Shown: positions 1-64,000 of the stretch, piece after piece
Layout: the number at the start of each line of letters is the position of its first letter
Position numbering within the stretch: the first letter of the stretch is position 1
Source of the DNA: Hahella sp. CCB-MM4
GTDB lineage: Bacteria > Pseudomonadota > Gammaproteobacteria > Pseudomonadales > Oleiphilaceae
Length of the DNA stretch: 64,000 bases
Assembly (NCBI RefSeq): GCF_002260525.1
Contig: NZ_MRYI01000002.1
Coordinates: 372,001 to 436,000, forward strand
Direction of reading: 5' to 3'
Position numbers and translations under genes: made by a program
The notes under the pieces: model-generated
What the model was told of the DNA's origin: nothing
The model's database searches: none
What the model saw: only the letters and a program-made list of their open reading frames with translations

Positions 1-1218
1 GCCCACTTTTCCATCGCCTCCTGCCTGATCGCTGAAGTAACGGGTCCGGGTCTTTTTATTTTTGACCAGCTCGATCGCTGCCAGCATTCCCACTCCCCGG
101 GCTTCCCCGACCAGTGGATGATCTGCCAGCGTCTGCCATTTTTCCTGCAGATAGGGTGCCGTCTCCTGCTTCACCTTCTCCACAATTTTTTCTTCACGCA
201 GGATTCTCAGATTTTCCAGCGCTACTGCCGCACATACCGGGTGACCGGAATAGGTAAAGCCATGAAAGAAGTCTTTTCCTTCGGCTTTAAACACCTCTGC
301 GACACGATCTGACACCATGACTCCCCCAATCGGCAAATAGCCGGATGAGAGTCCTTTGGCGATAGGCATGAAGTCGGCTTCCAGATGATAATAGTCGGAA
401 CCGAACCACTCTCCGGTGCGACCAAATCCGCAGATCACTTCATCCACGATCAGCAAAAGCCCATACTTTTTCACAATACGCTGGATTTCGGGCCAGTAAG
501 AATCCGGTGGAATGATAATGCCTCCAGCCCCTTGAATGGGTTCAGCAATAAATGCCGCAACCTTGTCTTCACCAACCTCTAAGATTTTCTCTTCCAGGGC
601 ACGGGCAGCATGAAGACCGAATTCCTCAGGGTTCATGTCGCCCCCTTCGCCATACCAGTATGGTTGGCAAATATGTTCAATACCGGGGATAGGAAGGTCC
701 CCTTGCTCATGCATGGGTTTCATTCCACCCAGACTCGCACCTGCGACCGTCGAACCATGGTATCCATTGATACGCCCGATCACCGTCTTGCGGCCAGGCT
801 GCCCCTTCAAATCCCAATAACGGCGAACCATACGCAATACGGTGTCGTTGGATTCACTACCGGAGCCGGTAAAGAAAGTATGATTGATATGGGGAGGTGC
901 GATTTCGGCCAAAGCTTTGGAGAGAGCGACGACGGGTGGGTTGGTGGATTTAAAGAAAAGATTGTAATAAGGAAGTTCCTGCATCTGGCGGGAAGCGGCT
1001 TCCACCAGCTCCTTTCGCCCATACCCCAGATTCACACACCAGAGTCCTGCAAAGGCATCAAGATAACGCCGTCCCTCACTATCCCAAACATGAACGCCTT
1101 CTGCCCGGGTAATAATCCGGCTGCCCTCCTCCGCCAACGCACCACTGTCAGAAAACGGGTGAAGATGGTGTCGGGCATCTTGTTTTTGCCACTCTCGGGT
1201 TGTTTCCTCGGGGGTCAT
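1..1218 (-). CDS. spuC: Putrescine:pyruvate aminotransferase, SpuC-type (3' end outside window)
   Basis: Class III PLP aminotransferase expected to convert putrescine and pyruvate to 4-aminobutanal and alanine in the cytoplasm. The frame is open from an ATG at 1218 to the window edge, giving 406 residues of a family usually near 450, so the C-terminus is cut by the window and not by mutation. Visible are the substrate-side LWCVNLGYGR segment (about 59-68), the FTGSGSESNDT phosphate-binding region (about 116-126), VDEVICGFGRTG (about 258-269) and the PLP lysine K288 in PIAKGLSSGY. The N-terminus (REWQ...HHLHPF) is typical of SpuC. It is the last visible gene of the leftward puuD-puuA-spuC set, 75 bp after puuA. 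It may also accept cadaverine or GABA; a GABA aminotransferase role cannot be excluded. Confidence 0.93.
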   Translation of the reverse strand, partial: MTPEETTREWQKQDARHHLHPFSDSGALAEEGSRIITRAEGVHVWDSEGRRYLDAFAGLWCVNLGYGRKELVEAASRQMQELPYYNLFFKSTNPPVVALSKALAEIAPPHINHTFFTGSGSESNDTVLRMVRRYWDLKGQPGRKTVIGRINGYHGSTVAGASLGGMKPMHEQGDLPIPGIEHICQPYWYGEGGDMNPEEFGLHAARALEEKILEVGEDKVAAFIAEPIQGAGGIIIPPDSYWPEIQRIVKKYGLLLIVDEVICGFGRTGEWFGSDYYHLEADFMPIAKGLSSGYLPIGGVMVSDRVAEVFKAEGKDFFHGFTYSGHPVCAAVALENLRILREEKIVEKVKQETAPYLQEKWQTLADHPLVGEARGVGMLAAIELVKNKKTRTRYFSDQAGGDGKVG

Positions 1219-1293
1219 GTCAACCTCTATTATTTTCGTAAGTAGTTTTTCATTGATGAATATTCACCCGGCATTAGCCACCGGGTGTATTCG

Positions 1294-2646
1294 TTATACG
1301 GTCGCCAGCAGATATTCCCTTTCCCAGGAGCTGATAACTCGTTTGAAGCCTTCGTATTCAGCCCAGCGGGTTGCAATAAACCCATCGATAAAGCGATCAC
1401 CGAATATCTCCCGGATATTCTCCGCCTCACTCATTACGACCAACGCAGCCTCGAGGTTAAACGGCAAATCCGGATCCGCCTCTTCTCCACGACGGCCTGA
1501 CACGGCAGGGCGAGGACTTAAACCTTCAACGATGCCCAAATAACCCGCCGCCAGATTGGCAGCCAGCGATAGATAAGGATTTGTATCGGCTCCAGGCAAC
1601 CGGTTTTCCACACGACGAGCCTCCGGAGGTGAACTGGGTACGCGCAATCCGACAGTACGATTTTCCTCACCCCATTCTATATTTACCGGAGCGTTACCAT
1701 CGGCTCCCGGCAGGTAACGCCGGTAGCTATTCACATTGGGGGCAAACATCGGCATCAATAAGGGAATGTATTTCTGTAGCCCGCCGATATAGTTCAGGAA
1801 CAATTCTGACGCACTGCCATCCTCATTGGAGAACAGGTTATTGCCGGACTTCTCGTCGACCAGGGACTGGTGAATATGCATGGAACTTCCGGGCTCGCCG
1901 GTAATAGGCTTGGCCATAAAGGTAGCGCCAATATTGTGCTTTAGGGCAGCCTCACGAACAGTACGCTTGAAAATGAATACCTGGTCTGCCAGCTCCAGAG
2001 CATCTCCATGACGGAAATTGAATTCCATCTGGGCGGTGCCCTCTTCATGGATCAAGGTATCAATGTCCAGTTCCTGGGCTTCACACCAATCATAGATGTC
2101 TTCGATGATCGGGTCGTATTCGTTCGCCGCATCAATACTGAAAGACTGACGACCACTTTCCTTGCGTCCGGAACGTCCTACAGGGGGTTCCAGTGGCAAG
2201 TCCGGATCAGTACAACGTTGGGTAAGATAGAATTCCACTTCAGGAGCCACTATTGGCTTCCAGCCTTTTGCGGTATACAGGGCGAGTACCCGCTTCAGCA
2301 CTGCTCGCGGAGACAAAGTGATCAGCTCACCGTCCACATCGTAGCAATCATGGATGACCACCGCAGTCGGCTCCAGTGCCCAGGGAACCATAAAGGCCGC
2401 CCTTTCATCCGGACGCAGCAGCATATCAATATCTTTGGGATCCAGAATACTGTAGTAGGCTTCGTCGTCAGGATAATCTCCGGTAGCGGTCTGCAGAAGG
2501 ACACTTTCCGGCAGTCGAATTCCCCGCTCGGCAATAAATTTGTTGGTCGGCATGATTTTACCGCGCGCGATCCCGGTCTGGTCTGCGGTAATACACTCGA
2601 CTTCAGTAATACGTCTGTCTTTAAGCCATTTCGCTAGCTTTTCCAT
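1294..2646 (-). CDS. puuA: Gamma-glutamylputrescine synthetase (glutamine-synthetase fold), copy 1
   Basis: ATP-dependent ligation of glutamate to putrescine, the first step of the gamma-glutamylated putrescine pathway. The protein is a glutamine-synthetase family member of about 450 residues. It has the N-terminal beta-grasp with DQTGIARGKI, the catalytic core with VEFYL, the ATP/metal motif GSSMHIHQSL, NSYRRY, and the late DTNPYLSLAA segment. I use the ATG at 2646 (MEKLAKWL), 18 bp after the puuD stop. An upstream in-frame GTG about 30 bp earlier would extend the protein by ten residues and overlap puuD, and it has no better ribosome site. It sits between puuD and spuC in one leftward operon. 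A paralogue lies at 5257-6618, so the two may differ in polyamine preference (putrescine, cadaverine, spermidine or diaminopropane). Confidence 0.92.
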   Translation of the reverse strand: MEKLAKWLKDRRITEVECITADQTGIARGKIMPTNKFIAERGIRLPESVLLQTATGDYPDDEAYYSILDPKDIDMLLRPDERAAFMVPWALEPTAVVIHDCYDVDGELITLSPRAVLKRVLALYTAKGWKPIVAPEVEFYLTQRCTDPDLPLEPPVGRSGRKESGRQSFSIDAANEYDPIIEDIYDWCEAQELDIDTLIHEEGTAQMEFNFRHGDALELADQVFIFKRTVREAALKHNIGATFMAKPITGEPGSSMHIHQSLVDEKSGNNLFSNEDGSASELFLNYIGGLQKYIPLLMPMFAPNVNSYRRYLPGADGNAPVNIEWGEENRTVGLRVPSSPPEARRVENRLPGADTNPYLSLAANLAAGYLGIVEGLSPRPAVSGRRGEEADPDLPFNLEAALVVMSEAENIREIFGDRFIDGFIATRWAEYEGFKRVISSWEREYLLATV

Positions 2647-2663
2647 GTTTATCCATTCGGTTG

Positions 2664-3410
2664 TCACGCTCTGCACGCATCACCGAATGCCTCAAAAAGT
2701 TGTCGTTGTTGGGGGTTTTGCATCACTTGCCATTCAGGGTGCCATTGCACTCCGAGGCCAAATCTGACGCCTTCTACTCGGAAGGCTTCGATTAATCCGT
2801 CAGGGGCCGTCGCCTCTATGGCCAGATTGCGGCCAAGTTGCGCGACCCCTTGGGTGTGTAAGGAGTTGACCCTGATACGGGAAACACCCAGGATCCGCTC
2901 CAAATCTCCGCCTGAGGTCAGTGTCACTTCATGGGCGTCGGAGTATTGTTCTGCCAGTGTCAGTTCCTTGTTTTCGCGGTGGTCATCCAATTCTTCAACA
3001 GTATGGATCGTTTGAAGCAAAGTGCCACCCGCCGCCACATTCATTTCCTGGAAGCCTCGACATACACCGAACAATGGAAGGTTTCGGTCCAGTGCGGCTT
3101 TAATGACTGACAAACTTAACGCATCGCGTTGCTGGTCGTAGGCGTGATCACTCGTTCCAGAAGAAATTTGCTGCTGATATAAAGAAGGGTGCACCATGGA
3201 ATAACCTCCAGGAAGGAAAATACCATCCATTCGGTCAAGCCAGTCAGCAACATCTATCCATTGAGTCATTGCGGGGATAACCAGAGGTACGACCTGAGAA
3301 GCTTGCGCCAAGGCAGCAAGGTATTTGTCGCCCGCCATGTGGAACGGATGCGGAGGTACGACTTTCAAGTCACTGATAACACCGACGAGCGGTTTGGAGT
3401 TACGAGACAT
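2664..3410 (-). CDS. puuD: Gamma-glutamyl-GABA hydrolase (class I glutamine amidotransferase-like)
   Basis: Hydrolyses gamma-glutamyl-GABA to glutamate and GABA, releasing the glutamate invested by PuuA. The 248-residue protein has the peptidase C26 fold: LPGGYSMVHP near residues 66-75, nucleophile C117 in FGVCRGFQEMN, and the His/Glu dyad H224/E226 in VQWHPEW. Length is normal for PuuD (about 250). It is the first gene of the leftward operon and its ATG abuts the A+T-rich divergent control region shared with gabD, so puuD-puuA-spuC and gabD-puuA2-aguBA are probably induced together. Confidence 0.94.
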   Translation of the reverse strand: MSRNSKPLVGVISDLKVVPPHPFHMAGDKYLAALAQASQVVPLVIPAMTQWIDVADWLDRMDGIFLPGGYSMVHPSLYQQQISSGTSDHAYDQQRDALSLSVIKAALDRNLPLFGVCRGFQEMNVAAGGTLLQTIHTVEELDDHRENKELTLAEQYSDAHEVTLTSGGDLERILGVSRIRVNSLHTQGVAQLGRNLAIEATAPDGLIEAFRVEGVRFGLGVQWHPEWQVMQNPQQRQLFEAFGDACRA

Positions 3411-3531
3411 ATACGACTTTTCTTATCCAGCTTTCTACTGGTTCCAGAGCCAGTCTGGATCCCATTTACTGAGTGTTTATTTTTTACAACATTACCATAA
3501 AGAATAATTAACACAATACAAGAAATCGCTC

Positions 3532-3610
3532 TTTTGTAAAATATTTCATACACGAAACGACCCTTAACGCCTATTTACTCCCTATTTTGTTAAATATTTT
3601 ATTCACAAAC
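3532..3610. promoter_or_regulatory. Twin A+T-rich repeats in the puuD/gabD divergent promoter
   Basis: Two 26-bp copies starting at 3532 and 3585 match at 21 of 26 positions, with cores TTTTGTAAAATATTTC and TTTTGTTAAATATTTT. They are 53 bp apart, about five helical turns. They lie between divergent polyamine operons, and the same TTTGTAAAA core recurs near 14600 and 29740. I infer operators for a repressor such as the PuuR-type protein at 29847. The rest of the 296-bp gap (3411-3706) shows no gene. A stem-loop at 3665-3694 (TGTACAGGAAA against TTTCCGTACA with one bulge) sits just ahead of the gabD ribosome site. Confidence 0.5.
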
Positions 3611-3706
3611 ACTTGAGAATTTACTCAGAATGGGTTTAGCTAGGCTCCAGCAAAACAACTTTTCTGTACAGGAAACGTCTGAGTTTTCCGTACAAGGGGG
3701 AAAATC

Positions 3707-5155
3707 GTGTCAACTGTGCAAATTCGCGAACAGGCTTATATAGATGGCGCCTGGGCGACCTCTTCCACTCAAAAATCCTACATCATTATTAATCCTGCCA
3801 CCGGCGAGCAAATCGCTGATGTAGCAGATTGCAGTGCAGACGATGCCACCCGTGCTGTCGAAGCCGCACACCGGGCTTTCGCTACCTGGAGCGCAAAAAC
3901 GGCGAAGGAACGCTCCATTATTCTTCGGAAGTGGTTTGACCTGATCATGGAAAACCAGACTGAGCTCGCCAAAATCATGACCATGGAATGCGGCAAGCCC
4001 ATTAAAGAAAGCCTGGGAGAAGTTGCCTACGGCGCTTCCTTCGTTGAATGGTTTGCAGAAGAAGCCAAGCGTGTTTACGGGGACGTCATTCCCCCACCGA
4101 AAGGTGATCGTCGAATCCTGGCCATCAAACAACCCATTGGGGTCAGCACAGCCATTACACCATGGAATTTCCCCCTGGCAATGATTACCCGCAAGTGTGC
4201 ACCGGCTCTGGCGGCCGGATGTACGGCAGTCGTCAAACCTGCGGAAGCCACTCCTCTAACGGCACTGGCTCTGGCTGAACTGGGAGAAAAGGCGGGTCTG
4301 CCCAATGGTGTATTTAATGTGGTCACTGCCAGTCATGGTAAAGATGTAGGGGCCGTCCTGACTCAACACCCTCTGGTCAGAAAAGTCTCCTTCACTGGTT
4401 CTACTCCGGTTGGAAAACTATTGCTGAAACAAGCCGCTGACACGGTGAAGAAAGCCTCCATGGAGTTAGGCGGTAATGCACCCTTTATTGTTTTTGATGA
4501 TGCGGATATTGATGCCGTCGTCACAGGGGCAATTGCATCCAAATACCGTAACACAGGACAAACCTGTGTCTGCGTAAACCGTTTTTTAGTACAAGACGGC
4601 ATCTACGATAAGTTCGCCAAAGCCCTGGCAGAAAAAGTGGCCCAGATGCAAATTGGCAATGGCCTGGACGAAGCCACCGAACAAGGCCCACTAATTAATT
4701 CAGCCGCCCTCAATAAGGTTACTGAGCTGGTCAACGACGCAACCACCAAGGGTGCCCAATTGCTGACCGGTGGACCACGTCCGGACATCGGAGCCCTGTT
4801 CCACGCACCGACGGTGCTGACAGACGTTACCGAACAGATGCGGGTTTTTAACGAGGAAATTTTTGGCCCCGTTGCTCCTCTGCTGCGTTTTAAAACTGAG
4901 GACGAAGCCATTCGCATGGCCAACGATACTCCATTCGGACTGGCCGCCTACTTTTATACCCGGGATATGGGTCGGATATGGCGAGTCTCGGAAGCGCTTG
5001 AATACGGCATGATCGGCATTAATGAAGGGATCATTTCCACCGAAGTTGCACCGTTTGGCGGTGTCAAAGAATCGGGACTGGGCCGAGAGGGTAGCAAGTA
5101 CGGTATCGACGAATATGTGGAGATCAAATATCTCTGTATGGGTGGGTTGGAGTAA
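3707..5155 (+). CDS. gabD: Succinate-semialdehyde dehydrogenase (NAD(P)+)
   Basis: Oxidises succinate semialdehyde from GABA to succinate, feeding the TCA cycle. The 482-residue protein has the full aldehyde dehydrogenase set: PWNFP near 152-156, the cofactor loop FTGSTPVG near 229-236, general base E253 in MELGG and catalytic C287 in GQTCVC. The second cysteine two residues on (C289) is also found in E. coli GabD. The start is a GTG preceded by an AAGGGGGA ribosome site; no nearby ATG fits. It opens a rightward operon with puuA2, aguB and aguA, which places GABA degradation beside putrescine supply. Glutarate-semialdehyde oxidation from cadaverine is an alternative substrate. Confidence 0.92.
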   Translation: MSTVQIREQAYIDGAWATSSTQKSYIIINPATGEQIADVADCSADDATRAVEAAHRAFATWSAKTAKERSIILRKWFDLIMENQTELAKIMTMECGKPIKESLGEVAYGASFVEWFAEEAKRVYGDVIPPPKGDRRILAIKQPIGVSTAITPWNFPLAMITRKCAPALAAGCTAVVKPAEATPLTALALAELGEKAGLPNGVFNVVTASHGKDVGAVLTQHPLVRKVSFTGSTPVGKLLLKQAADTVKKASMELGGNAPFIVFDDADIDAVVTGAIASKYRNTGQTCVCVNRFLVQDGIYDKFAKALAEKVAQMQIGNGLDEATEQGPLINSAALNKVTELVNDATTKGAQLLTGGPRPDIGALFHAPTVLTDVTEQMRVFNEEIFGPVAPLLRFKTEDEAIRMANDTPFGLAAYFYTRDMGRIWRVSEALEYGMIGINEGIISTEVAPFGGVKESGLGREGSKYGIDEYVEIKYLCMGGLE

Positions 5156-5256
5156 TCCACGTCATACGGCCTGGCGACACCAGCCATTTGCATGTATCGC
5201 AGTCAAACATGAAAAGCCGCAGGCGCTGAAGCCTGTATTTTAATGAGTAGAATAAA

Positions 5257-6618
5257 ATGTCTATCGATGAAGTCTCGGCATTCCTTGAACAATATCCCGA
5301 AGTCCAAACCGTAGAGTTGCTAATCAGTGATCTGAACGGTGTCATTCGCGGTAAACGTATCGAAAGAGAACTGCTTGAAAAGGTCTACACACAGGGATTC
5401 TGCCTTCCCGGGTCGGTCATGGCCCTGGATGCTACAGGCACCACGGTGGAAGAAACCGGACTTGGCGCCGCTGAAGGTGACCAGGATCGTATATGTCATA
5501 CGGTTCCCGGCACTCTGGCGATCGTTCCCTGGCAGGGCGAAGACCGAGCCCAGGCACTGGTCAGCATGTTTGACGCGGAAGGTATCAACCCGTTTCCGGC
5601 AGATCCCAGACAAGTCTTACGAAGAGTAATCGATAGATTCGACAGCCTTGGTTATTCCCTCGGTGTGGCCGTCGAATTGGAGTTTTACCTGGTGGATATG
5701 GAGAGAGACGCAAACGGCTCGCTGCAGCCCCCCATCTCCCCAGTCAGTGGACGCCGCATGATCTCCAAGCAGGTCTATTCAATGGACGACCTGGACGATT
5801 ATGACTTTTTCATTCGTGATGTGCTTGAGACCGCACACGCACAGAACCTTCCTGCAGATACGGTAATCGCTGAATATGCTCCGGCACAATTCGAAGTTAA
5901 CCTGAATTATGTCAACGATCCCCTGACAGCAGCGGATCATGCGTTGTTACTCAAACGTGTCATCCGCCATGTCGCCAAAAAGCATGGTATGGAGGCGACC
6001 TTCATGGCCAAGCCCTATATCAGTGAAGCCGGTAGCGGAACCCATGTTCACGTGAGCTTGCTGGATAAAGACGGCAACAATGTATTGGCTTGCGATGATC
6101 CCCTGAGCCATCCCGTCATGCGCCATGCTATGGGTGGATTGCTGGATATGGCTGACTCGGTGCAGGCACTGATTTGCCCCAACATCAATAGCTATCGCCG
6201 CCTGGCACCCGGCGCCTTTGCCCCCACCAGTAAAACCTGGGGGTATGACAACCGGACAGCAGCACTGCGAATTCCCTCCGGCGATGTAAAAGCAACTCGT
6301 ATTGAGCACCGTATGAGCGGCGCAGACACCAACCCGTATCTCGCCGTTGCCATTGTTCTGGCGGGAATCGGTGAGGGGCTCATGAGCCAGATTGAGCCAC
6401 CGCCCCCGATAGAAAATAACGCCTATGACCAGGATCATCCTGCTTTGGCGGATAACCCCCGTGATGCCCTCCGCGCGATGGAAAAAGACGACAGGCTGAA
6501 AGCGTGGTTTGGCGAAGAGTTCCTCCGTATTTACAGTCTCTGTAAATGGTCTGAAGTACGACTGTTTGAGCACCAGATTACGGAGCTGGAATACAGCCTG
6601 TTGCTACCTTATCTGTGA
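5257..6618 (+). CDS. puuA: Gamma-glutamylputrescine synthetase family protein, copy 2
   Basis: Second glutamine-synthetase-fold gamma-glutamylpolyamine synthetase, 453 residues. Conserved parts include LISDLNGVIRGKR near the N-terminus, VELEFYL, EAGSGTHVHVSLL (metal/ATP), NSYRRLAPG, and SGADTNPYLAVA. It differs clearly in sequence from the copy at 1294-2646, so it is an old paralogue and not a recent duplication. It lies 101 bp after gabD and 112 bp before aguB on the same strand. In Pseudomonas several such paralogues divide putrescine, spermidine, spermine and diaminopropane among themselves; which amine this one uses cannot be read from sequence. Confidence 0.88.
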   Translation: MSIDEVSAFLEQYPEVQTVELLISDLNGVIRGKRIERELLEKVYTQGFCLPGSVMALDATGTTVEETGLGAAEGDQDRICHTVPGTLAIVPWQGEDRAQALVSMFDAEGINPFPADPRQVLRRVIDRFDSLGYSLGVAVELEFYLVDMERDANGSLQPPISPVSGRRMISKQVYSMDDLDDYDFFIRDVLETAHAQNLPADTVIAEYAPAQFEVNLNYVNDPLTAADHALLLKRVIRHVAKKHGMEATFMAKPYISEAGSGTHVHVSLLDKDGNNVLACDDPLSHPVMRHAMGGLLDMADSVQALICPNINSYRRLAPGAFAPTSKTWGYDNRTAALRIPSGDVKATRIEHRMSGADTNPYLAVAIVLAGIGEGLMSQIEPPPPIENNAYDQDHPALADNPRDALRAMEKDDRLKAWFGEEFLRIYSLCKWSEVRLFEHQITELEYSLLLPYL

Positions 6619-6730
6619 ACCATGGAAGAAGTAACGTAGCTTAAAGGTCTGCTGATATAATCGTGGACAATCCACTTACATCACTTTTGCCCCGGAGAAC
6701 CATCGGTCACGGGGCTTATCAGGAGAAACC

Positions 6731-7600
6731 ATGAGAAATGTAACTGTAGCTGCCACGCAGATGAGTTGTGGCTGGGACGTTGATACCAATATTGCCAATG
6801 GCGAAAAGCTGGTGCGGGAAGCCGCCGCTCAAGGTGCCCAGATTATTCTCCTGCAAGAGTTGTTCGAGCGCTGCTATTTTTGTCAGAAGCAGAAAGAGGA
6901 ATATCTGCAATTTGCCACTCCAGCCGGTGAAAATCCTGCCATCCTTCATTTCCAGAAGATAGCCAGAGAACTGCAGGTGGTGTTACCCATCAGTTTCTAC
7001 GAGCGCGCCAACAACGCCTACTATAATTCAGTGGCGATTATTGATGCAGATGGCTCCAACCTGGGCATTTATCGCAAGACTCATATTCCGGACGGCCCGG
7101 GTTATTCTGAAAAATTCTATTTCACTCCGGGTGACACCGGATTCCGTGTATGGGACACAGCCTATGCCCGTATTGGTGTGGGTATCTGTTGGGATCAGTG
7201 GTTCCCGGAGACCGCCAGATCTATGGCATTGATGGGTGCCGAACTCCTGTTCTATCCGACCGCCATAGGATCCGAACCCCAGGACACCGACATCGATTCC
7301 AGGGATCATTGGCAGCTCACCCAGCAGGGACATGCCGCAGCCAACCTTACACCATTGATTGCGTCCAACAGGACCGGCAGGGAAACCGAGGGAGAGCAAT
7401 TCATCGAATTTTATGGTTCTTCATTTATTGCTAACGAATTCGGTCAAAAGGTCAAAGAGTTTGATCGCAAAGATTCCGGTGTACTGGTACATACTTTTGA
7501 TCTGGACCAGACGGCTGGTCATCGTCACGCCTGGGGTGTCTTCCGAGATCGCCGCCCAGACCTTTATCAACCTTTGATGACAAAAGACGGAGGTCGTTGA
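6731..7600 (+). CDS. aguB: N-carbamoylputrescine amidase
   Basis: Hydrolyses N-carbamoylputrescine to putrescine, CO2 and ammonia, the second step of the agmatine deiminase route. It is a nitrilase-superfamily enzyme of 289 residues with the Glu-Lys-Cys triad at E43 (LLQELFE), K116 (YRKTHIPDGPGY) and C153 (GICWDQWFPE). The WDQWFPE stretch is typical of AguB. The ATG follows an AGGAGA ribosome site. The stop is 3 bp before the aguA ATG, so the two are translationally coupled. Confidence 0.95.
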   Translation: MRNVTVAATQMSCGWDVDTNIANGEKLVREAAAQGAQIILLQELFERCYFCQKQKEEYLQFATPAGENPAILHFQKIARELQVVLPISFYERANNAYYNSVAIIDADGSNLGIYRKTHIPDGPGYSEKFYFTPGDTGFRVWDTAYARIGVGICWDQWFPETARSMALMGAELLFYPTAIGSEPQDTDIDSRDHWQLTQQGHAAANLTPLIASNRTGRETEGEQFIEFYGSSFIANEFGQKVKEFDRKDSGVLVHTFDLDQTAGHRHAWGVFRDRRPDLYQPLMTKDGGR

Positions 7601-7603
7601 TCC

Positions 7604-8701
7604 ATGGCATTGCCGCTCACCTCCACTCCCCGCGCAGATGGTTTTTACATGCCCGCGGAATGGGCACCACAGTTCCAGACATGGATGTTGTGGCCCGAGC
7701 GGCCGGATAACTGGCGATTTGGCGCTAAGCCGGCTCAGAAAGCCTACCTGGCTGTTGCCGAAGCAATTGCCCGCTTTCAGCCAGTGACCATCGGCGTTTC
7801 AGCAGATCAATTTGAGAACGCCAGTGCACGTCTGAGCAATCACGTCAGAGTGGTAGAGATATCCAATAATGATGCCTGGGTCAGGGATACCGGCCCCACG
7901 TTTGTCATCAACGGTCAGGGAGAATTACGCGGTGTCGATTGGGAGTTCAATGCCTGGGGTGGATTAACCGGTGGTTTATACCAGCCCTGGAACCGAGACG
8001 ACCAGGTTGCCCAAAAGATCTGCAGTATTGAAAGGGTAGCACGTTATCGCTCTGACGGTTTCGTACTGGAAGGCGGGGCTATTCACGTTGATGGCGAAGG
8101 TACGTTAATCACCACTGAAGAGTGCCTGCTCAATCCCAACCGGAATCCTCATCTGAACCGTAAAGAAATTGAAGCGCGGCTTAGAGACTACCTGAACGTT
8201 GAAAAAATCCTCTGGATACCTGAGGGCATCTATAACGATGAAACTAATGGTCATGTGGATAACATGGCCTGCTTTGTTGGCCCGGGAAAAATTGCTCTGG
8301 CCTGGACTGATGATGAGAGAGATCCTCAGTATCAACGAAGCCTGACTGCCCTGCAGTATCTGCAAAGTCAACGGGATGCAAAAGGCCGTAAGTTGGAGGT
8401 GGTTAAAGTTCCGCTACCCCAACCCTTGGTACAGACCGAAGATGAAGTGGATGGCATAGACAAAGCCTTTCACGCATGGCCACGTCGCGCCGGGGAACGT
8501 ATGGCAGCAAGCTATATCAACTTCCTGATGGTGAATGGCGGTATTATCATGCCGGCATTTGGCGATGCCATGGATGACACAGCTGCCAATATTCTCTCTG
8601 ACCTGTGTCCTGATCGGGAAATCGTACAGCTCCCTGGACGGGAAATACTGTTAGGCGGCGGGAACATTCACTGCATTACCCAACAACAGCCAGCTAGTTA
8701 G
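7604..8701 (+). CDS. aguA: Agmatine deiminase
   Basis: Converts agmatine to N-carbamoylputrescine and ammonia; with AguB it makes putrescine from decarboxylated arginine. The 365-residue protein has the peptidyl-arginine-deiminase fold. Visible signatures are [13 protein letters not shown] near residues 88-100, [12 protein letters not shown], the histidine in [10 protein letters not shown], and the catalytic C357 in GGGNIHCIT at the C-terminus. A GGAGGT ribosome site lies inside the end of aguB. It is the last gene of the rightward operon and is followed by a strong terminator. Confidence 0.96.
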
Positions 8702-8735
8702 TCTGGATTTACCAGCCCGTTAGTTTGGACCTGAT

Positions 8736-8759
8736 AGCCCGGAAATCTCCGGGCTTTTT
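8736..8759 (+). terminator. Rho-independent terminator after aguA
   Basis: Stem AGCCCGG / CCGGGCT with loop AAATCT followed directly by TTTTT, 34 bp after the aguA stop. It ends the gabD-puuA2-aguB-aguA transcript. Confidence 0.85.
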
Positions 8760-8780
8760 GTGTGAACGGGCTATGACAAA

Positions 8781-9206
8781 TTAATCCGAATAGATCCTTT
8801 TAAAACCGCTTTCACTGAACCCATTCATGCGTTTATTGCCAACCAGAATCACAGGCACTCCCTTAGCCCCTAGCTGATCATATCGACGACGAGCACTGTC
8901 ATCATTCTCAATATCGTAATCAACATAGTTAATATGATTGGCGTGAAAATATTCCCTGGCTTTCTTGCAGTACCCACACCAGGAAGTGGAATACATTACG
9001 ACCTGTCTGCCGGTGTCGAACACCGAGGTATCGTAGGACACACTACTATAAGTATTCACTTCCAGCTTGATGGTGTCGGCAGATAAATTCTCTGGCTTTT
9101 GATCACTGAAATGAACCTTGCCGCTTTCATCTACCCATCGATAGATTTCGCCCAAAGCCTGACAAGAGAGTCCCCAAAATATCACTATCAATAAAATATT
9201 TTTCAT
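8781..9206 (-). CDS. Secreted DUF4124-glutaredoxin fusion protein
   Basis: Exported thiol-redox protein of 141 residues. A signal peptide (about 1-19, ending CQALG) is followed by a DUF4124 module (YRWVDESGKVHFSDQKP, 22-38). A glutaredoxin domain comes next, with active site C77-GYC80 (SWCGYC), the later cis-proline KGVPVILV and the glycine-rich NGFSESGF end. Glutaredoxins are usually cytosolic, so the signal peptide implies a periplasmic role, perhaps reduction or isomerisation of disulfides. It is alone on its strand, convergent with aguA. The exact partner is unknown. Confidence 0.85.
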   Translation of the reverse strand: MKNILLIVIFWGLSCQALGEIYRWVDESGKVHFSDQKPENLSADTIKLEVNTYSSVSYDTSVFDTGRQVVMYSTSWCGYCKKAREYFHANHINYVDYDIENDDSARRRYDQLGAKGVPVILVGNKRMNGFSESGFKRIYSD

Positions 9207-9381
9207 AGCATTCCTTGCGATGGTGTCTTAACCATAATTTATACACTGTCCAGTTGATACTTGGACATTTAACAAAATTTTTATCGCATTTTATGTGAAA
9301 TGTTGTAACATTCTGTCGCCTTATTACTTTCAGCTTAGGCATTATTTCTTAATATCATATAGATCTATTATGGAGCTCAAC

Positions 9382-9642
9382 ATGAAGGGAATTCTCGCCC
9401 TACCGTTACTTCTTATTGCCCTTTACAGCTCATCTTCATTGGCTTGGGACAATATTCAAATGCCCACCGAAGAAGGCTGCGGAGATATCCACATGGAAAT
9501 TATGGGGGTATGCGTCTGGAAACCTTATGTCGCGACGAGAAGTATTAGCGATCTTCAACGGGAAATTAGAACTTTTAAAGCCTCAGTCGCTGTTGCAGAA
9601 AATAGCACTCAATCAACAGACGACAAAAAAGCCCAGAATTAA
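9382..9642 (+). CDS. Small secreted protein of unknown function
   Basis: Unrecognised 86-residue protein. A clear signal peptide (MKGILALPLLLIALYSSSSLA, cleavage near residue 21) is followed by a short mature part with two cysteines in GCGDIHMEIMGVCVWKP, probably a disulfide, and a polar, alanine/serine-rich tail. I choose the ATG at 9382 because GGAG lies seven bases upstream and the signal peptide begins there; the longer reading from 9295 adds no recognisable sequence. It is divergent from the secreted glutaredoxin-like gene at 8781-9206, so the two may share export or redox context. Confidence 0.65.
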   Translation: MKGILALPLLLIALYSSSSLAWDNIQMPTEEGCGDIHMEIMGVCVWKPYVATRSISDLQREIRTFKASVAVAENSTQSTDDKKAQN

Positions 9643-9712
9643 GGTTATTCGCCATTAGCGGCAGACCAGCAGTAATGCAGCTCAGCTAGATAATGTCGCG
9701 GAAATATGTTGA

Positions 9713-9733
9713 AGGGGCGAACGGGCCGCCCCT
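9713..9733. terminator. Hairpin between convergent genes
   Basis: Perfect 7-bp stem AGGGGCG / CGCCCCT with a 7-base loop, between the small secreted gene and puuB. There is no good T-run on either side, so it is a weak or factor-assisted terminator at best. Confidence 0.4.
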
Positions 9734-9742
9734 CGACTGCGT

Positions 9743-11029
9743 TTAGATTCCCAGTTTGTCACGTAGTCCGTAATACAGCGCTCCGATCGCCGTATATGGC
9801 ACTCGCATTAGCTGTCCGCCCGGGAAAGGAAAATGCTTTAACTGAGTGAAAGCATCAAACCGCTCCGCCTGGCCCTTTAACGCTTCAGCAACCAGCCTTC
9901 CAGCCAGATGGGTGGTTGTCACACCATGCCCACTATAGCCTTGCGCGTAGTAGATGTTATCTCCAATTCGCCCAAACTGAGGCAAGCGGCTCAGCGTCAG
10001 TAGGAAATCTCCGCCCCAGGCAAATTCAATCCTGACTCCGCTCAGTTGAGGAAATGTACCCTCCAGTTTTTTCCTGACAAAGCTTTCAATGGATGCTGGA
10101 TCTCCCCCTCCATAGGTGACTCCACCACCATACAAGAGCCTGAAGTCCCCAGTGATACGGTAATAGTCCAGTTTGTAGTTGCAGTCTTCTACACAATAAA
10201 GTGAGGGAATTAGGGAGCGGGCTTTTTCTTCACCCAACACTTCCGTGGTGACAATTTGGGTTCCGCAAGGCATGGACTTGGCTGCCAGTTCCGGCACAAG
10301 CCCTCCCAAATAGGCGTTACCCGCAATCATCAGGTATTTGCACCGCACAGAACCACTTGAGGTTCTGACTACCGGACTGGCCCCGCGTTCGATGGCAATG
10401 ACTTTGGAGTCTTCGTAGATCTTTCCACCCAGCTTCTCGATTGCCGCAGCTTCGCCAAGCGCCAGATTCAGGGGATGAATATGGCCACCCGACATATCCA
10501 ACATGCCACCACAATAGGCTTCAGTATTGACCGCTCCACGAATGGCGTTGCGATCGAGCAATGTCAGCTGCTGATGACCGAAACGTTCCCACAGCTTTTT
10601 CTGCTCTTCCAGCTCATGCATCTGCCGTGGATTGAGTGCAGCAAATACTCCGCCTTCCCGAAAATCACAGTCGATGCCATAGGTATCGATGCGCTCGCGA
10701 ATGATACGTCCACCTTCGAATGCCATATCCCCCAATACCCGGGCCAGATCAGTACCGTAATGACTTTCGATCACATCAATATCACGGCTGTAACTGTTAA
10801 CGAGCTGGCCTCCGTTGCGGCCACTGGCACCAAATCCAATGCGGGACGCCTCAAGCACAATGACATTGAACCCGGCTTCCACCAAGTGCAGCGCACTGGA
10901 TAGTCCGGTAAAACCTGCTCCGATAATACAGACATCTGCCTCCATATCCCCGGTCAGAATCGGGCGCTCGGTCTTATCATTACGGGTTGCCGCATAAAAA
11001 GAACCGGTATGCTTTGCTCGTTGCGTCAT
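9743..11029 (-). CDS. puuB: Gamma-glutamylputrescine oxidase (FAD, DAO family), copy 1
   Basis: Oxidises gamma-glutamylputrescine to gamma-glutamyl-gamma-aminobutyraldehyde with release of ammonia and H2O2. The 428-residue DAO-family flavoprotein opens with a dinucleotide-binding motif (VCIIGAGFTGLSSA, 33-46) ending in an acidic residue (VLEA). It continues with GASGRNGGQL and ends with the flavin-contact segment YYAQGYSGHGVTTTHLAG. The ATG is three bases after the cupin stop (TGA ACC ATG), so the two are co-translated. A paralogue of similar length lies at 28299-29603. Confidence 0.9.
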   Translation of the reverse strand: MTQRAKHTGSFYAATRNDKTERPILTGDMEADVCIIGAGFTGLSSALHLVEAGFNVIVLEASRIGFGASGRNGGQLVNSYSRDIDVIESHYGTDLARVLGDMAFEGGRIIRERIDTYGIDCDFREGGVFAALNPRQMHELEEQKKLWERFGHQQLTLLDRNAIRGAVNTEAYCGGMLDMSGGHIHPLNLALGEAAAIEKLGGKIYEDSKVIAIERGASPVVRTSSGSVRCKYLMIAGNAYLGGLVPELAAKSMPCGTQIVTTEVLGEEKARSLIPSLYCVEDCNYKLDYYRITGDFRLLYGGGVTYGGGDPASIESFVRKKLEGTFPQLSGVRIEFAWGGDFLLTLSRLPQFGRIGDNIYYAQGYSGHGVTTTHLAGRLVAEALKGQAERFDAFTQLKHFPFPGGQLMRVPYTAIGALYYGLRDKLGI

Positions 11030-11032
11030 GGT

Positions 11033-11392
11033 TCAGGCCTCGTAAATTACATAGATTTTTTTGCAGTATTCCGGCACTTCCCAACGCCCTTTGAATCCCG
11101 CAGGAATATAGAACTGGTCACCAGCCTTCACACTACGCTGACCACCTTGCTCGTCGTGGATCACCGACTCACCCTCAAGGATCAGACAAAACTCCTGCTC
11201 AGAGTAATTCACGGCCCATTCTCCAGCTTGGGAGTCCCAGATCCCGACATGGAACTTGTTATCCGGAGAAGAAAAGTTATTCCACAGGGTTTGGGTTGGC
11301 TGACCACTGATCAGCTTGGAAGGATCCGGCAAGTAGGTTTCCGATGTAACTCCCTCTGTTTTGACCGACGCAATATCATCAACAGTTTTCAT
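11033..11392 (-). CDS. Cupin-domain protein (DUF861/EutQ-like)
   Basis: Single-cupin protein of 119 residues. The beta-barrel motifs are visible as EQEFCLILEGESVIHDEQGG and AGDQFYIPAGFKGRWEVPE, close to the cupin_3 (DUF861) group. Similar small cupins accompany polyamine and amino-acid oxidases in other proteobacteria, but their activity is not established; it may bind an intermediate or metal. It is tightly coupled to puuB downstream and lies 66 bp after mmsA. A short hairpin (CCCTCA / TGAGGG, 11432-11447) lies in that gap. Confidence 0.8.
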   Translation of the reverse strand: MKTVDDIASVKTEGVTSETYLPDPSKLISGQPTQTLWNNFSSPDNKFHVGIWDSQAGEWAVNYSEQEFCLILEGESVIHDEQGGQRSVKAGDQFYIPAGFKGRWEVPEYCKKIYVIYEA

Positions 11393-11458
11393 TTTCAGGT
11401 ATCCAAGGCTATTAGATCATCAGATTACAGACCCTCATCCTTGAGGGGCCGACCGTTC

Positions 11459-12946
11459 TTAATCCATTGTGGGCATCACGAATTCTGCTCCCATGTCACC
11501 GTCAGGCCAGCGAGCGGTAACGGCCTTGCGCTTGGTATAGAACTTGACGCCTTCCATTCCATGAACATGATTGCTGCCAAACAGTGAACGCTTCCAACCA
11601 CCGAAAGAGTGGAATGCCATAGGCACCGGAATAGGAACGTTAACGCCTACCATACCCACCTGAATATCACGAACAAACTGACGGGCGGCGCCACCACTGC
11701 GGGTAAAGATGGCGGTTCCATTACCATACTCATGGGCATTAATGAGCTTAACTGCTGAGACATAATCCGGTACCCGGACAACGACAAGTACAGGGCCAAA
11801 GATCTCTTCGCGGTATATGGTCATTTCCGGCGTCACATGATCAAACAGGCATCCGCCAATAAAGTAGCCGGTTTCGCATCCGGGTATTTCTATCCCACGA
11901 CCGTCCACCACCAGTGTTGCGCCTTCTTCCACACCCTGATCAACATACCCGGTCACCTTGGCAAGGTGTTCCCTGGTCACCAAAGGACCCATATCCAGAC
12001 CGGTTTGCTCGCCATTGCCAATTTTCAGGTTGCGGGCTTTATCAGCCAGTTTTGCCACTAATTCATCGGCAATATCCCCGACGGCTACCGCCACGGATAT
12101 AGCCATACAACGCTCACCTGCAGAGCCATATGCTGCCCCCGTCAGTGCATTGACCGCCATGTCCAGATCAGCATCCGGCATCACGACCAGGTGGTTTTTA
12201 GCGCCACCCAGTGCCTGGACCCGTTTTCCATGAGCGCTGGCAGTACTGTAGATGTATTCTGCGATGGGCGTTGATCCCACAAAACTTACAGCCTGGATAT
12301 CATGGTGAGTTAACAAGACATCCACTGCTTCCTTGTCACCATTAACCACGTTGAAAACACCATCAGGCAGACCTGCCTCTTTCAGCCACTGGGCAACTAA
12401 CAAAGGTGCGCTGGGATCTTTCTCTGAAGGTTTCAGAATGAATGTGTTACCGCAGGCTATCGCTACCGGCCACATCCACATGGGCACCATGGCAGGAAAG
12501 TTAAAAGGAGAGATACCGGCCACAACGCCCAGTGGTTGATTAACGGACCAGGCGTCCACACCTCGACCGACCTGCTCAGTGATTTCCCCTTTCAACAGGT
12601 GGGGAATCCCACAGGCGAACTCAACCACTTCCATGCCCCGAATGATTTCGCCTTTGGCGTCTTCAAACACCTTGCCGTGCTCGGAAGAAATCACCCGCGC
12701 CAATTCATCAATACGTTCTTCCAACATCATCTTAAAACGAAACAGTATCCTTGCCCGGTTCAGCGGCGAAGTTTCCGCCCAAGCCGGGAATGCCTGTTTC
12801 GCGGCGGCAATCACCTGCTCCACTTCCTGGCTGCCGGCCAGGGATACGTTTCCTGTCTGCTCACCCAGTGCAGGATTAAACACCGGGGTCTGCCTGTCGC
12901 TGGCCCCTGTGACGTGGCCATTTACGTAGTGATTAATCTGTCGCAT
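11459..12946 (-). CDS. mmsA: CoA-acylating methylmalonate/malonate-semialdehyde dehydrogenase
   Basis: Converts malonate or methylmalonate semialdehyde to acetyl- or propionyl-CoA with NAD+ and CoA. The 495-residue protein has PFNFP near 147-151, [10 protein letters not shown], and catalytic C280 in [11 protein letters not shown]. The usual glutamate of hydrolytic aldehyde dehydrogenases is replaced ([10 protein letters not shown]), which marks the CoA-dependent subfamily. Next to an omega-amino-acid:pyruvate aminotransferase, the likely job is beta-alanine breakdown through malonate semialdehyde. A CAGGTG ribosome site precedes the ATG. A terminator-like hairpin lies just upstream of it. Confidence 0.93.
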
Positions 12947-12969
12947 GAAACACCTGAATCTTATTGCTT

Positions 12970-12992
12970 AAAAAAAGCCGTCTGAGACGGCT
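12970..12992 (-). terminator. Terminator between the aminotransferase gene and mmsA
   Basis: On the minus strand the stem AGCCGTCT / AGACGGCT with a one-base loop is followed by seven T. It lies about 100 bp after the aminotransferase stop and only some 25 bp before the mmsA ATG. Transcription of mmsA from upstream would therefore need read-through or attenuation. Confidence 0.8.
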
Positions 12993-13094
12993 GTATTAAA
13001 AGTTGGGATGGCTTGACCACCCCTTGGGACTTATTCAGTCTGAATATCCGATTGCTCTGTTTAATCCACTGTGTCAATCAGTGCACAGAGCCAA

Positions 13095-14411
13095 TTACTC
13101 CACAGCTTTGATCGAGTTGGCTAAACGTTCAATCAACTGATCTACCTGTTCTTTTTCAATAATCAACGGAGGCGACATGGCGATCGTGTCCGCGGTACAA
13201 CGAACCAGGGCGTCCTCTTTCCAGTAGCAATGATTGAAAATATCATAGCCACGAGCACCCACTTTATCCCGAGGAGCGAGCTCCACCGCCCCTACAAGTC
13301 CGATATTGCGGATATCCACCACATTCGGCAGACCTTTAAGGCTGTGTAGACCGTCTTCCCAATAGGACTCCATTTCCAAAGCCCGCTCAAACAACCCTTC
13401 TTTCTCATATATATCAAGGGCTGCAATACCTGCCGCTGCCGCCACAGGGTGCCCGGAATAGGTATACCCATGAAACAGCTCGATCACTTCTTCAGGACCT
13501 TCCATGAAGGCATCGTATATCTGACCGGAAACGAACACTGCTCCCATCGGTATAGCTCCGTTGGTCAGACCTTTTGCTGTCGTGATAATGTCGGGAGTGA
13601 CACCAAATCTGTTCGAGGCAAACGCCTGACCTACCCGGCCAAAACCGGTGATGACTTCATCAAAGATCAATAGAATGCCATGCTGACGAGTAATTTCTCT
13701 CAGCCTCTGCAGATACCCTTCCGGTGGCAGAATTACCCCGGCAGAACCGGCTACCGGCTCGACAATCACAGCCGCAATGGTGTCTGCACCGTGTAATGCA
13801 ATTTTGCGTTCCAGATCATTGACCAGATCTGCACCGTGTTTGGGAATCCCGCGACTGAATGCATTTTCCGGCAAAAGGGTATGACGTATATGGTCGACAC
13901 CATTGAGCAGAGTACCGAACATCCTGCGATTGTTGACCAAGCCGCCAACAGAGATGCCGCCAAAACCAACACCGTGATACCCTTTTTCGCGACCAATCAG
14001 ACGGGTTCTTTGCCCTTCCCCCTTCGCCCGGTGATAGGCCAGGGCAATTTTCAGAGCCGTGTCCACCGATTCGGAACCAGAGTTGGTGAAGAAGACTTTG
14101 TTTATTCCATCCGGAGCATGGCGAACCAGACGATTGGCCAACTCAAACGGTAGCGGGTGCCCCATCTGGAAAGTTGGGCCGTAATCCAATGTGGATATCT
14201 GGCGACTGACGGCATCTGTGATTTCCTGACGGGAATGACCCGCATTAACACACCAGAGACCTGCCGTTCCGTCGATAATCTTACGCCCATCCTGGGTTTC
14301 ATAATGCATGCCACTCGCAGCCACCAACAGACGCGGGTTGGACTTATACTGGCGGTTAGCGGTAAACGGCATCCAGAATGCATCGAGATCTTGAGGGGAT
14401 GTATTTGCCAT
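13095..14411 (-). CDS. Omega-amino acid (beta-alanine):pyruvate aminotransferase
   Basis: Class III PLP enzyme of 438 residues, close to the well-known Pseudomonas beta-alanine:pyruvate aminotransferase (OapT/BauA). Recognisable parts are FWMPFTANRQYKSNPRLL at the N-terminus, GLWCVNAGHSRQEI, FTNSGSESVDTALK, IFDEVITGFGRVG and the PLP lysine in TTAKGLTNGAIPMG (K280). It would pass the amino group of beta-alanine, GABA or putrescine to pyruvate; the following mmsA suggests beta-alanine. I use the ATG at 14411; a TTG six bases earlier is the other candidate and has an AGGTAGA just ahead of it. Confidence 0.92.
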   Translation of the reverse strand: MANTSPQDLDAFWMPFTANRQYKSNPRLLVAASGMHYETQDGRKIIDGTAGLWCVNAGHSRQEITDAVSRQISTLDYGPTFQMGHPLPFELANRLVRHAPDGINKVFFTNSGSESVDTALKIALAYHRAKGEGQRTRLIGREKGYHGVGFGGISVGGLVNNRRMFGTLLNGVDHIRHTLLPENAFSRGIPKHGADLVNDLERKIALHGADTIAAVIVEPVAGSAGVILPPEGYLQRLREITRQHGILLIFDEVITGFGRVGQAFASNRFGVTPDIITTAKGLTNGAIPMGAVFVSGQIYDAFMEGPEEVIELFHGYTYSGHPVAAAAGIAALDIYEKEGLFERALEMESYWEDGLHSLKGLPNVVDIRNIGLVGAVELAPRDKVGARGYDIFNHCYWKEDALVRCTADTIAMSPPLIIEKEQVDQLIERLANSIKAVE

Positions 14412-14533
14412 ATTCAATCTACCTGACTGTTACCTGTATCTGATTCAAACAATGCGGGTCAACGAAACCCACAGCTTAACTGTCTACTACTCTGTTAGCG
14501 TGTAGCTATGTTTGCGCGCAGCTATTCATTTTA

Positions 14534-14682
14534 GGTCTAATTTGGGCCATACCCTTTCACGCACATGACCGTTTGTTATTTTGAACACTCTAAGCCCAGT
14601 TTATGTAAAATAAATAAAACATCAATAGTTAATTCCGACTTTTTTCAAATTCCTCCGATGTCCTCTTAATTTCGGTCTAATT
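14534..14682. promoter_or_regulatory. Divergent control region with repeated motifs
   Basis: The 396-bp gap between the aminotransferase and puuC holds no convincing gene. It contains GGTCTAATT twice (14534 and 14674, exactly 140 bp apart), each followed closely by CCATA. At 14600-14622 it has an A+T-rich site with core TTATGTAAAATAAATAAAA, similar to the repeats at 3532/3585 and 29735. I read the last as a candidate operator shared by the polyamine genes. Confidence 0.4.
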
Positions 14683-14807
14683 GCCATAACAGCGGCCCTT
14701 CTGATGAGGATCGGTCATAAAAATCATGCGTTCAATATATTGAAACCCTCCACGAGTGTGGGGTATGGTGTGCTGACTCATTTTTGACAAAGATGGACGA
14801 GGTGATC

Positions 14808-16307
14808 GTGGCAAACGTTCAACATTTTGAATATTGGCAGACATTGGCCAGCTCAATTTCCATTGAAGGGAGGGCTTTTGTTAATGGCACACATGCCGGG
14901 GCTAAAAGCGGAGAAACCTTTGAATGCCGTAGTCCGGTTGATAATCGGCTGCTGGCGTCAGTCTCCTCCTGTGACCAGGCCGATGCTGATGATACCGTTG
15001 CGATTGCCCGCAAGGTATTTGAATCCGGCGAATGGTCTCAAATGGCACCGGTAAAACGCAAAAAAGTTCTGCAGACATTTGCCGACCTGATTGACCAGCA
15101 CGCAGAGGAACTGGCGCTACTGGAGACGCTCGACATGGGGAAACCCATTGCGGACGCAATGAATGTAGACGTTCCGGCAACCTCACGATGTATTCGCTGG
15201 TGTGCGGAAGCTATCGACAAGATTTACGATGAGATCGCCCCCACTGGTGCCGATGAACTGGGAATGGTAACCCGCGAAGCCGTCGGTGTTGTCGCGGCAA
15301 TCGTGCCCTGGAACTTCCCCATGATCATGGCCAGCTGGAAGCTTGGCCCGGCCCTGGCGATGGGCAATTCAGTGATCCTCAAACCTTCCGAGAAATCCCC
15401 ATTAACCGCTATACGTCTTGCCTCTCTGGCTCATGAAGCAGGCTTGCCGGCAGGTGTGTTCAATGTCCTGCCGGGCTATGGCCACACTGTTGGTAAAGCG
15501 CTGGCCCTGAACATGGATGTCGACACACTCGTATTCACAGGGTCTACAGGTATCGCCAAACAGCTTATGGTGTATGCCGGTGAATCCAATATGAAACGGG
15601 TGTGGACAGAGGCCGGAGGGAAATCTCCCAATATCGTATTTGCCGATGCTCCCGACCTGGATAAAGCCGCTCAATCCGCTGCTGACGCTATCTGCTTCAA
15701 CATGGGAGAAATGTGTACCGCTGGCTCCAGGCTCCTGGTAGAGGAAAGTATTGCCGGCGAGTTTGTAAAGAAAGTGCGGGAAGCATTCAAAGGTTGGCGC
15801 CCCGGGCATCCACTCGATCCACAGACCAATATCGGTGCCATTGTTGATGAAACCCAATTGAACCGGGTTCTCGCCTATATTGAAAAGGGCCGTACAGATG
15901 GAGCCGAACTGACCATTGGCGGACAACGTTCCCAAGTGGTGGAAAACGGGTTCTATGTAGAGCCTACAGTTTTTGAAAATGTGACCAACGATATGGCCAT
16001 CGCCCAGGAAGAAATCTTCGGGCCGGTACTGACCGTTATCACCTTCAAAGACGAAGAACAGGCACTGAAGATTGCCAATGATTCAATCTATGGCCTGGCG
16101 GCGGCTGTCTGGACCAGCAATCTCGGTCGTGCTCATCGAATGGCCCGAGCACTGCGAGCAGGCTCCATTTGGGTGAATCAGTACGACGGCGGGGACATGA
16201 CAGCTCCCTTTGGTGGATACAAGCAATCCGGCAACGGCCGTGACAAGTCCTTGCATGCCTTTGACAAGTACAGCGAAATCAAAGCGACCTGGATTAAGCT
16301 GGACTGA
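14808..16307 (+). CDS. puuC: Gamma-glutamyl-gamma-aminobutyraldehyde dehydrogenase
   Basis: Oxidises gamma-glutamyl-gamma-aminobutyraldehyde to gamma-glutamyl-GABA, between PuuB and PuuD. The aldehyde dehydrogenase family features are PWNFPM, FTGSTGIAKQL, the glutamate in TEAGGKSPN (E268 from this start) and catalytic C303 in GEMCTAGSR. I choose the GTG at 14808 (MANVQHFEYWQ) because it lines up with the MNFHHLAYWQ start of E. coli PuuC and follows GAGGTG; a TTG at 14784 and an ATG at 14793 are the alternatives. It stands alone on the plus strand, divergent from the aminotransferase/mmsA/cupin/puuB set. Confidence 0.9.
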   Translation: MANVQHFEYWQTLASSISIEGRAFVNGTHAGAKSGETFECRSPVDNRLLASVSSCDQADADDTVAIARKVFESGEWSQMAPVKRKKVLQTFADLIDQHAEELALLETLDMGKPIADAMNVDVPATSRCIRWCAEAIDKIYDEIAPTGADELGMVTREAVGVVAAIVPWNFPMIMASWKLGPALAMGNSVILKPSEKSPLTAIRLASLAHEAGLPAGVFNVLPGYGHTVGKALALNMDVDTLVFTGSTGIAKQLMVYAGESNMKRVWTEAGGKSPNIVFADAPDLDKAAQSAADAICFNMGEMCTAGSRLLVEESIAGEFVKKVREAFKGWRPGHPLDPQTNIGAIVDETQLNRVLAYIEKGRTDGAELTIGGQRSQVVENGFYVEPTVFENVTNDMAIAQEEIFGPVLTVITFKDEEQALKIANDSIYGLAAAVWTSNLGRAHRMARALRAGSIWVNQYDGGDMTAPFGGYKQSGNGRDKSLHAFDKYSEIKATWIKLD

Positions 16308-16350
16308 CGATTAACGGCAACCCAGCGAATCTTTCCAGCACTTCAGATAC

Positions 16351-16392
16351 AGCCCAGGTATCAGCTAGCTGATGATCAAAACCGCCTGGGCT
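16351..16392. terminator. Nested hairpin between convergent puuC and chemoreceptor genes
   Basis: Outer stem AGCCCAGG / CCTGGGCT encloses a perfect 14-bp palindrome (ATCAGCTAGCTGAT, 16360-16373). The right arm touches the chemoreceptor stop codon. No T-run is present, so it may act as a bidirectional factor-dependent terminator or cruciform. Confidence 0.45.
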
Positions 16393-18350
16393 CAGACAGA
16401 AAACCGGGTTAGAGCTTCCTGCAGCTCCCGGTTTTCCCGCTGCAACTGCTGACTCATACTGGCAGTATCGTGTGATGAATTCCGGGTTTCTTCATTGATT
16501 TCCCGGATATTCTGAATGTTGCGATTGATATCCTCTGCCACCGCTGCCTGCTCCTCGGTCGTCACAGCTATCTGAGTCGTCATATCCCGGATCAGGGCAA
16601 TGGAGTCCACAATGTTCTGCATGGATTCACTGGCATCCACACTCTTTCTAACCGTCACCTGAGCCCGCTGCACCTGACTTTCCATCGCCCCGACACAGTG
16701 TACAGCCTGTCCCTGAATATTGCCGATGATCTCCCTGATTTCCTGGGTAGATGACGCCGTACGCTGGGACAGTGAACGCACTTCATCCGCCACGACAGCA
16801 AAACCACGCCCATGTTCTCCTGCTCTGGCTGCCTCAATGGCAGCATTCAGGGCCAGCAGATTGGTCTGTTCCGCAATGCCGCTGATAACCTCCAGGACCG
16901 CATTGATGTTGTTCGCAACGGCTCCCAAACGTCCGATATCTTCACTGGTTTCGTTTACCTGCTCCGCCAGGCATCGAACCTCTTCAATGGCCTCGCGCAT
17001 TACAATACTGCTGTCGGCAGCAGCCCGACTGATATCCTGAGCGGTTTCCGCAGCTTTAGCCGCATGTTCTGCCACTTCATTGAAGGATCCCGTCATCTGC
17101 TGCATCGCCGTGGAAACCGAGGCCGCCTGCTGCATTTGGTTTTCCATTTTTACGGCAACATGCTCAGAGGCCTCACTGACATTCAGCCCGATATCAAGAA
17201 CCTTACCGGACCGATCCTTAATATCCATCAATAGGCCCGCCAGGCTCTCCCGTAGGATATTTGCACAATCACGCAGGCTTTTTAGTTCGCTGGTTTTAAC
17301 GGAGACGATAACCGTTTCCCGAAAATCTCCCATGGCATAGGTCTGAAAATACGGAACAAATTCGCTGATTCTGCGGGATATTCCGCGCTGAATCTGATCA
17401 ATAGACACGGAAAAAATCAGAATCATCACCACGACAGAGATCATGGCATTTCGGGCAGTATGCAAGGTTCCTTCAAATTCAGTCGCGACTTGTTGTTCTG
17501 CATGATCCAGCTGCTTTTTAATTTGCTGGACGTAATCTTCAATGCGCGAATAGCTCTGCTTGATACGTCGCTGAATATCTGCCGTATTACGCAGCTCCTT
17601 GGGAAAGCGCTTGATAAGAGAGCTGATATTGGCCGTTATTTCATCAGCTTTTTCTTCCTTGTCAGAGCTGTCAGACTCCAGTCCCATCAACGCGGCAAAG
17701 TCATCCACTTCTGCTTCGTTATAGATTCCAATCCGCTCCATGGATTCAATGGATTCCGCCTGCTGGAGCATCTTCCGGTTGATGTTTTCCAGATCCTGAA
17801 GTCCGGTTTCATCCGTGACATTTGCCTGTTGCCGCTTAAAGGTTCGATCCTGCAACATCAACAACAAATCCAAAGCGGCCTTTCTGTATTTTGCCGCTAA
17901 TCCAGCGTTTTTTTCCTGGCCTTCCTCGCTGTAGTTGATCAGGCTGGACAGCCCATCACGGGTTTCTCGTTCATTTTGAATCAACAGGCCTTCTTCATTT
18001 CCCGCCAGCTTCCCGGCCGCCCTCGCTTCCGAAGCCATAAACTCTGCGAATTCAATGAGCAGATCATGAAATTGCCCCAACTGGTTCCGACTATCAGACA
18101 TGATGAGTTCATCAAGTTGATGAATGGCCGATCCTGCACCTGACAGATCAGTGGCATCGCCACTGCGCAGATAGGCGTTGATACTGGCGGCAACATGGTC
18201 ATTCACAAATGCCCGATATTCAGAAAACGACCGGCTGCTTTCCACTTGCCGACGCAATTGCTCCATACCCCAGTATGCTGAGAGGCTGAGTACGACAGCC
18301 ACCAGCAACAACAATCCTGTGCTTACTTTGGACAACGTCCGGATTTTCAT
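16392..18350 (-). CDS. Methyl-accepting chemotaxis protein
   Basis: Inner-membrane chemoreceptor of 652 residues. TM1 lies near 8-28. A long, almost wholly helical periplasmic domain of roughly 280 residues follows, like the helical bimodular class. TM2 (about 307-326), a HAMP-like linker and the signalling coiled coil come next, with the conserved tip [32 protein letters not shown]. There is no C-terminal CheR pentapeptide. The ATG at 18350 has GGGAG upstream; the longer TTG reading from 18404 lacks one. No chemotaxis genes are nearby. Its place beside puuC hints at a polyamine or amino-acid ligand, but nothing in the sequence proves it. Confidence 0.9.
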
Positions 18351-18595
18351 TGCGCGTACACTCCCGCCAACAGGCTGACTTCGGTAAAAGTTGAGGTCAG
18401 TCAAATAGCTAATAAGTCATCGCGAAAAGAATATAACAGTTTTATGACAGTCCTATGGCGCACCTGTATCAAGGCATCAGGAGTTTTGTCAGTTTTTTGT
18501 ATCCGAACAAACTGGTCCGAAATCAAGGCTGGAATTACAAGTCGAAAGAACTCAAAAGATAGGTCAAGAGGACTCAAGAGGAAGGGCAAAAAGAG

Positions 18596-19549
18596 TCAGG
18601 AGGAAGTATTGTCCTCCGCACACACCTGTCCCCGACCTCTATTCTTGGCGAGATACAAATGCTGATCAGCAACCTTAATCAATAGCTCCGGGTTGCTGCT
18701 CTCCACAGGGACCATGGAGGCGACACCGATACTGACAGTGAGTACATTACAGACTGGCGAAGACGGGTGTTCAATCTGCAGTTCCCGCACCGACTGTTCA
18801 ATCTGCTCCCCAATATTCACCGCCCCCGGCAGGTCAGTTTCGGGAAGAATAACCGCAAACTCTTCACCACCATAACGAGCGGCCAAATCAGCTGGACGAT
18901 GGGCTTTCCTAGCGATTGCTGAGGCCACCATTCGCAAGCTGTCATCGCCCTGCTGATGCCCCAGACTGTCGTTATAGCTCTTGAAGTGATCGATATCCAA
19001 AAGTACAAGCGAGAGAGGTTTGCCGGCTCGCTTGCAGCGCCGCCACTCCTGACTGAGGAATTGGTCAAAATATCGCCGATTGGCCAATTTGGTCAGACCG
19101 TCCAGCATTGCCAGTCTGCGTAACAGATCAGATTGAAATTTCAGCGTCAAATGAGAGCGGACACGCTTTAGCAGCGTTCTTGCGTTAACCGGTTTATTAA
19201 CAAAATCCACACATCCTGCGTCCCAGCATTCATTTTCCTCTTCTTCCGTGGTTTGTCCGGTGACAAAGATCACGGGTATGGATGCCGTGCGCTCATCCTT
19301 TTTCAGACGGCGGCACGTTTCCAGGCCGTCCATACCTGGCATCACGACATCTAGCAACACGAGATCAGGAAGATTATTTTGGCAGAACTCCAGTGCCTGC
19401 TCGCCACTGGTGGCCATAAATAACTCATGTTCGTCTGCAAAAATCTGATGGATGACCCGGATCATGAGGGGCTGGTCATCCACAATTAATATCCGCCCAC
19501 GCCGTTTTTCGACTTCCAATTCTACGTGATCCGGAAACATCTCTGTCAT
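18596..19549 (-). CDS. REC-GGDEF response regulator (diguanylate cyclase)
   Basis: Cytoplasmic c-di-GMP synthase of 317 residues controlled by phosphorylation. An N-terminal receiver domain has the acidic pair DD near 24-25, phospho-acceptor D67 (LVLLDVVMPGMDG) and K119 in VNKPV. A GGDEF domain follows with an intact GGEEF active site at 227-231 and an allosteric RxxD inhibitory site at 218-221 (RPAD), so it should be active and product-inhibited. The ATG at 19549 has GAGGAG five bases upstream and overlaps the kinase stop by ATGA, so kinase and cyclase are made together. The partner is almost certainly that hybrid kinase. Confidence 0.94.
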   Translation of the reverse strand: MTEMFPDHVELEVEKRRGRILIVDDQPLMIRVIHQIFADEHELFMATSGEQALEFCQNNLPDLVLLDVVMPGMDGLETCRRLKKDERTASIPVIFVTGQTTEEEENECWDAGCVDFVNKPVNARTLLKRVRSHLTLKFQSDLLRRLAMLDGLTKLANRRYFDQFLSQEWRRCKRAGKPLSLVLLDIDHFKSYNDSLGHQQGDDSLRMVASAIARKAHRPADLAARYGGEEFAVILPETDLPGAVNIGEQIEQSVRELQIEHPSSPVCNVLTVSIGVASMVPVESSNPELLIKVADQHLYLAKNRGRGQVCAEDNTSS

Positions 19550-22500
19550 GCAGACTCCTCTACCTGCTTTTGCACATTCTGACAACACGCAAGAGCCACC
19601 TCAAAATCCATCCGCTCCATGGCTTCAGCCAGCTCTTCAAATTCTTCCGGATACATGGAGGAATACTGATCCTTCATACCTTCGAATATATCCAATGCTT
19701 GAAGGTTAGCCTCTTTTAGCAGACCTTCCAAGGCCATGAGCGCTTTGCCCAGATTTTTCTGCTGCGCCGGAGTACGGGGTAAAGCAGCCTCTTCAGGTAA
19801 TTCCCGCTCCGAGGCTATAAACGCCTGGGCATCTTCCTGCACCATGGTGAATTGCCATTGTAACTCTGCCAACAGATCCCGAAATCCGTCCACATTGCCC
19901 TGCTCGATGAATATCTGTTCCAGATCGGCGGCCAGACCCGCCATGATGTTTGCGCCGATCGTGGCTGCCCCTCCCTTGATGCTGTGCGCCATTCGCCGGT
20001 ATGTTTCCGGGTCATCCCCTTTCTCCGTGGACTCGGCAAGTGTGTCGATTAACTCGGGGGTTTCCGAAAGAAATTGGCTCAATGCCCGTCGATAGGCACT
20101 TGTATTACCCTGCATTCTCAACAAGGCTGTTTCCGTATCCAGCACAACATTGGCATCAGCTGTGTCAGTACTATCAGGCGCTGGACTTTCACTCACAATA
20201 CCGCGAGCGTGATGCAGAATCACATCAACCAACTGATTGATACTGAAAGGTTTGCCTACATGATCATTCATACCGCAGGCTAATGCTGCCTCCCTGTCGG
20301 ATTCCATCGCATTGGCGGTCATGGCAATAATCGGTATGGACGTCAGTTGCAGCTCTTCTCTAATTTTCCGGGTTGCGGTATAGCCATCCATACCGGGCAT
20401 CTGGATATCCATGAGAATCACATCGTACGTGGTCTCAGTATTTGCCAGCTTCTCAACGGCTTTAACTCCGTCATCGGCCAAATCAACCTTCGCCCCCTGC
20501 TCCTGTAGCAGTTCTATGGCTACTTGCTGATTGGTAGGATTGTCCTCGACTAGCAGGATTGAGATGCCGCGCAGTCTGGTGCGACGGGGCTTTCTGGAAG
20601 GTTGGACCTGTCGCCGGGAATCCTTCATTCCGTCAGCCACGGCATCCAGAATCATAGAGGCCGTCACCGGCTTCATCAGAAACCCATTAACAACCCCCGG
20701 CTCACTCGCCTGATGCTTTTCCAGAGCTTCACGCTTATGGGCTGTAATCATCACGATAAGAGGAAGTTTATCCACAGGATAGAGAGCCCTGATTTTCTCG
20801 CTCGCCTCCCATCCGTCCATCCCCGGCATAAGCCAATCCATCAACACCAGATCGTATGGTAGATAGTCAGGCTGAGTACCCTGGATAATTTCAATGGCCT
20901 CCTCACCTGAACTAACTGTATCCACCTGCCACCCCAGGCTGCTGACAAGTCCCTGCAGAATTTCTCTCGCACTGCCGTTGTCATCCACAATCAGAACCTT
21001 GAGATTACGCAGGGATTCATTGACATGCAGCTGGTGTTCCTCAATCAAAGTACAAGGAATATAAAAGCTGAAAGTACTTCCTTTCCCTTCTTCGCTCTCA
21101 GCGCTAAGGTCCCCTCCCATCAACGTTACCAGCCGCTGGCAAATTGTCAGCCCCAGTCCGGTACCACCGTAGCGTCTTGCTGTGGAAGTCTCCGCCTGGG
21201 TGAAGCCCTCAAAAATGCTCTGTAGATAATCTTTGGAAATACCAATGCCCGTGTCCCTTACCGAGAAGGAGAGAATCAGGATATTTTCACTCCTGGAGAA
21301 GGTCTTCACCGATAAGACGACCTCTCCGGATTCAGTAAACTTGATGGCATTCCCTGCCAGGTTAATCAGCACCTGCTGCAGACGCATTCCATCAACCCGG
21401 ATACTCTCAGGAAGATCCGGATCTATATCAAACAGTATTTCCACAGGTTTACTGCCAACATTGGCAGACAATATGACCCCGACTTCCTTCAGTAGGTCAT
21501 CAATATTGCAGGGTTGTGGATCAAGCACCAGCTTACCGGCTTCCACTTTGGAGAAGTCCAGTATGTCATTCAGAATACCCAACAAGGCTTTTGCTGAAGA
21601 CTCAGTTTTTTCCACATAATCGGCCTGTTGGGGTTTCATCTGAGTATTCTTCATCAGCTGCAACATACCCAGAATGGCATTCATCGGCGTTCGGATTTCA
21701 TGGCTCATGTTTGCCAGGAATTCTGTCTTGGCCTTATTGGCACGATCTGCTGCCAGTTTGGCTTCCTGCAACCGCTGTTCATACACCTGCCGCTCGGTAA
21801 TGTCCCTGTTAATCCCCAGCATTAACACCGGATTATCCTCAGAATCACGTTCAACAACGGCTGTCGCCTGGATGTACCGGGTACTACCATCGGCACGCAC
21901 AATTCGGAAGACCGGGTCAAATACGTCGGAACCCTCAAGGGCCCGATACAATTTCTCCAGGGTTTCCTGCTTGTCCTCCGGGTGAAGGGAACGCTCCCAG
22001 TAATCATAATAGAGGCCCGTCTCCATGACCTCCTGCGGGACCTGGTAGATATCCATCATTTGCCGGTTCCAATCAAGGGAGTCATCCAGCAGGTTCCAGG
22101 TCCAGATTCCAAGCTCCGCCACCTCGGCAGCCTTCACGAGATGATCCCTCATAATCATCATGTTACGACGGTCCAGAACCCGGCTGGAGATATCTGATGC
22201 CATCAACAGGTAGCCAGACGTGCTACCTGCTTCATCAAATAACATGGTGACCGACAGGTTTACCTGAAAATGAGAACCGTCCTTGCGAACATAGGTCCAC
22301 TCTTCTTCATTAGGCTGCTGATGTCGGGACTTGGCGACAATGGTGTCAATTCCAGGCTGCACCGGTTCTTCCAGATCCCGGGAGTATTGTTCTGCTCTGG
22401 CCGTCAGCTCTTCCTGCAGATTGAACAGCGCAGGGGTCTGTCGGCCAATCATTTCCTCCGAGTGATATCCCAGCATGCGTTCGGCAGCCGGATTAAACAA

Positions 22501-24090
22501 GGTGATCACGCCTTCCTTGTCTGTGGCGATAATCGCGTAGCCGGCATGACTCAAAATCGCTTCCTGCAGAGCATGGTAACGACGAATTTCCAGGGTTCGA
22601 TCGGCAACCTGCTGTTCCAGCGTCACATTCAGATGAAGGATCTTTTCTTCCACCGCTTTCTGCGGACTGATATCACGTATGGTTTTAGCGGCCCCGACGA
22701 TCTCCCCGTTGGCATCTTTGATGGGTGAGGCAGCAACAGAAACATCAAGCTCTGTGCCATCCTGACGCAGCCTTTTGGTATCAAAATGGGAGATTTTTTC
22801 TCCCTTGCTGATTCTTTCTAGAATGGTTTCTTCTTCTTTCACCCGGTCAGGAGGGACAATCAGCTCCACCAGGCGCTTACCGATGGCCTCCTGACTGGTA
22901 TAGCCAAACATCTCCTCCGCCCCATGATTCCAGTTGGTGACGACCCCTTTCAATGTTTTACCGATGACAGCATCCTCAGTGCTTTCCACAATCGCCGCCA
23001 ACCGGGCCTGCTCCACACTGACTTTATGCTTCTGCCTCACGTTCAGCCAATACAGGTACAAAAAGCAACCGGCAACCACCATACCGGCGATAAGGGCGAG
23101 CAACATGGAAATGACTGACTGAGCTACCTGCCCCTCAATTTTGTCTTCCGGATAGGTCATCAGCAGATTGACCCCTCGACTCGGATTTTCCCCGGTAAAC
23201 AGGATTTGACGCTCTGCAGCCGTAATATTTCCCTCGGGACTGCTAAAAAACTGCACTCTGGAGGGAACCTCGACCTTTGCAGGTGTAGGGGAAAATGCAT
23301 CATCCCAACGGAATCGTTGGCCGAGATCAAAGCCAAAGGTTTTATCCAGTTCGGGATGAATCAAGAAGTCACCCTGCAAATTTGTCAGATAGAGCTCATA
23401 GCCTTCAGGCACGTCCTGCAATAATTTGTCGAACAGATGAAGAGCCTTAACATTAATGATGACGATACCGAATATATCCCCACCGGTATCCCGTACCGGC
23501 GTTGCAACCCGGATGGTAGGCATATGGGGAACTTCGATTTCTCCATATTCCCGATTCAGGTCAATGCTGGAGAAATAGACTTCACCACGGCTAAGCTTTA
23601 TCGCATTCAGGAAATATCCCCTGTCTCCTTTTGCCTGTAGTTCGTCAGCACTCACCACTTCGATGTTGTCATCTTTTCGATTAACCCTGACTATTTCCTT
23701 CCCTTGATCAGCAATCCCGATATAGCGAACCTGAACAATTTCCGGGTGAGCATTCATGTAACTGCTGAATATGGCATTCAGCCGACGAATCCAGAGTGAC
23801 TTGGTGCTGTTCTCCCAGGTATCGACACCACCATTTTTTGTCGCCCTGACAATTCCCTGAACGGGCGGTACTGAAGCCAGGAAGAGCAAATCCTGGCGAT
23901 AGTTTTCAAGATCCTGGGAAAGTTTTTCGATTCTGAGGCCGATTTGTCCCTGCATATTTTCATCGAGATGCCGCAGAGTGCTTTGATAACCCAGGCGCCA
24001 TCCGGCAAATGCCACGATCGCGAATAGCGCAACCAAGCCAATAAGCGCAGCAGAAATGCGAAAACTGAGAGACCGATAGATCTTATCCAT
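19546..24090 (-). CDS. Hybrid sensor histidine kinase (dCache-like, 3 PAS, HisKA, 2 REC, HPt)
   Basis: Inner-membrane multidomain kinase of 1514 residues. In order: TM1 (about 15-35), a periplasmic dCache-like sensor (about 40-320), TM2 (about 326-350), and three PAS domains (about 360-475, 505-635, 650-770). Then come HisKA with H797 in ANMSHEIRTPMN, an HATPase with QQVLINLAGNAIKFT and GGTGLGLTI, two receiver domains (D1085 and D1228) and a C-terminal HPt with H1369 in AHSIKGGA. It is an ArcB/BarA-style phosphorelay that should end on the coupled REC-GGDEF protein. I use the ATG at 24090; a TTG 48 bases upstream is the longer option, and neither has a clear ribosome site. The signal sensed is unknown; amino acids or polyamines are common dCache ligands. 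Confidence 0.92.
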   Translation of the reverse strand: MDKIYRSLSFRISAALIGLVALFAIVAFAGWRLGYQSTLRHLDENMQGQIGLRIEKLSQDLENYRQDLLFLASVPPVQGIVRATKNGGVDTWENSTKSLWIRRLNAIFSSYMNAHPEIVQVRYIGIADQGKEIVRVNRKDDNIEVVSADELQAKGDRGYFLNAIKLSRGEVYFSSIDLNREYGEIEVPHMPTIRVATPVRDTGGDIFGIVIINVKALHLFDKLLQDVPEGYELYLTNLQGDFLIHPELDKTFGFDLGQRFRWDDAFSPTPAKVEVPSRVQFFSSPEGNITAAERQILFTGENPSRGVNLLMTYPEDKIEGQVAQSVISMLLALIAGMVVAGCFLYLYWLNVRQKHKVSVEQARLAAIVESTEDAVIGKTLKGVVTNWNHGAEEMFGYTSQEAIGKRLVELIVPPDRVKEEETILERISKGEKISHFDTKRLRQDGTELDVSVAASPIKDANGEIVGAAKTIRDISPQKAVEEKILHLNVTLEQQVADRTLEIRRYHALQEAILSHAGYAIIATDKEGVITLFNPAAERMLGYHSEEMIGRQTPALFNLQEELTARAEQYSRDLEEPVQPGIDTIVAKSRHQQPNEEEWTYVRKDGSHFQVNLSVTMLFDEAGSTSGYLLMASDISSRVLDRRNMMIMRDHLVKAAEVAELGIWTWNLLDDSLDWNRQMMDIYQVPQEVMETGLYYDYWERSLHPEDKQETLEKLYRALEGSDVFDPVFRIVRADGSTRYIQATAVVERDSEDNPVLMLGINRDITERQVYEQRLQEAKLAADRANKAKTEFLANMSHEIRTPMNAILGMLQLMKNTQMKPQQADYVEKTESSAKALLGILNDILDFSKVEAGKLVLDPQPCNIDDLLKEVGVILSANVGSKPVEILFDIDPDLPESIRVDGMRLQQVLINLAGNAIKFTESGEVVLSVKTFSRSENILILSFSVRDTGIGISKDYLQSIFEGFTQAETSTARRYGGTGLGLTICQRLVTLMGGDLSAESEEGKGSTFSFYIPCTLIEEHQLHVNESLRNLKVLIVDDNGSAREILQGLVSSLGWQVDTVSSGEEAIEIIQGTQPDYLPYDLVLMDWLMPGMDGWEASEKIRALYPVDKLPLIVMITAHKREALEKHQASEPGVVNGFLMKPVTASMILDAVADGMKDSRRQVQPSRKPRRTRLRGISILLVEDNPTNQQVAIELLQEQGAKVDLADDGVKAVEKLANTETTYDVILMDIQMPGMDGYTATRKIREELQLTSIPIIAMTANAMESDREAALACGMNDHVGKPFSINQLVDVILHHARGIVSESPAPDSTDTADANVVLDTETALLRMQGNTSAYRRALSQFLSETPELIDTLAESTEKGDDPETYRRMAHSIKGGAATIGANIMAGLAADLEQIFIEQGNVDGFRDLLAELQWQFTMVQEDAQAFIASERELPEEAALPRTPAQQKNLGKALMALEGLLKEANLQALDIFEGMKDQYSSMYPEEFEELAEAMERMDFEVALACCQNVQKQVEESA

Positions 24091-24331
24091 AGAACTTAGT
24101 CGGAGAATAAATGCCGCTGAAATGTTTGGGGTACTCAACTTAATATAGTTTAAAGCTCAGGTATTCCAATCAAGAAATTCCTGTGGATAAGAAAGATTCG
24201 GTGAGATGGTTTCTCCCACAGTCAATCCTGATGGGAAGGGGAGAAACCTGGAGGGTTGCCTGGAAAGATCTAGAGGTGGCTAAAGCTCATTTCTTCGCGA
24301 GACATTCTGTGTCCCACACCGGGCCAGGTAT

Positions 24332-24736
24332 TCACTTCTTCATTTCCTCATATCCGGCAGCGGCCTGCTGAATATCTTCGGGAAAATCCTCGAATTCCTG
24401 AACCTGTCGAATTTCAATGGTTTCATTATCAGAGCCCGGGCAACGCATCGCCCACTGAATTGCCTCTTCCTTTGAATTAACCTGGATCATCCAATATCCC
24501 CCCAATACCTCATTAGTCTCAATGAAAGGACCATCGATCAGGGTTGGCTTCCCTTCTTTGAAACTCACTCTGACTCCCATCGAAGGAGGATGCAAACCAT
24601 CCAACGCTACCAGCACACCCGCTTCCTGTAATTCCCTGTTATAAGCCATCATGGCTTCTACGGCTGCAACATCCGGCATCGCTCCGGGCTCGGCAGATTC
24701 GTACCCTTTGGGAATCATCAGCATCATGAATCGCAT
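24332..24736 (-). CDS. YCII-related (DGPF-domain) protein
   Basis: Small cytoplasmic protein of 134 residues of the DGPFAETKE/YCII family. It begins MRFMMLMIPKG and carries the family signature as DGPFIETNEVLGGYWMIQV near residues 67-85. Family members have a ferredoxin-like fold and no settled function; some are linked to ECF sigma factors, none of which is visible here. A GGAGAT ribosome site precedes the ATG. An imperfect 10-bp inverted repeat (24778-24808) lies about 40 bp upstream. The 241 bp between it and the kinase start show no gene. Confidence 0.85.
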   Translation of the reverse strand: MRFMMLMIPKGYESAEPGAMPDVAAVEAMMAYNRELQEAGVLVALDGLHPPSMGVRVSFKEGKPTLIDGPFIETNEVLGGYWMIQVNSKEEAIQWAMRCPGSDNETIEIRQVQEFEDFPEDIQQAAAGYEEMKK

Positions 24737-24997
24737 GTTTATATCTCCTTGAAGTGCCTGTTTTCTTGCTGAATTAAGCCCCGTTCATAGCTGTTTTGTG
24801 AACCGGGCATGAAAGATTCTATAAGTCAGTCGAATAGACCTTAGTAATTTCGACACAGTCTTTTAAAAATTTTCTTACGAAAAGATGAAAAATCGATAAG
24901 TTCCAATTTCTAGTACTGCTCATATATAACAGTCTTTCGTGCAGCCAGTCTGGTCTGCCTTTTAATCACTGAAACTTATTACGACAAGGATCGATCA

Positions 24998-25768
24998 ATG
25001 TTGAAGAAACCAACCGCCGTTATTTCATCACTGACCATGCCGTGGGTAGCATTATTGGAAGGAATGGCATTTTCTCCCGAAGCTTTTTCAGAAGATAGAG
25101 AACGCTGGTCATATTCAGGGAAAAGAGGGCCGGCCTACTGGGCAACGCTCGATGATGACTTCGCCAGTTGCGGGCAAGGCAAAAACCAGTCTCCCATCAA
25201 TTTAACGCAGTTACTTGACGGCGAATTGCCGGAAATCGAACTTCACTACCCAACCCAGGGCGACAAAGTTATTAACAACGGCCACACAGTTCAGGTCAAT
25301 TTCCCCTCGGGCAACATTCTGCGGATGGAAGGGCAAGCGTTTGAACTAAAGCAGTTCCACTTTCATTCGCCAAGTGAAAACACCATTAATGGACAAAGTT
25401 TTCCGCTCGAAGCTCATTTTGTCCATGCGGACAAACGAGGCAATCTGGCAGTCGTCGGAGTGATGTTTGAACAAGGCGCGGCCAATGAAGGTCTTCAGCC
25501 GGCCTGGAATCAGCTCCCTCTTCATGCAGGAGGCCAGGAAACTTTGGATGTCCCGATCGACGCGACCAAATTGATGCCTTCTTCTTTAGAGTATTATCGC
25601 TTTAACGGTTCTCTTACCACACCGCCTTGTACTGAAGGGGTGAGATGGCTGGTATTGAAAGAGCCGGTCTCTATTTCGAAGGAGCAGGTTGAGGCGTTTC
25701 AACGGGCAATCCCGTTTGATAACAACCGACCCGTGCAGCCAGTGAATGCCAGAGTCATCGTTCAGTAA
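24998..25768 (+). CDS. Periplasmic alpha-class carbonic anhydrase
   Basis: Zinc enzyme interconverting CO2 and bicarbonate, 256 residues, with an N-terminal export signal (roughly 1-30). The zinc histidines are H121, H123 (FHFHSPSE) and H140 (EAHFVHAD). Other family marks are WSYSG, CGQGKNQSPINL and SLTTPPCTEGVRWLV. C58 and C207 could form the usual disulfide. It is monocistronic, with a terminator after it. Periplasmic carbonic anhydrases help bicarbonate capture and pH control. The 261 bp upstream are A+T-rich and hold no gene. Confidence 0.94.
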   Translation: MLKKPTAVISSLTMPWVALLEGMAFSPEAFSEDRERWSYSGKRGPAYWATLDDDFASCGQGKNQSPINLTQLLDGELPEIELHYPTQGDKVINNGHTVQVNFPSGNILRMEGQAFELKQFHFHSPSENTINGQSFPLEAHFVHADKRGNLAVVGVMFEQGAANEGLQPAWNQLPLHAGGQETLDVPIDATKLMPSSLEYYRFNGSLTTPPCTEGVRWLVLKEPVSISKEQVEAFQRAIPFDNNRPVQPVNARVIVQ

Positions 25769-25789
25769 ATTGAATATCTATCAATTTGA

Positions 25790-25813
25790 GATGCCCCATT
25801 TCCTTGGGGCATC
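25790..25813. terminator. Hairpin between carbonic anhydrase and SRPBCC genes
   Basis: Stem GATGCCCC / GGGGCATC with loop ATTTCCTT lies between two convergent genes and is flanked by two TCAATTTGA copies. The following T-run is poor (CCCCTTGTG), so strength is uncertain. Confidence 0.6.
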
Positions 25814-25830
25814 CCCTTGTGTCAATTTGA

Positions 25831-26277
25831 TTATATTACTACTTGCTCATGCAGGTTCTTCATAGCCTTCTCAATTCGCTTAGACAGATCTTCACGCAGG
25901 GTGGCGATGATATCCCCTGTCTCCTGTAGCCCATCATTTCTGCTGTAATAACTTAGCTGGAAGCGACATTCTGATTCGGATTCCGGATAAAATCTCATCT
26001 CCATCCTGGGTAAGAGAGGCTGCAGATCACCTTTTGTTATAAAAATGCACCCAGGGATTGCCTCAACCACTTCAATAGTCAGATGGGCCTTCCCGATTGG
26101 CAGTTCCAGAGTTTCTACATATTGCTTGCCAATTTCTCCAGGCTCCAAAGCATTCAATGAGGCGATTTCTACCACACCAGGAAACCACTCCCCATAGTTC
26201 TCCATATTTGTCACATACTGGTATAAGTCAGAAGTAGGTTGCCGAAACAGCTCTTCAGCCTGAGCAAGTAAAATCAT
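25831..26277 (-). CDS. SRPBCC-family protein (polyketide cyclase/START-like)
   Basis: Soluble 148-residue protein of the Bet v1/START-like superfamily, a fold with a deep hydrophobic ligand pocket. The N-terminal helix-strand (AEELFRQPTSDLYQYVTNMENYGEWFPGVVEI) and the amphipathic C-terminal helix (REDLSKRIEKAMKNLHEQV) are typical. No catalytic residues can be assigned. It is divergent from the LysR gene at 26384 with 106 bp between them, so it is the probable target of that regulator. Confidence 0.75.
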   Translation of the reverse strand: MILLAQAEELFRQPTSDLYQYVTNMENYGEWFPGVVEIASLNALEPGEIGKQYVETLELPIGKAHLTIEVVEAIPGCIFITKGDLQPLLPRMEMRFYPESESECRFQLSYYSRNDGLQETGDIIATLREDLSKRIEKAMKNLHEQVVI

Positions 26278-26383
26278 GTCTTTCTCCCTGTATTGGTCTT
26301 TGTCTCTGCCACTATAGAAGAAGAATCACTTTCCAAATAGTGATGTTTAATCAATACTGACTTAACTCTTTGGAAAATCAGAA

Positions 26384-27277
26384 ATGGCCAAATTCAATCA
26401 ATACAAGGTATTCACAACAGTAATAGAAGAAGGAAGCGCAAGTACTGCCGCCCAACTTTTGAATATATCGCCCTCTGCCGTTAGCAAGCAGATTGCTGCG
26501 CTTGAAAACCACCTCAACGTCCAACTTTTTGAACGCTCCAACCGCAACATTAAACCCACAGAATACGGATTGGCGTTTTACCGACACTGCAAACAAATCC
26601 TGATGGAAGTCTCACGAGCAGAAGACAGCCTGAGAGAAACTTTGGACGCTTTATCAGGCACAATTAGCCTAACATTATCCAAGTCACTGATTCGGTCCGG
26701 AATTTTTGAGTATTTAGGAGAATTCACTGCAAATTATCCCGAAATCAGATTTGATATATCACTCTCGGAGAAATTTGAGGACCTGCAGGAGAATGCAATA
26801 GATTTTGCTTTTCGTATTGGCCAATTAGAAGACCACTCGCGATTGATCGCAATCCCTCTTCGAAAAGTCAGGCCGATATTCTGCGCCACACCGGACTATC
26901 TCACCAAGCATGGTCATCCACAAAGTTACACAGACCTCCACCACCACAATCTGGCGCTGTTACCGGCAAATTATCTATCCTACCAAGTCAGGCAATTCCT
27001 CAAACAGCAACAGGTGAATTTATACTCAATCCAACATCATCGCGTTGATGATATTGAAGCTGGGTATCAAATGATAAATGCAGACATGTGCATTGGGTTG
27101 ATGTTGGATTGTACGGTTGAAAGGCAACTGTCTGAAGGAAGCCTGATAGAGATTTTTCCGAGTATCAGACTACCGGAGAAAACGCTTTATCTGATGCTTA
27201 AGAAGTCAGAGTTCCAACTTCAACGGTGTGTTTTGTTTAAAGAGTTTATAAAAGGGTGTTTTCGGGAGAGTCGCTAA
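26384..27277 (+). CDS. LysR-family transcriptional regulator
   Basis: DNA-binding regulator of 297 residues. A winged helix-turn-helix occupies about residues 1-60 (STAAQLLNISPSAVSKQIAALENHLNVQLFER) and is followed by a periplasmic-binding-protein-like effector domain. By the usual LysR arrangement it should control the divergent SRPBCC gene and itself. The effector is unknown. The gene is visibly A+T-richer than the polyamine genes. The 223 bp after it contain no gene I can support. Confidence 0.88.
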   Translation: MAKFNQYKVFTTVIEEGSASTAAQLLNISPSAVSKQIAALENHLNVQLFERSNRNIKPTEYGLAFYRHCKQILMEVSRAEDSLRETLDALSGTISLTLSKSLIRSGIFEYLGEFTANYPEIRFDISLSEKFEDLQENAIDFAFRIGQLEDHSRLIAIPLRKVRPIFCATPDYLTKHGHPQSYTDLHHHNLALLPANYLSYQVRQFLKQQQVNLYSIQHHRVDDIEAGYQMINADMCIGLMLDCTVERQLSEGSLIEIFPSIRLPEKTLYLMLKKSEFQLQRCVLFKEFIKGCFRESR

Positions 27278-27500
27278 ATACCGCTATATGGGTAACTGGT
27301 CGCCATGTGGCGGATTCACCTTAAAAGCCCCGTAAGATTGGAGTTGTTGGGTAATGCCGTCCTTCGTCAATCAATTCAAAAATTTATGATCAAATATTTC
27401 ATAGTCATTCAGCAACTAGGTGATCCTATAACTTCTAGCCAATTTCGAAAAGATCAGAAGAAATGTAGGCTCTACCCAGACAGATGGAGTGAGGTATCAA

Positions 27501-27965
27501 ATGGAGCAATTTCGAACCCTTGAAGACTTGCGTGGCTACATAAAGGATCTTGAAAAATACTACGCTAGACCAACTCTTAGGGATGAACACCCCACGCTCT
27601 ACTTTAATGTTCAAGAAGGAACAGTCATTCAAGGCATCAGAAAGCGCGATTACTTGTTCTCTCCTTGCGAATCCTGGGTGCTGCCAAACGACAAAATGGG
27701 CTTATCCTTCTCTGCCCATTGGCAGCATTTAAAACGCATCTATAAACTTAAAGAAAAATATGCGAAAGGGCGTCCTATAGACGTGTATTGGGTACTCGAA
27801 GCGACAGAGATTCCTGACGGTCTACAATTTGTTCCCGACCCCAAGGACAGTCGTCACTATCTACTAACGGTTACAAAAAGAATGCGAGTAGATGAACTGG
27901 TTACTAAACTCGAATGGGTTGCCGATAGAATGTCCATTATTCGGGAAGCAAAGGTAGGCATATGA
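27501..27965 (+). CDS. Unrecognised protein, possible Tse2-like toxin
   Basis: A 154-residue soluble protein with no export signal. I do not recognise it firmly. The C-terminal half has ATEIPDGLQFVPDP...RHYLLTVTKRMRVDELVTKL (about 101-137), which resembles from memory the TDIPPDLKV...HYTIMPAKPM pattern of Tse2-type ADP-ribosyltransferase toxins; an early TLYFNVQ (32-38) could match their beta-strand. The ATG at 27501 has TGAGGT upstream; a GTG at 27489 is the alternative. Its stop overlaps the next start (ATGA), the arrangement typical of toxin/immunity pairs. The region is A+T-rich and unrelated to its neighbours, which suggests acquisition. Confidence 0.55.
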   Translation: MEQFRTLEDLRGYIKDLEKYYARPTLRDEHPTLYFNVQEGTVIQGIRKRDYLFSPCESWVLPNDKMGLSFSAHWQHLKRIYKLKEKYAKGRPIDVYWVLEATEIPDGLQFVPDPKDSRHYLLTVTKRMRVDELVTKLEWVADRMSIIREAKVGI

Positions 27966-28258
27966 TTGAGTATAGATACAAGGAAGAAAGGGCAATTGCA
28001 CTGCATTATGCAGAGGTCCTAAATGATAGGCTGGCCAAGGAAATTCTTAATAGAAGCGAAGTGTTAAATGGGGATGAAGCACTACATCTCAATAAGTTTT
28101 ACTGGGCAATGGTAGACCAGGCTATCGCCGACAATGGCGCAGGCGTACCAGTCCTTGAATCTGAAGGTACTGAAGCTTGGATGGAGTATATATTCCATTC
28201 GTTTAATGGGTATCTTGTAAGCCACGGATATGCAAGAGAGTGGGAGGAAGATCTATAG
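27962..28258 (+). CDS. Small acidic protein, possible immunity partner
   Basis: Unrecognised 98-residue, mainly helical and acidic protein (for example ESEGTEAWMEY, AREWEEDL). It begins inside the stop codon of the preceding gene (ATGA overlap), so it is translated with it. Small size, acidity and coupling fit an immunity protein or antitoxin, but I see no diagnostic motif. It ends 40 bp from the convergent puuB2 stop. Confidence 0.5.
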   Translation: MIEYRYKEERAIALHYAEVLNDRLAKEILNRSEVLNGDEALHLNKFYWAMVDQAIADNGAGVPVLESEGTEAWMEYIFHSFNGYLVSHGYAREWEEDL

Positions 28259-28298
28259 CCGTTGCATTGTTCTCTTCCTCCACCACAGCAGTATTCTG

Positions 28299-29603
28299 TT
28301 AAAACAAATCCATAAACCGATAGTACAACATCCCCATTGCTAACAAAGGCGAGCGGAACTTTGCGCCGCCGGGGAATGTCATATGCCGCACTTTTTCGAA
28401 CACATCTATCCGGTTGCTTTCCTTGTGCATGGCTTCGGCGATCAGTTTGGCGGCCATATGTGTCGCGTTGAGTCCGTGTCCGGCATAGGCCTGGGCGTAA
28501 TAGATATTCGGCGTTAGCCGGCCAATCTGGGGTAGACGGTTGGCTCCTATGCCAATCATACCACCCCATTGATATTCAATTTTGACGTCCTTCAGATACG
28601 GGAACAGTTTGACCAGATCCGGCTTCATGACACCTTCAATGGATTTGGGATCTCTGCCCGAATAGTTACAGCGGCCACCGAATAACAGTCGCTTGTCGGC
28701 ACTCAGACGATAGTAGTCCAGTGCTACATTCTGGTCACATACCGCCATATCCTGGGGTAAAGTACGCCTCCATTGTTCTTCGGTTAGTGGTTCAGTAGCG
28801 ATGATATAGCTACCAGCCGGCAGTACTTTGGTTTCCAGAACTCTGTGCAGCCCGGCCACATAAGCATTGCCACAGATGACCAGCTTTTCGGCCCTTACCC
28901 GCCCTTTGGCGGTATGGACAACGATACTGGGGCTTTCTTCAATTCTGGTGACCAGACTGTTTTCGAAAATCTGCACGCCCAACGACGCGGCTGCGCGGGC
29001 TTCACCTGTGATCAGGTTAAGAGGGTGGACATGTCCACTGCCCATATCCACCAAGCCGCCGACATAGGCATCGGTTCCCACCACCTCATGCATGCGGTCA
29101 GCTGACAATAACTCGATATGATGGGGATATTTGGTCGATTTCAACCATTCATAGTCTTCCTTGAAGTCGCGATAATGCCGATCCTTGGTGGCCAGATCGC
29201 AGTATCCCATTTTCAGGTCGCAATCGATCGAAAACTTTTCAATACGTTGCTTGGCAATATCGACTGCTTCAAAACCCATTTGGGAGATCGCATCAATCCC
29301 TTCCTGACCGATCCATTTACGGAATTGCTCCAGGCCATGGCCAATTCCGCGGATCAGTTGTCCCCCATTGCGACCTGAAGCCCCCCAACCAATCATGCGG
29401 GCTTCCACCACAGCGACGCGATCCCCTCTCTCAGCCAGCTCAATGGCGGTATTGATACCACTGAGCCCGCCTCCCACGACACAGACATCCACGATGACCT
29501 CACCTTCAAGTGTGGGGTAGCTATCGGCGTATCGCCGGGTGGCCACATAATAGGAATCAGGGTGTGCGTCGCTATGGGTATGAGGATTCAAGTACTTGGT
29601 CAT
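28299..29603 (-). CDS. puuB: Gamma-glutamylputrescine oxidase family protein, copy 2
   Basis: FAD-dependent DAO-family oxidoreductase of 434 residues, homologous to the copy at 9743-11029 along its whole length. It has VCVVGGGLSGINTAIELAE (40-58), GASGRNGGQLIRG and the C-terminal YYAQAYAGHGLNATHMAAK. The first glycine motif is GGGLSG rather than GAGFTG. It is divergent from a PuuR-type regulator, 243 bp away, so it is probably controlled by it. Which gamma-glutamyl polyamine each copy prefers is unknown. Confidence 0.9.
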   Translation of the reverse strand: MTKYLNPHTHSDAHPDSYYVATRRYADSYPTLEGEVIVDVCVVGGGLSGINTAIELAERGDRVAVVEARMIGWGASGRNGGQLIRGIGHGLEQFRKWIGQEGIDAISQMGFEAVDIAKQRIEKFSIDCDLKMGYCDLATKDRHYRDFKEDYEWLKSTKYPHHIELLSADRMHEVVGTDAYVGGLVDMGSGHVHPLNLITGEARAAASLGVQIFENSLVTRIEESPSIVVHTAKGRVRAEKLVICGNAYVAGLHRVLETKVLPAGSYIIATEPLTEEQWRRTLPQDMAVCDQNVALDYYRLSADKRLLFGGRCNYSGRDPKSIEGVMKPDLVKLFPYLKDVKIEYQWGGMIGIGANRLPQIGRLTPNIYYAQAYAGHGLNATHMAAKLIAEAMHKESNRIDVFEKVRHMTFPGGAKFRSPLLAMGMLYYRFMDLF

Positions 29604-29734
29604 GGCTTATTTGTAAATTATCCTGTTCTAACGTTCGGTATTTTTGACACACATCTCTTAAAGTTGCAAGCCCTGTGAACTGGAGGCGCATTAAATGAAA
29701 AGTTTACGTTGGTCTCCCCCCACCCTTTTGGTAA

Positions 29735-29756
29735 CATTTGTAAAAAATACTGAATG
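29735..29756. promoter_or_regulatory. Candidate operator upstream of puuR
   Basis: ATTTGTAAAAAATACTGAA shares its TTTGTAAAA core with the repeats at 3532 and 3585 and the site at 14600. It lies about 90 bp before the puuR start in the puuB2/puuR divergent gap, and is followed by TTTGTTTTATTTAAC at 29761. This is expected for an autoregulated repressor. The remainder of 29604-29846 shows no gene. Confidence 0.45.
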
Positions 29757-29846
29757 GCCATTTGTTTTATTTAACGCTCAGCTGCAATCGGAGTCATCCG
29801 CATGCGGGCTGGGAAGGTCGCAAAGACTGCCTGGAGGTGACAAGCG

Positions 29847-30395
29847 TTGGATGTAGGAGCTCGTTTAAGGGCAATTCGCAAACAGAAAAATCTCTCCCAA
29901 AGAGAGTTGGCTAAACGTGCTGGTGTAACCAACAGCACCATTTCAATGATCGAGAAAAACAGTGTCAGTCCGAGCGTCAGCTCGCTGAAGAAAGTACTGA
30001 CTGGCATTCCCATATCCCTGGTGGAATTTTTCGCGGAGGATGTTGAAGACGAAAAGCCTCAAACTGTAGTCTACCCCCCCGCCAATTTATTGGACCTTTC
30101 CGTTAACGATATCAAGATGAAACTGGTCGGGAAGTCTTTTGGCCACCGGGCACTGGCATTTATGGTAGAGACCTATGAGCCGGGTGCCGATACCGGCGAA
30201 GACATGTATGTCCACGAAGGTGAAGAAGCCGGCATGGTACTGAAAGGACAATTGGAACTCACCGTCAGTGGCGAGATTTATCATCTTAAAGAAGGCGATA
30301 GTTACTATTTCGACTCCACCCGTCCACACCGGTTCAGAAACCCTTACGACAAACCCTGCGAGATAGTCTCGGCGACCACGCCGGCGAACTTCTAA
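29847..30395 (+). CDS. puuR: PuuR-type XRE-cupin transcriptional regulator
   Basis: Likely repressor of the putrescine genes, relieved by putrescine or a pathway intermediate. The 182-residue protein has an N-terminal helix-turn-helix (LRAIRKQKNLSQRELAKRAG, then TNSTISMIEKN) and a C-terminal cupin (about 105-180; VHEGEEAGMVLKGQLELTV and EGDSYYFDSTRPHRF), the PuuR architecture at the usual length. The start is a TTG: a strong GGAGGTGA lies six bases upstream and the protein begins MDVGARLRAIRKQ. It is divergent from puuB2. Confidence 0.9.
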   Translation: MDVGARLRAIRKQKNLSQRELAKRAGVTNSTISMIEKNSVSPSVSSLKKVLTGIPISLVEFFAEDVEDEKPQTVVYPPANLLDLSVNDIKMKLVGKSFGHRALAFMVETYEPGADTGEDMYVHEGEEAGMVLKGQLELTVSGEIYHLKEGDSYYFDSTRPHRFRNPYDKPCEIVSATTPANF

Positions 30396-30418
30396 CAGGT
30401 AACACCTATATCGGTCTT

Positions 30419-30445
30419 CAGTAGGACGGGGACACCGTCCTACTG
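30419..30445. terminator. Strong hairpin between convergent puuR and metR
   Basis: Perfect 11-bp stem CAGTAGGACGG / CCGTCCTACTG with a 5-base loop. The metR stop codon lies inside the stem. The T-run is short on both strands, so it probably acts as a bidirectional terminator of moderate strength. Confidence 0.6.
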
Positions 30446-31327
30446 TTGAATGCGACGACAGTCCTCAATAAAACCGTTGAGATAGTCGATCTCCCGGTCC
30501 CGCACCCTGGTTCCCACGTAAATACTTTTCTGCACCCCCTCTGGTCCCAACGGCCTTGATACTATCGGCAGTTGTCCTGCATAACGCCTGATCAGCCAGT
30601 CGGGCATCGCACTGACCCCTCTCTGCGCTGCCACCAGTTCCACCATAATCTCAGTGGTTTCCACTTGGGGGTTCTGTCTGGGGGTTATTTCCGCAGGAAT
30701 CAGAAAGTTGGTATAGACATCCAGCCGCTCATGGGGAACCGGGTAGCTGATCAACACTTCGTGCTGCAGGTCTTCGGGCTCGATGTAGTCCTTCTTTGTC
30801 AGGGGATGGTCCTGGTGCAGGGCCAGCTCAAGTTGATAGTTGAACACCGGACGGAATTCCAATAGATCATCCTGTATGGGATCGGGTGTAATCAATGCAT
30901 CGATCTCATAGTGCTTGATTGCCTGCAGCCCGGAAAACTGAAATCGCTGTCGAACATCCAGGTCCACGTCCGGCCACTTCTTCAGGTAAGGACTCACCAC
31001 CTGCAACAACCATTGGTAGCACGGGTGACACTCCATTCCGATGCGCAGTCTTCCGCGTTTCCCCGCGGCAAAGCCCGCCATCATTTCCTCTGCCTGCTCC
31101 AGTACCGGGAGCACTGTTCGAGCCACCGACAACAGGTATTGCCCTGCCTGGGTAAACTCCAGCTTGCGCCCCTGTCTGGACCAAATCGCGACGCCGGCTC
31201 TTTCCTCCAGCTTGCGGATAGCGTGGGACAGGGCCGATTGGGTGAGATGCAGACGCTCAGCAGCTTCGGTCAGAGTACCGTATCGCTCTATGGCCGCAAT
31301 GATGTCTAAATGAGAACGCTCCAACAT
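30440..31327 (-). CDS. metR: MetR, LysR-family activator of methionine biosynthesis
   Basis: Homocysteine-responsive regulator, 295 residues. The helix-turn-helix near 15-60 (TLTEAAERLHLTQSALSHAIRKLEE) and effector domain with ISYPVPHERLDVY are typical of MetR. It is divergent from metE across about 100 bp that carry an excellent palindromic operator, which is the classic metR-metE layout. It should activate metE with homocysteine as co-effector and repress itself. Confidence 0.93.
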   Translation of the reverse strand: MLERSHLDIIAAIERYGTLTEAAERLHLTQSALSHAIRKLEERAGVAIWSRQGRKLEFTQAGQYLLSVARTVLPVLEQAEEMMAGFAAGKRGRLRIGMECHPCYQWLLQVVSPYLKKWPDVDLDVRQRFQFSGLQAIKHYEIDALITPDPIQDDLLEFRPVFNYQLELALHQDHPLTKKDYIEPEDLQHEVLISYPVPHERLDVYTNFLIPAEITPRQNPQVETTEIMVELVAAQRGVSAMPDWLIRRYAGQLPIVSRPLGPEGVQKSIYVGTRVRDREIDYLNGFIEDCRRIQQ

Positions 31328-31344
31328 GAATTCTGCTCATATAA

Positions 31345-31373
31345 CTGTGAATAAACATCAATTTTATTCACAG
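31345..31373. promoter_or_regulatory. MetR operator
   Basis: Perfect inverted repeat CTGTGAATAAA / TTTATTCACAG (11-bp arms, 7-base spacer), containing the TGAA...TTCA halves expected for MetR. It lies in the metR-metE divergent gap. A second, imperfect TGAATTCTGCTCA is centred near 31333, overlapping the metR start. Confidence 0.8.
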
Positions 31374-31429
31374 TACCACAGGTCTAGGATGTGCAAAACC
31401 GTTACTAACCAAACAGCATGGAACTGGAC

Positions 31430-33715
31430 ATGGCCAAAATACATAATCTGGGGTTCCCCCGCATCGGTGCCCGACGAGAACTGAAGTTTGCTCTTGAGCG
31501 CTACTGGAAAGGAGATGACACGGCTGATCAGCTTGAAGCTGTCGCCACAGCCCTGCGTAAGGAAAACTGGGAAAGGCAAAAACAAGCCGGACTGAATTTA
31601 ATCCCGGTGGGGGATTTTTCTTTTTACGATCAGGTCTTGGATACCAGCTTTCTTCTCGGCAATATCCCCACGCGTTTTCAGAACTCACCGTCTGTTTCAA
31701 CGTTGAATCAGTATTTCAGGGTGGCCAGAGGGCTGTCGCCGGATCCTCAGGCAGAGCCGGTACGGGCAGCGGAAATGACCAAGTGGTTCGATACCAACTA
31801 CCACTATCTGGTACCGGAGTTTGAAGCGGAGACTCAATTTGAATTGAACCCGGAGCGACTGCTTAACCAAATCAAAGAAGCCCAAGACCTGGGCTATGCG
31901 GCAAAGCCTGTCATTCTCGGCCCGCTCAGCTATCTCTGGCTGGGTAAAGGCCATAGTGGGATACAACCCCTTGATCTTCTTGAACAGCTTATCCCGCTTT
32001 ATTCACGGTTATTGAGCGAGATCAGCCGACTGGGCGTTGAATGGTTACAGATCGATGAGCCAATCCTGGCTCTAGACCTGCCAGACAGCTGGAAAAAGGC
32101 CTTTGAGGTTACTTACCACCAATTGCGTCATCCCGGTCTCAAAATCCTGATGGCGACTTACTTCGGCCCGCTCGCGGATAACCTGACCACTATCGCCCAC
32201 TTACCCGTGGAAGGTCTGCACATAGATGCCGTCAGAGGCCGAGACGAAGTCACCATCGTGCTGGATAAGATCAGCGGTTATAAAACCATTTCTCTGGGTG
32301 TGATTGATGGGCGCAATATCTGGCGGTCAGACCTGAATGCGCTGCTACAGTGGCTTAAACCGATACACGAAAAGCTGGGGGATCGTCTGTGGCTGGCCCC
32401 CTCATGCTCATTGCTCCATGTTCCGGTAGACCTTGAACAGGAAGATCAATTACCCGAAGGAGTCGCCGGTTGGCTGAGCTTCGCCCAACAAAAGCTGGAA
32501 GAGCTGAATATTCTGGCAATAGCCTTGAATGATGGTGAAGACAAGGTCGCCGGCCAGCTGGATGTCAACGCCAGTGCCATTTTCAATCGGCGTCATTCAT
32601 CCCTGGTAAACAACGTTTCCGTCAAGGAGAAGCTGGCACAACTGGGCGACGATAGCTTCTTCCGATCTGACACCTTTGAAGTACGCCGACAACTTCAACA
32701 TCAGGCACTCGGTCTTCCCCTGTTTCCAACGACCACTATCGGATCGTTTCCTCAAACTGCGGATATCCGCCGTCAACGTCAGCAGTTCAAGTCAGGGGAA
32801 ATCAGCCAGGAACAGTATCACCAAGCCATGCAGGAGGAAATCCGCAAAGCGGTGGCAGAGCAAGAGGCATTGGATATCGACGTTCTCGTTCATGGAGAAG
32901 CGGAACGCAATGATATGGTGGAATACTTTGGTGAACAGCTGGACGGATACTGCTTCAGCCGTTATGGATGGGTCCAGTCCTACGGTAGCCGCTGTGTCAA
33001 ACCGCCGATTATTTATGGCGACGTCGCCCGCCCCAAAGCCATGACGGTGGCATGGACGCAGTTTGCCCAGGAACAGACTCTACGGCCAATGAAAGGCATG
33101 CTCACCGGCCCGATTACGATGCTGCAATGGTCGTTTGTCCGCGACGATCAGCCAAGAGAGCAGACCGCATGGCAAATTGCCCTGGCCCTGCAGGAAGAAG
33201 TATTGGACCTGGAACAAGCGGGCATCCGCATTATTCAGATGGATGAACCCGCACTGCGGGAAGGACTTCCATTGCGAAAGTCCGAGTGGAAAAACTACCT
33301 GGCTTGGGCAACCAGAGCTTTTCGCCTGAGTGTATACGGCGTACAGCCTGCCACCCAGATCCACACCCATATGTGCTATTCGGAGTTCAATGACATCATC
33401 GGTGCGATCGCCGAACTGGATGCGGACGTGATTACGATAGAGACGTCCCGCTCGGATATGGAGTTACTGGATGCCTTCGTTAATTTCAGTTATCCCAACG
33501 ATATCGGGCCTGGGGTTTATGACATTCATAGCCCGAACATCCCAACCCAACGGGCCATCGTGGAATTAATGGAGAAAGCACTGAAGCATATTCCGGCACA
33601 GCAATTATGGATCAATCCTGATTGTGGCCTGAAAACCCGGGGATGGGATGAAGTCCGACCAGCTCTTCGAGCCATGGTGAATGCAGCCAAAGCATTGCGT
33701 CTGCGTCACGAGTAA
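31430..33715 (+). CDS. metE: Cobalamin-independent methionine synthase
   Basis: Transfers a methyl group from 5-methyltetrahydropteroyltriglutamate to homocysteine. The 761-residue protein has the usual two barrels: an N-terminal half starting [13 protein letters not shown] and a C-terminal half with [10 protein letters not shown]. Zinc ligands are visible in HTHMCYSEF (His and Cys), a downstream glutamate and [11 protein letters not shown] (Cys). I choose the ATG at 31430 ([13 protein letters not shown]) by family alignment and the GGA-rich stretch before it; an ATG at 31418 adds four residues. Being B12-free, it would cover cobalamin shortage. Confidence 0.96.
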
Positions 33716-33821
33716 AGTTGATGGGCGGTGTTCTGAAACTTCGGGCACCGCTCTTCGACCTGTTCAAGTTAAAGATCGGCATGCTCAAGCTGAAGGCTAG
33801 CGGGAATCTGATGCCCAACGG

Positions 33822-36401
33822 TCAGGCAGATAACGTTTTCGAACTGGACTGCCTGGTCTCCAGCCAGGATTTGAGTGCCTTAAAATGCATCGGGCGGCTT
33901 AGATAAAAGCCTTGCGCCGTATCACATCCCATACCACCAAGTACCTCGAGCACTGCCTGGGTTTCCACGCCTTCTGCTACCACTTCGTAACCCAGGCTAT
34001 GACACATATCGATCGTTGTCTGCACAATGATCCGGGAGGTCTCCTTGTCACAGATGTCCGTAATCAAGGCTCTGTCGATCTTAATTTCCCGGGCAGGCAG
34101 TTGTTTGAGATATGACAACGATGAGTATCCCGCACCAAAGTCATCAATGGATACCTTGACTCCATCGCCCGAGAGTTTGTTCAGGGCTTCGAGCCCTAAT
34201 CCGGGATCCTCCATGATGGCAGTTTCCGTCAATTCCAATACCAGCGAATGAGGCTGCAGTGACAGGCTCTCCATCTGCTCCTTGAGAAACTTCTCAAGAT
34301 CCGGTTCCATCAGATTTTTGGCAGAAATATTCACGGATACCGAGTTCACGTATCCAAGCATCTGTAGTTCTTTAAAATCTTCCAGAGCTCTTCGCAGTAC
34401 CCACCGGGTCAGTTCACGAATCACCCCGGTTTTCTCCGCCAGAGGAATAAAGTGATCCGGAGACACGAACTCACCGGCTTCATTGCGCCAGCGAATCAAT
34501 GCTTCAATTCCCACCACTTGATTGTTACTCAGTGAGACTTTCGGCTGATAGTAAAGAATGGGTAGATTCTCTCTCAATGCCTGGCGTAAATCCGTCATCA
34601 GGGTCAGACGACGCTGGTCATAGCCATCCCGACGCGGAGAATAGAATGCCAGCGGAGGATTTCTTTTACGCGCATTTTCGAGCGCCACATGAGCATGCCG
34701 GATAAGCTTCGTTGCATCCCGGCCATTCTTGGGATAAACGGAAACCCCGAAAGCCACACCGACTTCAATATTCAGCCCTTGGTACTCAAAAGGTTCGGCC
34801 ATTCGCGCCATGAACTCATTGTATTCCTCGCTATGTGCCGTAGGGGCATCCCCTTCCACCAGGAAACCGAAGGTATCGTTATCGCAGGTACTGACCCAGT
34901 GACTGCCGTCACTGGTTTTTTCAATTGCCTTCACTCCTCCCAGTTCAGCGGCCAACTGATTGGCCTTCTTACCGATCCTGCGGGAGAGAGACTCAGCATG
35001 TACCAGCCCGAGTGTTTTGGTGATCTCCTCAAACCGGGTCATACGCATCAGAACCACAAGGTAGGTCTTCTCGTTCACGGACTTGATATGGTCGTAAATG
35101 GCCATCTCGAACAAGTTGCGATTCGGCAGCCTGGTCACCGGGTCATGCAGTGCCATCTGAATTAGCTGCATCTGAGCCTCACGACGCTCCCTGCCTTCTT
35201 TCAACGACTGCATCTGGGCTTTCACTTTTTCTTCCCGCTCCTGGTACAGACGTTCCGCCAGGGCGATGGTCAAAATGGTCGCTTCAATTCCGGAACCGAT
35301 CTGCATACCGTAATCAGCCCAGAATGTATTTGGGAGAATTCCGTACTTATGCGCCATGGTGACAACAAAGCCGGTGGTTAAGGTTGACCAGGCAAAAGTA
35401 AAATATATGGCAGGCCGGCTGCCCTGAGCCCAGGCAATCGGCCCCGCCACAATGAGAATGAGCCATAGCGGCGCTGCCAGCAAAGCAGACATGCGAATTG
35501 ATATCCCATAAGGAATAAACAATGCACCGACAAGATTGATTGCGGAAATAACAGCCAATATTCTCAATGCCAGATCAATCCTGGGAATCACCTTCGGAGT
35601 ATCCAGAAAAGCACGGGCAAACAGAATGGAAAACAGCGACAACGTGGGTATCGACAACAGCATGGCCTGATGCTGCACCCAGGTGTGATTCGACAATATG
35701 TGTTGCGCAAAGAATCCACGCAGACAGAAGAAAAAGACCATATTCCCCAGCAAGGCCAGGGCGTAATACAGATAGGTAACCTCTCGCAACATCACGAAAA
35801 TAGCAATGTTGAGAAGGATCATCATGGTGATGAGGCCGTAGTAATAGAAGTGCAGCTTGGTTTCAGCCGAAGCGGCTTCGAAAAACGCCTTTTCCTGCCA
35901 CACCCTTAACGGATACTGCATGGCCCCTTCGGTTTGGGTACGAATATATATCGTCTTGGACTGCCCCGGTTCCAGCGGTACCCGCAGCAGAAAATTCGGA
36001 TGATCAATTTCCCGTGGCTGGAAAGGATGTCGATCGCCAATAAGCAATTCCTTTTCCAGGCGACCATTGGAAAACAGGAAAAATTCCACCTGATCCAGCT
36101 GTGGATACCCCACTTCCACCACATAGTGGCCGACTGTCTTTCCCTGATTATGAAGGGCAAAACGGGTCCAGAACTGAGAACGGCTATACCCGAAATTGGT
36201 GCCGCCTCCGGCAATGTAATGCCAGTTCTCCGGCGGCACTTGAGATATGTTGTCGATCCCTAGCGTGAGATCAGGATCTTCGAGGAACTCGAGGGCAATA
36301 TCATATGGACCAGGCTTCTCAGATATATCGTTAACCGGAAGCGCAAAGCACACCGCTCCCTGAATAACGAGAATAGTTGCGATAATCAGCCTGATCCACA
36401 T
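33822..36401 (-). CDS. 7TM-DISM GGDEF-EAL protein, probable c-di-GMP phosphodiesterase
   Basis: Inner-membrane protein of 859 residues. Signal segment (1-20), periplasmic 7TMR-DISMED2 domain (about 25-180), seven transmembrane helices (about 185-390), a short coiled coil (about 392-415), GGDEF-like domain and EAL domain. The GGDEF motif is degenerate: the expected site reads TCDNDTFGF, so cyclase activity is unlikely. The EAL domain looks active: EALIRWR, the NISAKNL metal asparagine, DDFGAGYSS and AEGVET are all present. It should degrade c-di-GMP in response to an extracytoplasmic ligand. It is convergent with metE. Confidence 0.93.
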   Translation of the reverse strand: MWIRLIIATILVIQGAVCFALPVNDISEKPGPYDIALEFLEDPDLTLGIDNISQVPPENWHYIAGGGTNFGYSRSQFWTRFALHNQGKTVGHYVVEVGYPQLDQVEFFLFSNGRLEKELLIGDRHPFQPREIDHPNFLLRVPLEPGQSKTIYIRTQTEGAMQYPLRVWQEKAFFEAASAETKLHFYYYGLITMMILLNIAIFVMLREVTYLYYALALLGNMVFFFCLRGFFAQHILSNHTWVQHQAMLLSIPTLSLFSILFARAFLDTPKVIPRIDLALRILAVISAINLVGALFIPYGISIRMSALLAAPLWLILIVAGPIAWAQGSRPAIYFTFAWSTLTTGFVVTMAHKYGILPNTFWADYGMQIGSGIEATILTIALAERLYQEREEKVKAQMQSLKEGRERREAQMQLIQMALHDPVTRLPNRNLFEMAIYDHIKSVNEKTYLVVLMRMTRFEEITKTLGLVHAESLSRRIGKKANQLAAELGGVKAIEKTSDGSHWVSTCDNDTFGFLVEGDAPTAHSEEYNEFMARMAEPFEYQGLNIEVGVAFGVSVYPKNGRDATKLIRHAHVALENARKRNPPLAFYSPRRDGYDQRRLTLMTDLRQALRENLPILYYQPKVSLSNNQVVGIEALIRWRNEAGEFVSPDHFIPLAEKTGVIRELTRWVLRRALEDFKELQMLGYVNSVSVNISAKNLMEPDLEKFLKEQMESLSLQPHSLVLELTETAIMEDPGLGLEALNKLSGDGVKVSIDDFGAGYSSLSYLKQLPAREIKIDRALITDICDKETSRIIVQTTIDMCHSLGYEVVAEGVETQAVLEVLGGMGCDTAQGFYLSRPMHFKALKSWLETRQSSSKTLSA

Positions 36402-36597
36402 AAGTCACTTCATGGTGATAAGAAAAGCTCACCTCAGTAACTATAGTCGCTATTGAGCTCAAGCGTACAGATGTGCGCTGAAATAGCGCACCACTTATCA
36501 CATTTATCTACAATTCGCACAAAATTCGAACAAACTCAGTCCTGACAGCAATCAGGTGTCTTTATCCACTGGAATCCTTACTCACAGAAGTCCTTTC

Positions 36598-37455
36598 TCA
36601 GGAAAGAGTTCGTCTGGCAAAGTCGATGTAGAGCTCGCGCAGGCGTTTTACAACAGGTCCCGGCTTTCCATCACCTATCGCATGGCCATCAATGGAGACT
36701 ACCGGCATCACAAACGTGGTAGCGGATGAGACGAATGCCTCCTGAGCCTGATAGGCTTCTTCCGGAGTGAAGGATCTTTCCAGAATTTCCATGCCACTCT
36801 CTTCAGCCAGGGCGAGTATCGCCTTACGGGTGATTCCCGGCAGGATATCCGAACTGAGGGGCCTGGTGATCAGACGCTGCTCACGGTCAATGATGTAGGC
36901 ATTATTGGAAGTCCCCTCTGTGACATACCCATCCTCTACCATCCAGGCATCATCCGCACCCTGTTCAGCCGCACGCTGCTTCGCCATGGAGGCGGGCAAC
37001 AATCCGACCGTTTTGATGTCTCTGCGCCGCCAGCGAATATCGGGCAACGTAACCACAGTGAGACCTCTTTCAACCACCGGAGGGCTCAATACGTTACGGC
37101 TTTGAGTAAATGCTACTATGGAAGGCTTGGTATCCACCGGAAAAGCAAAATCCCTCGGGGCTGCCCCACGGGAGACCTGCAGGTATATCATGCCCTGCTC
37201 CAACTGATTACGCTCAATCAGATTCTTCTGCATCAGGGTGATTTCCTCATCGGACATGGGACAGCTCATGCCGATTTCTCCCAGCGAACGACGTAATCGG
37301 ACAAGGTGACCGGCGTTATCCACCAGTCCGCCTTCGATCACTGACGTGACCTCATAAACCCCATCGGCAAACAGGAAGCCACGGTCAAAAACGGAGATCC
37401 GGGCTTCCGATTCAGGGACGTATTCACCATTCACAAACACAATCGCTTCAGACAC
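36598..37455 (-). CDS. dat: D-amino-acid aminotransferase (class IV PLP)
   Basis: Transfers amino groups between D-amino acids and keto acids, for example D-alanine and 2-oxoglutarate. The 285-residue fold-type IV enzyme has FVNGEYVPESEARISVFDRGFLFADGVYE shared by the family and the PLP lysine K148 in RRRDIKTVGLLPA; the EGTSNNAYII motif follows at about 174-183. It is the last gene of the TAXI-TRAP-usp-dat row, 11 bp after the stress-protein gene. A branched-chain aminotransferase is less likely given the RRRDIK sequence. Confidence 0.9.
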   Translation of the reverse strand: MSEAIVFVNGEYVPESEARISVFDRGFLFADGVYEVTSVIEGGLVDNAGHLVRLRRSLGEIGMSCPMSDEEITLMQKNLIERNQLEQGMIYLQVSRGAAPRDFAFPVDTKPSIVAFTQSRNVLSPPVVERGLTVVTLPDIRWRRRDIKTVGLLPASMAKQRAAEQGADDAWMVEDGYVTEGTSNNAYIIDREQRLITRPLSSDILPGITRKAILALAEESGMEILERSFTPEEAYQAQEAFVSSATTFVMPVVSIDGHAIGDGKPGPVVKRLRELYIDFARRTLS

Positions 37456-37466
37456 CTGCCACCTCT

Positions 37467-37913
37467 TTAATTACGTCCATCTCGAGCTTTTACGACCATT
37501 ACAGGAATTTTGGCACGACCAACTACCTTGTTGGCTATAGAACCCAATACCGCCTTTTCAATCCTGGAATGCTTGTGGCTTGCCATGACAATCAGATCCG
37601 CCTTCACTTTATCAGCCATCTTCAGAATCATATCTGCCGGTTTGCCTTCCAGGGTGGAAGCCTTGTAGGTAACACTGTCATCGGTGAAGAAATCTTCAAG
37701 AAAGGTCTCCAGGTCCTTTTCCGCCTGCTTGAGAGCTTTGTCAAAAGCATCATCAGGGAAAAATGACCCTACCCAGGGATTCTGATAGCCCGGTACCACA
37801 TGAACCACATGCAAACAGCCTTTCTTGTCCAACAGTTCTCTGGCGTGGGTTAACGCCAGACTGGAAAAACCGTCTTCACACATATCCACAGGAACAACTA
37901 TTGATTTGTACAT
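37467..37913 (-). CDS. Universal stress protein (UspA family)
   Basis: Single-domain Usp of 148 residues: YKSIVVPVDMCEDG at the start, and the ATP-binding loop near the end as MASHKHSRIEKAVLGSIANKVVGRAKIPVMVV (G-2x-G-9x-G(S/T)-like but incomplete). Genes of this family often follow TRAP transporters, and in TeaABC-type systems a Usp (TeaD) binds ATP and modulates the carrier. It lies 12 bp after the TRAP permease gene, which supports that role here. Confidence 0.9.
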   Translation of the reverse strand: MYKSIVVPVDMCEDGFSSLALTHARELLDKKGCLHVVHVVPGYQNPWVGSFFPDDAFDKALKQAEKDLETFLEDFFTDDSVTYKASTLEGKPADMILKMADKVKADLIVMASHKHSRIEKAVLGSIANKVVGRAKIPVMVVKARDGRN

Positions 37914-37925
37914 AATTAAGCTCCT

Positions 37926-40514
37926 TCAGGCTACCGCCGTTGCCGATTTTGCCCGGCGTTGGCGCTGTAACGTGGCGACCAATCCCAATAACAGTACCGC
38001 AGGTATAAACATCCATTCTTTCGCAGGACGGTCAGACGCCTGCTGGATACCCACAATTTTCCATCCAAAATCCAACCCGGATTTCTGAGCCTGACTACCG
38101 AAAACCACCATGTCCACTTCCCAGTCATTTTCTTCTTCCGTCAGCATCAGCCCCATGGAATTCAGCCTGGCTTCTGCACCATCCAGAGCTTCATTCAGGC
38201 TCAGCGACACGGTCTTCGACACCTCGTCGCCGTCCAGAGTGACGCCTTCTACATTCAATTGAATGAATTCACCCGGCTGCAGTTTGTCCACAGTCTGATA
38301 CAGCTCAGTGGCCGGCAGGGTTTCATAGGGTGGATACAGATAATCCATCCAGAAGCCCGGACGGAACAATGTAAACGCAATCAGCAGCAATGCCAGACTT
38401 TCCCAGATTTTACTTTTTACCAGCCAATAACCTTGAGTGGCAGCCGAAAATACCAGCATTGCCATCACCGCACTGACGATGGTCAAAAGTAAATCAAACA
38501 CAGAGTCGATGCCGATCAGCAACAACTGGGTATTAAACAGGAACATGAAGGGCAGAATCGCCGTCCGGATATCATAGGTGAATCCCTGGATACCGGTTTT
38601 AATCGGATCAGACCGTGCTATCGCCGCGGCCGCGAATGCCGCCAGTCCTACCGGTGGTGTGTCATCCGCCAGGATCCCGAAATAGAACACAAACATGTGC
38701 ACCGCGATCAGTGGCACGATTAGTCCATTTTCCGCCCCCAGGGTGACGATGACCGGAGCCATCAACGTTGATACCACAATATAGTTGGCCGTTGTAGGCA
38801 GTCCCATTCCCAGAATGATGCAGATAATCGCTGTGAAAATCAGGATGAGAATCAGACTACCGCCGGAGATGAATTCGACGAATTCCGTCATCATCTGTCC
38901 CAGACCGGTCAGGGTAACCGTTCCAACAATAATGCCGGCTGCCGCAGTGGCCACACCAATACCGACCATGTTGCGGGCACCGTTGATCAGACCTTCGACA
39001 AAATCATTCCAGCAGTGGGCAAATCTTGAGGTCCAATCGGTCTCGCCCCGAAACCACGCTTTTAACGGGCGATGAGTGAGTACGATAGCAATCAGGAACA
39101 CGACAGAATAGAACGCCGATTGCTGAGGAGAATAGCGTTTTACGGCCAGCGCCCACAGAAGCACAACGATCGGCAGGGCAAAGTAAAGCCCGGACAGTAC
39201 CGTTGGGCGAACTTCGGGCAAGTGATCCAGCTCAATACTGTCGTCATCTTCCGCCAGTTCTGGATAACTTGCGGCAATTTTTAACAGCCAGAAATAAGCG
39301 GCCACTACTGCCAGGATCATGACAGGGTATGACCAGCCACCTAACATGGACTCCAGGAAAGTACTGCCGTAATACACAATACCTGACAAGGCCAGCAGAA
39401 TGACTATGTTCATGCTCCAAACCATCATACGCTGGGCAATCGTCGGCTTATTCCGACGCTCAATACCCTGCATATTCAGTTTTACAGCTTCCAGGTGCAC
39501 GATATAAACCAGTGCGATATAAGAAATAATGGATGGCAGGATGGCGTGTTTTACCACCTCGATATAGGAAATCCCCACATATTCCACCATCAGAAATGCA
39601 GCTGCCCCCATGATAGGTGGAGTGAGCTGTCCATTGGTGGAGGCAGCGACCTCTACGGCCCCTGCTTTAGTACCGGGGAAACCGACCCGCTTCATCAAAG
39701 GAATGGTAAAGGTACCGGTCGTCACCACATTGGCAATGGATGAGCCGGAAATAATGCCGCTCAATCCGGATGCAACCACCGCAGCCTTGGCAGGGCCTCC
39801 GCGCATATGCCCTAACAGCGAGAAAGACGTCTTGATCAGATAGTTCCCTGCTCCGGCCTTATCCAATAAGGCTCCTAGCAGTACAAACAAGAATACAAAG
39901 GTTGTGGATACCCCCAACGCGACACCGAATACGCCCTCAGTCGTGATCCACTGGTGTGATGCGACCTTGTTTAGACTGGCTCCCTTATGGGCGATAACGT
40001 CCGGCATATACTGGCCGAAGAAGGTAAAGATCAGGAATACAATCGCCACCACCATCAAAGGTGGCCCCAATGCACGTCGAGTAGCCTCAAGCAAAGTAAT
40101 CATGCCGATCACTGCAATAACAACGTCTGCCAGAATCGGTGCTCCCATACGGTTGGCCAATTCATCCCGGTACACCAGCAGATAGAGGCAGGCAACTGCA
40201 CCGGCAATGGCATAGGCCCAATCGAAGATCGTCACACGATCATGAGCTGAAGCTTTGCGGGCAGGAAATAAACAGAATGTAAGCAACAATGCAAAGGACA
40301 GGTGTATAAACTTTGCCTGATCTTCATTTAAAGTGCCGAAATTGAAAATAAACGGTAATGGCGACGCATACCATAGCTGAAAAGCGGACCAGGCGATCAG
40401 CAACCCGATCACCATTTTTCCGACAGGTCCGGTCAGGGTTCTGCTACCCGTCTCAGAGCGTAGCAACTCGTCTACTGCAGAGTTATCTGAAGTATTGGTC
40501 GTGGATTCCGACAT
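37926..40514 (-). CDS. TRAP transporter fused permease (DctQM type, TAXI family)
   Basis: Inner-membrane secondary carrier of 862 residues, sodium- or proton-driven, working with the TAXI binding protein upstream. A small 4TM-like part is fused to the large 12TM part (LPTTANYIVVSTLMAP, GGPAKAAVVASGLSGIISGSS), and a soluble DUF3394 domain sits at the C-terminus before a last TM helix. The ATG at 40514 (MSESTTNTS) has GGAGAG upstream; a longer reading from 40565 is less likely. Substrate unknown. The downstream D-amino-acid aminotransferase suggests an amino or keto acid. Confidence 0.94.
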   Translation of the reverse strand: MSESTTNTSDNSAVDELLRSETGSRTLTGPVGKMVIGLLIAWSAFQLWYASPLPFIFNFGTLNEDQAKFIHLSFALLLTFCLFPARKASAHDRVTIFDWAYAIAGAVACLYLLVYRDELANRMGAPILADVVIAVIGMITLLEATRRALGPPLMVVAIVFLIFTFFGQYMPDVIAHKGASLNKVASHQWITTEGVFGVALGVSTTFVFLFVLLGALLDKAGAGNYLIKTSFSLLGHMRGGPAKAAVVASGLSGIISGSSIANVVTTGTFTIPLMKRVGFPGTKAGAVEVAASTNGQLTPPIMGAAAFLMVEYVGISYIEVVKHAILPSIISYIALVYIVHLEAVKLNMQGIERRNKPTIAQRMMVWSMNIVILLALSGIVYYGSTFLESMLGGWSYPVMILAVVAAYFWLLKIAASYPELAEDDDSIELDHLPEVRPTVLSGLYFALPIVVLLWALAVKRYSPQQSAFYSVVFLIAIVLTHRPLKAWFRGETDWTSRFAHCWNDFVEGLINGARNMVGIGVATAAAGIIVGTVTLTGLGQMMTEFVEFISGGSLILILIFTAIICIILGMGLPTTANYIVVSTLMAPVIVTLGAENGLIVPLIAVHMFVFYFGILADDTPPVGLAAFAAAAIARSDPIKTGIQGFTYDIRTAILPFMFLFNTQLLLIGIDSVFDLLLTIVSAVMAMLVFSAATQGYWLVKSKIWESLALLLIAFTLFRPGFWMDYLYPPYETLPATELYQTVDKLQPGEFIQLNVEGVTLDGDEVSKTVSLSLNEALDGAEARLNSMGLMLTEEENDWEVDMVVFGSQAQKSGLDFGWKIVGIQQASDRPAKEWMFIPAVLLLGLVATLQRQRRAKSATAVA

Positions 40515-40684
40515 CCTGGACTCTCCATTAATGATGCCTGCATTGGCACAATAGCCTGACAACACAACGGGGCGTTGATATTGAGGCTATATCGGTCAGG
40601 TTAAGGAGACAAGCTTCAATTTCGGGCATAACCACGAAACCTGTTAGCTGGTCAGTGTTGACAATGGCGGTATGAAAGGAATTT

Positions 40685-40727
40685 CCCTGGCCAGCCGGTC
40701 ATCAGTATTGACCGGACTTAGCCAGGG
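40685..40727 (-). promoter_or_regulatory. Intercistronic stem-loop between TAXI and TRAP genes
   Basis: Long nested hairpin: outer arms CCCTGGC / GCCAGGG and inner arms CCGGTCA / TGACCGG with a 7-base loop. It begins 11 bp after the TAXI stop. With no T-run it is more likely an mRNA-stabilising or processing structure that raises the binding protein above the permease, as in many binding-protein operons. Confidence 0.6.
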
Positions 40728-40737
40728 TATGCCGGCC

Positions 40738-41721
40738 TTACATCAGGCCTGCTTCTTTATAGTATTTGATCGCACCAGGGTGCAGAGGAGCAGAAAGACC
40801 GTCTTTGATCATTTCTTCTTTCTTGAGATTTGCGAAAGCTGGATGCAGCTTTTTGAAGGTTTCGAAGTTTTCGAATACGGCTTTCACCACTTCGTAGACC
40901 ACTTTTTCAGGAACCTTGGCGGAAGAAACAAAGGTCGCGCCGACACCGAAGGTCTGGACATCGTTATCGCTGCCGCGATACATGCCACCAGGAATGGTTG
41001 CCTTACGGTAGAATGGATTCTCTTTAACCAGCTTATCCACAGCAGGACCGGTAACGTTAACCAGAACGCTGTCACAGGAAGTAGTCGCTTCCTTGATAGA
41101 TCCGCTTGGGTGGCCGACGGTGTAGATCATGGCATCGATCTTGTTGTCGCAGAGTGCCTTGGACTGTTCAGCAGCTTTCAGCTCTGAGGTCAGGGCAAAT
41201 GTATCATTGTTCCAGCCCAGCTCACCCATCAATACTTCCATGGTGCCACGCTGACCGGAACCCGGGTTACCGATGTTAACGCGCTTGCCCTTGAGATCTT
41301 CAAAGTTCTTGATGCCTGCATCAGCGCGTGCAACAACGGTGAAAGGCTCTGGGTGAACGGAGAATACTGCACGCAGATCCTTGAAAGGACCGGATTCTTC
41401 AAATTTGCTGGTACCATTGTATGCGTGATACTGCCAATCGGATTGGGCAACCCCCATATCCAGTTCGCCGGCACGAATGGTATTGATGTTGTAGATAGAG
41501 CCACCTGTGCTTTCTACTGAGCAGCGAATTCCGTGCTCTTTACGGGTCTTGTTAACAAGACTACAAATTGCACCACCGGTAGGATAGTAAACGCCGGTGA
41601 CGCCGCCCGTACCAATAGTAATGAAATCCTGTGCCTGGACAGGCGTGGTCATGGCTGCAACGGTAATTCCGACTCCAGCTACAACTGACTTGATTGCAGT
41701 ACCCACTGTCTTGATCTTCAT
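40738..41721 (-). CDS. TAXI-family TRAP solute-binding protein
   Basis: Periplasmic substrate-binding protein of 327 residues. The signal peptide ([31 protein letters not shown]) is followed by the TAXI opening [25 protein letters not shown], then [26 protein letters not shown]. The ATG at 41721 has AGAGG upstream; 20 extra upstream residues are possible but do not resemble a signal peptide. It heads the row TAXI-TRAP-usp-dat. Known TAXI ligands include glutamate-like acids, but the ligand here cannot be inferred. Confidence 0.93.
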
Positions 41722-41953
41722 TACGTTTCCTCTTGTTTCTTTTTTTATCGACATTGACAAACAAAAGCCCGGCGCACCCATATTACTGAGGCCCGGTCTT
41801 CGCTCATGGTCCTTTCTACTGAAAGTAACTGAGAGATAATTCTCTCTCTCGATTCACTTCCAGCCCAGAAACTGCGCAATTTTTGTACAGATTTTTTCCC
41901 TTTCACATCAATATAGTCCATAGCGAAGCGGTTCACACTAAGTATCGACCACT

Positions 41954-41980
41954 AGTGACAGTCACTTATAGAAATCTATA
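41954..41980. promoter_or_regulatory. Paired palindromes upstream of the TAXI operon
   Basis: AGTGACAGTCACT (41954-41966) is immediately followed by TATAGAAATCTATA (41967-41980), two perfect palindromes back to back, about 230-260 bp before the TAXI start. They could bind the LysR protein at 44381 or another regulator. The remaining part of the 322-bp gap (41722-42043) holds a GAGAGA-TAAT-TCTCTC palindrome near 41830 and no gene. Confidence 0.4.
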
Positions 41981-42043
41981 GAAAATTAGGCCTATGACCA
42001 AAGTCGTATAAAAAATGACTCTTAGTTGGAACGTTATGAAACT

Positions 42044-42895
42044 CTATTTCAACAGACGGTGCCTGGCCTCCAATGCATTCAGAATAGGACGATTCAGCTG
42101 CCGTGCAATGCCTGCAACCTGTTGAACAAGCGCCGCATTATCGGGCGCAGTATCTCCGTGATTAAGGAGCAGATTATTCTCAAACCCGACTCGTACATCA
42201 CCTCCCATCGCCAGCGCCCCCATACAAACCGGGTACTCAAGCGCCCCGAATCCGCAGACCGCCCAGGGAGTATCATCGCAATGGGCAGCCAGCATGGTGG
42301 CAAGATCAGCAGGACTTCCCTGCCCCCGGCGCCCAATGACAAATAGCAGGTGATGTCCGGTAGATGGAATAAACCCTGACATTTTCAGTTGATGATACCG
42401 CTGCACATCATGGACGTCGTATAAGATATATTGAGGCAAGATACCGGATTCACTCACCCAGGCCAGAAACTCCCCCACTCCCTGTATGTCACGATCCCCC
42501 TGCATGGACTTTCCCTCTCCTTCGGAAACAGGTAGTAGCTCAGCTATGGCAAGACTGACAGCATCGGGGATCACTTTTCGGACCGAAGCCATCTGCTGGG
42601 CCGGCGTATATTGCCCCACCGCTTCAGTGGTCATCTGAATAATCAAATTATCCCCCACAGTGTCCTTCACCCGATCGATAAACCGGCGATTCAGATCAGG
42701 ATCAAGAGAATGGCGTCCTTCATCATCCCTCGCATGCATATGGATCATTGCAGCACCAGCCTCTTGGCAGAGAGCGGCACATTCCGCCATGTCATCCGGC
42801 GACAAAGGTAAGCGGCCGTGGTCATCCCGCCCTCTACGTGCGCCGTTGGGAGCTACGATGATCAATGCCGGTGGTAACGTGGGATCTACAGTCAT
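42044..42895 (-). CDS. Beta-keto acid cleavage enzyme (BKACE, DUF849 family)
   Basis: Zinc-dependent enzyme of 283 residues that condenses a beta-keto acid with acetyl-CoA and splits it into acetoacetate and a new acyl-CoA. Visible are NGARRGRDDH near 17-26, zinc ligands H52 and H54 in IHMHARD, MTTEAVG, and the late glutamate in VRVGFENN. The founding member is 3-keto-5-aminohexanoate cleavage enzyme (Kce), and others act on dehydrocarnitine and various beta-keto acids. Its start overlaps the aminotransferase stop by one base (TGATG), so the aminotransferase product is probably its substrate or leads to it. Confidence 0.9.
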   Translation of the reverse strand: MTVDPTLPPALIIVAPNGARRGRDDHGRLPLSPDDMAECAALCQEAGAAMIHMHARDDEGRHSLDPDLNRRFIDRVKDTVGDNLIIQMTTEAVGQYTPAQQMASVRKVIPDAVSLAIAELLPVSEGEGKSMQGDRDIQGVGEFLAWVSESGILPQYILYDVHDVQRYHQLKMSGFIPSTGHHLLFVIGRRGQGSPADLATMLAAHCDDTPWAVCGFGALEYPVCMGALAMGGDVRVGFENNLLLNHGDTAPDNAALVQQVAGIARQLNRPILNALEARHRLLK

Positions 42896-44250
42896 CAGAC
42901 AGCCTCCTGGTATAGCATGGGTTGTATCGCCTGAGAGGCTCGGTCAACAGCGACGTATAACTTGTCGACCAACTCTTCGAGCTGGGAGGTATTCAAAATA
43001 AATGGAGGGGCAAGCAGCACATGGTGACCCAAGCGGCCGTCGATCGTGCCCGCCATGGGATAACACATCAGCCCCTCCTCCAAGGCGAACGCCTTAATCA
43101 GTTTATGCATCAGAGTGGTTTCCGGCAGGGGGGCTTTGGTGATTCTGTCTCTGACCATCTCAAGACCAATAAACAAGCCGCGTCCCCGAATGTCTCCCAC
43201 CAGAGGGTGAGACCCGAAGCGCTCATGCAGCAATGGGAATAGCTGGCCACTCAAGCCATTAACCTGCTCCAGCAAACCATCCTCACGAATGACTTTCTGA
43301 ACCGCCAAAGCAGCAGCACAAGCCGTCGGATGCCCCATATAGGTGTGGCCATTCTGGAAATATCCGGTCCCTTCGGCGATGGCATCGTATATCCCATCGC
43401 TTACCATCAGCGCCCCAATCGGCTGATAACCGGCTCCCAAACCTTTTGCGATGGCGATCATATCGGGAACAACATCATCCTGCTCGCAGGCAAACAGAGT
43501 ACCCGTACGTCCCATCCCGCACATGACTTCGTCCAGTATCAAAAGGATGTCATGCTGACGGCAAATTTCTCCAACCCTTTTGAAATATCCGGGGACGGCA
43601 GGAACCGCACCGGCGGTTGCGCCCACCACGGGTTCAGCCACAAAAGCGAGAATGTTCTCCGCTCCCTGCTCGGCAATCACACTCGACAGTTCTTCAGCGA
43701 CTCTCTGACCATATTCCCATTCAGATTCGTCATTCCAGCGGTCGCGATATGCATAGCAGGGAGCAATCAGATTGGCGGGGGCCATCAACGGTTCATATGG
43801 TGCACGCCGCCACTGGTTGCCACCCACCCCAAGCGCTCCAAGCGTATTCCCGTGGTAGCTCTGGCGACGGGCGATAAAGTAACGCTTACTGCTTTGTCCC
43901 TTTTCCAAAAAGTATTGTCTTGCCAGTTTGAGCGCCGCTTCCATGGACTCGGATCCCCCACTGGTGAAGTACACGTGATTCAAATGTCCTGGAGCACTCT
44001 CTGCCAGCAGATCCGCCAACTCTTCTGCCGCAGCATTGGTAAAAAAGCCAGTGTGAGCAAAAGGAATCGCCTCTATTTGTTGTTTGATTGCCGCCAGCAC
44101 CCGAGGGTGACTATGTCCCAGGCTGGAAACGGCAGCCCCGCCACAACCGTCCAGATACTGTTTACCCGTACTATCCACGATATATGGCCCCTGGCCGGAC
44201 ACAGCGACTGGCAGCGGGGAACGGCATTGACGGTGAAACACATGAGACAT
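42895..44250 (-). CDS. Class III aminotransferase of unknown amino donor
   Basis: PLP-dependent omega-type aminotransferase of 451 residues. Features are CGGAAVSSLGHSHPRV, FTSGGSESMEAALKLARQY, SYHGNTLGALGVGG, ILDEVMCGMGRTG and the PLP lysine in AIAKGLGAGYQPIG. It is distinct from the SpuC and beta-alanine enzymes at the left. Translational coupling to the BKACE gene suggests it makes, or prepares, a beta-keto acid from an amino acid. The divergent LysR gene at 44381 is the likely regulator. Confidence 0.88.
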   Translation of the reverse strand: MSHVFHRQCRSPLPVAVSGQGPYIVDSTGKQYLDGCGGAAVSSLGHSHPRVLAAIKQQIEAIPFAHTGFFTNAAAEELADLLAESAPGHLNHVYFTSGGSESMEAALKLARQYFLEKGQSSKRYFIARRQSYHGNTLGALGVGGNQWRRAPYEPLMAPANLIAPCYAYRDRWNDESEWEYGQRVAEELSSVIAEQGAENILAFVAEPVVGATAGAVPAVPGYFKRVGEICRQHDILLILDEVMCGMGRTGTLFACEQDDVVPDMIAIAKGLGAGYQPIGALMVSDGIYDAIAEGTGYFQNGHTYMGHPTACAAALAVQKVIREDGLLEQVNGLSGQLFPLLHERFGSHPLVGDIRGRGLFIGLEMVRDRITKAPLPETTLMHKLIKAFALEEGLMCYPMAGTIDGRLGHHVLLAPPFILNTSQLEELVDKLYVAVDRASQAIQPMLYQEAV

Positions 44251-44341
44251 GAGAAAAGCTCCTGGCGATAGACAAGCCTGTTGAATGACGCCATTTAAAG
44301 CGGTTCACTTTTTGTACGCAACGGAGTAATACGCTATCCTC

Positions 44342-44356
44342 ATGAGAATTTCTCAT
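44342..44356. promoter_or_regulatory. Palindromic LysR-type operator
   Basis: Perfect 15-bp palindrome ATGAGAATTTCTCAT with a T-N11-A core, between the divergent aminotransferase and LysR genes and 25 bp before the preferred LysR start. It overlaps an upstream ATG that could be mistaken for the start codon. Confidence 0.65.
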
Positions 44357-44380
44357 GCCACAATCCCAATCAGGCCTCTC

Positions 44381-45274
44381 ATGCCCCGACGTCTACCACC
44401 GCTCAATGCTGTTAAAGCCTTTGAAGCTGCCGCACGCCACCTCAGTTTTACCAAAGCGGCAGAGGAACTTAGCGTGACCCAGGGCGCCATCAGCAAACAG
44501 ATCAAAATCCTGGAATCCTTTCTGGACACTCCTTTGTTTGAGCGACATGCCGGCGGAATTGCTCTCACTGAAGCCGGCCACCAGTATCTCCCGGTAGTGG
44601 CAGGAGTCTTCGACACCCTTTCCCATGCCACCCGCAATCTGAAGGAGCAGGTTGATGCCAGTGAGCCTTTATTGCTAAATGTCATACCGTCCCTTGCCAG
44701 TATCTGGCTCCTACCCCGGCTGAAGTATTTCTACGAGCGCCATCCAAACATTCAGGTTGATATTGTCACTGGAGACGGGCAGATGAACTTTGCCAATTCC
44801 AATGCCGACGTCGCCATTCGTTGCCTGCATAGGGATCGTGCACCTACCCAGGCAGAGCAAATTTTGCAGGAGCGTTTGATGGTCGTGGCCGCCCCCACGC
44901 TGCTGGCAGAAAAACCGGTGAAGACACCGGCTGACCTATTAAGTCACCGATTACTACCTCACAGCACCCGGCCAGGCCAATGGACCCGGGTTCTGGAAAA
45001 CTTCGATGTAAACCCCGAACTCGGCAATTACGGAGCAGGATGGGAACATTTCTTCATGACCCTTCAGGCGGTCAAGGCAGGTTTAGGTATCGGCCTGGTA
45101 CCTGATTTCCTGGCAGAGGAAACCATTCGCAGTGGAGAACTGGTGAACGTACTCGGGGTTACCATAAAAAGTGACTACGAATACTATTGGCTGTGTCCAG
45201 GCTATAAATCCGGGCTCCATAAAGTCCATGTATTTCATCGCTGGCTTTTGGAAAATCTGCGTTCGTATAGTTAA
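44381..45274 (+). CDS. LysR-family regulator, GcvA-like
   Basis: DNA-binding regulator of 297 residues with the GcvA-group N-terminus MPRRLPPLNAVKAFEAAARHLSFTKAAEELSVTQGAISKQIK and a PBP-like effector domain. I use the ATG at 44381 because GcvA-type proteins begin exactly here and because the earlier ATG at 44342 is part of a palindrome that looks like an operator. It likely controls the divergent aminotransferase-BKACE operon and perhaps the BCCT gene downstream. The 260-bp gap after it contains no gene. Confidence 0.9.
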   Translation: MPRRLPPLNAVKAFEAAARHLSFTKAAEELSVTQGAISKQIKILESFLDTPLFERHAGGIALTEAGHQYLPVVAGVFDTLSHATRNLKEQVDASEPLLLNVIPSLASIWLLPRLKYFYERHPNIQVDIVTGDGQMNFANSNADVAIRCLHRDRAPTQAEQILQERLMVVAAPTLLAEKPVKTPADLLSHRLLPHSTRPGQWTRVLENFDVNPELGNYGAGWEHFFMTLQAVKAGLGIGLVPDFLAEETIRSGELVNVLGVTIKSDYEYYWLCPGYKSGLHKVHVFHRWLLENLRSYS

Positions 45275-45534
45275 TAGGAGAATCAATTGGAGGTTCAAAA
45301 CAGCCCTGAGCGGCCGCTCTAAAACCTGAGACAATTTTACTTTGAACTCTACACAGTCTCCTTTCTCTATTTTTCTTCTACACTCTAATTTTTGATCATC
45401 TTCATGTAGAATCAATAAAATAGACAAGTCATCGGCTTGTTACAGGCGAAACATTCCTGACCTGCATTATTTTCAACACTAATTGAAGTCAGGCGTGTGA
45501 GATCGCCACTAAACAAGAATCAACAGGAGCCCCT

Positions 45535-47130
45535 ATGAATCATACAGACTCATCCCGGCCGGTCGATCCAGATTACGATACCGACTATGAGGTAGGCCAG
45601 GATAACGTACAGATGATGGGCATGGATCTTCATAATCCGGTCTTTTTCATTAGTGCAATTCTTATCCTGATATTTGTCATCGGAACCCTGCTATTCCCAG
45701 CAGAAGCCAAAGAGGCACTAGTCGGTGCCAGAGGATGGTCGATCGATCGTTTTGACTGGCTGTTTATGATCGGTGGCAATATCTTCGTTATTTTCTGCTT
45801 GGCAATCATTGTGTTGCCGGTCGGAAAAATCCGTCTGGGCGGAAAAGATGCCAAACCTGAGTTCTCCACTATCTCCTGGTTTGCCATGTTGTTCGCTGCA
45901 GGAATGGGAATTGGCCTCATGTTCTGGAGTGTCGCCGAGCCCATTGCCTATTACACCGACTGGTATGGCACACCACTAAATGCGGAGGCACATACCCAGG
46001 CCGGCGCCAGAGCTGCCATGGGTGCCACCATGTATCACTGGGGTCTTCACCCTTGGGCAATTTACGGCGTAGTGGCACTAGCCCTGGCGTTCTTTTCCTA
46101 TAATAAGGATCTTCCTCTTACCATCAGATCCGCTTTCTTTCCCTTGTTCGGGGACCGGGTATGGGGCCATCTGGGTAATCTGATCGATGTACTGGCCGTA
46201 CTGGCCACTATCTTCGGCCTGGCGACCTCACTTGGCCTTGGCGCTCAACAGGCGGCCAGCGGTCTGCATTTCCTGTTTGATTTACCCAACACCATCAACA
46301 CTCAGGTGGCCATCATTATCGGGGTCACCTCGGTGGCAATATTCTCTGTGGTGCGAGGACTTGATGGTGGCGTTAAACTCCTCAGTAACATCAATATGAT
46401 TCTGGCGGCAGCTCTGCTGCTATTCATCATATTTGCCGGGCCAACCCTGTCCATTTTATCCACTGTCGGCATGACTCTTGGTTCCTATGTGGAAAACATT
46501 ATCCCCCTGAGCAACTGGGTCGGACGTGAAGACCAGACCTGGTTCCATGGCTGGACTGTGTTTTACTGGGCCTGGTGGATTTCCTGGTCGCCATTTGTCG
46601 GTATGTTCATCGCACGCGTATCCAAAGGCCGCACCGTACGTGAATTCATGACTGCGGTACTGCTGGTTCCCACCCTCGTAACATTAATCTGGATGGCAGC
46701 ATTCGGCGGATCTGCCCTTGATCAGGCCCAGGCAGGCGTTGGCGCACTGAGTGAAGGTATTTCAGAAGTTTCCCTGGCGATGTTCCAAATGCTTGAAAAT
46801 CTGCCCCTGACATCTATCACCTCATTCCTCGGTATCACCTTGGTTCTGGTGTTTTTTGTCACCTCCTCAGACTCTGGCTCACTGGTCATTGACAGCATCA
46901 CCGCAGGTGGTAAAACCGACGCCCCGGTTCCTCAGCGTATTTTCTGGGCAACCCTGGAAGGTTTGATCGCAGGAGCGTTGCTGTTCGGTGGCGGAGCTGA
47001 AGCCCTTACGGCATTGCAGGCCGGCGCTATCGCTACGGGTCTGCCATTCACCGTGGTGCTGATCCTGATGTGCGTCAGCCTCTACAAGGGACTCAATTCA
47101 GAGTACAAACTTCACCACAAAAATAAGTGA
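45535..47130 (+). CDS. BCCT-family betaine/carnitine/choline transporter
   Basis: Inner-membrane sodium- or proton-coupled carrier of 531 residues with about twelve transmembrane segments. The family signature is FYWAWWISWSPFVGMFIARVSKGRTVREF, and the glycine-rich AAGMGIGLMFWSVAEP and GLATSLGLGAQQ stretches are present. Substrates are quaternary or zwitterionic amines such as glycine betaine, carnitine or ectoine. The lack of a long cytosolic tail argues against an osmosensing BetP-type protein. A leader with no gene (45275-45534) precedes it. Linkage to the BKACE/aminotransferase genes suggests catabolic import. Confidence 0.93.
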   Translation: MNHTDSSRPVDPDYDTDYEVGQDNVQMMGMDLHNPVFFISAILILIFVIGTLLFPAEAKEALVGARGWSIDRFDWLFMIGGNIFVIFCLAIIVLPVGKIRLGGKDAKPEFSTISWFAMLFAAGMGIGLMFWSVAEPIAYYTDWYGTPLNAEAHTQAGARAAMGATMYHWGLHPWAIYGVVALALAFFSYNKDLPLTIRSAFFPLFGDRVWGHLGNLIDVLAVLATIFGLATSLGLGAQQAASGLHFLFDLPNTINTQVAIIIGVTSVAIFSVVRGLDGGVKLLSNINMILAAALLLFIIFAGPTLSILSTVGMTLGSYVENIIPLSNWVGREDQTWFHGWTVFYWAWWISWSPFVGMFIARVSKGRTVREFMTAVLLVPTLVTLIWMAAFGGSALDQAQAGVGALSEGISEVSLAMFQMLENLPLTSITSFLGITLVLVFFVTSSDSGSLVIDSITAGGKTDAPVPQRIFWATLEGLIAGALLFGGGAEALTALQAGAIATGLPFTVVLILMCVSLYKGLNSEYKLHHKNK

Positions 47131-47160
47131 CAGTTAATCCGTAACTTACCAATATGCCGA

Positions 47161-47185
47161 AGGCCAGCAATTGCTGGCCTTTTTT
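47161..47185 (+). terminator. Rho-independent terminator after the BCCT gene
   Basis: Stem AGGCCAGCAA / TTGCTGGCCT (perfect, no unpaired loop as drawn) followed by TTTTT, 30 bp after the stop. The rest of 47186-47392 is A+T-rich and shows no gene. Confidence 0.85.
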
Positions 47186-47392
47186 ATGCTTATTTAAACC
47201 TTCTGATGGTCCGGGATGAGGAAAAAAACGTAGAAAAAATGTTCAACTTGTAATACAACTGTCAAAGGAACTGGTTTTTATAGTGGCTGAATGCCGTTTC
47301 AATAGGCGGCTGATAGTAATCGTCACTCCAGTGACTTTGGGTTTGCTGAATATTCATCAGCCCAAATATTTTACCCTTTAGAGAGGTGACTG

Positions 47393-47938
47393 ATGTACCC
47401 AATGGTGCTCAAGATAACACCCTCGGGCTTGCCACAGTGTTGGCTGGACGTTTACTCCGCGGTAACAGAACTTGTTTGTGAAAGAGTTCTTTACAGCTTT
47501 GGTGATGTCTGTGCCACTTTTCATGGTGGTTATAATAACGAAGGTGTTCAATCGACTATCGACGTCCCACAAATCCTTGTAGGCCGCCAGAACCCGCGAG
47601 AGCTACGCTCCACTCCCCCCCTAATGAATAAATACCTGTTTTCCAGGGATGGATACCGTTGCATGTATTGCGGTGACCAGTTTCCGCAATATCTTCTCAG
47701 CCGGGATCATATCCTCCCGATCAGCAAGGGTGGACGGGATATCTGGACCAATGTGGTTACCGCCTGCAAGCGCTGCAACAGCCACAAAGGAAACAAACTT
47801 CTGTCAGATTGTGGAATGGAATTACTGGCCGTGCCTTATACACCTAACCGCTATGAATATTTGTATCTGGCGAATCGCCGCATCCTTGCAGACCAAATGG
47901 AATTTCTAAAGAAAGGATTTAGAAACCTGGTGACCTGA
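47393..47938 (+). CDS. HNH endonuclease
   Basis: Protein of 181 residues with a C-terminal HNH nuclease domain. Zinc cysteines are C90/C93 (CMYCG) and C125/C128 (CKRCN), with the catalytic H106 in SRDHILPISKGG, N120 in WTNVV and H131. The first 75 residues are unassigned. Stand-alone HNH proteins of this kind are common in marine gammaproteobacteria, and their role (phage defence, repair or scavenging) is not known. The ATG has AGAGGTG upstream. Confidence 0.88.
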   Translation: MYPMVLKITPSGLPQCWLDVYSAVTELVCERVLYSFGDVCATFHGGYNNEGVQSTIDVPQILVGRQNPRELRSTPPLMNKYLFSRDGYRCMYCGDQFPQYLLSRDHILPISKGGRDIWTNVVTACKRCNSHKGNKLLSDCGMELLAVPYTPNRYEYLYLANRRILADQMEFLKKGFRNLVT

Positions 47939-48112
47939 AAATCTGAAGCCATAACATACAAGGCCCACACCGCCTCTCGACCATACAGACCAAAGCGTCT
48001 GCGGTTTCCTTCCCCCAAAATTCAGCCCCTCCCCATAACGGTTTTCTTTACCATTATTTGGCAGTCGGCAGACTCACATGTTCAATGAATGGCTATATAG
48101 CCACAATTAGAC

Positions 48113-49066
48113 TTAACGCTTCCCCTGAGCGGAACTTTGGCAGTAATTGGCTCCACCGGCCAGCAGATGCTTCAGGGCTTGCGGGGCAGCAAATGAAGAC
48201 CCCTTGAGTAATGACCAGGGCCGCTCCGGATAATCCATCCTTTCGGGCGAGTAACCGGTCAGACAACTGATCGGAACCTCTGCACAGTTATCACCGTCCA
48301 GATCGTATCCCACGGGCACCCCGGCACCGTCCCGGACCAATACGGGTTGGTAGACAGCCCTGGCTCGGGCTGACACAAATACGTTTTCCGAAATAAAGTG
48401 CTGCAATCCTTCTTCGCTGGCACCTACCGTTATCACCCCTGATGCGAAGGAGTAAGTATTTACCATTCCGCTCCCCCCATTACCGGCGATGGTGAACACG
48501 TTCACACCGGTTTCAGCGATATCCTCAAGCAATCTGATGATCTGGTAGCTCAGGTTCCAGGTCTCCTGATCAAGCCCCCACTGACGGACCTGTTCCTTGT
48601 AATCGGCTGCATGGGCAACCTGAAGTGGTTTTTCAAACGCACTGGCCAGGGTGGAAGACTCCCAGGACAGCACTAGCGCGTGAATAGGCTCGCCCCAGAA
48701 TACATGCTTACGGACTTCTTTAAGCTGACGCAGTATTTCCTGTTGGGGTGGTTGCCCCTGCAGCATGACATAGCGCCGCACCTGAATACCGGGCGCGGAG
48801 GCAAAAAGACTGACAATATCGCCATGGTAAAGCGGCTCACGATCCTGGTCCCGATCAAGATCCACCAATCCATATAGCCATCTCTGAGTCTTTCTTTCCC
48901 CGGCGTCCTTATAAAAGTCATCGCCGGGATAAAAACGATCGACAACTGCCACTTGATAGCTGGCCTGGTTTTCCGTCTCCGGCATCAGACAAGCGGACAA
49001 TGACAGTGAAAGTCCCAAAATCAGTGACAATGCCATAGCCACCTCAAAATATTTCAATACTGTCAT
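48113..49066 (-). CDS. Divergent subtilisin-like (S8) lipoprotein
   Basis: Predicted outer- or inner-membrane lipoprotein of 317 residues. A signal peptide ends in the lipobox LSAC with C26. The mature part shows a subtilase pattern in the right order: D43 in VAVVDRF, H81 in YHGDIVSLF, the oxyanion asparagine N196 in TIAGNGGSG, and S291 in KGSSFAAPQAL. The motifs are looser than in standard S8 enzymes (no HGTHVAG or GTSMAAPH), and the protein is shorter. It may be a specialised or weak protease; a non-enzymatic derivative is possible. It is divergent from the lipase-type lipoprotein gene at 49229. Confidence 0.75.
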   Translation of the reverse strand: MTVLKYFEVAMALSLILGLSLSLSACLMPETENQASYQVAVVDRFYPGDDFYKDAGERKTQRWLYGLVDLDRDQDREPLYHGDIVSLFASAPGIQVRRYVMLQGQPPQQEILRQLKEVRKHVFWGEPIHALVLSWESSTLASAFEKPLQVAHAADYKEQVRQWGLDQETWNLSYQIIRLLEDIAETGVNVFTIAGNGGSGMVNTYSFASGVITVGASEEGLQHFISENVFVSARARAVYQPVLVRDGAGVPVGYDLDGDNCAEVPISCLTGYSPERMDYPERPWSLLKGSSFAAPQALKHLLAGGANYCQSSAQGKR

Positions 49067-49137
49067 ATTTGAATGTAGTCGAAATCGGCTATTTTTTGCG
49101 CAGATGTCACAAAAGATTCATACATCCCCCAGGCTTC

Positions 49138-49165
49138 GTCCTGACAAACGGCGGATTGTCAGGAC
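49138..49165. promoter_or_regulatory. Palindrome in the lipoprotein divergent promoter
   Basis: Perfect 10-bp inverted repeat GTCCTGACAA / TTGTCAGGAC with an 8-base spacer, between the S8-like and lipase-like lipoprotein genes. As both are transcribed away from it, it is more likely an operator or leader structure than a terminator. Confidence 0.5.
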
Positions 49166-49228
49166 CTGACGGTTTTTGCTTAAATGCACAGATATCGTTC
49201 ATCAACTATCACAATTGAAGTAGAGATT

Positions 49229-50179
49229 ATGCCCAGCGCCAGGATTCTTACTGCTACCCTGCTTATCTCGATCTGCCTGCTGCAAGGCTGCTCGGAGGCC
49301 CGCCAGAAGCTTTACGTCATGGCGATGGACTACGAACGCGACCAGGCCGGCTTGGAACAAAAATCGGTTGTCGTCAACGGACGTGAAACCGCCTATTACG
49401 AGAGCAACGCAGCCCCCCAGGCTGAAACCATAGTGCTTCTGCACGGTTTTGCCGCCAACAAAGAAAACTGGCTTCGTTTTTCGCGCTATCTGACTCCGCA
49501 GTACCATATCCTGGCTCCGGATCTGCCGGGGCATGGCGACAGCACCAAGGACATGAATCTGTCCTACCATATCGAGGATCAGGTGCGTTACCTGGATGAA
49601 TTGATGACGACATTGGGAGTTTCACAATTCCATCTGGTCGGTAATTCCATGGGAGGCGCTATCAGTTCCCTCTATGCGGCACGGCATCCCGACAAGATCA
49701 CGACTCTGTCCCTGTTTGATCCTGCCGGGATCTACGATCACGAGAGTGAATTCGCCAAGTTGCTGAAGGAAGGAGAGAATCCTCTGATCGTTGAAAATGA
49801 AGAGGATTTTGAACAACTCATGAATTTTGCCATGGAAGAACCACCCTTTGTACCATGGCCGATCACCACTGTGATCGCAGAGCGCTCCATTGCAAACAAA
49901 GCCATCAACGAGAAAATCTTCGGGGAATTGCTGGAGGACTTTGCTCAACTCGACTTCAAACAACAGATCAGAACCATCTCCGCCCCGACCTTTATTCTCT
50001 GGGGTGAGCAGGACCGGGTTATTGCCTGGCAGAATGCCGAACAATTTACCAGCCTGATCCCCAACTCCCGCAAGCTTATTCTTCCCCATGTCGGGCACGC
50101 GCCAATGATTGAGGAACCGGAGAAGTCTGCCGAAATCCTGAAGACCTTTATTGAGACGACCAAGGCCTCCCGGAGTTGA
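49229..50179 (+). CDS. Alpha/beta-hydrolase lipoprotein (lipase/esterase)
   Basis: Predicted lipoprotein of 316 residues: signal peptide ending in LLQGC (C21), then an alpha/beta-hydrolase fold with the oxyanion HGFAANKENW, nucleophile S140 in GNSMGG, an acid in WGEQDRVI and the histidine in VGHAPMIEEPE. It resembles bacterial lipase/esterases of the Moraxella/Psychrobacter type. The ATG at 49229 (MPSARIL) has AGAG upstream and starts the signal peptide; a longer reading from 49184 adds 15 residues. It is convergent with the GIY-YIG gene, the stops touching. Confidence 0.88.
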   Translation: MPSARILTATLLISICLLQGCSEARQKLYVMAMDYERDQAGLEQKSVVVNGRETAYYESNAAPQAETIVLLHGFAANKENWLRFSRYLTPQYHILAPDLPGHGDSTKDMNLSYHIEDQVRYLDELMTTLGVSQFHLVGNSMGGAISSLYAARHPDKITTLSLFDPAGIYDHESEFAKLLKEGENPLIVENEEDFEQLMNFAMEEPPFVPWPITTVIAERSIANKAINEKIFGELLEDFAQLDFKQQIRTISAPTFILWGEQDRVIAWQNAEQFTSLIPNSRKLILPHVGHAPMIEEPEKSAEILKTFIETTKASRS

Positions 50180-50503
50180 TCATCCGCCTTCCGAAGGATT
50201 AGAGGCAATTAATGCCAGTTTCTGGGGCCGGTTCAATTTCTTGATAGCAGCTTCCCGACGGGAGGCTGCGCTGCGGTCATCCGCCGACTCGATATATAGA
50301 ACTTTCAGCGGGCGTCGGCCACGAAAGTAGCGCGCCCCCAGTCCCGACTGGTGCTGCACAAACCGACGCTCCACATCGGTTGTGATCCCGGTATAGATTG
50401 ACTGGTCATCTGCCAGAATCATATACACCCACCAGGCGGACTTCGCTGGTTTGCTCTGGCACGATGTTATAGGGTTTTCTTCTGTCACCGAGCGTGACTT
50501 CAT
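50180..50503 (-). CDS. GIY-YIG nuclease-domain protein (UPF0213, YhbQ-like)
   Basis: Small protein of 107 residues with a single GIY-YIG domain: WWVYMILADDQSIYTGITTDVERR, then the arginine/lysine-rich KKLNRPQKLALI end. YhbQ-type proteins are thought to act on DNA, but their cellular role is poorly defined. The N-terminal 22 residues are extra. It ends against the lipase stop without a gap. Confidence 0.88.
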   Translation of the reverse strand: MKSRSVTEENPITSCQSKPAKSAWWVYMILADDQSIYTGITTDVERRFVQHQSGLGARYFRGRRPLKVLYIESADDRSAASRREAAIKKLNRPQKLALIASNPSEGG

Positions 50504-50631
50504 GTAGAATTTTCCAGATTACGGGAAGGAAAAACGGCGGATGAGCCCGTATCCTGTGACAACCCAGAGCAATTTTCAAGCGTCCGGTCGTCGGTAACCC
50601 GGCATACAGGCGGAGATATTCTGATAATCAT

Positions 50632-51816
50632 ATGGAAACACTAGCGGCAGACAGGTTGAAGGTCACATTCTGTGATGACCTGAGTAAAATCAGTCCTTCA
50701 GACTGGAATCAGCTTAATTCCGGGAATAATCCTTTCTGTCGCCATGAATTCCTGAGTGCACTGGAGTCCTCTGGCAGCGTTGGTGACAGCAGCGGCTGGA
50801 AACCCCGGCATCTGCTGATACACGACGAGCAGGATAACCTGGTCGCGGCTGTTCCCACTTACCTGAAAAGCCATTCCTATGGTGAATACGTTTTTGATTG
50901 GGCCTGGGCAGATGCTTATCACCGTCATGGCCTGGAATATTATCCAAAGCTACTGTCGGCCATACCCTTTACTCCCTCCGTTGGCCCACGTATTCTGCTC
51001 AGAAAAGGCGTCCCCCTAGAACCGGTTGGTCATGCAATTCTGCAGGCAATAGGGGAAGAACTCTCTGATAAAGGGCTATCCGGCTGGCATTTCCTGTTTC
51101 CTGATCCCCAAAGCCAGTCATTGGCAGATATCCCCTCCCACTTACTAAGCCGACAGGGTACCCAGTTTCACTGGTTTAACCGTGGCTACGAAAGCTTTGA
51201 TGCTTTTATGAATCAATTGACCTCCCGCAAACGAAAAAATATCCGCAAAGAAAGACGAAAAGTCGAAGAGGCCGGGGTCACCATGAGGTGGTATGAAGGC
51301 ACTGACATTACCGATCAGGTTCTCCAGGATTTTTATCTTTTCTACCGGATGACCTACCTGAAACGCGGTCAAACGCCCTACCTGAAGCCCGACTTTTTCA
51401 CCACCATCCGCAACACGATGCCGGAACAGATGCTGATTTTGCTCGCTGAATACTCGGGGAGACCGGTTGCGGGCTCGTTGTTCTTTAAGGACCAAACGAC
51501 CCTATACGGTCGCTACTGGGGCTGCGTGGAAGAATTCGACCAGCTTCATTTTGAATGTTGTTACTACCAGGGCATCGACCACGCCATCGCACACAACCTT
51601 CAGGTTTTCGATGCCGGGGCACAGGGAGAGCATAAAATACTCCGGGGATTCGAACCCATTGCCACATACTCTTTACACTGGATTCAACATCCGCAATTCA
51701 GGCGTGCCATTGCTGACTACCTCGAGCAGGAAAAAGAAGGCGTTGAGGCCTACATGGCCGATGCCGGCACGATCCTCCCTTACCGAAAGACAGAACCCTC
51801 CCCAAAAGACGAGTAG
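50632..51816 (+). CDS. FemAB-like GNAT-fold protein (DUF482)
   Basis: Cytoplasmic protein of 394 residues belonging to the PF04339 group of GNAT-fold peptidyl or acyl transferases. Recognisable parts are SRKRKNIRKERRKVEEAG (about 198-215) and RYWGCVEEFDQLHFECCYYQGIDHAI with FDAGAQGEHKILRGFEP near the C-terminus. FemAB relatives add amino acids to peptides or lipids. The acceptor is not known for this group. Confidence 0.88.
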   Translation: METLAADRLKVTFCDDLSKISPSDWNQLNSGNNPFCRHEFLSALESSGSVGDSSGWKPRHLLIHDEQDNLVAAVPTYLKSHSYGEYVFDWAWADAYHRHGLEYYPKLLSAIPFTPSVGPRILLRKGVPLEPVGHAILQAIGEELSDKGLSGWHFLFPDPQSQSLADIPSHLLSRQGTQFHWFNRGYESFDAFMNQLTSRKRKNIRKERRKVEEAGVTMRWYEGTDITDQVLQDFYLFYRMTYLKRGQTPYLKPDFFTTIRNTMPEQMLILLAEYSGRPVAGSLFFKDQTTLYGRYWGCVEEFDQLHFECCYYQGIDHAIAHNLQVFDAGAQGEHKILRGFEPIATYSLHWIQHPQFRRAIADYLEQEKEGVEAYMADAGTILPYRKTEPSPKDE

Positions 51817-51895
51817 CGGGAACAAGTAGTGGAAAAGATAACGGAAAGGTAAGGGAAAAATTTAGGAGAAAAAGCAGGGGCCACTTGTCCGTTTT

Positions 51896-52600
51896 TCAGG
51901 GAGCATATACGTAAAACCATTTGTTATTGAGCAGAATCTGGATAAACGCTTTGGGGTCATCCATCTTTGTGAAGTGAAGATACGACTTCACGGCAAACTT
52001 ATCAGGTGCCATGGCCATGTACACCTCGCTGATGGCGTCCCCGGATTCCCACCCACCAACATCTGCCTTGAGAATAATTTTCTGACGCCGCTCGGGCGGT
52101 AAAACCGCCAATTGCGTTACATGGGCCAGATATTCCTGCGCTGCATTCGAGAGCCGGGCATTGGGACTGTTCTGATGGAACACCGCATGCGCTATTTCGT
52201 GGGCCACAGCACCACGATAGTGCACCTGGTCGAAGGCCTGACCGTACATGGCCGGTACGGATTCCATGCTGGTGATCGCTTTCAGAGACATCAGGCTGAC
52301 AACACTGCTCCCCCGGTCGTAGCTGCCAAAAGCAACGTAGCCGTAATGCTCCAGGGAATGATTCACCAACTTGATCGAAATATCTTTTTTGGGAACCAAC
52401 CCATAACCCGCCAAATATCCCAATGCGCCAGCGGCGGCTGAACATATCTCCTTAAAGTTCGCCGGTTGCTCGGATTCGACAATCACCGGTACATCAGCAC
52501 ATGAGTACACCTGCCCTAATGTGGACATACTGAGACACATCATGGTTAGCAATGCCCCAAGTCGGGATATCGCGGATACAGGTAACGATTCAGGTAACAA
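51896..52600 (-). CDS. Exported putative zinc metallopeptidase (HExxH)
   Basis: Unrecognised protein of about 234 residues with a hydrophobic N-terminal segment (SRLGALLTMMCLSMSTLGQVYS), probably a signal peptide. A metallopeptidase-type AHEIAHAVFHQN motif appears about 130 residues in, followed by SNAAQEYLAH, whose E could be a third ligand. The start is uncertain: I give a TTG at 52600 because it begins just before the signal peptide. The frame is open to 52774, but that reading overlaps the divergent gene, and no good ribosome site is visible for either. Export and HEIAH suggest a periplasmic hydrolase; substrate unknown. Confidence 0.6.
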   Translation of the reverse strand: MLPESLPVSAISRLGALLTMMCLSMSTLGQVYSCADVPVIVESEQPANFKEICSAAAGALGYLAGYGLVPKKDISIKLVNHSLEHYGYVAFGSYDRGSSVVSLMSLKAITSMESVPAMYGQAFDQVHYRGAVAHEIAHAVFHQNSPNARLSNAAQEYLAHVTQLAVLPPERRQKIILKADVGGWESGDAISEVYMAMAPDKFAVKSYLHFTKMDDPKAFIQILLNNKWFYVYAP

Positions 52601-52761
52601 TGTGGCACCATCTTGCGAGTAGTCTGGCCTGAAAAGTGAATACGTGTTCGAAAGGACTTCAGATGCAACAGTAGACTTCTCAAATTTTGCAGGTTGTGCC
52701 TTAATGAAGTAGAAGCGCTGTTTTGCATAGATAAAATCAAGGGCTGTTGACGGAGACGGGC

Positions 52762-54234
52762 ATGGGACAGTCAATTGAAAAAACCCAGTTTACTGAGCAG
52801 GACTTCGCCAAATTCCGCGACCGGCTCGATAATGAACTGTCTCAATTAAGAAAACTGCTGAATACCCCCGGCTTTGGCGTGGGACAGCCAAGTTTTGGAG
52901 CAGAACTGGAGCTTTACGCCATTAATGAACAGGCGCACCCGGTATGCTGCAACAAAGCCATACTGGCGGAATTCAATCATCCGCAGCTAACGCTGGAACT
53001 GAACAAATTTAACCTGGAATATAACCTTGCACCGGTCGCTGCTGCTGGAGCCCCCTTTTCCACCCTGCAGACAGAAATGGAGACCATGCTGCAACGACTT
53101 GGCACAGTGGCGGCCAACCACCATGCCAGCATTCTTCCAATCGGTATCCTCCCGACCCTGAAAACCGCGGATATCGGCCTGCATGCGATGACCGATGAAC
53201 CACGCTACCACGTACTGGCCAAAGCCCTGCGGGACAAGCGGGGAAGCGACTTCCATATCCGTATTGCCGGCATTGAAAAACTCAACCTGCATTGGAGCGA
53301 CGTGACACTGGAGGGAGCCAATACCTCATTCCAGTTTCATTATCGGGTCGACCCGGTAGACTTCCGTGATGCCTTTAACGCCGCCCAACTGGTCACACCT
53401 CTGGGCTTAGCCCTCGCAGCCAACTCTCCGGTATTTCTGGGCAAAAAGTTATGGCACGAAACCAGGGTCGCCTTGTTCAAGCAGTCCATCGATTGTCGAA
53501 TGGAAGACCCACTCTCCATGCGCCTGCCGGCAAGAGTCCTGTTTGGTCACGGGTGGGTCAGAGAAGATGTTCACGAGTTGTTCTCAGAATCCATTTATCT
53601 GTTTGAGCCCCTCTTCCCCTTCTGCGATGAAGAGCCACTCGACGCCATGCCGCCAAAATTGTCTGGGTTAAGGCTACACCAGGGAAGTATCTGGTGCTGG
53701 AACCGGCCGATCTATGACCCCTCAGCCGGAGGCCACCTACGCATAGAACTAAGGTCCCTCCCCGCCGGTCCGACACCGACCGACATGCTTTCTACCTCCG
53801 CGGTGCTGATCGGCCTGATTGAAGCTATCAGGCCTTTTATCAACAGTATTCTGCCCGGTATACCGTTTCGTTACGCCGAACATAATTTTTACCGTGCAGC
53901 CAAAGACGGGCTCAATGCCCACCTATTCTGGCCAAACATTGATGCCAACAAACTGGAAGAACGTCCGGTTGTGGATATCCTGGAAGAATTGCTCCCTCTG
54001 GCGGCAACCGGGCTCAAGAACCTCAAGGTATCCGCCAATGAAATCTCCCATTACCTGGGCGTTGCCGAACAGACTTTGGAACAGCGTCAGAACGGCGCAA
54101 TCTGGCAACTGGAAGGCATTCGGGTATTAGAGAGCAGGCTGGGCCTGGATAACGGCCTGATCGAACTGGTCAAGCAGTACCAGGAAAATTACCTCAGGGG
54201 GACGCCGGTTAGCCACTGGCCAAAGGTGAAGTAA
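52762..54234 (+). CDS. GCS2-family carboxylate-amine ligase (glutamate-cysteine ligase-like)
   Basis: Cytoplasmic ATP-dependent ligase of 490 residues of the glutamate-cysteine ligase 2 superfamily, a circular variant of the glutamine-synthetase fold. It has GAELELYAIN, LNKFNLEYNL near residue 85, NTSFQFHYRV (about 190-199) and LRIELRSLPAGPTPTD. The ATG at 52762 has GGAGACGGG upstream. No dedicated glutathione synthetase follows. The next gene is an AstE/AspA hydrolase, so it may make a gamma-glutamyl or related amide other than glutathione. Confidence 0.8.
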   Translation: MGQSIEKTQFTEQDFAKFRDRLDNELSQLRKLLNTPGFGVGQPSFGAELELYAINEQAHPVCCNKAILAEFNHPQLTLELNKFNLEYNLAPVAAAGAPFSTLQTEMETMLQRLGTVAANHHASILPIGILPTLKTADIGLHAMTDEPRYHVLAKALRDKRGSDFHIRIAGIEKLNLHWSDVTLEGANTSFQFHYRVDPVDFRDAFNAAQLVTPLGLALAANSPVFLGKKLWHETRVALFKQSIDCRMEDPLSMRLPARVLFGHGWVREDVHELFSESIYLFEPLFPFCDEEPLDAMPPKLSGLRLHQGSIWCWNRPIYDPSAGGHLRIELRSLPAGPTPTDMLSTSAVLIGLIEAIRPFINSILPGIPFRYAEHNFYRAAKDGLNAHLFWPNIDANKLEERPVVDILEELLPLAATGLKNLKVSANEISHYLGVAEQTLEQRQNGAIWQLEGIRVLESRLGLDNGLIELVKQYQENYLRGTPVSHWPKVK

Positions 54235-54307
54235 CAAGTGTATGTTAAGAGGCAAATGAAGTATTAACTGCCACCAATTTAGTGGCATCAAAAATGTCAC
54301 AGTAGAT

Positions 54308-55327
54308 ATGGATCTTCAAATCATTGAACAGATTGATTCCCAGGCACTGCAGGGCTCGGTTGAGCAATTCCTTGAGTATCTGGGCCATCCCACGATCATC
54401 CGGCTAAAAGGCAAAAATCGCCGTCGACGCCGCATGTTATGTACTCTTTTGCATGGCAACGAGCCCTCGGGGCTTCAGGCAATTTACCATTTCCTGCAAC
54501 AGGGACTGGAACCCGCTGTGGATATCGACATAGCGATCGCATCGGTTCAAACGGCACTGACAGAGCCACGCTTTTCCTACCGAATGCTACCCGGAAAGCG
54601 GGACCTGAACCGCTGCTTCCAACCTCCGTTTAATGGTGATGAAGGCCTCCTGGCAAATAATATCCTGGAGTTCATCAGGGAGACCCGTCCTGAATGTCTG
54701 ATTGATCTGCACAACACCTCAGGAAGCGGGCCCGCATTTGCCGTAGCAGTGCTCAGGGACGAAAACCACCTGGCTCTCACCTCACTCTGGACGAATGACC
54801 TGATTGTCACGGACCTTCGTCTGGGCGCTTTGATGGAAATCAGTGAGCAGAATGTTCCAACCGTCACCATCGAATGCGGCGGAGCCAATGACCGGCCTTC
54901 ATTGCTGATAGCCAAGGAAGGTCTGCAGCGCTACTTCCAGAATGAGGAGGTTTTAGCTAAACCTCAGGAGAACTATGCCGTCACCTGTTATCGGAATCCT
55001 GTCAGGCTGGAACTCAAACCGGGGTTTCAGGTTGCCTACACGGATGATAAATACTGTGATGCCGACATCACCCTGAGTGTCGACGCAGACCGCCTCAACT
55101 ATGGCTCCCTCCCCCCGGATGAGCCGATCGCACGGCTGGGCCCGGAGGGCCTGCGGGCGCTACAGGCCAATAACCATCTGGGAGAGGATGTACTGGAAAA
55201 GCATTTCTGTTGTCGGGACCAGAAACTGTATGCCAGGCATACCCTCAAGTTGTTTATGGTGACGACCAACAAAAATATTGCTGAGAAGGATTGCCTGCTC
55301 TACTTCATCGAAGGAGGCCTGGAATAG
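54308..55327 (+). CDS. Succinylglutamate desuccinylase/aspartoacylase-family protein
   Basis: Zinc carboxypeptidase-fold (M14, AstE/AspA) hydrolase of 339 residues that removes acyl groups from amino acids or short peptides. Zinc ligands are H49 and E52 in LLHGNEPSG and H135 in DLHNTSGSG. It lies 73 bp after the GCS2-type ligase on the same strand, so synthesis and hydrolysis of one amide may be paired. Arginine-succinyltransferase genes are absent, which argues against a true AstE. The stop overlaps the convergent LysR stop by about 20 bp. Confidence 0.85.
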   Translation: MDLQIIEQIDSQALQGSVEQFLEYLGHPTIIRLKGKNRRRRRMLCTLLHGNEPSGLQAIYHFLQQGLEPAVDIDIAIASVQTALTEPRFSYRMLPGKRDLNRCFQPPFNGDEGLLANNILEFIRETRPECLIDLHNTSGSGPAFAVAVLRDENHLALTSLWTNDLIVTDLRLGALMEISEQNVPTVTIECGGANDRPSLLIAKEGLQRYFQNEEVLAKPQENYAVTCYRNPVRLELKPGFQVAYTDDKYCDADITLSVDADRLNYGSLPPDEPIARLGPEGLRALQANNHLGEDVLEKHFCCRDQKLYARHTLKLFMVTTNKNIAEKDCLLYFIEGGLE

Positions 55328-56207
55328 ACGCCCCTTCCTGCCAACGCTCGGCAATATAATCGATCAGGGCTCTGACAGCCGGTTGCTGGTAACTACGAGA
55401 CAGGTATACCGCCCAAATCGCCGCCCCCATGGTGGAATATTGGGACAGCACCTGCACCAGCTTGCGCTGTTTCAGGTGAGGACCGGCAATATCTAGCGGC
55501 AGTAAGGCCACTCCCATTCCTTCCAGAGCCGCTTTGAGCAGTACATTCGCATCATTGGCGTCAAGGTTTCCGGCAACGGAAATTTCCTGAATATTACCGT
55601 CCACCACAAAGCTCCATATCCGGGCATCGAGGTGGGTCAGACAATTATGATCCTTTAACTCGGAGGGATGTGTCGGCATTCCTGAGCGCGCCAGATACTC
55701 AGGGGAAGCGCACACAACAGAATCCACCTGCAACAACCGCCGTGCGATCAGGTTTTCATCCGGCTGGTGGATGTATCGCAGCGCCACGTCGACTCGTTCG
55801 TCCACAAGCTGTGCGATACGGTCTGACAGCAAAAGCTGGATTCTGACTTTCGGATGCAAATGAGCAAAGGTCTTAATCACATCAAACAGCAGGTTTTGCC
55901 CGAGCCCGATCGGCGCAGCCACCCGAATATTACCGACCAGTTCTGTATGCAGCACCTGAGCCTGACTCTCCAAAGCGGCTGTAGCATTGAGAATCTGTTC
56001 ACACAGTGGCAGGGCTTCAGCGCCGGGCTGTGTCAGGCTGACTCTCCGAGTGGTACGATGTAGCAACCGGAGCTTTAGCCAGTCTTCCACCTCGCTGACA
56101 TGGCGGGACACCTTAATTCTGCTGTAACCGAGGTTATCCGCGGCGGTGGTAAAACTACCGGTCTTCGCCACCTCCACAAAACTGCGGATCGCTTCGATTT
56201 TATCCAT
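55305..56207 (-). CDS. LysR-family transcriptional regulator
   Basis: Regulator of 300 residues beginning MDKIEAIRSFVEVAKTGSFTTAADNLGYSRIKVSRHVSEVEDWL, the AaeR/DmlR-like group. I use the ATG at 56207 by family; a longer reading from 56234 adds nine residues. It is divergent from an NAD(P)-binding reductase across about 110 bp, the classic arrangement for a LysR that controls a quinone- or aldehyde-responsive reductase. Confidence 0.9.
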   Translation of the reverse strand: MDKIEAIRSFVEVAKTGSFTTAADNLGYSRIKVSRHVSEVEDWLKLRLLHRTTRRVSLTQPGAEALPLCEQILNATAALESQAQVLHTELVGNIRVAAPIGLGQNLLFDVIKTFAHLHPKVRIQLLLSDRIAQLVDERVDVALRYIHQPDENLIARRLLQVDSVVCASPEYLARSGMPTHPSELKDHNCLTHLDARIWSFVVDGNIQEISVAGNLDANDANVLLKAALEGMGVALLPLDIAGPHLKQRKLVQVLSQYSTMGAAIWAVYLSRSYQQPAVRALIDYIAERWQEGASIPGLLR

Positions 56208-56217
56208 AATTGTTTCA

Positions 56218-56249
56218 CTATTTGATACAAACAAGTTCTATTTTGATAA
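56218..56249. promoter_or_regulatory. Direct repeats in the LysR/reductase divergent gap
   Basis: CTATTTGATA and CTATTTTGATAA begin 20 bp apart (about two helical turns), next to the LysR start. This spacing suits a regulator binding one face of the DNA. Confidence 0.35.
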
Positions 56250-56318
56250 TTTATCTCATTTTTAGTCTCCAATAAACTGGCTCCAACTTTCAATGAACCA
56301 GAAACTTGGAGAATAGTG

Positions 56319-56957
56319 ATGAAAATCGCAATATTCGGAGCCACCGGCTGGATTGGTGGGACCATTGCCCAGGAAGCTCTCAATCGGGGCCATGAAATCG
56401 TGGCATTGGTACGTGATACCAGCAAACTCCCTACTCACGATCATCTGACCGGTCAGGCGTTTGATCTCACAGATAACGCCTCACTCGCTTCACTCAACCT
56501 GGAGGCAGATGTCGTCATTGCCAGTATTGGCGGACGCGCCGCCGGCAATCATGAAATTACTCCGGACACCGCCCGGAAACTTCTTGAAGAACTTCCCAAA
56601 GCCAATATCAATCGACTGTACTGGGTCGGTGGCGCGGGAAGTCTGGAAGCAGCGCCGGGTATCACATTGTTAAGCAACCCGGAATTTCCGGAAGCCTATA
56701 AAGGTGAAGCACTTGCCCAGTCTCAGGCGCTTGAAGTGTTTCGCAAAAACAGTGGCAGCGTTGACTGGACCTTTATCAGCCCTGCTGCCGAGATTTTCCC
56801 CGGAGAAAAATCCGGTCAATACAGAGTGGGTGGAGACTCACTATTGGTTGACGAAGAAGGCAAAAGCCGGATTTCTGTCCAGGATTACGCCGCAGCCATG
56901 CTGGACCAGGTGGAAAACAATGCACATCCCAACGAGCGAATCGGCGTTGCGTACTGA
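56319..56957 (+). CDS. NAD(P)-binding Rossmann-fold oxidoreductase (YwnB/YlbE-like)
   Basis: Cytoplasmic protein of 212 residues with an N-terminal dinucleotide fold (MKIAIFGATGWIGGTIAQEAL). It belongs to the atypical short-chain NAD(P)H-binding group often near MarR or LysR regulators, and lacks the YxxxK catalytic pair of classical short-chain dehydrogenases. I use the ATG at 56319 after GGAGAATAGTG; the preceding GTG is the alternative. Substrate unknown; detoxification or redox sensing is typical. Confidence 0.85.
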   Translation: MKIAIFGATGWIGGTIAQEALNRGHEIVALVRDTSKLPTHDHLTGQAFDLTDNASLASLNLEADVVIASIGGRAAGNHEITPDTARKLLEELPKANINRLYWVGGAGSLEAAPGITLLSNPEFPEAYKGEALAQSQALEVFRKNSGSVDWTFISPAAEIFPGEKSGQYRVGGDSLLVDEEGKSRISVQDYAAAMLDQVENNAHPNERIGVAY

Positions 56958-56960
56958 TAT

Positions 56961-57000
56961 CTATTGATCCTTACGGGTCCCTATTGACCCTTACTGGTCC
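56961..57000. repeat. Tandem 20-bp repeat, two copies
   Basis: CTATTGATCCTTACGGGTCC and CTATTGACCCTTACTGGTCC lie head to tail, 18 of 20 bases identical, starting 3 bp after the reductase stop. Position suggests a slippage or regulatory relic; no function is evident. Confidence 0.7.
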
Positions 57001-57008
57001 TTCCATCC

Positions 57009-57046
57009 ACGCCAGTCTTCCTTTCGGTATCGAAACAGACTGGCGT
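57009..57046 (+). terminator. Hairpin after the reductase gene
   Basis: Stem ACGCCAGTCT / AGACTGGCGT with an 18-base loop that itself can pair (TTTCG / CGAAA), followed by TTTATCGTTT. Plausible terminator for the reductase transcript. Confidence 0.6.
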
Positions 57047-57166
57047 TTATCGTTTCCAGATACCCTCCGAAGACATTTTTCGTCTATTATTTAACAAGGG
57101 CTAATTCACACTATTTTGAGCCCTAATCAGCCTATAAAAACGGCCATAAAAATGGAGGGTACCGCC

Positions 57167-58003
57167 ATGTTGCGAATTCCAGCCTTCAGTGTAAAAGCCG
57201 TAGTCGTCATCCTGTTCCTGTTCTCATCTGCAGCAGCCTATTCAAACTGTTCAAAAACTATTGTGGTCAACCAGACCAACTGGCGTCCCTATATGTATAT
57301 CAATGACAAGGGGGAAATGGCCGGGCTGGATCATGAACTGGTCAAAGCCATACTGGAAACGGCACAGTGCAATTACGAGTTTGTGCAGATGCCTTCCAAA
57401 CGAGCCTTACTGGAATTGGAAAACGGGCGGATAGATATGGTGGCCGGAGCTTCGATTACTCCGGCAAGAGAAAAGTATGGGCGCTTTACCGCAAGTTACC
57501 GTGATGAAACCATGGTCCTGTTTATCCGCCGAGACCAGTCAGGGTACTTTCCTGCCAAGGATCTGGATCAGCTGTTAAACAGCTATCAACTGATTATGGG
57601 AGCCGTGATAGGCGCCTACTATGGCGCTGAATATGAAGCCCTGAACCACAAACAGCTCTCCCAGAGAAATCAGTTGGTGCTGCTGAAAGACAATCATGCC
57701 CTGCTTCCGCTGCTATTGAATTATCGGGTCGACCTGGTCGTAGGCGACCGGGTCAGCTTGAGCTTTATTGCTAATGAAATGGGGATTGGGGGGCAGGTGT
57801 CCGTTCACGACCATGTGCTGAACCGGGATCTGGTGCATTTTCTGTTGAGCCGAAAGTCGACTACTGCCGAAGATGTTGAAAGCATCAATCAGGCGATCAA
57901 AAGTTTTCGTTCCTCCGCATCCTATAAGTTGATCATGTCGCACTACGGCCTGGAGGATCACCCGGATAAAGAGGAAATTCAGGAGAGCGCCAACTTCCTA
58001 TAA
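57167..58003 (+). CDS. Orphan periplasmic solute-binding protein (SBP_bac_3)
   Basis: Exported protein of 278 residues: signal peptide (LRIPAFSVKAVVVILFLFSSAAAYS) and an amino-acid-type periplasmic-binding fold (VVNQTNWRPYMYINDKGEMAGLDHELVKAIL, then IDMVAGASITPAREKYGRFTASY). The ATG at 57167 has GGAGG upstream. No ABC permease or ATPase gene is near, so it may serve a distant transporter or act as a sensor input, as such orphans often do in gammaproteobacteria rich in c-di-GMP proteins. Confidence 0.85.
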   Translation: MLRIPAFSVKAVVVILFLFSSAAAYSNCSKTIVVNQTNWRPYMYINDKGEMAGLDHELVKAILETAQCNYEFVQMPSKRALLELENGRIDMVAGASITPAREKYGRFTASYRDETMVLFIRRDQSGYFPAKDLDQLLNSYQLIMGAVIGAYYGAEYEALNHKQLSQRNQLVLLKDNHALLPLLLNYRVDLVVGDRVSLSFIANEMGIGGQVSVHDHVLNRDLVHFLLSRKSTTAEDVESINQAIKSFRSSASYKLIMSHYGLEDHPDKEEIQESANFL

Positions 58004-58069
58004 TCAGCATAAAACTGGGTACTTTAATCCGTAAACGGATGCTCATGGCAATCAGCAAGCGATATGCAC

Positions 58070-58092
58070 AAAAAAGGGGCCGAAACGGCCCC
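58070..58092 (-). terminator. Terminator after the secreted nuclease gene
   Basis: On the minus strand GGGGCCG / CGGCCCC with a TTT loop is followed by TTTTTT. It lies about 20 bp after the nuclease stop and is also positioned between convergent genes. Confidence 0.8.
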
Positions 58093-58114
58093 AAATGTAG
58101 CACGAAACCGGTCT

Positions 58115-60721
58115 TTACCAGAGTTTCAGGAATGCCAACAGATCCCACAGATTGATGCGCCCGTCACCATTCAGGTCAAATTGACGATTATCGTCTGTCA
58201 CCTTGTGGTAGAGCTGTCTGAGCAGTGCCAGCAGGTCGCGAACATCGACTTTTCCATCCATATTGAAGTCCCCTGGTGCTGCTTTCATTGGCAGATCAAG
58301 TGACAGAATGAATGGATCATGATCAGAGCTTCTGAACGGCCCGATATCGGTAAACGCATAGCCGTCTTCATCCCGGTAATGGGTCAGCGCCTGGTTATAC
58401 TGTAACTGATAGGCTTCAGGGGAGTTGATGTTCCAATGGGTCGCATCGACAACATCTTCCAGCAATGCGGGATTCACCAGAATATGATCCAGTGAACCGA
58501 TCTGACCGCTACCATAGAACCAATAGGAGAAACCTTCAGGATCGAACTCTTCTGCAACATTCACATAACCAAAGGTGTCAGTCACTTCAACCGAGTTACC
58601 CTCATTCGCTGCAGTATTCACAGCCGTCTTGATGGTATAACCACGCTCGGCAGCATCATAGCTGGTCAACACCGCAATAGGATCTTCGGCGGTATAAGAG
58701 TTGAGATCTCCCAGAATCAGAACCCGCTCAGGCAGATCGGCTTCGGCCAGCGCATTACCCAGCGTTACAGCAGCCGATACACGCAGGGCATTACAACTCC
58801 CCTGGGCTGCGTCGGTTTCGGATGGAGAATTCAAGTCTTCATAACATTTCGACCCTTTGGACTTGAAGTGGTTGACCACCACTGCAACTTCCTGCCCGGT
58901 TTCCACATGTTGGAAGGTCTGCAACAGGGCAGTACGCATCGCCTGGGTTTCACCATTGCCCAGATCCTGCACCGGCATGGAGATTTTGACCGCATCGCCT
59001 TTAGGCGTCACAACAGATGCACGGTAGATCATACCGACAGCAATCGCGTCCGTGCCGACCACTGAGCCATCCGCCGTCGCGATGAAGGTGTAAGCTTTGT
59101 CTTCCGACATGTTGGCATTGAGTGCGTCGACCAGGGAATGGATAGCACTGACATTGTCGAAACCGTCATTCTCGATTTCCATGAGACCGACAACATCCGC
59201 GTCCAACACTGTCAGAGCATCAATAATCCTGGCCTGCTGAAGGTCGAATTGTTCCTGGTTCTCCGCTCCGCGATTGGCTTCATAGTCAAACGTTACTCCG
59301 CCGTCACCGGTCGGTTCGCCGTTGAAATAATTCAAGACATTGAAGCTGGCGATACTCAGGTTGCCCGACATCAGATCCGGAGCAGATTCACGCCCTCCGA
59401 GCACCACAATGTCACTCTGCGGATTGATTCTGTACAGCCCGTAGGAATAGTTCAGCGGCCCGGCGGCACTCACCAGATCATTGATCCTAATCGGATTGGC
59501 GTAACTGAAGCTCGGGAAGAAACTAAGTTGTGCCGGATAGGAAGAACCACTGCTATCTTCTACATAGATGCGGTTACGGCTATTCGCCGCAATAACCTGT
59601 TCATACCCTTCAGTACCCGGTGCGTACAGATCAGTCGGCTGCACTTTAAGAGCATGGCTCAGGCCAAATTCACCATAGCGCCAGAGGTTATTGATATCTG
59701 TGACCCGCAGATCATTGACGGAAACCATCATCCCTTCGTAGCGCTCCAGGGATTGATCTTCAGGTAAAGGGAAAGCTATCTGAGCCTGGGTGACGGATGC
59801 TCCTTCACCGCAATCCACAATATCTTTCACCGCATTGACTTCAGTTAGCCCATAGCTTTCCGTTACGCTTCCCAGCACCCGGACCTGATGCCCGGTAACC
59901 ACAGCCTCATTGCTGAGCACGAATATCCCCTCGGAAGTTGAGGCGTTGCCGTCTTCATCCTTAATCTCTTCCTGCAGGAAAAAGCCACCGTCTCGTTGAC
60001 CGGTCACGACGCCTTCGACCATCACCTCGGTCCCGACCATAGGGCTGGCATCTCCAGCTCCCTGGATACTGCTGATCAAGGTGGCGGCGTCACCACAAAC
60101 TCCGGCAGAGCTATCATCGTCACCGTCGCCGCCATCATCCTGTCCTCCGGCATAGCTGCCGAGATCATCAAAACTATCGTTGGCAAAACCCTCCCACTGA
60201 GCAGAGGGATCAAAAGCATCATAAGGATCCGCATCCCCCGCTCCCACAGAACCCAGTCGGCGCAGCGTATTGTTCTGGGTGCTGGCATCGCCGGTTCCCC
60301 ATTCACTGCCGGGGTCGACTCCAATTTGTCCGATGGAATCGACAACCACACCGCCATTTAGCAGGGTGATGGCATCATCGCCATTAAAAAATCCCACACC
60401 ACTGGTAAAATCAGCAACATCGAGAATTTCAGTAGCCGCATTGCTGTTGGCTACCACATAAACATCTCCGTCCGGAAGCGTGCCACTTAAATTCAGCGTG
60501 GCACCAGCCGTGCTGCTGCCATTAAAGTAAAATTGAATCTCATAGGCGCTCAGATCCACATCAGCACCGGTGTTGTTATATATTTCCAGTGCTTTGTTAT
60601 TACTGCTTCCTTCAATATATTCAGAGAAATAAAGATCCACAGCGGCACTTGCCATCAGGGGTTGAACAAACAGAATTCCTGCAATGGCAACACTCAACTT
60701 ATGCTTGCTGAGATTTATCAT
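58115..60721 (-). CDS. Secreted LTD-nuclease-dockerin protein (ExeM/NucH family)
   Basis: Extracellular endonuclease/phosphatase of 868 residues. Signal peptide (about 1-26), lamin-tail domain (VDLYFSEYIEGSSNNKALEIYN, about 28-150), an OB-like region, and an exo/endonuclease/phosphatase domain (about 455-810) with NGEP, the metal glutamate in GLMEIENDG, GDLNSYTAEDP and SSDHDPFIL. At the C-terminus are two dockerin-type calcium repeats, DFNMDGKVDVRDLLALL and DLNGDGRINLWDLLAFL. It should degrade extracellular DNA for phosphorus, carbon or biofilm turnover. The ATG has AAGGA upstream. A possible Pho box precedes it. Confidence 0.92.
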   Translation of the reverse strand: MINLSKHKLSVAIAGILFVQPLMASAAVDLYFSEYIEGSSNNKALEIYNNTGADVDLSAYEIQFYFNGSSTAGATLNLSGTLPDGDVYVVANSNAATEILDVADFTSGVGFFNGDDAITLLNGGVVVDSIGQIGVDPGSEWGTGDASTQNNTLRRLGSVGAGDADPYDAFDPSAQWEGFANDSFDDLGSYAGGQDDGGDGDDDSSAGVCGDAATLISSIQGAGDASPMVGTEVMVEGVVTGQRDGGFFLQEEIKDEDGNASTSEGIFVLSNEAVVTGHQVRVLGSVTESYGLTEVNAVKDIVDCGEGASVTQAQIAFPLPEDQSLERYEGMMVSVNDLRVTDINNLWRYGEFGLSHALKVQPTDLYAPGTEGYEQVIAANSRNRIYVEDSSGSSYPAQLSFFPSFSYANPIRINDLVSAAGPLNYSYGLYRINPQSDIVVLGGRESAPDLMSGNLSIASFNVLNYFNGEPTGDGGVTFDYEANRGAENQEQFDLQQARIIDALTVLDADVVGLMEIENDGFDNVSAIHSLVDALNANMSEDKAYTFIATADGSVVGTDAIAVGMIYRASVVTPKGDAVKISMPVQDLGNGETQAMRTALLQTFQHVETGQEVAVVVNHFKSKGSKCYEDLNSPSETDAAQGSCNALRVSAAVTLGNALAEADLPERVLILGDLNSYTAEDPIAVLTSYDAAERGYTIKTAVNTAANEGNSVEVTDTFGYVNVAEEFDPEGFSYWFYGSGQIGSLDHILVNPALLEDVVDATHWNINSPEAYQLQYNQALTHYRDEDGYAFTDIGPFRSSDHDPFILSLDLPMKAAPGDFNMDGKVDVRDLLALLRQLYHKVTDDNRQFDLNGDGRINLWDLLAFLKLW

Positions 60722-60912
60722 TTTCCAGTCCTTGTAATTTGGTTGAGCCCTGAACAGGCAAGTCTTGTACCACCTGCGGGCCAGGGAGGTTTTTCCAGAA
60801 CCTGTAGTTTCATCCGGCGTTCAGTGCAAATGAGACCTTAACAGGTTCCTGGAATAATAACGGGCATCCTGCGGGACGGCCGAGAAGCATGCCGCAAGTC
60901 TGTACGGAAATG

Positions 60913-60941
60913 ATGAAAATTGAATGACTAAAAGATGACAG
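60913..60941 (-). promoter_or_regulatory. Possible Pho box upstream of the secreted nuclease
   Basis: On the minus strand CTGTCAT, TAGTCAT and TTTTCAT occur at 11-bp intervals (consensus half-site CTGTCAT, matches 7, 5 and 5 of 7). It lies about 190 bp before the nuclease ATG in the 249-bp gap 60722-60970, which otherwise holds only a loose inverted repeat (60795/60841). Phosphate control would fit a DNA-scavenging enzyme. Confidence 0.45.
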
Positions 60942-60970
60942 TTTGAAATGAAATGCCGGCTTGTAAACGC

Positions 60971-61993
60971 CTAATCCAGTGCGGGAACCAGTTGCACCCT
61001 GTTCACATCGAGCTGCCGCAACGGTTCAGCCACAATGTAATCCATAAAGTCCAGGGATTCCCTGGTGAACTGTTTCCCCTCAGTATCCTGTTGCCGAAGC
61101 CAGTAATACTCGTTCTGCAAGGTCAAAAGAAACTGTTGAGTCAGCGACACGTGGAAATGGTAACCGGGCCAGATGGCATCCAGCACATTCTCCCCCATAC
61201 CGGTTCTTTGCTGAACAAGGCGCTTAACATCGTCGCTGTTTTGAAGAATGAACTGTTCAGCTCTCACCAGGGCGCGAATCAGTCGAACCGTCGCTTGTGG
61301 GTTGCTGTCCACCAACGCCATGCTACCAGTGAGATTAAAAGTCACCGTATATGGCCTGATCACATCCATGACAAACGCATTCTGTTTTGATTTCTGTAGC
61401 GCGAGATAGGACCAGGGCTGCCAGATGGCTACGGCATCGACCTGTCCCTCGTATAGAGCATTGGGCATATCTTCGGGTTGAAGCTCTACAAACGTATTGC
61501 TTTCAGGATTTGCACCGCCCAGTAGAAGGAAAACCTCCGCAAAATAGTGACTGGCAGAGCCCCTCACATACCCTATGCGCTTTTTGATGAAATCCGACGG
61601 GCTGGTAATTCCGGAACTACGGCGTACCACAAACTGACTGTCATCTGCCGAGGTAACAAAGGTGGAGAGTACATAGAAAGGCTTACCTAATGCTGCCTGC
61701 TGGGTAATCACCATATCGGAGCAGGTCGCGAAATCCACTTCCCTGGCAAGCATGTCCTGCATGCAACGATGACCTCCAAGACATTCCCTGAGATTGACCT
61801 GTAATCCCTCGGCCTTGAAGAAGCCCTCCTGTTCCGCCACATAGAAGGGAGCCGATAAAGGAGTCTTGGACACAGCAATGGCAATTTCCGTATCTGCCTG
61901 AGCACCGGAAGACAACACCAGAAGCCATATCGCCAGACAATAAATATTCAGCAGGACCGATTTCCGGTCTCCCACTACAACGTTTTTTTCCAT
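60971..61993 (-). CDS. Orphan NMT1/THI5-like ABC solute-binding protein
   Basis: Exported protein of 340 residues: signal segment (about 15-33) and an SsuA/TauA/ThiY-type fold (IAIAVSKTPLSAPFYVAEQEGFFKAEGLQVNLREC, then VDFATCSDMVITQQAALGKPFYVL). Two cysteines near 72 and 78 could pair. No permease or ATPase gene is adjacent, so it may act with a remote transporter or as a sensor module. Substrate could be a sulfonate, nitrate-like or pyrimidine compound. Confidence 0.85.
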   Translation of the reverse strand: MEKNVVVGDRKSVLLNIYCLAIWLLVLSSGAQADTEIAIAVSKTPLSAPFYVAEQEGFFKAEGLQVNLRECLGGHRCMQDMLAREVDFATCSDMVITQQAALGKPFYVLSTFVTSADDSQFVVRRSSGITSPSDFIKKRIGYVRGSASHYFAEVFLLLGGANPESNTFVELQPEDMPNALYEGQVDAVAIWQPWSYLALQKSKQNAFVMDVIRPYTVTFNLTGSMALVDSNPQATVRLIRALVRAEQFILQNSDDVKRLVQQRTGMGENVLDAIWPGYHFHVSLTQQFLLTLQNEYYWLRQQDTEGKQFTRESLDFMDYIVAEPLRQLDVNRVQLVPALD

Positions 61994-62238
61994 TCAACAG
62001 TCCTGCAAGCTTCACCCTTTCGGCAGGGAGAATCTCTCAATTGATATTTAATACAGAGCCTTGCAGAGATCTTCACTCCAATGTCCTGTGATAGGTTAAT
62101 CAAATTCTGAATTCATTCTGTGTGGGGCTTCCAGCACTTCTATGCACATCAAAGGGACGGGCGACCCTCATTAAGTAAAGCCACGACAATAACGGTTGTA
62201 AAGGGCTATATCGGTTATAAAGAGCTACGATTCACGGA

Positions 62239-63153
62239 CTATAAACCGTATTCCTCAAACAAGCGGGCAGCTACCTGATGGACAATGCCATGTCGGGCCG
62301 CCAGCGCCTTACGATCCCGGGAATACCCTCCACCAATCACACAGGCCAGTGGAATTCCCTGATCAAGAGCCATTCGAATAATGTATTCATCCCGAAGCGC
62401 CATATCTTCGTCAGACAAATTCAAATATCCAAGAGCATCATCCTGGTGCACATCGGCACCCGCATCATAAAGAATGAAATCGGGCTGCGAAATACTGACA
62501 ATGTACGGCAGGTGGTTTTCCAGAGCCTTATAGTACTCATGCCCGCCTTCCCCCCGACCGAGTTCAATGTCGAAATCACTCTGAGCCTTACGATGAGGAA
62601 AATTTTCCCGACAATGAAAGGAACAGGTAAATATCCGATCATCCCGTGACAGAATACTGGCAGTGCCGTCACCCTGATGTACATCACAGTCAATAATCAA
62701 TACCCGGTCAACCGCACCTTCTGCTACCAGCGCTCGCGCCACAACAGCAAGATCGTTGAAGATACAGAAACCACTGCCGAAATCCACATGCGCATGATGA
62801 GTGCCGCCGGCCAGATGGGCAGCTAATCCGTACTGAAGCGCCAATCTGGCGGTCAACAGAGTGCCTCCTACGGCGGTGTAGGTTCTTTCCATCACCCCTT
62901 CGGACCAGGGGATGCCTATACGTCGCATGGCTTTGGCCGGCAATTGATTAAGCCTGAACTGCCGGACATATTCTGGGCAGTGAGTCATGACGATCTCAGC
63001 CTCTGACGCCGGTTCCGGCACAAATGTATTTTTAGGCGTCAGGAGGGACCGGCTACGCAGGAATTCGGCCAACAAACCGAATTTCTCCATGGGGAAACGG
63101 TGATCAGGTGAGAATTCGGGACTGTAGCAGGGATGATAAACGAGCGGGATCAT
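62239..63153 (-). CDS. Histone deacetylase-family protein (class IV-like)
   Basis: Zinc-dependent amidohydrolase fold, 304 residues. Features are LVYHPCYSPEFSPDHRFPMEKF, GGTHHAHVDFGSGFCIFNDLAV (catalytic His pair), DCDVHQGDGTASI and DAGADVHQDD (zinc ligands D and H). The pattern matches the HDAC11-like bacterial group better than the acetylpolyamine amidohydrolases, although polyamine deacetylation cannot be excluded in this genome. I prefer the ATG at 63153 with AAGG upstream; a longer reading begins at 63183. It is divergent from trxC. The 245 bp after it contain no gene. Confidence 0.9.
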   Translation of the reverse strand: MIPLVYHPCYSPEFSPDHRFPMEKFGLLAEFLRSRSLLTPKNTFVPEPASEAEIVMTHCPEYVRQFRLNQLPAKAMRRIGIPWSEGVMERTYTAVGGTLLTARLALQYGLAAHLAGGTHHAHVDFGSGFCIFNDLAVVARALVAEGAVDRVLIIDCDVHQGDGTASILSRDDRIFTCSFHCRENFPHRKAQSDFDIELGRGEGGHEYYKALENHLPYIVSISQPDFILYDAGADVHQDDALGYLNLSDEDMALRDEYIIRMALDQGIPLACVIGGGYSRDRKALAARHGIVHQVAARLFEEYGL

Positions 63154-63278
63154 AACCTTGAAAGCAACGTGATACTCCCCCATTTAGAGAAGGAGTTGGA
63201 ACTTTTACAGACAATATGACAGGTTGTAAGGGTATGAGCGAGAAATTTGCCCATCAGTCTCATGTAGAGGCTGATAAC

Positions 63279-63704
63279 ATGCACATTGTGTGTGGTGAAT
63301 GCGATAGCAAGAATCGCGTGCCGACGGCCAAACTGTCGTCTGGCGGACGCTGTGGCCGCTGCAAACAGCCTTTGTTCAGCAGCCATGTGATTGAACTGAC
63401 AGCACACAATTTTCATAAACATCTACAGAATGATATTCCGGTACTGGTGGATTTCTGGGCGCCATGGTGCGGTCCGTGTAAGACTTTTGCCCCGATATTT
63501 GCCCAAGCGGCCCAGATTCTTGAGCCTCGGCTCCGCTGTGTCAAGGTTGATACAGAACAGTGGCCACAGTTGGCCCAGCAATACCAGATCCGAAGCATCC
63601 CCACACTGGTGTTGTTCCGCGGAGGAAGGGAACAATCCAGGCAATCAGGTGTTCTAAGTCTGCCCCAGCTGCAGCAATGGCTACAGTCGTCTCTCCAAGC
63701 ATAG
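63279..63704 (+). CDS. trxC: Thioredoxin 2 (zinc-binding)
   Basis: Cytoplasmic disulfide reductase of 141 residues. An N-terminal zinc module (CGECD and CGRCKQ) precedes a thioredoxin fold with active site WCGPCK and the cis-proline in IRSIPTLVLF. The ATG at 63279 (MHIVCGECDSKN) is chosen by family and has GAGG upstream; readings from 63216 add 21 unrelated residues. TrxC is commonly part of oxidative-stress responses. Confidence 0.94.
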   Translation: MHIVCGECDSKNRVPTAKLSSGGRCGRCKQPLFSSHVIELTAHNFHKHLQNDIPVLVDFWAPWCGPCKTFAPIFAQAAQILEPRLRCVKVDTEQWPQLAQQYQIRSIPTLVLFRGGREQSRQSGVLSLPQLQQWLQSSLQA

Positions 63705-63734
63705 GCGGGCACTGTCAAAGGGCTGAGAAAAGCC

Positions 63735-64000
63735 TTAGTTGGCCAGTGCCACCAGAAACTGACTCGCCACGACCACGATAGTCAGATGCAAACGCATCTT
63801 CAGGTAGTCCCAGGACCACAAATCCTCCAGGACAAATCGATCGATTCCAAACAACACAGCAAATCCTGCACTGAAAGCCAAAGGCCGGCAAATCGGGGGG
63901 AGCATCAGCGTAAACCAGGCCCACAGGGATATCAGAATACTCGCCCGCATCAGTCTCGCCGGACAGGCGGGCCCATGTTCTTTCAGCGCCATAGGCCAGT
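63735..64000 (-). CDS. DUF3429-family membrane protein (5' end outside window)
   Basis: C-terminal part of an inner-membrane protein. The frame is open through the window edge (W-P precede the ATG at 63992), so the true start lies beyond 64000. About 88 residues are visible with two or three hydrophobic segments, ending LWSWDYLKMRLHLTIVVVASQFLVALAN, which matches the DUF3429/TMEM69 C-terminal pattern. Function is unknown. It is convergent with trxC. Confidence 0.7.
   Translation of the reverse strand, partial: WPMALKEHGPACPARLMRASILISLWAWFTLMLPPICRPLAFSAGFAVLFGIDRFVLEDLWSWDYLKMRLHLTIVVVASQFLVALAN

Follow-up and report, generated by a model that had tools for sequence, protein, structure and literature searches.

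An aminotransferase-DUF849 gene pair in Hahella sp. CCB-MM4 and its possible role in a route from an acidic amino acid to acetoacetate

What do a class III aminotransferase and a DUF849 (BKACE) family protein act on when their genes overlap by a single base, and what is the product of the two? The question is raised by a locus of Hahella sp. CCB-MM4 within the window, the whole stretch of 64,000 nucleotides that was analysed. A first-pass annotation had described four genes there: the pair, a divergent GcvA-like LysR regulator and a BCCT carrier. All four open reading frames were present and matched family profiles (Table 1), and the one-base overlap was confirmed, the stop of the aminotransferase gene sharing a base with the start of the DUF849 gene. 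The aminotransferase also scored 307.1 bits against the Aminotran_3 profile. A genome search found a single DUF849 gene, whose best NCBIfam model was Lys_ferment_KCE (144.5 bits, cut-off 382). The conserved unit extends further: a TAXI-TRAP transporter that the annotation had left out lies downstream, at 37926-41781 on the aminotransferase strand; the universal-stress-protein-like gene after it is annotated in the same order in L020, and the class IV transaminase gene also occurs within the transporter block of two congeners (G006 and G003). A promoter scan was at chance level, and a terminator scan was slightly above chance, with a strong terminator-like hairpin 3' of the BCCT gene.

Table 1. 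Features of the locus, with window coordinates and profile matches
Feature	Coordinates	Strand	Size and match
Class III aminotransferase, PRK07483 type	42895..44250	-	451 aa; NF005685 721.5 bits, above the PRK07483 cut-off of 485
DUF849 (PF05853 BKACE) protein, non-canonical active-site clade	42044..42895	-	283 aa; PF05853 222.8 bits
GcvA-like LysR regulator, transcribed away from the aminotransferase	44381..45274	+	NF008352 292.1 bits, cut-off 288
BCCT carrier	45535..47130	+	531 aa; PF02028 619.6 bits
TAXI-family TRAP solute-binding protein, glutamate type	40738..41781	-	TIGR02122 386 bits (searched as 40738-41703)
Fused TRAP permease	37926..40565	-	TIGR02123 678 bits
Universal-stress-protein-like gene	37467..37913	-	UspG match 71.9 of 189 bits, below cut-off
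Class IV D-amino-acid transaminase, role uncertain	36598..37455	-	PRK06680 403 bits
Palindrome CATGAGAATTTCTCATG, possible LysR operator	44341..44357		perfect 8+1+8

The aminotransferase-DUF849 pair recurs across Proteobacteria, and sequence and gene context show that it is conserved. Over 49 loci, the distances between aminotransferases correlated with those between DUF849 proteins (0.73), a value that none of 2000 permutations reached. Of 49 aminotransferase genomes tested, 25 held a DUF849 gene of the same clade and 24 lacked one; none of 31 other genomes held it (Fisher test, kinship ignored). These 31 were picked by handle number, and many come from few families. The aminotransferase was found in 53 genomes, those outside the 49 being the window genome, G421, which gave no clade DUF849 match when tested separately, and G600 and G728, which hold the clade gene (loci L267 and L268). 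Adjacency was seen in 21 of the 25 genomes holding both genes. The correlation and the genome counts support the annotation's pairing of the two genes, which form a co-inherited unit, and the order aminotransferase-DUF849-TAXI-TRAP was found in Thalassospira and other Alphaproteobacteria.

The annotation had assumed ordinary BKACE cleavage and suggested comparing the active site with those of characterised enzymes; the comparison was made with Kce and PdKce. The AlphaFold2 model of the window protein (pLDDT 93.5) has the TIM-barrel fold of canonical BKACEs (PF05853), and the nearest solved fold was Kce (2y7e; TM 0.84, 28% identity in the Foldseek alignment). Residues were read in two sets of clade sequences: 91 rows from loci found by DUF849 patterns, among the matches listed, and 34 rows that, apart from two unlinked clade genes (L195 and L271), were gathered through searches on the aminotransferase; in this second set, L251 duplicates L031 of the first. 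The zinc ligands His52, His54 and Glu239 and the catalytic Tyr159 (Kce Tyr145) were kept in 91 of 91 rows, among the matches listed, and in 34 of 34. However, the position of the catalytic base (Kce Glu143, PdKce Glu171) was Ile157 in all 91 rows of the first set, among the matches listed, and in all 34 of the second (125 rows, 124 distinct), whereas 10 of 11 comparison DUF849 proteins kept the glutamate. This glutamate was shown to be necessary for BKACE activity in PdKce (PMC11961710). Fold, zinc ligands and tyrosine are those of a canonical BKACE and the base is not, and canonical chemistry is doubtful for the clade because the essential glutamate is isoleucine throughout. The residue essential for BKACE activity is thus missing from a considerable share of the family that bears this name, and the usual annotation of the clade as "3-keto-5-aminohexanoate cleavage protein" is probably mistaken.

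Other positions around the site are also altered. Arg235 is shared with Kce, but a nearby glutamate of Kce is Gln155 in the window protein, Asp231 is Asn240 and Glu14 is Arg20, and the clade has two new invariant glutamates, Glu91 and Glu119, in both sets (the first among the matches listed). Among the matches listed, 49 of the 51 rows linked to the aminotransferase have Arg at position 20, and 14 of the 18 linked to a dehydrogenase have Tyr there; in the second set, Tyr occurred in 2 of 34 rows, one of them aminotransferase-linked (L182), and the residue also tracks the tree. An earlier study sorts DUF849 proteins into groups G1-G7, with active-site logos for assignment to groups such as G4, G6 and G7 (PMC4922564). 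The isoleucine also bears on beta-alanine, which could be converted to malonate semialdehyde and cleaved by a BKACE to formyl-CoA and acetoacetate. For some BKACEs this reaction has been reported both in vitro and in engineered cells (PMC11961710), but it is termed new-to-nature there, the required Glu171 is Ile in the clade, and beta-alanine fits poorly with glutamate-type carriers; we consider this route very unlikely. An L-carnitine-dehydrogenase-like gene lies beside some clade DUF849 genes (in L019, 279 of 414 bits, below cut-off). Carnitine-type substrates were considered, and their likelihood was rated low.

The window TAXI aligns with PDB chain 8s4j over 297 residues at 70% identity and keeps V44, Y45, Y46, S75, Q93, H123, E125, G156, Y200 and G203, as named in the TAXI-TRAP glutamate transporter VcGluP, for which the roles of the pocket residues, including the ligand contacts Y45, S75, Q93 and E125, have been described (PMC11574862). 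The downstream universal-stress-protein gene is likewise shared with VcGluP. The window TAXI differs from VcGluP in D157 to Gln, M201 to Thr and S40 to Gly, and in lying next to the aminotransferase and DUF849 genes; a reading of these substitutions as pointing to a beta-amino ligand was dropped, because many unlinked TAXIs have them. Sequence and context together suggest that the window TAXI-TRAP is a glutamate-type importer, and it is not specialised, since same-pocket TAXIs are also present in relatives that lack the pair, and in congener G003 the transporter block is complete and the pair is missing.

Across aminotransferase-linked loci, a TAXI of more than 50% identity was found in 31 of 50 and the TRAP permease in 25 of 50. 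In some loci other carriers take its place: GltI above cut-off in L040, a 65% relative in L101, a GltP-like protein below cut-off in L087 and an annotated GlnHPQ in L023. The TAXI-TRAP may merely supply L-glutamate, with the pair acting on an unrelated internal beta-amino acid and the neighbourhood incidental; the block without the pair in G003 would agree with this, as would TAXI distances that follow the pair weakly (0.24 and 0.27, values reached in 8 and 18 of 2000 permutations). We regard it as distinctly unlikely, given that 25 of 49 and 7 of 19 aminotransferase-side loci have a TAXI no farther than 7.5 kb away and that the substitutes are also of glutamate/aspartate type.

Import by the BCCT carrier, as proposed in the annotation, was not borne out. 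A BCCT gene lies within 7.5 kb in 1 of 68 aminotransferase-side loci, at 28% identity, and the recurring carrier is TAXI-TRAP or another of acidic or polar amino-acid type. Above 50% identity, a BCCT was found in 2 of 91 loci among the matches listed, congener L027 and Psychromonas L037, the latter about 8 kb from the pair. The window BCCT scored 546.7 bits against the glycine betaine model NF047988 (cut-off 650). The annotation's full scheme, in which the BCCT imports betaine or a beta-amino acid for canonical acetyl-CoA-dependent cleavage, gains something from the BCCT, LysR and pair genes standing together at this site in the window and in L027, with none of the four in L140, and from the BCCT gene after the cluster in L037. 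It is very improbable, the least favoured reading of all, as the BCCT is not conserved elsewhere and TAXI-TRAP is the transporter encoded on the same strand as the aminotransferase. The BCCT was rejected as the carrier for its rare linkage elsewhere; it is shared with one congener and probably lies outside the core route.

The product was approached through genes of acetoacetate use. An acetoacetate-CoA ligase gene directly follows the aminotransferase gene in L172 and L179 and the DUF849 gene in L181, and another lies beside the unlinked clade DUF849 gene of G154, where a thiolase gene overlaps that of the aminotransferase; L088 has genes for a 3-oxoacid CoA-transferase and a thiolase. Such genes thus stand next to the pair, or to one of its members, in a handful of unrelated genomes, five in all, so acetoacetate is likely to be the product, as the annotation had proposed. 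Linkage of this kind is rare: of 19 class-sample loci, 4 have a ligase or thiolase gene within 7.5 kb, and of 49 phylum-sample loci none does. The window genome has its acetoacetate-CoA ligase elsewhere (872 bits). PHB-type genes near L050, L056 and L066 were set aside as product evidence, being 6.5-7.6 kb off and in three Vibrionaceae only, as was a CoA-transferase-like gene 7.5 kb from the DUF849 gene in the dehydrogenase-linked L035.

In L172, the ligase gene is followed by one for a large NAD-glutamate dehydrogenase (PF05088, 909 bits), with a 76% relative in L179. The best DUF849 matches of these two genomes score only 97-101 bits, and neither genome has a clade DUF849; the match of one of them, G270 (locus L201), is canonical by its residues. 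A ligase straight after the aminotransferase in such genomes would suit 3-aminobutyrate as the substrate, the aminotransferase itself making acetoacetate and DUF849 serving another step. We think this improbable: DUF849 would be idle in the route, yet its gene is so often adjacent (21 of 25), and the transporters are of glutamate type.

These results define a widespread co-inherited module that is accompanied by transporters for acidic amino acids and probably ends in acetoacetate. We tentatively propose, as a quite possible reading, that it breaks down an acidic amino acid resembling glutamate, with beta-glutamate (3-aminoglutarate) as the likeliest one, through 3-oxoglutarate to acetoacetate. 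The TAXI-TRAP would import the amino acid, the aminotransferase would remove its amino group, with 2-oxoglutarate as the probable keto-acid acceptor, to leave a beta-keto acid (3-oxoglutarate from beta-glutamate), and the zinc TIM barrel of DUF849 would turn this into acetoacetate, from which acetoacetate-CoA ligase and thiolase would yield acetyl-CoA. DUF849 might act by acetyl-CoA-dependent cleavage to acetoacetate and malonyl-CoA with a relocated base, or by plain decarboxylation to acetoacetate and CO2; the substrate, the amino acceptor and the choice between these chemistries are what we infer. Beta-glutamate is favoured because it is the only simple acidic amino acid we could name that gives a beta-keto diacid without a housekeeping outlet. 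The annotation's view of the substrate as not yet assigned holds, with beta-glutamate as the best guess. Beta-glutamate is a known osmolyte, and the module would be a sink for it if this guess is true. The module occurs in soil genera too, which was counted against beta-glutamate. An FAD-GcvT dehydrogenase gene adjoins the aminotransferase or DUF849 gene in four loci and is unaccounted for by this explanation.

Another acidic amino acid, of aspartate type or a sulfonate or phosphonate analogue, could instead give oxaloacetate or an analogue, to be handled by DUF849 as by ObcA, a DUF849 relative that acts on oxaloacetate with acetyl-CoA. The glutamate/aspartate-type carriers would suit it. The same reading is favoured by the clade-specific arginines that most rows (among the matches listed) carry at positions 20, 118 and 189, by a D-cysteate sulfo-lyase gene after the DUF849 gene in L052 and by a report of a phosphonate as the substrate of a DUF849 enzyme (PMC12871164). 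This is unlikely, although not negligibly so, in that oxaloacetate needs no dedicated route and the ligase genes of L172 and L179, without a clade DUF849, are unaccounted for. Returning to beta-glutamate, it is also rather unlikely that the route is an undescribed one in which the clade performs a zinc-dependent conversion of 3-oxoglutarate to acetoacetate, chemistry unlike acetyl-CoA-dependent cleavage, in a rebuilt site (Ile157, Asn240, Glu91, Glu119 and Arg20). A literature search of open-licence papers returned nothing on the aminotransferase-DUF849 pair or on beta-glutamate catabolism. Lysine fermentation likewise combines a beta-aminotransferase with a DUF849 enzyme (Kce) and yields acetoacetate, but its acyl-CoA beta-transaminase Kat, a HemL-like enzyme, accepts no substrates other than CoA thioesters (PMC3149608). 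Transamination of beta-phenylalanine in Paraburkholderia also gives a beta-keto acid from a beta-amino acid, the substrate there being aromatic (PMC6150868).

The divergent GcvA-like LysR gene and its perfect palindrome, CATGAGAA-T-TTCTCATG, were confirmed. The open frame spans 44342-45274 (+, 310 aa), and the GcvA model match begins at residue 14, so the start was placed at 44381 and the palindrome falls between the genes. Three palindromes of the 8+1+8 kind, this one included, occur in 36-54 kb of the window, and its mere presence is therefore weak evidence; it was not seen in the six other gammaproteobacterial loci examined. It is a possible candidate for the LysR operator, and at the equivalent place in congener L027 the palindrome is extended to 10+1+10.

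The locus is real and interesting, for reasons that differ in part from those of the first-pass annotation, because the recurring transporter is TAXI-TRAP rather than BCCT and the DUF849 active site is not that of a canonical BKACE. ORF analysis placed the four genes where they had been reported, and the one-base overlap was borne out: the last base of the aminotransferase gene (451 aa) is the first base of the DUF849 gene (283 aa). Profile searches assigned the aminotransferase to class III, PRK07483 type (721.5 bits against a cut-off of 485), and the other three products to PF05853 (DUF849), GcvA-like LysR and BCCT. The palindrome described as an operator is present in 8+1+8 form; it is one of three of this kind in 18 kb of the window and is longer in a congener. 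Overlooked at first were the genes downstream of the pair on the same strand, which encode a TAXI solute-binding protein, a fused TRAP permease, a universal-stress-protein (USP)-like protein and a class IV D-amino-acid transaminase. A Thalassospira marina plasmid has the annotated order aminotransferase-DUF849-TAXI-TRAP-USP.

Positions of the features in the window
Feature	Position	Strand	Remark
Class III aminotransferase	about 1-1107		same contig; 33% identity to the studied one
Class III aminotransferase	13260-14360 (about)		same contig; 36% identity to the studied one
TAXI-TRAP	37926-41781	-	
DUF849	42044-42895	-	
Class III aminotransferase, studied	42895-44250	-	
Palindrome	44341-44357		8+1+8
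LysR	44381-45274	+	
BCCT	45535-47130	+	
HNH endonuclease-like	47393-47938		right boundary of the four-gene cassette, both in congeners that carry it and in those that lack it

Congener G006 carries all genes from BCCT through the transaminase in the same order as the window. In congener G003, the HNH gene comes next after the transporter block, and BCCT, LysR, aminotransferase and DUF849 are missing from between; the four genes thus act as one cassette, which a genome either has or lacks at this place. No DUF849 match was found anywhere in the G003 genome, and no second DUF849 gene was found in the window's 6.66 Mb genome.

Among 369 genomes of the class, 21 encode a PRK07483 aminotransferase above the cut-off, as do 53 among 398 from the phylum; both counts include the window genome. 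About half of the genomes with this aminotransferase have a clade DUF849 (one grouping with the window's) next to it: for 11 of the 21 class genomes it falls within the 1.5-kb flanks, and in the phylum set a clade DUF849 is present in 25 of 49 aminotransferase genomes tested versus 0 of 31 others, with the two genes adjacent in 21 of those 25. Four of the 53 genomes (the window's, G421, G600 and G728) lay outside that test; G421 gave no clade match in a separate search, and loci L267 and L268 of G600 and G728 hold a clade DUF849.

Gene contexts covered 19 of the 20 other class genomes and 52 phylum loci, and 19 and 49 loci, respectively, were retained with an aminotransferase of >48% identity. 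Within 7.5 kb of the aminotransferase and at ≥80 bits, DUF849 was detected at 9/19 class and 21/49 phylum loci, TAXI at 7/19 and 25/49, and amino-acid ABC parts at 3/19 and 9/49, the last a loose count because hits to the ATPase and permease queries may come from other systems. BCCT, which had been proposed as the carrier, was detected at 1/19 (28% identity) and 0/49. Distances of the aminotransferase and DUF849 correlated at 0.73 (49 loci; 0/2000 permutations as high), compared with 0.24 for aminotransferase and TAXI (30 loci; 8/2000) and 0.27 for DUF849 and TAXI (30 loci; 18/2000). Based on these correlations and the neighbour counts, the aminotransferase-DUF849 pair forms the core and the transporter can be swapped.

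Replacement carriers include glutamate/aspartate or polar amino-acid systems: GltI in L040 (385 bits against a cut-off of 375) and L101, a GltP-like carrier in L087 and GlnHPQ in L023. Over 297 residues the window TAXI protein shares 70% identity with PDB chain 8s4j, which we take to be the glutamate transporter VcGluP because the numbering fits every residue named for it (PMC11574862). It retains the L-glutamate-contacting residues named in that study except S40, D157 and M201. Changes at these three are common to many TAXI relatives without the pair, so the pocket would speak for a glutamate-like ligand, not for beta-glutamate in particular. A second TAXI binding protein, 63% identical, lies at G000:C85:523037-523996 (L137, L145); none of the neighbouring ORFs listed is a TRAP permease.

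From the DUF849 side, a genome scan with an alignment of 11 clade members (538 relatives) kept the best 80 loci; adding 8 loci from plasmids and 3 from relatives gave a 91-locus set. In this set, built on the best 80 loci, the aminotransferase lies within 4 kb of DUF849 in 50 loci, a 3-hydroxyacyl-CoA-dehydrogenase-like gene lies within 3 kb in 18, and neither is near in 23, one of which (L029) is a canonical DUF849 serving as outgroup. The 50 aminotransferase-linked loci of the same selection include, in the stretch compared, a TAXI gene of >50% identity in 31 and a TRAP permease in 25. Thalassospira and other Alphaproteobacteria have aminotransferase-DUF849-TAXI-TRAP on one strand, Rhizobiales have DUF849 divergent from aminotransferase and TAXI-TRAP, and three Vibrionaceae have aminotransferase-DUF849-TAXI with no permease visible. 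In the tree, the window falls in a gammaproteobacterial clade of 11 rows, all aminotransferase-linked (support 100/99, bootstrap not settled), and the aminotransferase label changes 10 times against a mean of 30 in shuffles.

Other neighbours of clade DUF849 were also observed. In Microvirga (L019, L032, L036), an IlvD-type dehydratase, a TTT solute-binding protein and an L-carnitine-dehydrogenase-like gene precede it, which we read as a hydroxy-acid counterpart of the aminotransferase route. FAH- and NTF2-like genes (by look) adjoin it in L065, L096 and L108, with an extradiol dioxygenase subunit-like gene in L065 and L096, which suggests a further role, perhaps in aromatic degradation.

Clade rows were aligned with the characterised BKACE enzymes Kce and PdKce and other DUF849s, using a first set of 91 rows (from the DUF849-side scan with its best 80 loci) and a second of 34, one of which repeats a first-set row. 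The zinc residues H52, H54 and E239 as well as R56, Y159 and R235 are kept in 91/91 first-set rows, all of which also have Ile157, Asn240, Glu91, Glu119 and His62; the second set has the same residues apart from one His62. The 11 comparison DUF849s instead have Asp at 240 (11/11) and Glu at both 155 and 157 (10/11). Position 157 aligns with PdKce E171, where substitution by leucine abolished activity (PMC11961710); a Tyr173/Tyr145 statement in PMC12871164 supports this equivalence. PdKce R254, proposed earlier as the base, corresponds to the kept R235. The AlphaFold2 model of DUF849 is confident (pLDDT 93.5), with Kce as the nearest solved structure. The window protein shares the zinc ligands, Tyr159 and this nearest solved fold with Kce, but with Ile157 for Glu and Asn240 for Asp its active site is not that of the canonical BKACE originally described.

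Position 20, mostly Arg in the clade, aligns with Kce Glu14, the ammonium-binding residue. In the first set, again resting on the best 80 loci, it is Arg in 49/51 aminotransferase-linked rows, Tyr in 14/18 dehydrogenase-linked rows and Arg in 15/22 others; in the second it is Arg in 32/34. Judged from these alignments, position 20 mainly goes with the type of partner enzyme, and it follows the tree as well.

In the proposed route, an acidic amino acid would enter and acetoacetate would leave, via the aminotransferase. Three gene arrangements point to acetoacetate as the product. L172 and L179, which belong to one family, have an acetoacetate-CoA ligase (TIGR01217, above cut-off) directly after the aminotransferase, and L181 has one after DUF849. 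In genome G154, a thiolase overlaps the aminotransferase (L177), and an acetoacetate-CoA ligase adjoins a clade DUF849 not linked to the aminotransferase. An Opitutaceae contig (L088) has a regulator, aminotransferase, thiolase and fused 3-oxoacid CoA-transferase in a run, with DUF849 divergent. Such cases are few (0/49 phylum loci), but the genes stand directly side by side, and the lineages are separate. In L172 a gene for a large NAD-glutamate dehydrogenase (PF05088, 909 bits) comes after the ligase, in keeping with 2-oxoglutarate accepting the amino group. An acetoacetate-CoA ligase is also encoded elsewhere in the window genome; since congeners without the pair have one too, it is not specific to the pair.

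Beta-glutamate is the substrate that fits these points best, since 3-oxoglutarate, the keto acid it would yield, readily decarboxylates spontaneously; DUF849 could therefore be dispensable. The fit also rests on DUF849 group G6, with G4 and G7 a candidate group for this clade; G6 is described as non-BKACE with decarboxylation activity, and for it beta-ketoglutarate activity is on record (PMC4922564); we infer that the two are one activity. The habitat range, including soil genera, fits beta-glutamate less well.

In L173, L185, L188 and L097, the aminotransferase or DUF849 has as its neighbour a dehydrogenase of ~800 aa with FAD and GcvT domains, similar by eye to dimethylglycine dehydrogenase; amino-acid ABC genes accompany it in L173 and L185, and N-methylated compounds may serve as precursors. 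Genes for a gamma-glutamyltransferase or a C45-family hydrolase are found repeatedly in the vicinity of the pair or of the aminotransferase (L087, L088, L264; L023, L219, L220, L223, L228), and the substrate may be released from a conjugate.
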